The notes below the pieces were generated by a model. The model saw nothing but the letters and a program-made list of their open reading frames with translations, was not told where the DNA came from and searched no databases. Position numbers and translations under genes: made by a program. From IMG/VR virus record IMGVR_UViG_3300027522_000042, positions 1-23,436 of that record: 23,436 bases of DNA. One strand, given 5' to 3'. Positions within the stretch are counted from its first letter, which is position 1. Every line of letters starts with the position of its first letter. This stretch comes from a virus. Positions 1 through 23,436 of the stretch are shown in pieces.

Positions 1-320
1 TCTATATCTAATATTGCTTTTTCTAGTTGCTTATTAAGAAATTGTATATTAACCTTGTTAGTCATATTTTGTTCTTGAGTTATCTCTAATTTTTCTGTTG
101 CTTTGTACAAACCTTCTATCAACATAAATTGTTCCTGATCGGTCGGTAACTGCTCACTTTTTTTAAGCAAGTCTGCATTAAATAATTGTCTTGATGTCTC
201 AAGGCTAGTTAATCTAGCAGTCAGCTCAAAGTAACCATACACACCTACAGCCACAGCTGCCATAATAGACACCATGTTTTTAAGTGGCATGCCTATTGTA
301 GTTTTATCCGATATTTTCAT
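1..320 (-). CDS. Membrane-anchored coiled-coil protein, C-terminus cut by window edge
   Basis: The frame opens at the ATG at 320-318 and stays open to the left edge, giving about 106 codons with no stop, so the gene is partial. A hydrophobic segment at about residues 14-32 (core MAAVAVGVYGYF) is followed by a polar, Glu/Lys/Gln-rich stretch likely to form a coiled coil. This suggests a short cytoplasmic N-terminus, one membrane pass and a long soluble tail. The start codon overlaps the TGA of the preceding 23-aa peptide as ATGA, which suggests translational coupling. It is the third membrane protein in a row at the end of the early operon. I recall similar N-termini in marine phage contigs without an assigned function. 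A spanin, holin-related or host-membrane role is possible but not shown. Confidence 0.75.
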   Translation of the reverse strand, partial: MKISDKTTIGMPLKNMVSIMAAVAVGVYGYFELTARLTSLETSRQLFNADLLKKSEQLPTDQEQFMLIEGLYKATEKLEITQEQNMTNKVNIQFLNKQLEKAILDI

Positions 321-388
321 ACTGGTGCTACAATAACTGTTAATATTATAAAAGCTATAATTAAAAACCCTGTAAAATAATAGTTCAT
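317..388 (-). CDS. 23-aa single-span membrane peptide
   Basis: A very small ORF of 24 codons including the stop. Its product begins MNYYFTGFLIIAF and is almost entirely one hydrophobic helix, so it should insert in the membrane. The ATG at 388-386 has GGAG nine bases upstream; an in-frame ATG at 403 would add five residues but lacks that spacing. The TGA stop overlaps the ATG of the next gene (ATGA), and the upstream gene ends 16 bases before. The exact fit between neighbours and the Shine-Dalgarno sequence support real translation. Its small size leaves some doubt. It could be a leader-like coupler or a small toxin or holin-like peptide. No function is recognised. Confidence 0.5.
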   Translation of the reverse strand: MNYYFTGFLIIAFIILTVIVAPV

Positions 389-404
389 ATACAAACACTC
401 CATA

Positions 405-758
405 TTAATTATTGTCTCCTGTTAATGTACTACGCATAATTAAAAAACTTTTAAAATCGTTTTCCATTTGTTTTATTTTTTCTTCCATTGTTTTAAGTTT
501 ATCATTTGTAACAATTGTATTACCTTTATTGGTTTCTATATTTAATAATAAATGGCTTTGATTTTCTTGTATTCTAGCTATGTATCCAATTTGATTTTTT
601 AAATGAGTATCGTTTATGATAGCTATTTGATCTTTGTTTTTATTAATAGTCTCTGTAAGACTAACGATATATTTAACGCCCGTAAACGTTCCAACTAAAA
701 TTGACGCTATTACTGGAACCAATACAAAGTTCTTTTTTAAGAGTTCCGCTATTGACAT
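405..758 (-). CDS. N-terminally anchored coiled-coil protein (117 aa)
   Basis: The first about nine residues (MSIAELLKK) are followed by a hydrophobic segment at about residues 10-33, then a long polar helix rich in Lys, Asn, Gln and Glu (for example MEEKIKQMENDF) that should form a coiled coil. The ATG at 758 is preferred because GGGAAGAG lies eight bases upstream. A GTG at 767 also opens the frame but would sit on that Shine-Dalgarno sequence. The gene overlaps the end of the Cys-rich 52-aa gene by ten bases and belongs to the left-end membrane cluster. The architecture resembles the partial protein at 1-320, so the two may be partners or paralogues. No family is recognised. A spanin- or holin-accessory role would be speculation, especially as the lysis candidates lie about 10 kb away. 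Confidence 0.75.
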   Translation of the reverse strand: MSIAELLKKNFVLVPVIASILVGTFTGVKYIVSLTETINKNKDQIAIINDTHLKNQIGYIARIQENQSHLLLNIETNKGNTIVTNDKLKTMEEKIKQMENDFKSFLIMRSTLTGDNN

Positions 759-907
759 GACAAACACTCTTCCCCTTGATTTTTAGGATCACTACACTCA
801 CAAGGATCACAAGAACAAAGACCGTACACATCCGAGTGGAAGTCATCCAGACAATGACATTCATGACCGCATTTTTTACATTCATTTTTATTTTTTTTGT
901 TTTCCAT
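749..907 (-). CDS. Cys-rich 52-aa putative zinc-binding protein
   Basis: A 52-codon ORF starting at the ATG at 907-905 and ending with TAG at 751-749. It overlaps the end of the 220-aa gene by 20 bases and the next gene by 10. The product has ten cysteines (positions 10, 13, 17, 19, 31, 33, 36, 38, 48, 51) and three histidines, including CKKCGHECHC and CSCDPCEC. Regular CxxC and CxC pairs suggest binding of two or more zinc ions, or less likely an Fe-S cluster. GAAGAA upstream is a modest Shine-Dalgarno sequence. A longer open frame at 673-885 overlaps it in another phase, but that translation looks random and this one is strongly patterned. No family is recognised. Small zinc-binding phage proteins often target host transcription or proteolysis, but that is only analogy. 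Confidence 0.75.
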   Translation of the reverse strand: MENKKNKNECKKCGHECHCLDDFHSDVYGLCSCDPCECSDPKNQGEECLSCQ

Positions 908-1550
908 TTGTTTTTTCTTCTATCTCATAAAAAAAGTTATCAGTATCTTCGGTTCTCCATTGTCCAGAGTCTTCAACATTCCATGTCGAAGTCTGCACCT
1001 TCCAGTCAGGAGTAGTGTCCTTAACTGTAAAAGAAGGTAGATCCCAAATTACTCTATTGTTTGGCTGAGCCGCATAGTTACCATCATCTAAGGCAATTAT
1101 GTGAGCGCACTTATGTTCGTGCGGAATTTCTGAATGATCAGAGTTTAATATATTAGCATCTGGATGTGCCCAGTCAACTGTAAATAAATATTTTCCGTGA
1201 TGCCACTTTTTATCTTTACCAATGTATTTACCGGAAGATGCGCTTATGAGATCCCATACAGTAATAGCAGGATAATAACTAAAAGAATTCCAAAGCTCAA
1301 GTTCATCAAGTCGTCTATATGGAACAGTTTCCGGTTGAAAACCACGTTGAATAAAAGCCGCAATTGGTAAGCGATAAAATATTGCACCGTTCTCCATAAT
1401 AGCATGAAATAATATTGCACGCCCAGACATGCTGGTAATACCAAAGATGATACAGTCTTCCACTTCGCCTTTATGTTTTTTAAGATCATATAAATACTCC
1501 CTTTTTATTTGTGAGTATTGTATAGGTATATTTGCATTTAAGTAAGCCAT
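888..1550 (-). CDS. Conserved phage protein of unknown function (220 aa), His-rich centre
   Basis: Starts at the ATG at 1550, six bases after the PolA stop, with no clear Shine-Dalgarno sequence, so expression may depend on coupling to PolA. The N-terminal half is a mixed alpha/beta-looking sequence (CIIFGITSMSGRAILFHA at about 33-50). Residues 117-150 hold seven histidines and one cysteine (H117, H118, H129, H139, H144, H146, C148, H150), which could bind metal. The C-terminus is rich in Trp, Asp and Thr. No signal peptide or membrane segment is seen. I recall close relatives in Pelagibacter-type phage contigs, always uncharacterised. It is followed directly by the Cys-rich 52-aa gene, which reads into its 3' end in another frame. 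The coding call is firm; the function is unknown. Confidence 0.85.
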   Translation of the reverse strand: MAYLNANIPIQYSQIKREYLYDLKKHKGEVEDCIIFGITSMSGRAILFHAIMENGAIFYRLPIAAFIQRGFQPETVPYRRLDELELWNSFSYYPAITVWDLISASSGKYIGKDKKWHHGKYLFTVDWAHPDANILNSDHSEIPHEHKCAHIIALDDGNYAAQPNNRVIWDLPSFTVKDTTPDWKVQTSTWNVEDSGQWRTEDTDNFFYEIEEKTNGKQKK

Positions 1551-1556
1551 AATTTA

Positions 1557-3410
1557 TCATTTTATATTACCCCAATTGTCTCCAGATTCATAATCAACTT
1601 TGTTGGGAACTTCTAATTTAACAGCATTTTCCATTATCTCAATAATTTTCTTAGCTTTTTCAGGACTTTCTACTGAAATATCTAACTCATCATGCACTTG
1701 AATGTGTGGTATAATGCCTTCATTATACAAATCAATCATAGCTTTTTTAGTCATATCGGCTGCACTACCTTGAATTAATTTGTTTAAAGCTTTGTAAGTG
1801 AACGCACGCTTGATCCCTGGTCCGTGTTCCAGGAGCGCTGCATCATGAGGCAAGGATTTATGTATCCCGAACTGATTGGGTTCCCACAAATGGAACCTAC
1901 ATAGCCGTCCAAGTAAAGTTCTAACCCTACCCGCACTTTGTGCTCGTTGACTAACATTATCCATCATCTGTTTTACAAATGGAACTTTAGCATGGTATTG
2001 TTTAAATAAATCATTAGCTTTATCCTTAGATATACCAAGTTCTGCTTGTAATTTATTTTTACCCATACCATAAAATAGTCCTAAGTTAATTGTCTTAGCT
2101 TGTGATCTAGGTATTTGAGCCATGTCAGCTACAATCGTGTGAAAGTCTGTGTCCGGATCATTATTATAAGAATCTAATACATCACCAACACCATACAAAT
2201 TCTGTAAAGCTGAATAATGTACCACCAGTCTAGGCTCTTGTTGAGAATAGTCAAAACAACCCCATCTATGGCCTTCCTCAGGGATAAATAAGCCTCTGAT
2301 CTTAGGTCCGAGGTCCTTGTTCCGTGCTGGAATTTGCTGTAAATTAGGGTTAGAATAACTGAACCTTCCTGTCACAGTTCCGCCATTATCTGATCTAAGT
2401 TGATTGATATCAGCATGAATTCTACCTTTATGAGAATGTTTTAATATGGTATCAATGAACGTAGTATGAGCTTTATTAATTTCACGAGCCTGAGCAATCT
2501 TATTCACCAATGGGTGAGGATGATTTTGCAAAAAGTTTTTAGTAAAAGAGGGTGCCTGTGATTTCTCGGTTCTGTCATAATCTAAATTTAGTTTGTCAAA
2601 AACTTGGGCAATCGATCGTGCTGCCCATATTTGAGTATCTATTCCTGTTTCCTTTTTTACTTGGAGTAATACTGCTTGTTCTTCTTCAACAAGTTGTTTC
2701 TTCAATTGGCTGGCTCCTTGGACGTCTACACGGACACCTAAGAATTTCATATCGACGAGGCAGGGAAAGAGTTGAGTCTCGAGATCGAAGATAGATTTTA
2801 TATCTTGAATATCTATTTCTTGTTTAAGTTGTTTCCAAAGGTCTAGTGTAACAGACGCATCTTGTTCTGCATAAGCGCCAACATAAATGGCAGGTAGTTT
2901 ATACATTTCTGCTTTAGCGTCAACCCCCCAATCTTTTGCTGCTGCATATAAATCACTTTCATTTTTACCTTTGCCAGTGTATCTTTTAGCACAGCTATTT
3001 AAGTCATAACGCATTTGATTTTCATCAACTAAAGCCGATGCAATCATTGTATCGATTACTCTTCCGTTAATACTTAAACCTAAAGCTCGAATCCAAGCAA
3101 CGTCATACATGGCGTTGTGGAAGATTTTATCTGCAGGTAAATTTAAAACTTCTTGAAACCATTTCAAAACTTTCTTACGGTCCATGTTCCCACCACCTTC
3201 GTGTGCAATAGGATAGTAACCACGCCAACCTTCTACAGCTAGTGCAATTCCTACAACGTCGCCGTTGCCTACAACTGAGCCTGAGCCCATCTTCATTAAA
3301 TCTGGATCTTTAGTTTCTAAGTCAATTGCAATCTCATCATACTTTGATAAGTCTGGAAAACTTTCCGGTGGTAACCATTCTGTCTGAGGTTTAAATAGTG
3401 GTATCTGCAT
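1557..3410 (-). CDS. polA: Family A DNA polymerase with 3'-5' exonuclease domain
   Basis: Replicative DNA polymerase of 617 aa. The N-terminal DnaQ-like proofreading domain appears intact: D30 and E32 (IDLET), D103 (HNAMYD), and the Y180-D184 pair (YAEQD). The polymerase domain has RFSYSNPNLQQIP at about 349-361, motif A DYSQQEPRL with D387, motif B with R435, K439 and Y447 (RSQAKTINLGLFYG), and motif C QVHDE with H573, D574 and E575. There is no 5'-3' exonuclease domain, as is usual in phage. The residue equivalent to E. coli F762 is leucine (L443). The ATG at 3410 has AAGGAAAGGG upstream and overlaps the DUF3310 gene by 20 bases. It acts in the cytoplasm with the primase and helicases encoded upstream in the same operon. 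Confidence 0.98.
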   Translation of the reverse strand: MQIPLFKPQTEWLPPESFPDLSKYDEIAIDLETKDPDLMKMGSGSVVGNGDVVGIALAVEGWRGYYPIAHEGGGNMDRKKVLKWFQEVLNLPADKIFHNAMYDVAWIRALGLSINGRVIDTMIASALVDENQMRYDLNSCAKRYTGKGKNESDLYAAAKDWGVDAKAEMYKLPAIYVGAYAEQDASVTLDLWKQLKQEIDIQDIKSIFDLETQLFPCLVDMKFLGVRVDVQGASQLKKQLVEEEQAVLLQVKKETGIDTQIWAARSIAQVFDKLNLDYDRTEKSQAPSFTKNFLQNHPHPLVNKIAQAREINKAHTTFIDTILKHSHKGRIHADINQLRSDNGGTVTGRFSYSNPNLQQIPARNKDLGPKIRGLFIPEEGHRWGCFDYSQQEPRLVVHYSALQNLYGVGDVLDSYNNDPDTDFHTIVADMAQIPRSQAKTINLGLFYGMGKNKLQAELGISKDKANDLFKQYHAKVPFVKQMMDNVSQRAQSAGRVRTLLGRLCRFHLWEPNQFGIHKSLPHDAALLEHGPGIKRAFTYKALNKLIQGSAADMTKKAMIDLYNEGIIPHIQVHDELDISVESPEKAKKIIEIMENAVKLEVPNKVDYESGDNWGNIK

Positions 3411-3609
3411 AATCCCTTTCCTTTATCATTTCTAAGTAGTGTATTGCTTTCTCTATATCTTGTAACTTTCCTTTCGACTGATGTCTACAAATATATTTAA
3501 TAGCATTACCTTCCGCGAATTGTAAATTGTTTTTGTTTATAAAGTCTGCTGGTTGGATGGCCATGTCTTTGTAATGAGAACCTCCCACTTGTTTGTCATA
3601 GGTGCTCAT
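3391..3609 (-). CDS. DUF3310 family protein (72 aa)
   Basis: Small phage protein with the DUF3310 pattern: YDKQVGGSHY at 4-13, IQP at 18-20, and NAIKYICRH at 35-43, followed by a helix (IEKAIHYLEMI). Members are widespread in phage and sometimes labelled nucleotide-kinase-like, but I know of no firm activity. The ATG at 3609 is chosen over an upstream ATG at 3636 because AAGGTGG lies just ahead of it and because conservation starts there. Its start overlaps the stop of the 32-aa peptide (ATGA), and its 3' end overlaps polA by 20 bases. Its place between the helicase and the polymerase suggests a role in DNA or nucleotide metabolism, which is an inference. Confidence 0.9.
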   Translation of the reverse strand: MSTYDKQVGGSHYKDMAIQPADFINKNNLQFAEGNAIKYICRHQSKGKLQDIEKAIHYLEMIKERDYADTTI

Positions 3610-3704
3610 AAAAACCACCTTATTGTTAATACACATGTTATAAAAACAGCTACACTCATCTCAGCTGTCATTCTCATATTTATGCAGTAATTACATTCAC
3701 ACAT
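3606..3704 (-). CDS. 32-aa membrane peptide with N-terminal CxC..C
   Basis: An ORF of 33 codons including the stop that exactly fills the space between the helicase gene and the DUF3310 gene. Its ATG shares the final A of the helicase TAA (TAATG), and its TGA overlaps the DUF3310 ATG (ATGA). The product starts MCECNYCINM and continues into a hydrophobic segment (about residues 17-29, SVAVFITCVLTI) ending RWFL. AGGA lies about 11 bases upstream of the ATG, a somewhat long spacing. Coupling at both ends is the main evidence that it is translated. The three clustered cysteines before a membrane helix are unusual for so short a peptide. It may be a small regulator or simply a translational bridge. 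No relative is recognised. Confidence 0.55.
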   Translation of the reverse strand: MCECNYCINMRMTAEMSVAVFITCVLTIRWFL

Positions 3705-5194
3705 TATAATATATATCCTTTTTCATATTTTTTGGGTTCTACAATATGTAAGTTTTCTTTTGTACGTGTTGCGCCTACATAAAATAGTCTGTTTTCATCA
3801 TCTGGATTTCTTTCATAACCTTTCATAGTGTTTTGTGTAAGGTCAGTTAAAAGAACAACATTGGTAGCTTCACCACCTTTTGCTGCATGTATCGTAGATA
3901 ATTCTATTCTAGGTTTCTCATTTAATTTTTCTCCGTTCCTTCTCATTTTACGTAAATATTCTATTTTAGTTTGACCCGCTTCATCAAACGCTTCGTACCA
4001 AACTGAGTTTACTTTTAAACCAAAATCTCTCTGTAGAGAATCCATGTCATGGAAAGCTCCTTTAGTCATACCTTTAATTTTATTCTTATCCCAGTTCTCA
4101 CTACTCATTTGTTTTGATATTTTTTCTACTTGTTTAAAGGATAGTGGAGAACCTTTTCTTGCGTGTTCCCAATCAACAGCACATTCTTGTAAATCTTTTT
4201 CATTAGTTCTTTTATATCTATTATTATAATACAAACCCTGCCTGTACAAAGATTCCTCTATGTCATTTAACATGTGTCTAGTTCTACTTAACACCAACCA
4301 ATCTCCTTTTGTCATGTCTATGCTATCAACATCAAAATGTCTCTGTAGTGTGCCTTCATTAATTTTTGGTTTCCATGTCTTATCAATTCTATTTTTAATT
4401 TTATTAATTATACCCATAGCTAAGTTGTGAACCTTAGCTGGTATTCTATAAGACTGTGTAAGTGGGTAATACTCACCTTTTAAAGTTATAAAAGAATCTA
4501 CATCAGCACCGGCCCATCTAAAAATAGCTTGGTCATCATCACCAGCAATGAATGCGTCTTCCGTTTTATTCCAAATAGATCTAGCCATGTCCCATTGCAT
4601 CAAAGATAAATCTTGAGCTTCATCAATAAACACTACATCAAACTTTGGTGACAAATCTGATTTTGTAAAATCTAAAATCATGTCATTAAAATCTATTAAG
4701 TTATATTCTTTTTTGTATCTTATTAATTCGTTAGCTATAATTCTAAGTTGATCTCTCTCTAGATCCTGAGTGTGCTCAGCTAAATCAAACTGCTGCTCTG
4801 CTGTAATATTTCTAAGTTGTGCCAGCTGTATAATTCTAAGGTACTCACTATCTGATGTAAAGATACCACCCTGGTCTTCCTGGTAGTCTGCGTAAGTTAC
4901 TGGAAACCCTAGCTTGCTGCCAAGATCTTTGTAATGTCTTCCCTGCATAACTTGATCTTTTTTAAGTCCAAGTTTTCTAAATGCTAATGAGTGTAGGGTT
5001 CTAAAATATGGAAGGTCTTCTTCTGTTAAATTAAAATCTCTTATAGCTCTGTCTCGTGCTTCGTGAGCAGCTTTCTGTGTAAATGCAAAGTAACCAATCT
5101 TATCTGGATCCGTGTTTTTTAAATAAGAATTTACTTTGTTTAATAAAGTTGTAGTCTTACCGGTGCCTGGTGGTCCTAATACAATAGTTCTCAT
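3704..5194 (-). CDS. UvrD/Rep-like superfamily 1 DNA helicase
   Basis: ATP-driven DNA-unwinding enzyme of 496 aa with the SF1A motifs in order: Walker A GPPGTGKT at 7-14 (K13), motif Ia region (FAFTQKAAHEAR), TLHSLAF at 66-72, Walker B DEAQD at 191-195, motif III AGDDDQAIFRWAGA at 217-230, motif IV QSYR at 247-250, motif V STIHAAKGGEA at 433-443, and motif VI FYVGATR with R477. It is shorter than UvrD or Rep (about 670-720 aa), with reduced accessory domains, as in many phage versions. Its ATG overlaps the stop of the endonuclease VII gene (ATGA). It could assist replication-fork progression or recombination. Whether it is the main fork helicase is uncertain, since no ring-shaped DnaB/gp4-type helicase is encoded in this window. 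Confidence 0.95.
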   Translation of the reverse strand: MRTIVLGPPGTGKTTTLLNKVNSYLKNTDPDKIGYFAFTQKAAHEARDRAIRDFNLTEEDLPYFRTLHSLAFRKLGLKKDQVMQGRHYKDLGSKLGFPVTYADYQEDQGGIFTSDSEYLRIIQLAQLRNITAEQQFDLAEHTQDLERDQLRIIANELIRYKKEYNLIDFNDMILDFTKSDLSPKFDVVFIDEAQDLSLMQWDMARSIWNKTEDAFIAGDDDQAIFRWAGADVDSFITLKGEYYPLTQSYRIPAKVHNLAMGIINKIKNRIDKTWKPKINEGTLQRHFDVDSIDMTKGDWLVLSRTRHMLNDIEESLYRQGLYYNNRYKRTNEKDLQECAVDWEHARKGSPLSFKQVEKISKQMSSENWDKNKIKGMTKGAFHDMDSLQRDFGLKVNSVWYEAFDEAGQTKIEYLRKMRRNGEKLNEKPRIELSTIHAAKGGEATNVVLLTDLTQNTMKGYERNPDDENRLFYVGATRTKENLHIVEPKKYEKGYIL

Positions 5195-5676
5195 TTTTTT
5201 ATTTTTTTTATAATATTGAAAATTAAATCTATGTTATTTTTTGATAAATATAAAACAGCTTTTATAACTCCTTCTAAATTATCACCTAACTTACCAATTC
5301 CTTGGTTACATGCATAACAAATCCATCCTCTAAATGTTTCTTTTTCATGCTCGTGATCTAATTGTAAAACACCACTATTACTATATTTTTTTTTATTTAA
5401 AATAGCTTTGACTTCTACCCCACAGCACTGACAATTTTTTGGTTTAGGTGGCGCTGTCATATATAATTTTTCAATTATTTTACCGTGTTTGGATTGACAG
5501 TCTCTACATGCAGATCTTCTCATCTCTCCTCCAAAAGCAGTTTTAGACCAAAGTGGAAATGCTTTTACAGGTAGTTCTTTTTTACAATGAGTACACACCT
5601 TTATTCCAAGTTCAAAATCTTGTTGAAAAACAATATCTTCTTCTTCATTAAACAAATCCATTTGAAAATTTTCCAT
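5191..5676 (-). CDS. Recombination endonuclease VII-like nuclease
   Basis: 161-aa nuclease of the phage T4 endonuclease VII (gp49) family, which cuts Holliday junctions and other branched DNA, commonly before packaging. The core runs from LDHEHEKETFRGWICYACN (about 106-124) to IGKLGDN, with D107, H108 and H110 as likely active-site residues. A structural zinc should be held by C82 and C85 (C84 is alternative) with C120 and C123. An extra N-terminal CxxC...CxxC module (C28, C31, C57, C60) looks like a second zinc ribbon. Start: the ATG at 5676 shares its A with the primase TGA (TGATG), with AAAGGA about ten bases upstream; a TTG one codon earlier is also open. The 3' end overlaps the helicase start by four bases. 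It probably works with the adjacent helicases. Confidence 0.92.
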   Translation of the reverse strand: MENFQMDLFNEEEDIVFQQDFELGIKVCTHCKKELPVKAFPLWSKTAFGGEMRRSACRDCQSKHGKIIEKLYMTAPPKPKNCQCCGVEVKAILNKKKYSNSGVLQLDHEHEKETFRGWICYACNQGIGKLGDNLEGVIKAVLYLSKNNIDLIFNIIKKIKK

Positions 5677-7172
5677 CAAAATATATCCTTTGGTTTTAAT
5701 TCTTTTTGATTGTACTCATCAGTTTTTTTATCAAACTGTTTTACTTGGAATACAGATATTCTTTCTTTACCTATACGTTTGTCATCACAGCTACAGGCTT
5801 CTTTTAACATCTGTGCTGTACGCTGATAGTTGATGTCCCAACGTTTCCTAATTAAAAATTGATTGTAGAATCTATCAAACACAAAATGGTGATGGCCTTC
5901 GTTAGTCCATACCCCACCCTTTTTAAGATCATTTTTGTCTGTAGACACTTGTCTATTTAGACAATACTCTTCTAAATGATTTTGTAATTGATCTTGTGTA
6001 GTTACACCTTCTGGTGCTTCCACAGGTTCGTGGTTCTTCATCAGTGGATTTATAATCATGTCCCAGTCTTTAGGTTTTACTGTTGGTGGTTTAAAATCTA
6101 GTTGTTCCATACATGCTTCTTGGAATAAACTTTGTTGTTTTAAAAACTTTACATTCTCTAAATGTAATCTTTCACCATCTACGTTTAGATAATAGTACGG
6201 TTTTTCTAACTTCACTTTTTGTAAGTCAGATAATAATGGGAATACAATTTCTTCACCTATTCCATACTTTCTAGTTCTACATAATTTTTTATCACACAAG
6301 TTACACATAGGTACATCATTACATTTGTAGCCCCATTCTTTTTTCTCATGTTGTCGTTTAATTATATCTACTTCAGACTCACTTAACGGTGTAGTTGATG
6401 CTTCTATATTAAACATAGTCATCTTACTTTTCCATTCTGCAGGCCATTTCTGTTTAGCGTACACTCCAAAATGAAACATAGAGTTGTTACGACCACCTTC
6501 TGGTATTTTATTTAGGGCCATAAGTTCTATACATGGTGGAGCGTCATCATAATCTGATTTAGGTCTTTCTATTTTTATAGACGTAATATTTTTTTGTTTT
6601 AATCTGTCATAGATACCATAGAATTCTTCTAATGTTGCAGCGGTACCATCATCATTAAATGCATAACGTGTTGATTGATCACCATTGAAGTAAGGTAAGT
6701 TAAGAAAGTTTCCGGTATCGTCTGCTGATTTTAATTGGATCTGTTTAGGAAAAACTTCTGATCCACCGTAGCCTAGTAATGTTTTTATTTCCGTAAGTTT
6801 ATCTCTCATTCTTTCTGCAGATACGGGTAGTTCTGAGAAGAGGAACACATGAGCGCCACCGCTCTTTGACCTACACACCGAGAGTGGTAGGTTAAATTGT
6901 TTTATCTTATCTATTAATTTTTTATGATCAAAGCCTGCATAAGAGTCTATGTCTACACAACCCCACACACATTCATTGCTTTCATTTATAGGAATAATTC
7001 CTAAACTTTGTTTACCTTCTAAGTGATCAGACCATAGTATATCTGTTACAGGTTGACGTACTACAAATGATTGTCCTTTTAATTTGACACCATCAGCAAC
7101 AGGTTCACTTACTTTAGTACAACCGTGTGCACGTTCCAATCCCTTGAATATAGTTTTAAATTTATCTATCAT
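5676..7172 (-). CDS. Archaeo-eukaryotic-type (AEP) DNA primase with Cys cluster
   Basis: 498-aa protein with AEP primase motifs: a metal-binding DxD (VDID, D74 and D76), the SGGAH motif (R101-V109, H108), SEVFPKQ at 138-144, and GNFLNLPYF at 154-162. EGGRNN at 225-230 then resembles the start of a PriCT-like domain. C284, C290, C293 and C298 form a C-x5-C-x2-C-x4-C cluster, probably zinc (Fe-S possible). The last about 200 residues are not recognised. The enzyme would make primers for the family A polymerase downstream. The AEP domain most resembles the kind found with SF2 helicases in TOTE-type systems. No Shine-Dalgarno sequence precedes the ATG; a GC-rich hairpin ends about ten bases upstream. 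The stop overlaps the endonuclease VII start (TGATG). Confidence 0.85.
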   Translation of the reverse strand: MIDKFKTIFKGLERAHGCTKVSEPVADGVKLKGQSFVVRQPVTDILWSDHLEGKQSLGIIPINESNECVWGCVDIDSYAGFDHKKLIDKIKQFNLPLSVCRSKSGGAHVFLFSELPVSAERMRDKLTEIKTLLGYGGSEVFPKQIQLKSADDTGNFLNLPYFNGDQSTRYAFNDDGTAATLEEFYGIYDRLKQKNITSIKIERPKSDYDDAPPCIELMALNKIPEGGRNNSMFHFGVYAKQKWPAEWKSKMTMFNIEASTTPLSESEVDIIKRQHEKKEWGYKCNDVPMCNLCDKKLCRTRKYGIGEEIVFPLLSDLQKVKLEKPYYYLNVDGERLHLENVKFLKQQSLFQEACMEQLDFKPPTVKPKDWDMIINPLMKNHEPVEAPEGVTTQDQLQNHLEEYCLNRQVSTDKNDLKKGGVWTNEGHHHFVFDRFYNQFLIRKRWDINYQRTAQMLKEACSCDDKRIGKERISVFQVKQFDKKTDEYNQKELKPKDIF

Positions 7173-7182
7173 ATATTTATAA

Positions 7183-7212
7183 CGGGCGCTTCGACTCTCG
7201 CTTCCACGCCCG
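7183..7212 (-). promoter_or_regulatory. GC-rich hairpin directly upstream of the primase start
   Basis: CGGGCG at 7183-7188 pairs perfectly with CGCCCG at 7207-7212, closing an 18-base loop in which a further CGA/TCG pairing around GAG is possible. The loop carries two imperfect copies of CGCTTCNAC (7187-7195 and 7199-7207, 12 bases apart). The patch is far richer in G+C than its surroundings. On the mRNA strand the hairpin ends about ten bases before the primase ATG, and there is no U-tract, so it does not look like a terminator. It could be a translational control element, an RNA processing site, or on DNA a binding site or origin. The pairing is seen directly; the role is unknown. Confidence 0.55.
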
Positions 7213-7226
7213 ACCTAGGATTTTAT

Positions 7227-7985
7227 TTAGTATGGTGAATCTGTTTTTGATTCGTCTGATCCATGTTTAACTTCTACATTACCTTTGCCAACTTTTTCGG
7301 CAAATGATTTTGCAATTTGATAAACACCTTGATCTTCAACCGGACCAACCTTAGACACTTCCCAACCAAACCATGTTCCTTTGTCGTTTGACATCTGAAC
7401 AGTCTTTAGATTATAAATGTGGCTATATGTTGGCGGTGTGAATAAACCATTTTTACCAGTCAACTTTAGTCCCATCATAATGGAATTCCATTTACGACTA
7501 ATTTTTAATTGAGTCGCTTTCATAGAAATCAAAGCTGTTTGTGGTGAATCACCTAAAACTACTACAAAATGATTTGCAGTATTCTCAAGATAATTACCGT
7601 TTGGTAAACGATCTTTAAAAGATTTATCACGAGTAGTTGTGCTCATGATATCACTACTTGCATCATGAATTGCTACTGGTGCGCCTTTACCCTCACCTCT
7701 ATCTTGCCATTCTACATATTTTCTTTCATAGAATGCTGGCAATATATTTATACCCTTAGTACCGTCAAAAATTTCATTTGTAACAGTGTTTAGGATCATG
7801 CCGGGTTCGGCACCCTCAACATACTTACCATCTCTTTTATTAATTTCAGGAGATAACTGTCCTAAAACTTTTAGAAAAGGTAATGCAAGATCATCTTGCG
7901 TCATATTCTGAGAGCCTTTATCTGCATCAGCTTCAAACATATTGACAACTACTGCATTTTCTTTTTTTTCTACTATTTCATTCAT
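7227..7985 (-). CDS. Conserved phage protein, possible ssDNA-binding role (252 aa)
   Basis: 252-aa soluble protein with a polar N-terminus, then a recognisable block NMTQDDLALPFLKVLGQLSP (about 27-46). The remainder alternates short hydrophobic strands with turns (for example HFVVVLGDS and ALISMKATQ), consistent with a beta-rich fold. The C-terminal about 20 residues are polar and charged and end in an aromatic Tyr, loosely like the acidic, aromatic-ended tails of phage ssDNA-binding proteins. I recall relatives in marine and other podoviruses, sometimes labelled as single-stranded DNA-binding. I cannot show that from motifs. AGAGGA precedes the ATG by about 11 bases, and two bases separate it from the 184-aa gene. 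Its place before the primase fits a replication role. Confidence 0.7.
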   Translation of the reverse strand: MNEIVEKKENAVVVNMFEADADKGSQNMTQDDLALPFLKVLGQLSPEINKRDGKYVEGAEPGMILNTVTNEIFDGTKGINILPAFYERKYVEWQDRGEGKGAPVAIHDASSDIMSTTTRDKSFKDRLPNGNYLENTANHFVVVLGDSPQTALISMKATQLKISRKWNSIMMGLKLTGKNGLFTPPTYSHIYNLKTVQMSNDKGTWFGWEVSKVGPVEDQGVYQIAKSFAEKVGKGNVEVKHGSDESKTDSPY

Positions 7986-7987
7986 GT

Positions 7988-8542
7988 TTATTGTTTCCTC
8001 TTGATTGTTGTTTTATTTCCAACGAATACGTTGAAAAGCTCGGTAGGCATTTCTTTGCCTGATTCTAAACGTTCCCGAACTAACGCTTTAAGAGTCATGG
8101 GTTCCACCTTCAACTTTTGTGTTGGTGAAAACCCACGCTCAGATGCAAGGCTAGCATAATCCGCAGCCTTGTTATCTTCGTTACGCCCAAATGATACGGA
8201 TATCTCATTTTTGATTATATCACCCAGGTTATTGTCTCGAAGCCATTGAAATGCAGCATCTCTATTTGCAATAGTAATACTTGCACTATAATTAGGTTTA
8301 ACATCTACTGAAGACCCGTCCATAAGTTTAAGGTGAGATAAACCCATCTCAGCCATCATGGTAGGAATTACTTCTCCAGATAAATAGTCAAATTGTTTTT
8401 TAGTTTTTTTTAAATTCTCTTCTTGAGATTCAATATCATTTTGTAAAGAATTTAATTTCTCTACTTGATCTGCAAGAGTTTTTATATTGTCTGTTTTTTG
8501 TATGACCTGTTGTTGGTCATTTTCAAAGTTTATGTTACTCAT
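7988..8542 (-). CDS. Conserved phage protein with N-terminal coiled coil (184 aa)
   Basis: Residues about 17-56 form a charged heptad-like helix (VEKLNSLQNDIESQEENL). A conserved alpha/beta region follows, including LKLMDGSSVDVKPNYSASI, then AFQWLRDNN with an IIKNEISVSFGR segment, and later LKALVRERLESG. I recall this C-terminal region as a common uncharacterised phage family found next to replication genes. No catalytic motif is evident, and no signal peptide or membrane segment. Its ATG overlaps the end of the 118-aa gene by eight bases, and the 252-aa gene starts two bases after its stop, so all three should be made together. It may be a replication or recombination accessory protein or a modulator of the ssDNA-binding candidate; this is inferred from position. 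Confidence 0.75.
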   Translation of the reverse strand: MSNINFENDQQQVIQKTDNIKTLADQVEKLNSLQNDIESQEENLKKTKKQFDYLSGEVIPTMMAEMGLSHLKLMDGSSVDVKPNYSASITIANRDAAFQWLRDNNLGDIIKNEISVSFGRNEDNKAADYASLASERGFSPTQKLKVEPMTLKALVRERLESGKEMPTELFNVFVGNKTTIKRKQ

Positions 8543-8891
8543 CTATCTTTCCTCTTTCATATAAGTTGATTGCAATAGGATAATATTGTCTTTCTTGTTT
8601 ATCCCACTTTAGTAAATTGTATTTACCATTAGTCATGTCAGAAACAATTGAACACGTTACACCAATAATTGCAGGATCTCCAGTTAATAATAAATGATCT
8701 TCTGATGTAAAATCTTTTAACATTTTTCTAAGTTTAAAAATTAATGGACCAGGAGAAAATATTATCTGTGAAAGTTCCGGTAATAAAAAAACAAACTCAC
8801 CATATTTTGATGCGCCCATAATATTTATTTTAGGTCTGCCTTCAGCAGTACCCGCAATTTCTTGAATTACATAAACTTTATTTTCTTTCAT
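8535..8891 (-). CDS. First gene of the early operon, unknown function (118 aa)
   Basis: 118-aa protein with no recognised family. The N-terminus (MKENKVYVIQEIAG) begins a likely beta strand. The middle has LLPELSQIIFSPGP and a helix LIFKLRKMLKDF, and the C-terminal part contains LLTGDPAIIGVTCSIVSD and a Trp/Lys-rich stretch. No membrane segment or metal motif is seen. It is the promoter-proximal gene of the replication operon. The predicted minus-strand promoter puts transcription start at or within a base or two of the ATG, and there is no Shine-Dalgarno sequence, so the mRNA is likely leaderless. The last bases overlap the start of the 184-aa gene. An early regulatory or replication-initiation role is possible but unsupported by motifs. 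Confidence 0.75.
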   Translation of the reverse strand: MKENKVYVIQEIAGTAEGRPKINIMGASKYGEFVFLLPELSQIIFSPGPLIFKLRKMLKDFTSEDHLLLTGDPAIIGVTCSIVSDMTNGKYNLLKWDKQERQYYPIAINLYERGKIDE

Positions 8892-8892
8892 A

Positions 8893-8920
8893 TTGACAAT
8901 ATAGTTATAAATGTTATGTT
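8893..8920 (+). promoter_or_regulatory. Sigma70-type promoter for the SNF2 helicase gene
   Basis: -35 TTGACA at 8893-8898 (perfect consensus), 16-base spacer, then -10 TATGTT at 8915-8920 preceded by TGT, giving an extended -10. Transcription should start near 8927, leaving a short leader with a purine-rich AGAAAGAAG sequence before the ATG at 8944. It overlaps the opposing promoter of the early operon almost completely. Confidence 0.7.
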
Positions 8921-8925
8921 GTCAA
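8898..8925 (-). promoter_or_regulatory. Sigma70-type promoter for the early/replication operon
   Basis: On the minus strand, -35 TTGACA occupies 8925-8920, followed by a 16-base spacer and -10 TATATT at 8903-8898 (five of six consensus bases). The expected start point, six or seven bases downstream, is 8892-8891, which is the first base of the ATG of the 118-aa gene. This would make a leaderless transcript covering the genes from 8891 towards the left edge. Confidence 0.7.
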
Positions 8926-8943
8926 GTAGAAAGAAGAAAAATT

Positions 8944-10374
8944 ATGAACTATAAATTTAAAACAAAACCTTATGCACATCAAATGACTGCATTAGAAAAA
9001 TCGTGGAATAGAGAAACTTATGCTTATTTTATGGAAATGGGCACAGGTAAAACAAAAGTATTAATAGATAATTTAGCCATGCTTTATGACAAAGGTAAAG
9101 TTAATGGTGCTTTAATTATTGCACCTAAAGGTGTTGTAGGTACTTGGTATGATAATGAATTACCAACTCACTTACCAGACCACATAGAAAATGTGACTGT
9201 TTTGTGGCAAGCAAACATTACTAAAAAACAACAAGAAAGTTTAGATAGTTTGTTTCAAGAAGGTGAAGGTTTACATATTATAATTATGAATGTTGAAGCT
9301 TTTAGTACAGATAAAGGTAAAGCGTTTGCAACTAAATTTATGTCTTGTCATAATACTTTAATGGCGATTGATGAATCAACTACCATTAAAACACCTAGTG
9401 CTAAACGTACTAAAAATATTTTAACTTTGTCTACACAAGCTAAATATAGAAGAATAATGACCGGATCTCCTGTTACTAAAAATCCTCTAGATTTATTTTC
9501 ACAGTGTGATTTTTTAAGTCCTTGGTTATTAGATTTTACATCTTTTTATGCATTTAGAAATAGATATGCAGAAATGAAAACCTTGCACATGCATGGTAGA
9601 CAAATACAAATAGTTAGTGGTTTTAAAAACTTGGGTGAACTATCCGATAAATTAAAAGAATTTTCTTATCGTGTTCTAAAAGAAGACTGCTTAGATCTTC
9701 CAGAAAAAATCTTTATAAAAAGACATATAGTTTTAACTTCTGAACAACGTAAATTGTATGAGCAAATGAAAAAAGAAGCTATTGCTATTTTAGATGGTAA
9801 ACAATCTACAACTGTAAATTCTTTGACTCAATTAATGAGACTTCATCAAATAACATGTGGTCATTTTACTGCTGATGATGGGTCATTAAAAAGAATAAAA
9901 AATAATAGAGTTAATGAATTGATGGATGTTTTAGAAGAAACTGAAGGTAAAGCTATTATTTGGGCTCACTATCAACATGACATTAAAGATATAATTAAAG
10001 AAGTAGAAAAGGTCCATGGTCCGGGATGCATTGTTGACTATTATGGATTAACTCCCAAAGAAGACAGACAACCTAATATCAAACGTTTTCAAGACGACCC
10101 TAAGTGTCGGTTCTTTGTTGGAACCCCTGCTACGGGCGGCTATGGGATAACTTTAACAGCTGCAAACACCGTAATTTATTATTCTAACGGTTATGACTTA
10201 GAAAAAAGATTACAGTCAGAAGACAGAGCACACAGAATCGGGCAGAAAAAATCTGTAACCTATGTTGATTTAATGGCGGCCGATACCGTGGATGAAAAAA
10301 TCGTAAAAGCTCTACGAAAAAAAATAAACATAGCGTCAGAAGTTTTAGGTGAAGAACTGAGATCATGGATTTAA
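8944..10374 (+). CDS. SNF2-family superfamily 2 helicase/translocase
   Basis: 476-aa DNA-dependent ATPase with SNF2/Rad54-type motifs: Q-like region YAHQ at 10-13, Walker A MGTGKT at 32-37 (K36), Ia IIAPKGVVGTW at about 58-68, motif II IDEST with D143 and E144 (DEST, not the usual DEAH), motif III TGSP at 173-176, motif V GITLTAAN at 401-408, and motif VI QSEDRAHRIGQ at 424-434. Such enzymes translocate on double-stranded DNA and remodel forks or protein-DNA complexes. No nuclease or HNH domain is fused to it. The ATG at 8944 is preferred to one at 8911, which lies upstream of the predicted transcription start. It is the only plus-strand gene in the window, driven from the shared divergent promoter region and converging on the lysis gene. 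Confidence 0.95.
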   Translation: MNYKFKTKPYAHQMTALEKSWNRETYAYFMEMGTGKTKVLIDNLAMLYDKGKVNGALIIAPKGVVGTWYDNELPTHLPDHIENVTVLWQANITKKQQESLDSLFQEGEGLHIIIMNVEAFSTDKGKAFATKFMSCHNTLMAIDESTTIKTPSAKRTKNILTLSTQAKYRRIMTGSPVTKNPLDLFSQCDFLSPWLLDFTSFYAFRNRYAEMKTLHMHGRQIQIVSGFKNLGELSDKLKEFSYRVLKEDCLDLPEKIFIKRHIVLTSEQRKLYEQMKKEAIAILDGKQSTTVNSLTQLMRLHQITCGHFTADDGSLKRIKNNRVNELMDVLEETEGKAIIWAHYQHDIKDIIKEVEKVHGPGCIVDYYGLTPKEDRQPNIKRFQDDPKCRFFVGTPATGGYGITLTAANTVIYYSNGYDLEKRLQSEDRAHRIGQKKSVTYVDLMAADTVDEKIVKALRKKINIASEVLGEELRSWI

Positions 10375-10404
10375 TAGGACATACGCGTGAGGCGCGCTGG
10401 AATT
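10375..10404. terminator. Possible bidirectional terminator between convergent genes
   Basis: The 30-base gap between the SNF2 stop and the M15 peptidase stop contains a short GC-rich inverted repeat, CGCG at 10384-10387 and CGCG at 10393-10396 around TGAGG, followed by CTGGAATTTTATTTT on the plus strand. The stem is only four bases and the T-run is interrupted, so this is a weak candidate supported mainly by its position. Confidence 0.3.
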
Positions 10405-10899
10405 TTATTTTACGTATCTGTCGGTTGATAGACCTAAGATCTGTTTGTATTCCGTCTTGCCGGATTCGCCTTTAATCGCCATTAGATATTCCTTACGGTT
10501 AGCGTTAATTTCTTTTGTGTATGATACATGGACCCAGCCACTGTTGGGTTCGCCGGGAGTGTGGTACTCGAGAATCAATTGATCAAACATTAAGTTTTCT
10601 TTGATCCAATCTGCTAGTTCATTGTTGGCAACACCAAATATTTCTAGGTCTGCCGCCTCTCCTTTGCAGTGCTGACTCTTAGTTGAGCTACCTATCTTAA
10701 CTGACAAAATTGGATCTCTAAATCCACTGGAAATAGTCACTACTTGATTGAAATGGTCTCTAACGGGCTGTAGAACCCTCTCACAGAGCAATCGTAGATT
10801 TTCGGTCTGATCGTCCGTGGGGTTGTTGTTAAGGCCCATCCTCGTCGCTGTCTGTGACTTACAAAGCTCAGCTTTGCTGAAATTCTTGCTCAGTTTCAT
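10405..10899 (-). CDS. M15-family peptidase, likely endolysin
   Basis: 164-aa zinc peptidase of the M15A type (D-Ala-D-Ala carboxypeptidase or L-Ala-D-Glu endopeptidase fold) expected to cut peptidoglycan cross-links. Zinc ligands fit SQHCKGEAADLE (H77 and D84) and WVHVSY (H124), with E111 in LILEYH as a candidate catalytic acid. ISSGFRDP at 56-63 is also typical of the family. There is no signal peptide, so release would need a holin or similar. AGGAGAGCC directly precedes the ATG. It follows the 63-aa membrane protein with a gap of seven bases, forming a probable two-gene lysis cassette at the 3' end of the late operon. A virion-associated role is an alternative. Confidence 0.9.
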   Translation of the reverse strand: MKLSKNFSKAELCKSQTATRMGLNNNPTDDQTENLRLLCERVLQPVRDHFNQVVTISSGFRDPILSVKIGSSTKSQHCKGEAADLEIFGVANNELADWIKENLMFDQLILEYHTPGEPNSGWVHVSYTKEINANRKEYLMAIKGESGKTEYKQILGLSTDRYVK

Positions 10900-10906
10900 G
10901 GCTCTC

Positions 10907-11098
10907 CTATTTTATGATTAACATGTAGATCATACCGGCCATACCGGTGATCAAAGCTCCGACAGATGTTAGTAGAATAGTTTCTATTCTACAAATCTGT
11001 TTTTCTAATGAATGAATCTTGTCATGAGTTTGTTTCTGCATAATTCTACACAGCTTCTCATGTGATTCTATTTTTGTTAGTGCAATATTTTTAGTCAT
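10907..11098 (-). CDS. Small tail-anchored membrane protein, holin/XhlA-like candidate
   Basis: 63-aa protein with a charged N-terminal helix (residues about 8-40, with a heptad-like KIHSLEKQICRIETIL segment) and one C-terminal hydrophobic span at about 41-62 ending MLIIK. This layout, soluble coiled coil followed by a terminal membrane helix, matches XhlA-type lysis accessory proteins and some small holins. Its ATG shares a base with the stop of the 1511-aa gene (TAATG), and there is no strong Shine-Dalgarno sequence, so it should depend on coupling. The neighbouring M15 peptidase lacks a signal sequence and would need a membrane partner, which supports a holin-like role. Sequence alone does not prove pore formation. 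Confidence 0.7.
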   Translation of the reverse strand: MTKNIALTKIESHEKLCRIMQKQTHDKIHSLEKQICRIETILLTSVGALITGMAGMIYMLIIK

Positions 11099-14000
11099 TA
11101 AGTTCTACTCGCAATTACTTTTTCAGTAGGTGATAATAAAGCAGTCTCAGTCTGTGTCAAGTTAGTTTGTGGGTCGACATTTTGTGCTTGACTTAACTGT
11201 TTAGATGGCATTGGTGTGTCACCTAATGGTGGTGTTTGCATTTTAGGTTTACTTGTAAAACCTGGTGAACCCGGTACCATTAAATCTTTTATCATACCTG
11301 GTACTTTTTTAATTTGTCGCTGGATAAATCCTTCTTCTTTTATTGGATTTCTATTTTTATCTAACAACAACCTGCCTTCTTTGTCTATTTGATAATTTTC
11401 TTCATCAGGCTTGTAGCCCCCTTCTCGTTCTCTTGTTTCTTCGTTTAATACTGTAGGAAAAAATTTAATTCCACTGTATTTTCCTTTAACTCTATCTAAA
11501 TCTCTTTGCGGAAATAAAAAAGATCTGTTTGCTCTATACCTAAACTCATCATTGTCTTTAGTTAAATTTTTCATTTGTTGTTTAACTGATTTAACTTTAC
11601 TTTCAAATCTAGGTTTAGAATAATTAACTGGTGTAAATCTTCCTGATACTAGATTATTAACTAATGTTCTGGAAGCACCTTGATCTCTCATGATTTGATA
11701 TATTTTAGATTTACTTAAATCTAATAATTCTAAATCTTTAATTCTAATGTACATATCTTTTTGTATTCTAAATGCTTCTTGCTGCATGTTATCAAAAGTT
11801 CTAACCATATCTGTTGGTGTTTTTTGTGCAAAATTTTGTACGCTATAAAAACCTTCTGTTTCATCAACCGCTCTTAACAATGCATTCATACTACGTGTAA
11901 AATACCTAAGGTCTTTTTTAACATCAATTCTAATGATCCGTGTTCCAGTAAACAGGGCCAATAATTCATCAGATAAGTTAACTGGTTTACCACCTTTAGT
12001 TAAATCTAATGACAAAGCATCACCTATTTTTTGACTACTTGTTAGCACACCAGGTTTAACTCCATCTAATATGTGAGTTAATGATTTAATAAATTTATCT
12101 CCAAGGTCATCAGAATTTGTGTACACAAAACCACCGTTATCTTTTCTACCATTTCTTGTAGTTACATCTATAAACCTATCAAAACCTAAAGGCTCTGATA
12201 TAAATGGATCTAGATATACAGAAACAGGTCCATTTTCTCCAAACATTAAATTCATTACAAACTGTTCTGTTTCTTGTGGATTTAAATTTTGTTTCTGTGC
12301 TTGTGCAATAGCTGCGTCTAGTGGTTGATACAAACTATCGTAAGGACTAAAGTATGAAAAATTAATTGCAGCACTTTCACCATTCTTCCAACCTTTAACA
12401 GCTAACAAATTTGATGTTGCATCCCATGATGCAGCTGATGATCTTTTGTATGCGTTCCATTGTGAATTTGTAGAGTTAGTTAACGCTTGTGATAACTCAT
12501 TAAATCCTTTTCCAATAGCGTAACTTGTCATAAAAGCACCAGTCAATCTTCTTATACCCATTTGTTGTATAGCTCTATTAGGATGCGCCGATTCTTTTAA
12601 ACCTGTGCTAATAATATTTGCACCGGTTCTAAGTATTTCTGCCGGGAAAGATATAAAGTTTCCAAGAGGCAGCTTTCTTAGTGCTTGAATAACGGGTGGT
12701 ACTTTACTGTAAGTTGGGTAAGTGTTTCTTAAAAGATAAGCTGATCCTTCTTCAATAGCATCATCATATGTTTTTTTTACTCCAGTAACAGGACTTATGG
12801 AATCAAATTCTTTACCCATGTATCTAAACCATTCTTTAACCTCATCTAAATTTTTTAATGCTTGAGACAATTGTGATTTACCAAATTCAAAACCATAACC
12901 TTTCCATAAGTTATCACCCCCTGCGTATAGTCTTGCAACTTTATCTGTAGGTGTCATTTTCATTAACCTATCAAATAATTTATCAGTAGTATTTATTGCG
13001 TTACTTTTTAAATCTTGTAGCACAGATTTCATTTCTGCAGCTACCACGTTTTCATCCCACACACCAAGTCTAACTAATTTTTCTACGTAGTTATTAAATT
13101 CTACTTCATCAATTTTATTACCTCCTGCTTTAAATATATCTCTTGCAACTATCTGCATAGCATCTGTAACGCTAGCTCTACCACCTATGTGTCCATTCAT
13201 TAAAGAAAAGAAAGAAGCTGAAGTCACGTTTCTAACTTGTGTTTGTGGTGAGTATAATGTTTTACCGATCTGTACACCAACTTTAAATTGTAATGCAAAA
13301 CGATAGAAAGCATTCTCTACAAGTTTATCTAATGAACCCCCTATACCTGCAAAACCTTCTACATATTCAGGTGAGGCCCACTTGTTTAATAAACCTGATT
13401 TCATAATACCAAGTCTCGGTACGCTTTTAATTTGTTGTGCACCAACAAATCCTGCGTTAGTCGCATCTTCTAAAGTATTGAACAACCACCCATTTTTTAA
13501 ACCTGATCTTGCTATGTAATCCGCTGCTCTTTTGTTGGCCATTGATGCGATAGCTTCTGATGTAGTGAATGCGACTGAGGCTTTTAAATTTCTTTCAGGG
13601 CCTAATAAATTTTTTATTGCAGCTGGTAATTCTTCACCAGTTTTTAAAAATTTAAATTTATCGTTTTGTAATATACGAGTACCTATATCTTTTAATTGTG
13701 TTAATGGTGATTTACCTTCAGCTTTAGCTGTTCTTAATATATCTTCTGCGTGCATTTTAGCAGACTCTATGTAAGCTTGTTCTGGTTTTAGTTTTGGAAA
13801 AGAATTCCTGGCAGATTCTTTTAAGTTTGTATTTTTTGTAATTACATTGTTAACTAAATAATCAACTGCTCCATCCATTATTTTTTGTGGAGGAACTTTT
13901 TCAGGATTTGTAAATGTTGTGAATGATCTTACTAAATATTTACCAACGTTATCTACTTCAACAGTAGCAAGATCTTTTGCTAATTCATCTGCATCTTTAC

Positions 14001-15633
14001 CTTTAGGTAGTACTTTTTTAAATTCCGTTTGAATTTTTTTAATATCATTAATTAAATCTTTTGTTAATGTTTGAAGTTCTTGTGGTAGATCTTCTATTTT
14101 TCTTTGACCTTTTACTACCGCATCCGCATCTTTTAAAATATTATTAGCTATCTCTTTAATTTCATCTGCATAATATCTTTGAATAGCAGGAGAGGTAGTG
14201 TTTTTATTGTATTGATCTTCAAATTGTTTAGCTAAATTGTATGCAGATTTTTCTAAACCTTCATAAGTTCTATCTATTTTTCTAGCTCTACTTTTAACAT
14301 ATAGTGTTACTTCTTCACTCACACCTTCGATATCTTTAGGTTGTTTTCCATAAGACCTAAACCATGATAATATATTATCCACTCTTTTAAGACCTACGTT
14401 TATTTTTCTTGGATCTGTAACCGATTTTAATCTCCAATCTTTAAAAGGTGGTAGTTGTGTTACAAATTTATTTTTTGTAAAAGTACCCGCAAAAGCATTT
14501 GCTAATAATGGCGCTACTACTTTACTTACTGTATATTTTCCTGCTTTTTGTAAAGTTTCTGCTCCTGCTTTTGTCAAAGGAGCTACAAGTTTATTGCCAA
14601 ATAATAATTCAACAGGTCTAACCACAGTTTTATTAATTCCTTTTGCACCTAATTGTGCTACACCTACTCCGTATTTATTAACCATCAAAGGTTTTCCTAA
14701 ATATTTAAAACCAAGTTGTGTAAATTTACCAACCAATGGAAAGCCGCCACCAATTAATGCACCTTCAGCTCCATACTTAATTCTATTTCTAAATTCTGCA
14801 CCTGCTCTTTTCCTGCCCGTTAAATTTTTAGTGTCCTCCGGTTCTACAAAAAAAGATTCTCTACCTGGATTAGATGCTAAAAAATCTGTAGCCCCTACAA
14901 TACCGGCACCTTCTACCATTCTCGATGCTACCTGACTAACTTTTCTAAGTTTACCACCTTTAACAGCATCAGCTGCTTTTTTCATTTTAACAACTGCAGG
15001 TATCCTTCCTGCAATTTTAGCAATACCTGCTCCTGGTATACCGTATTGTGTAAGTAAAGATGTAACTTCTCCTCTCCATGTTTCAGGACGAGTAGGTTCG
15101 TTCTCTTCCATTACTTTTTCAAATTTAGATAAAAAATCTGTATTGGCTGCAAGGTCTGTACCTGCAAATAATAATGAACCTAAACTGTTTTGTAAATCAT
15201 ATGTACCCGAACTAATACCTTTTGCTATCTCATCTAATCCGGTGGTGTAATCTCTTTCTTGTGTAATTTCTTTGTTGTTAATTCTAAAACTAGGAGCCTT
15301 TGCGTCAGGAATTTTTTTTAATTGCTTCATAGGATCACCCGCTTCTGTTGCTTCTTTGTCAGCTAAAAATTTAGGTACACCCTCTATACCGGCTATAGAA
15401 TTTGCTAATCTTTTTGTAGGGTTAAATGTATAATACATTTCAAGAACACTTTTAGGGTCAGGCATAGCTAACCATTTCACAGGTTTTTTAGGTGCCGATT
15501 GTGATTTAAGTTCGTTTTGTATTTTAAGTTTAACTTGATCTAAGTCTAAAGGTTGTTGTTTTTTAATATCAACGTTAACTGCTTCTTCTTTATCAGGGTC
15601 TTTGAGAAATCGTTCGTAGGCAGTTTCAGCCAT
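11098..15633 (-). CDS. Giant internal/ejected virion protein candidate (1511 aa)
   Basis: The largest gene in the window. Residues 1-150 are polar and charged. About 190-310 is Gly/Ala/hydrophobic (GIPGAGIAKIAG, GAEGALIGGGFPL). Long helical stretches follow (about 440-680), then a central mixed domain, and a C-terminal Lys/Pro/Gln-rich tail. I see no lytic transglycosylase signature and no cysteine anywhere. Strong Shine-Dalgarno GGAGG lies before the ATG, one base after the 354-aa gene. Position, last large gene after the tail nozzle and two Gly/Gln-rich proteins and just before the lysis genes, parallels T7 gp16 or P22 gp16, the largest ejection proteins. Structural/ejection assignment is by size and synteny, not homology. 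Confidence 0.7.
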   Translation of the reverse strand: MAETAYERFLKDPDKEEAVNVDIKKQQPLDLDQVKLKIQNELKSQSAPKKPVKWLAMPDPKSVLEMYYTFNPTKRLANSIAGIEGVPKFLADKEATEAGDPMKQLKKIPDAKAPSFRINNKEITQERDYTTGLDEIAKGISSGTYDLQNSLGSLLFAGTDLAANTDFLSKFEKVMEENEPTRPETWRGEVTSLLTQYGIPGAGIAKIAGRIPAVVKMKKAADAVKGGKLRKVSQVASRMVEGAGIVGATDFLASNPGRESFFVEPEDTKNLTGRKRAGAEFRNRIKYGAEGALIGGGFPLVGKFTQLGFKYLGKPLMVNKYGVGVAQLGAKGINKTVVRPVELLFGNKLVAPLTKAGAETLQKAGKYTVSKVVAPLLANAFAGTFTKNKFVTQLPPFKDWRLKSVTDPRKINVGLKRVDNILSWFRSYGKQPKDIEGVSEEVTLYVKSRARKIDRTYEGLEKSAYNLAKQFEDQYNKNTTSPAIQRYYADEIKEIANNILKDADAVVKGQRKIEDLPQELQTLTKDLINDIKKIQTEFKKVLPKGKDADELAKDLATVEVDNVGKYLVRSFTTFTNPEKVPPQKIMDGAVDYLVNNVITKNTNLKESARNSFPKLKPEQAYIESAKMHAEDILRTAKAEGKSPLTQLKDIGTRILQNDKFKFLKTGEELPAAIKNLLGPERNLKASVAFTTSEAIASMANKRAADYIARSGLKNGWLFNTLEDATNAGFVGAQQIKSVPRLGIMKSGLLNKWASPEYVEGFAGIGGSLDKLVENAFYRFALQFKVGVQIGKTLYSPQTQVRNVTSASFFSLMNGHIGGRASVTDAMQIVARDIFKAGGNKIDEVEFNNYVEKLVRLGVWDENVVAAEMKSVLQDLKSNAINTTDKLFDRLMKMTPTDKVARLYAGGDNLWKGYGFEFGKSQLSQALKNLDEVKEWFRYMGKEFDSISPVTGVKKTYDDAIEEGSAYLLRNTYPTYSKVPPVIQALRKLPLGNFISFPAEILRTGANIISTGLKESAHPNRAIQQMGIRRLTGAFMTSYAIGKGFNELSQALTNSTNSQWNAYKRSSAASWDATSNLLAVKGWKNGESAAINFSYFSPYDSLYQPLDAAIAQAQKQNLNPQETEQFVMNLMFGENGPVSVYLDPFISEPLGFDRFIDVTTRNGRKDNGGFVYTNSDDLGDKFIKSLTHILDGVKPGVLTSSQKIGDALSLDLTKGGKPVNLSDELLALFTGTRIIRIDVKKDLRYFTRSMNALLRAVDETEGFYSVQNFAQKTPTDMVRTFDNMQQEAFRIQKDMYIRIKDLELLDLSKSKIYQIMRDQGASRTLVNNLVSGRFTPVNYSKPRFESKVKSVKQQMKNLTKDNDEFRYRANRSFLFPQRDLDRVKGKYSGIKFFPTVLNEETREREGGYKPDEENYQIDKEGRLLLDKNRNPIKEEGFIQRQIKKVPGMIKDLMVPGSPGFTSKPKMQTPPLGDTPMPSKQLSQAQNVDPQTNLTQTETALLSPTEKVIASRT

Positions 15634-15634
15634 G

Positions 15635-16699
15635 TTACGCCTCCGCTGGTAGTACTAAGTTAACGCTATATTTTTTATTAAATTGATCTACTTGTGATTG
15701 GTCTGAAATCATAGCAAAGTCTTCTAGTGCTTCTGCACTATTAGTCATTAACTCTACAATATCATCTGTAATTTCATTTGGTAATCTTGCTCTTAACTGA
15801 TCGTAACTTATAGGGTTATCAGTATTCATGTTCTGTCCACCCATTGGTCCGGGAACCATGGCCCCTGTTTCTGTAATCTGTTCTTGAACTAATTCACCGT
15901 TCGCATATCTTGCTCTACCACCACTGGAGAACTGACCAAGGATTTTTTTAATTTGTGCGATAGTATCTATGTATAATTGTACATCTTGCTCATCTGTGTA
16001 CTTACCCTCTTGATCTTCATCTAAAAGTTTTTCAGATAATGAATTAAATAAATTTTGTCCCGATGGAGAACTAACAAATATTTTTATAGCACCTTCTGTT
16101 ACTGGATTGCTTTTAGTGTAGTTATTTTTTTGAGTTTTTAATATATCTAATTGCATTATATCATCGTCAGTTGCTGTACCGTCTGCAACTCTAGATTCTA
16201 TCTCGTATATTTTAGGAATGATTGATTCTAATTGTTTAGATATTTCTAAATCTCTGTATGTTTTACCACCAGTCTCTGACCCTAATATGTCTGCTTGACC
16301 TTCAATTAATGAAGTAAACATATCAGATCTTTTGTCATCTAATCTCTCATCTCTTTTTGTGTTTGTAGCTCTATATCTGTCATAAGCTGTTTGACCAGAG
16401 GCACCAATGTTTTCAAAAATAGATCCCCCCGAAGCTGGTCTTGAAATTAAATCTAAACCAAAATCAATAAATAAATCTTTGTTGTCTCTAGGTTTTTCTG
16501 GATAAAGTCTTTCTGCTTCAGCTCTCATTTGATCTGGAGTCGCAGTTCTTGGATCATACTTATAAACATTTTGATCTCTAGGATCTTCTGTACCTTGATA
16601 ACCTTGTCTAGGTGATTGTAAGCCAGATGTAATACCAGTGCCACCGCTATCCGCCATGCCACCTTTTCTAAACATAGGTCTACGAAACGTATTATTCAT
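15635..16699 (-). CDS. Late structural-type protein with GG motifs (354 aa)
   Basis: 354-aa Cys-free protein. The N-terminus carries a basic, Gly-rich motif (RRPMFRKGGMADSGG), followed by a polar, probably disordered stretch to about 70. A helical region at about 125-250 is rich in Asp, Ile and Gln. A second Gly motif, SSGGRARYANGE, lies at about 258-269, and the C-terminus is an acidic helical segment. Similar RxGG and ANG motifs occur in the 709-aa and 122-aa late proteins. Its ATG overlaps the stop of the 318-aa gene (TAATG). It probably belongs to the same virion or ejection assembly as the adjacent large proteins. I recall such proteins in marine podovirus contigs without a proven function. 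Confidence 0.75.
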   Translation of the reverse strand: MNNTFRRPMFRKGGMADSGGTGITSGLQSPRQGYQGTEDPRDQNVYKYDPRTATPDQMRAEAERLYPEKPRDNKDLFIDFGLDLISRPASGGSIFENIGASGQTAYDRYRATNTKRDERLDDKRSDMFTSLIEGQADILGSETGGKTYRDLEISKQLESIIPKIYEIESRVADGTATDDDIMQLDILKTQKNNYTKSNPVTEGAIKIFVSSPSGQNLFNSLSEKLLDEDQEGKYTDEQDVQLYIDTIAQIKKILGQFSSGGRARYANGELVQEQITETGAMVPGPMGGQNMNTDNPISYDQLRARLPNEITDDIVELMTNSAEALEDFAMISDQSQVDQFNKKYSVNLVLPAEA

Positions 16700-17655
16700 T
16701 ACTTTGTCATTCCATAACCAAGAGAACCTATACCGATTGCTGTTTCTAGTGCAGATTTGTTTGGTGAAACTTGTGTTTGATATTGACCCATCGCACTACC
16801 CATAACATTACCCATACCGGCACCCATATAATTTAGTCTCTCATAAGGTTCGTAGGCTGCCATTCTATTAGCTTCTCTTTGTTGATCAAGAATATTTTGT
16901 GATTGTAGTTGTTGATTAGTTCCAGCACCTTGTAATGTTTGAACATCTTGTCCGTATAAACCTGGTACTAATGAAGCCATTCTTTGTTGATCCGCTCCTA
17001 AAGTATTTGCACCCTGCATTAAGTTTTGTTGGTTACTAAATAAATTTCCTTGTTGTCCAAACGCTGTGTTCGCTTGTCCTTGAGCTTGACCAAAACCTTG
17101 TTGTAACATTTTTCCTTGTAGTAAAGCTCTGTTCATGTCAGATTGATTTTTATATTCTGCTCTCATTACACCTTCACGCCCGCCACCTAAGTTACCAGAC
17201 ATAGCTGCGTTTTGACCAATACTTGTCATTCCTTTTGCGGCTTGCTTGTCGTAATCAGTCATAGTTGCATTAATTACATCTTGTTGGTACGGAGACATAA
17301 ATTGTTTGTATGCATTAGGTCCTGACAAAGCTCCTTGAGCCGTGGACTGTGCTTGAGCGGCTTGTAAATAATCTTGTGAACCCATCATGTTTGTAGGTTG
17401 ACCCGCAAAAGTTCCAGTTCCTTGTTGAAAGGCTCCGGCTTGTTGTAAGTAAGGTTGAAAAGATCCTATACCTTGACCTTGTGTTGTAGCCATTGAATAA
17501 GCATCTTTTTGTGCTTGGTCTTGACCGGCAACCATTGGTTGGAATTTTTTTGTATCAAGAGGTAATGAAGTTAAACCAGTTAACTGTTTTGCATAATCTT
17601 TACCTAGATCTTCTACAAATTTTGGTGGTAAACTTCTTGTTTCTGTGACTGCCAT
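16699..17655 (-). CDS. Gln/Ala/Gly-rich virion protein candidate (318 aa)
   Basis: Low-complexity, Cys-free protein dominated by Gln, Ala, Gly, Met and Asn. The N-terminal about 55 residues are conventional (MAVTETRSLPPKFV...). The body has quasi-repeated QG/QA stretches (GFGQAQGQANTAFGQQG), with a more ordered block FMSPYQQDVINATMTDYD at about 119-136 and GNLGGGREGVMRAEY. The C-terminus is Gly/Met-rich and mildly hydrophobic (GIGSLGYGM). Composition and position between the tail nozzle and the giant protein recall the Ala/Gln-rich ejection proteins of T7-like and P22-like phages (gp14, gp20), but no sequence homology is claimed. The ATG overlaps the 709-aa stop (TAATG), with AGGAG upstream. 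Confidence 0.75.
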   Translation of the reverse strand: MAVTETRSLPPKFVEDLGKDYAKQLTGLTSLPLDTKKFQPMVAGQDQAQKDAYSMATTQGQGIGSFQPYLQQAGAFQQGTGTFAGQPTNMMGSQDYLQAAQAQSTAQGALSGPNAYKQFMSPYQQDVINATMTDYDKQAAKGMTSIGQNAAMSGNLGGGREGVMRAEYKNQSDMNRALLQGKMLQQGFGQAQGQANTAFGQQGNLFSNQQNLMQGANTLGADQQRMASLVPGLYGQDVQTLQGAGTNQQLQSQNILDQQREANRMAAYEPYERLNYMGAGMGNVMGSAMGQYQTQVSPNKSALETAIGIGSLGYGMTK

Positions 17656-19784
17656 TATAATACTTCTCCTAATCTCTCTGATGTTTCAAACATTTGTTGA
17701 GCGCCATTATTTCCTTGTGACTCTTCTGATATTGTACCACCATTTTCTAAATTTTCCATCATATTCTCCATTATTTCTGCACCTTTGTCAATGTCCCCTT
17801 GACCGGCACCTCTTACAGCGTCTGCTGTAAACACAAATTCATTAACACTTAATCTTGCAGGTACGTCATCTTTTTTTTCATACTCTCCAATGGGTACAAA
17901 ACCACCTTCAGCTCTGTAATCTTTTTCCATACCACCAAGGTCCATTAATCCACCTTCTGCTCTACCTATTCTACCACCGTTAGCAGCGTATTTAGTATAA
18001 GGTAATTTACTAGGTAAATTTAAATCTTGAACTGCGTCTAAAGGAGGCAGCATATAATTATAGTATTGTTGAACTTCCGCTATTCTTTGTGGGTCTCCAC
18101 TTTTATATGCTTCTTGAATTTCATTTTGAATAGCTTCTTGTCCTTCTTGTCCTTGTGAATTTTTTAAACTCCCACCTCTGTCACTAAAACTTGTTTCGTT
18201 TGGTTTAGCTTTATTTAATCCAGGGATCATAGATAGACCTAAACCAAGACCACCCATCGTAGCCATTTTTCCAAGTGTACCTAACTCATCATATTTACCT
18301 TTTAATCCCATTACACCGCTTGCAGCTTTAGAAAAAAATCCAGGACTGCCTGAAGCTGCACCAGCAAACATATTTCCAAAACCACCTGTTGCTTTTATTC
18401 CATAACCTGGCATGTAATAAGCCCCTGCAGCTAACATTGCCATCTTACCTACATCACTTTTTAAAACTTTTCCTGCTGCATCAGCAACACCACTGACTGC
18501 ACCTTTAATACCTTTAACTATCTTACCTAAAAAATATCCTTGTCTTTGATCGACTCTGTTCATGATTCCACCCATAGCTCTTCTTGCTCTAGTGCCCATA
18601 ATTCCACCACTCATTTCTGGAACTACGCCACCTTGATTAAAATCATAAGATTCTCTGGTCACGTCTGCAGCTTTACCTAAATTAGGGTCACCAAATCTGT
18701 AGTCAATTTTTTTTTCAACAGGCATTATTTGTTTTGGAATAGGAGAAAAAATTTCTTGATTATTTTCACCTCCTGTGTCTCCTGTGTCTACATTATTTTG
18801 CCCGTATTCTTTTAAAAAATTACCGTCATAGTTAATAAGATTAAATGCATCATTACTACCCAGTCCTTGGTATTGTTTTGGATCTCCACTTAAAGTAGGG
18901 ATATCTTTGCCATAAATACTTGATAGATCATCATCATTAAATGTTGAAAAAGCATCCTGTAAATTAAAATAATCTAAACCAGATTCTTTTAAAGATTTTT
19001 CGTCTAGTTCGTCATACTCTTCATCGTTTGCTAAGCCCAACTTCTCTATCATAGCTCTTTTTTGTTGAGGAGGTAATGAATTAATATAATCCATCCTATT
19101 CTTTAAAGAACCTTGACTTATAAATTTCTCACTTAAAAAATCTAATGGTTTTTTATATGGAATAAAATCAAATATAGGATTTTTTTTATATTTATAAATT
19201 GATTCAGCTTTTAATGCATCATCTATTTTTTTTTTCTCTTCAGCTTTCTTTTTTAAATCCAACATTTTTTGGATTTCTTTTTCTTGAGCTATTTTATCTC
19301 TTTTAGCTTTATCTTCCTTATCTTTTTTAGCTTTTTTAGCTTGTCTGTCTGCTAAATCTTTTGCTGCTTTTTTTGTTGCAGCTTCATTATTTCTTTTAGC
19401 TTTTGCTTGCGCTGCTTGTCTAGCTGCAGATGCCCTTTGTTCTGCACCTCTATCATTTCCGCTATCATAGCTATCTCTAGAATTTCCACTTCCTTGACCA
19501 CCCTCTGCACCAGCATTTCCACCACTTGTGTCAGAACTACCATCAGAGTTTTTATCACCCCAACCATTTAAACTCATTACACCGGATGGTCCTCTGTTAG
19601 GTTTACCATTTAGTGAATTGTGTAAATCTTTTTTAAGAAGTAAATCTTTTTCTGCTTTTGTAATATAAGCTAGTTCTGTTTCAGGATGATCGGGTCCCGA
19701 CTTCCATTTAATGGGCACCTTACCTACAGTTTTTTGATCGCCAAGATAGTTTTTTACTCCACCTTGAATAGCTACTTTAGCCAT
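17655..19784 (-). CDS. Multi-domain late protein with Lys/Ala coil and C-terminal VPA motif (709 aa)
   Basis: Domains in order: an N-terminal globular block (1-75); a Gly/Ser/Asp low-complexity linker (about 79-113); a long Lys/Ala/Glu helix, probably coiled coil (114-195); an acidic region (about 205-350); a Gly/Ala-hydrophobic stretch that could touch membrane (about 415-525, for example GKMAMLAAGAYYMPGYG); and a C-terminal region with GG motifs (ANGGRIGRAEGG) leading into VPARLSVNEFVFTADAV at 641-657. I recall that C-terminal motif as common in marine phages; its function is unknown to me. GAGGT precedes the ATG, two bases after the 122-aa gene. Cys-free. Probably a virion or ejection component. 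Confidence 0.75.
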   Translation of the reverse strand: MAKVAIQGGVKNYLGDQKTVGKVPIKWKSGPDHPETELAYITKAEKDLLLKKDLHNSLNGKPNRGPSGVMSLNGWGDKNSDGSSDTSGGNAGAEGGQGSGNSRDSYDSGNDRGAEQRASAARQAAQAKAKRNNEAATKKAAKDLADRQAKKAKKDKEDKAKRDKIAQEKEIQKMLDLKKKAEEKKKIDDALKAESIYKYKKNPIFDFIPYKKPLDFLSEKFISQGSLKNRMDYINSLPPQQKRAMIEKLGLANDEEYDELDEKSLKESGLDYFNLQDAFSTFNDDDLSSIYGKDIPTLSGDPKQYQGLGSNDAFNLINYDGNFLKEYGQNNVDTGDTGGENNQEIFSPIPKQIMPVEKKIDYRFGDPNLGKAADVTRESYDFNQGGVVPEMSGGIMGTRARRAMGGIMNRVDQRQGYFLGKIVKGIKGAVSGVADAAGKVLKSDVGKMAMLAAGAYYMPGYGIKATGGFGNMFAGAASGSPGFFSKAASGVMGLKGKYDELGTLGKMATMGGLGLGLSMIPGLNKAKPNETSFSDRGGSLKNSQGQEGQEAIQNEIQEAYKSGDPQRIAEVQQYYNYMLPPLDAVQDLNLPSKLPYTKYAANGGRIGRAEGGLMDLGGMEKDYRAEGGFVPIGEYEKKDDVPARLSVNEFVFTADAVRGAGQGDIDKGAEIMENMMENLENGGTISEESQGNNGAQQMFETSERLGEVL

Positions 19785-19786
19785 GA

Positions 19787-20155
19787 CTATCTACCTCTGT
19801 TGTATAGACCCATCAGACCACCGTTGGCTCTCATCTGAACTTGTTCTCTCATATCAACATCAGCGATACCACCGCCTGGCATTGATTCGGCCATGTTAAC
19901 ATTTTCGTTCATAGACATTTCTGGTGTTTGGTCTGCTTGCATCTGTTGTATAATTTGTTTCCAGATTCCACTTTCAAAAAAAGCTTCAAAACTTTGAAAC
20001 TGTTCTTTTTGTTCTGGTTCCATTTGTTCCCATATTTCAGCAGCCATCATTTGCTGTTCTTCTTGAGGTGATTTAGGACCTTCGTCTCCTCTATACCTAA
20101 TAGACGGTGCGTTAGTTTCTAGCTCTTCTGAAATTTGTATATCTTCTATTCCCAT
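19787..20155 (-). CDS. Gln/Glu/Met-rich late protein ending in a GG motif (122 aa)
   Basis: Acidic 122-aa protein rich in Glu, Gln and Met (MMAAEIWEQMEPEQKEQF), predicted largely helical. Its last residues, MRANGGLMGLYNRGR, carry the same ANGG-type motif as the neighbouring 709-aa protein, suggesting a shared binding partner or assembly. No Shine-Dalgarno sequence is visible before the ATG; 12 bases separate it from the 58-aa gene. It is Cys-free with no membrane segment. It lies directly upstream of the 709-aa gene and could be a chaperone, scaffold or small virion partner. The function is not recognised. Confidence 0.75.
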   Translation of the reverse strand: MGIEDIQISEELETNAPSIRYRGDEGPKSPQEEQQMMAAEIWEQMEPEQKEQFQSFEAFFESGIWKQIIQQMQADQTPEMSMNENVNMAESMPGGGIADVDMREQVQMRANGGLMGLYNRGR

Positions 20156-20167
20156 GATTTGTATAGT

Positions 20168-20344
20168 TTACTTTGTTTTTCCTAATAAATCAAGAGATGG
20201 CATAATAACATTTACATCTTGTGCCATTTCTTCTTGTTTAAAACCTTTAACTTCCCAGTCTTTTCTCTCCTTAAAAAGCTCTCCTGTTTCCTTGTGTCTA
20301 TAAGTAGTCTCTACCTTAGCCTGTAGTATTGGTGTATCGTTCAT
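20168..20344 (-). CDS. Small late protein (58 aa)
   Basis: An ORF of 59 codons including the stop, filling the space between the 113-aa and 122-aa genes. Its ATG shares a base with the preceding stop (TAATG), and AGAGGT lies about nine bases upstream. The product starts MNDTPILQAKVETTYRH, continues with a charged centre (KERKDWEVKGF) and ends LLGKTK. It is soluble-looking, with no cysteine and no membrane segment. Non-random amino-acid use, a Shine-Dalgarno sequence and the exact junction make it a convincing gene. The position suggests a small tail or connector accessory protein. No family is recognised. Confidence 0.75.
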   Translation of the reverse strand: MNDTPILQAKVETTYRHKETGELFKERKDWEVKGFKQEEMAQDVNVIMPSLDLLGKTK

Positions 20345-20685
20345 TATGTTGTTACCTCTTTTAGTATGTTTAAAAAGCTAATACCTATTGTTGTGGAATC
20401 TGTTGTGCTGACTGTAAATCTAAAGTAAGTGCCTCCTTCTACAATTAAAGGCTGAGTCAATAATTCTGTCATAGTGTTAGCAGTTAATGCAGCTTTGATA
20501 AAAGGAAAACCATTATTAGTTAAAGTAATAGTAGGTGTTCCAGCTGAGCTAACTAAAATAGATTTTATAACAATGGTCTCATTAACAGCAGGTATTATTG
20601 TATTTGCATCTGATCCAAAAGTATACTGAATTGCTGTTGAAGTTACTGTCGCTCCATAAAATTTATATTGGTTTACTACTGCCAT
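20344..20685 (-). CDS. Small beta-rich structural protein (113 aa)
   Basis: 113-aa protein rich in Thr, Ile, Val, Ser and Asn with alternating hydrophobic residues (IQYTFGSDANTIIPA, TPTITLTNNGFPFI, GGTYFRFTVSTTDS), typical of an all-beta sandwich. There is no cysteine, signal peptide or membrane span. Its start shares a base with the stop of the 54-aa gene (TAATG), and its stop with the start of the 58-aa gene. Beta-rich proteins of this size in late operons are often head decoration or tail accessory proteins, which is the likeliest role. No specific family is recognised. Confidence 0.75.
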   Translation of the reverse strand: MAVVNQYKFYGATVTSTAIQYTFGSDANTIIPAVNETIVIKSILVSSAGTPTITLTNNGFPFIKAALTANTMTELLTQPLIVEGGTYFRFTVSTTDSTTIGISFLNILKEVTT

Positions 20686-20849
20686 TAATCTAAAAAGAAA
20701 CTTCTAGCTTCTATCTCCTGTTTTAATTCTTCTTGAAAGGTACTATTTAATTTTTCTAATACGGCATCTAAATCTCTAACTAAAGATTGAGATATGTCTT
20801 GATCATATTCATCACTAGCTCTGGTTAATGATTGTACAATTTTAGCCAT
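20685..20849 (-). CDS. Small helical late protein (54 aa)
   Basis: An ORF of 55 codons including the stop between the nozzle-like gene and the 113-aa gene. The ATG shares a base with the nozzle stop and the TAA with the next ATG, both as TAATG. GGAGGAAG upstream is a strong Shine-Dalgarno sequence. The product starts MAKIVQSLTRASDEYD and is almost wholly a charged amphipathic helix (VLEKLNSTFQEELKQEI), likely a coiled coil. The double coupling and ribosome site make the call solid despite the size. It may be a tail assembly chaperone or connector component; the role is inferred only from position. Confidence 0.75.
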   Translation of the reverse strand: MAKIVQSLTRASDEYDQDISQSLVRDLDAVLEKLNSTFQEELKQEIEARSFFLD

Positions 20850-23083
20850 TATCGTCTTCCTCCAGATTGTATATCTAATCTAAAAGTACCAAGTTTCCAA
20901 GTACTATCTATTTCTGTGTTAGAAATAGAAAGAGCTATGGCTCTACCTCTAGCACGAGTATCTACTTTTGTAGTTGTAGGTGCTAAAGTAAACGGACCTA
21001 AGGGTGAACTTGCTGCCGTGTTGTTTGGGTAATCTCTAACAAATAATGTAGCTATTACATTTTCTGCTTGGTTAATAAAGTCAGGAACTATTCTACTAAT
21101 TCTCATCATAGCTTCACCGTCTCCTCTAAGATCTGCTAAATTGCTAGCTGCACCTTTAACTACTTTTTGTGTGATATCATAATCTCCAGAAATAATATTA
21201 GCCGGTATAGGAACAGGACCCGTGAAAGCAGTTACTTGATTAACTCCTGTTTCATGTTGGAAATAAATTGTAGTTCCTTCAGTGTTTCCAATAACATCAA
21301 AAGACGCATCGTCTCCTGCATCATATCTAGTTGCATGAGGTAAACCAAATACAGCAGAGTCAACCCAAGTTGTTCTCGGGTATAAGGCACTTGCATTAGT
21401 AAACCATATCGGACGTTTTTTTGTTGAATCTAAATAGCTATAGGTAACTGATCTGTTAACTACATTAGAAGTACCACTACAGTAAAACCAAGTTATCTCG
21501 CCAAACAAGTTATTAATACCACAATAAATTAATTGATTAGATACTGTATTTATATCATCAAAAACATAATCTTCGACTAAGCAATCCATTGATTGTAGTT
21601 GACCGGTATACCTAAAGAATCCATTATCGGACATCCAGTAAGCAGCACCATCTACTTCAACAGCTGCGTTCATTCCAATTAAACCACAGTTGGTTCCAAC
21701 TTGCTCGTAAGCAAAGGTAAACGGAGTACCTACAAATCTCATTGTAAATAGTGAGGTGTCGGTCCAAATGTAAATTGCATTTCTTCCAAGCTTAGCCCCC
21801 ATGATCCGTGATCCGGCGGCCAGTCTTTGTGTACCGGCACTATTGGTTGCTGTAGGTGTATAATCTTCTATATTTTCTTGAGACGAAAATCTTATAAACA
21901 TATCATCTTGAGTATCTTTATCTCCAATTGTTTTCTCTGTTCCAAAAAATACTAAGTGACGATCTGGAGTAGAGACTAACATATCACGCGACGCGGTTGG
22001 TGCGTTTGGAATAATAACAGCTCTAACACTTGTTGCATTAGTTGCATCACCATCCCATTTAAAACATTCTCCGTTGTGAATTAATGCAATCAAGGTAGAC
22101 CCTAAGTTGTCCAAGGACCATAGACCAGGATCATTTACTGAGTCTGTATTAGCTGCGGGAGATCCCCAACCTGTAAAGGAAGAAGTATTAGTAACAGTAC
22201 TTCCAGAAGACCAAGCTTGTCTTGTTGTGTTTAAAACTCCTCTAGTAATACCGGTAAGATTGTTTCCGGCTATTCCGGTGTATGAAATGGTTTCACTATT
22301 AGGAACACTACCTATTGTTCCAACAGTAATAAAATTTACTCCAGTTGAAGGAAGACCTGCTGTACTTGCTAAAGTGACCACGGTACCCGAACCTCCTGTA
22401 CCAAAAGCATTATCTGATAATGATCCGTTTAACGTTGTAAGTAAGGTTCCTAAAAGATTACCCCCGAATAAAGATATACCCCAACCAAAAGCACCTAGTT
22501 GTTCTGCGGGTCCAACACTATAGTATTGAAAAAATTTAACACTACCTGAAGTAGTAGCGCCACTACCTGTTTCGTTAGTAGCCATAGTAATTGTAATTGT
22601 AGTTGAAGTAGGGGTTGCTGTTACCATGTATTTCTTACCATCAAAATCTGCAGCAGTATAATTAGAATTAGTAGCGCTAGAGAAATTACTAAACAGGATA
22701 ATGTTTCCTGCAATAAAACTGTGGTCACTTGGAAAAGTTATAGTAACTGTAGGTGATCCGTTAGTAGTAGTAAAACAGTTTGAAAGAGTTGTTCCCGAAG
22801 GATTAACTAAAGGATGTATGTCATAAAAAATACTACCTGAATAAACATATAGAATATTACTAGTTCCTATTACTGCGTATTTAGTAGAAGCTGTGCTAAC
22901 AAAATGATGTAAATTTCTAGCGGCACCTGTTAGTTTACTGGTACCTAGTTGTTGCCAACCACCTATCTTCTCCGGTGTACCATATCTAAAACGTACATTC
23001 TCACCATCTACCCATTGACTTTCGGCTCCGGTGTCTGTGACTTGTTTATTGAATCCTGGTAAAAATCCTAGTTTTTGTAGCAT
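20849..23083 (-). CDS. Tail nozzle / phage stabilisation-like protein (744 aa)
   Basis: 744-aa protein, mostly beta. It opens with MLQKLGFLPGFNKQ and a VRFRYGTPEKIGGW block (about 31-44), which I associate with a widespread family of podovirus tail proteins resembling P22 gp10 or T7 gp12-like nozzles (beta-propeller). A Ser/Thr/Gly-rich region (about 80-310) of repeated short strands follows, then a region with YSYLDSTKKRPIWF, and a C-terminus ending in a strand-rich segment (WKLGTFRLDIQSGG). It contains six cysteines, unlike the eight proteins encoded after it. AGGGA precedes the ATG. It is expected to sit below the portal and form part of the channel for DNA and ejected proteins. The fold call is by pattern, not search. 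Confidence 0.7.
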   Translation of the reverse strand: MLQKLGFLPGFNKQVTDTGAESQWVDGENVRFRYGTPEKIGGWQQLGTSKLTGAARNLHHFVSTASTKYAVIGTSNILYVYSGSIFYDIHPLVNPSGTTLSNCFTTTNGSPTVTITFPSDHSFIAGNIILFSNFSSATNSNYTAADFDGKKYMVTATPTSTTITITMATNETGSGATTSGSVKFFQYYSVGPAEQLGAFGWGISLFGGNLLGTLLTTLNGSLSDNAFGTGGSGTVVTLASTAGLPSTGVNFITVGTIGSVPNSETISYTGIAGNNLTGITRGVLNTTRQAWSSGSTVTNTSSFTGWGSPAANTDSVNDPGLWSLDNLGSTLIALIHNGECFKWDGDATNATSVRAVIIPNAPTASRDMLVSTPDRHLVFFGTEKTIGDKDTQDDMFIRFSSQENIEDYTPTATNSAGTQRLAAGSRIMGAKLGRNAIYIWTDTSLFTMRFVGTPFTFAYEQVGTNCGLIGMNAAVEVDGAAYWMSDNGFFRYTGQLQSMDCLVEDYVFDDINTVSNQLIYCGINNLFGEITWFYCSGTSNVVNRSVTYSYLDSTKKRPIWFTNASALYPRTTWVDSAVFGLPHATRYDAGDDASFDVIGNTEGTTIYFQHETGVNQVTAFTGPVPIPANIISGDYDITQKVVKGAASNLADLRGDGEAMMRISRIVPDFINQAENVIATLFVRDYPNNTAASSPLGPFTLAPTTTKVDTRARGRAIALSISNTEIDSTWKLGTFRLDIQSGGRR

Positions 23084-23100
23084 AAATTAATCCCTAGTTT

Positions 23101-23129
23101 AAAATATACTAGATTTCTAGTTATATCAA
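23101..23129 (-). promoter_or_regulatory. Putative promoter with palindromic operator before the nozzle gene
   Basis: On the minus strand TTGATA (23129-23124) is followed by TATATT (23108-23103, 15-base spacing) or TATTTT (23106-23101, 17-base spacing). Between them lies a perfect inverted repeat, ACTAGA-TT-TCTAGT at 23108-23121. It is in the longest gap of the late operon (72 bases), ahead of the 744-aa gene. An internal, possibly regulated, promoter is plausible. The AT-rich background makes chance -10 matches common. Confidence 0.4.
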
Positions 23130-23155
23130 CATTTGTTATCTACAGGAGATTAATA

Positions 23156-23404
23156 CTAAGCTTTGTATGATTTACCAGCAGTGATTGCAGAATTAGCAGC
23201 AGTCATACTCTCATCAGTCCAAAAATCTTTAGCAACCATAAGCTCTAGGTGTTCAACATTTCTGTCAACACAATCTTGTTTTTCTGTTGCTGATTCATCT
23301 TCCATATCCGTTCCAGCAATAACTTCATTAATTAAAGTTACTGAATGTCCCATAGCTGTGTAATCTTGTGCTATATCTTCTGCAGTTTTTACGTCTTCAC
23401 TCAT
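23156..23404 (-). CDS. Small acidic late protein (82 aa)
   Basis: 82-aa protein starting MSEDVKTAEDIAQDYTAMG, acidic and mainly helical, with one Cys and a central ATEKQDCVDRNVEHLELM segment; it ends SAITAGKSYKA. The ATG has a strong AAGGAG site eight bases upstream. A TAA at 23419-23417, just before that site, may be the stop of another gene continuing off the right edge. I recall short acidic proteins like this in marine phage late operons, function unknown. Upstream position relative to the tail nozzle suggests a head or connector accessory protein. Confidence 0.75.
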   Translation of the reverse strand: MSEDVKTAEDIAQDYTAMGHSVTLINEVIAGTDMEDESATEKQDCVDRNVEHLELMVAKDFWTDESMTAANSAITAGKSYKA

Positions 23405-23436
23405 AATATTTTCTCCTTATTTTGTTGCGCATGCAA

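Follow-up and report, generated by a model that had tools for sequence, protein, structure and literature searches.

A cysteine-free late gene block in a relative of SAR11 podophages and its probable link to genome ejection

The window, that is, the whole 23,436-nucleotide stretch of viral DNA analysed here (IMG/VR record IMGVR_UViG_3300027522_000042), carries on its minus strand a nozzle gene, then a putative ejection block ending in a very large protein, and then lysis genes. The block comprises eight adjacent genes (11098-20849, minus strand) with ORFs of 1511, 354, 318, 709, 122, 58, 113 and 54 AA in order of position, and their translation revealed 0 Cys in 3,239 residues. It is bounded upstream by a tail nozzle/stabilisation protein of 744 AA with six Cys (20849..23083, minus strand; phrog_3287, E 2.8e-95) and downstream by a probable lysis protein of 63 AA with two Cys (10907..11098, minus strand; phrog_38642), beyond which lies an M15 peptidase (endolysin) with three Cys (10405..10899, minus strand; PF08291, E 1.6e-16). 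Eight consecutive Cys-free late proteins between Cys-bearing flanks had been described in an earlier note on this DNA, and our counts bear out both the block and its flanks.

No match for the block proteins was obtained in a Pfam search, nor a credible one in PDB sequence searches. The last and largest gene of the set (11098..15633, minus strand) encodes a predicted inner-membrane/transport ejection protein of 1511 AA, whose distant homologues are the virion proteins gp85 of HTVC027P and gp127 (1,990 AA) of Cellulophaga phage phi13:2; searches of Pfam, PHROGs and PDB sequences gave no match of this protein to an RNA polymerase family. The 354-AA protein (15635..16699, minus strand) is a predicted ejection protein, with its function assigned by position only, and the Q/G/A-rich 318-AA protein (16699..17655, minus strand) is predicted to be another; both lack Trp and His besides Cys. 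Modelling gave all-helical structures, at low confidence (pLDDT 41 and 42), both for the 318-AA protein and for the 1511-AA protein between residues 420 and 1390. In the 318-AA family, 12 of the 14 members match phrog_4287, annotated as 'DNA ejection protein' (best E 2.3e-10; window member 0.0014), which has SU10 gp21 and gp22 among its core members and is matched also by LUZ24 gp53. A direct profile comparison of the family with SU10 was weak (probability 31%), the match lying in Q/G-rich sequence. For the 354-, 709- and 1511-AA proteins no homology to an established ejection protein was found. The earlier note spoke of phages with no detectable homology to T7 or P22; none to these two was found, whereas the 318-AA family shares phrog_4287 with SU10 gp21 and gp22.

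The 709-AA protein (17655..19784, minus strand), a predicted ejection or internal virion protein, has a variable front and a conserved tail, and the adjacent 122-AA gene (19787..20155, minus strand) is a split-off N-terminal part of the same gene type. Over its residues 1-32 the 122-AA protein shares 88% identity with the N-terminus of a 495-AA relative (L041:15969-17453), and the C-terminal part of the 709-AA protein is 55% identical to the C-terminus of that same relative. Judging from these alignments, the two genes are the two ends of what is one gene in relatives, split and with the middle replaced; the 709-type gene is a fast-changing mosaic. Its conserved C-terminal motif ARLSVNEFVFTADAVRGAGQGDIDKGAEIM (window ~17700-17920) shows weak similarity to C-terminal regions of tape-measure proteins (phrog_5448, phrog_23013), and the Gly motifs MFRKGG, GGRxxYxNG and AEGG recur in the 122-, 354- and 709-AA proteins (window 16640-16699, 17655-20155). 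The remaining three genes, all on the minus strand, encode small Cys-free proteins of 58 AA (20168..20344), too short for the absence of Cys alone to carry meaning, of 113 AA (20344..20685), left outside the assigned ejected set, and of 54 AA (20685..20849; phrog_32936, no assigned function, E 5.6e-17). The 113-AA protein gave no BLASTP match to its positional counterpart in HTVC023P, which carries two Cys.

The 4,472 residues that the window encodes outside the block include 63 Cys (1.4%, with metal-binding proteins counted in). At the rate found for virion proteins (0.62-0.66%), 20-21 Cys would be expected in the block, as against about 20 estimated in the earlier note, and the probability of finding none is approximately 1e-9. 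When the 63 Cys were scattered at random, none of the 20,000 trials gave a run as long as the block (maximum 1,237 AA), and shuffling of the gene order gave such a run in 0.16% of trials. Sulphur economy was rejected as the cause because Met is abundant in the block proteins, with 20 Met in the 318-AA protein despite its lack of Cys. Mutational inaccessibility was rejected as well: in the four large block genes 17-20% of the codons are one substitution away from a Cys codon, and control genes are alike. Early proteins of 252 and 184 AA, already noted as lacking Cys, do so, as does one of 120 AA. The 184-AA protein (window 7988-8542; phrog_2378, function unassigned) is Cys-free in 15 of 15 relatives, though presumably cytoplasmic, and Cys absence in a short protein therefore means little. 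The eight-gene boundary drawn earlier is inexact: the evidence extends to the 709- (with the split-off 122-), 318-, 354- and 1511-AA proteins, the 54-, 113- and 58-AA proteins being too small to tell; the robust Cys-free core consists of the 709-, 318-, 354- and 1511-AA proteins.

A search of phage records with the window at the DNA level gave no match. At the protein level, its nozzle is 43-46% identical to the nozzles of 023Pt_psg01, HTVC027P and HTVC023P (~46% for the latter two), and by sequence the window belongs to a relative of the SAR11 podophages HTVC027P and HTVC023P. Both of these cultured phages largely keep the order of nozzle, block and lysis genes, and this late order together with the related nozzle fits pelagiphages of the HTVC023P type. 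Counterparts of the 318-, 354- and 1511-AA proteins lie in the same order in both, all Cys-free and annotated merely as hypothetical or putative structural; unlike in the window, a glycosyltransferase and another Cys-containing gene are placed within the block (L026:27266-29108; L046:35963-37763). The host of the window phage is presumably SAR11. As DsbB was present in 12 of 12 SAR11 genomes tested and a DsbA-like family in eight, this presumed host would have an oxidising envelope.

The Cys-free feature is real and conserved. The earlier note had proposed counting Cys across related phages, and in related IMG/VR contigs, once gene starts had been set correctly, the four large proteins had relatives with a total of 3 Cys in 94,390 residues. 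The one in the 1511 family (1 Cys per 58,981 residues, 45 relatives) is the first residue of a broken frame (L078), and the other two belong to a single protein (L022/L081) of the 709 family (2 per 14,762, 30 relatives); the 354 and 318 families had none (9,453 residues in 26 relatives and 11,194 in 40, respectively). Proteins encoded elsewhere in these phages behaved differently, with 106 Cys in 16,993 residues for the nozzle (present in 25 of 25 relatives), 161 in 15,406 for the helicase and 54 in 2,641 for the M15 peptidase, and the 63-AA lysis protein had Cys in 15 of 15.

The same absence was observed in short-tailed phages whose ejection proteins are established. In T7, P22, SU10 and N4 taken together, these proteins contain 1 Cys in 10,820 residues, vs. 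90 in 13,799 for non-ejected proteins of their virions. None was found in T7 gp15 (747 residues) and gp16 (1,318), P22 gp7, gp20 and gp16 (1,309), SU10 gp20-24 (2,956) or N4 gp50-52 (4,294), and T7 gp14 has one, at position 2. Gp15/16 of P-SSP7, annotated as internal virion proteins, have 0 Cys in 2,082 residues, and with 'ejected' labels taken from annotation and set before counting, phiKMV gp35-37 have 0 in 2,416 and BPP-1 bbp10-12 have 1 in 3,003. Metagenomic P-SSP7-like gp15 and gp16 gave 0 in 126,322 residues vs. 294 in 36,650 for gp10-gp12. Against a ban on Cys count the annotated internal virion proteins gp15-17 of epsilon15, with 4 Cys in 2,394 residues. A Poisson model that included phage effects was fitted to all phages tested, related and hence non-independent ones included; it put the Cys rate of the ejected class at 0.04-0.05 of that of the remaining virion proteins, whether or not composition terms were added. 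Since the labels of LUZ24, SIO1, HTVC010P and phi13:2 were assigned by position while the counts were in view, the claim leans on T7, P22, SU10, N4, phiKMV, BPP-1 and P-SSP7, for which the earlier proposal that ejected proteins avoid Cys is upheld. The ejection cassette is the longest Cys-free gene stretch in most podophages examined; epsilon15 departs from this, while in BPP-1 one Cys breaks the stretch and in HTVC010P a crude gene caller broke it up.

The Cys that remain in ejection sets are mostly a single residue at the extreme N-terminus or a close pair. Position 2 holds the sole Cys of T7-type gp14, an outer-membrane pore protein: T7 starts with MCWAA, epsilon15 with MCSPA and P-SSP7 with VCLGA, and the residue recurs in 18 of 18 distinct marine N-termini (loci L047:27728-28318, L058:15956-16558, L054:11586-12128 and L047:18864-19130). 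T7 gp6.7, also ejected, begins with MC. Of the rare Cys of ejection-type proteins, some form close pairs (338/347, 329/352 and 38/39; L022:5923-7974, L054:12141-14669 and L217), as though pairs able to bond locally were permitted.

Proteins injected through contractile tails, a contrast absent from the earlier note, do not share this feature. They contain 52 Cys in 13,545 residues (0.38%) vs. 7 in 27,998 (0.025%) for the podophage set (Fisher p 1e-18), the contractile side being represented by few protein families: T4 Alt (3 Cys in 682 residues), P1 DarB (9 in 2,255), the phiKZ vRNAP subunit gp180 (2 in 490) and seven jumbo-phage vRNAP subunits (38 in 10,118, each at least 3; five in that of phiKZ and three to 10 in the six others). 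Packaging and passage through the tail alone therefore do not explain the absence of Cys. The chief difference known between the two routes concerns the periplasm, across which a contractile tube takes its load. Short-tailed phages, on the other hand, build a conduit in the periplasm (reviewed in PMC8954989). This contrast supports the periplasm as the reason, as had been proposed, and suggests exposure to its oxidising conditions as the best-fitting cause of the ban.

Four other explanations were weighed. Composition or architecture, by which long helical, flexible or low-complexity proteins would be poor in Cys, Trp and His whatever their route, is an unlikely cause. Scaffold proteins, which are never in the periplasm, have 1 Cys in 2,105 residues and tape-measure proteins 0 in 3,186, that of the Gram-positive phage TP901-1 included. 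These counts speak against the periplasm as the sole cause, and an architecture that is helical or extended may play a part; the lack of Trp and His in the 354- and 318-AA proteins and the two all-helical models point the same way. Yet the deficit is still 20-fold after correction for 11 composition terms, and T7 gp16 (9 Trp, 21 His) and N4 vRNAP (20 Trp, 44 His) keep other rare residues with 0 Cys; by contrast, 12 Cys are found in T7 RNA polymerase, which shares its polymerase family with N4 vRNAP. Roughly as improbable is that unfolding and passage down the tail, rather than the periplasm, select against Cys. The N4 papers offer both, and the tape-measure proteins, which pass the tail, are Cys-free even in TP901-1, but Alt, DarB and the jumbo-phage vRNAPs exit by the tail tube and keep their Cys.

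A third alternative is that every particle protein avoids Cys, as seawater or air would oxidise free virions, and that the block is simply the portion of the virion present in the window. It is very improbable, and we rejected it. Several HTVC027P head proteins are indeed Cys-free (capsid gp59 of 302 AA, gp56, gp57 and gp58, as well as gp41 and gp42), but here as in other phages the proteins of nozzle, portal, tail and fibres have ~0.6% Cys (portal gp43 of HTVC027P has one), and proteins packaged in the heads of jumbo phages, T4 and P1 retain it. Cys-free head or non-ejected proteins, which the earlier note had named as evidence against its proposal, thus do occur, in HTVC027P gp59, gp56, gp41 and gp42 and among scaffold and tape-measure proteins, whereas Cys is present in those of nozzle, portal and fibres; the absence of Cys alone is accordingly not diagnostic. 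HTVC027P gp41 and gp42 (483 and 892 AA, no assigned function; L026:1953-6084) lie between terminase and portal and are candidates for further internal or ejected proteins. Chance or relatedness, with a Cys-free ancestor and slow change, can be practically dismissed: most residues are common to close relatives, but homologues as distant as 25% identity are Cys-free, and simulations from a Cys-free root at 0.3% equilibrium Cys predicted 16 Cys for the sampled 1511 family, 8 for the 354 family and 7 for the 318 family, against 0 observed, with zero Cys in 0 of 200 runs along the tree of the 1511 family, though 0.1% equilibrium Cys is compatible with each family taken alone.

We consider it likely that the 709- (with the 122-), 318-, 354- and 1511-AA proteins serve a short-tailed pelagiphage as its ejection proteins and that selection due to the oxidising periplasm has purged them of Cys. 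That the block proteins are ejected in the window phage is inferred, as is selection through disulfide chemistry. These proteins would be stored in the head, leave via the nozzle ahead of the DNA and build a conduit through the outer membrane, periplasm and inner membrane. They would reach the oxidising periplasm partly unfolded and then refold and assemble there, where DsbA/DsbB would form non-native or mixed disulfides in Cys-bearing ejection proteins; Cys would be removed by purifying selection because refolding under these conditions would give wrong disulfides.

The window cassette is ordinary in kind, most likely obeying a rule valid in most short-tailed phages tested, and the point of interest is the general rule and its dependence on route rather than the cassette itself. 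The evidence tips towards a wider reading, by which Cys absence is a general and route-specific mark of proteins that cross and assemble in the periplasm, one that marks out podophage ejection sets even where they share no homology, and that no longer applies to proteins which a contractile tube delivers straight to the cytoplasm. That ejected proteins avoid Cys holds up well as an idea, but it is already in print for N4: the absence of Cys from N4-type vRNAP, with passage through the tail or periplasm as a possible reason, has been published (PMC3715699, PMC3915230, PMC2784036), and the passages concerned cite Kazmierczak 2002 for it. No general statement of this kind for ejection proteins was found in the open-access literature, most subscription papers lying outside that scope. 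The old remark on N4 vRNAP becomes a testable rule on disulfide chemistry in genome delivery. Ejection proteins change so rapidly that homology searches miss them, and many phages therefore have none annotated; a long Cys-free run adjoining a nozzle gene offers a simple extra pointer to them.

The window block resembles the gp14-gp15-gp16 set of T7 and the gp7-gp20-gp16 set of P22 in following the tail genes and in being Cys-free, bar Cys2 of T7 gp14, although no sequence homology with either set was detected. The 1511-AA protein has the gene position of T7 gp16 and SU10 gp24. N4 gp50-52 likewise form a Cys-free set, which is ejected (for the roles of gp51 and gp52 see PMC12633501); gp50 is a polymerase, whereas the 1511-AA protein has no polymerase match. 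For SU10, ejection has been shown experimentally by others, gp20-24 being in the virion and gone once the genome is released (PMC9509320). The SU10 and window sets differ in how many genes they have, in sizes and in the very Gly/Gln-rich members, and a sequence relation is seen only to the 318-AA protein. Yet SU10, like the window, has five adjacent late genes that are Cys-free, end in a protein of ~1,500 AA and include at least one related member.
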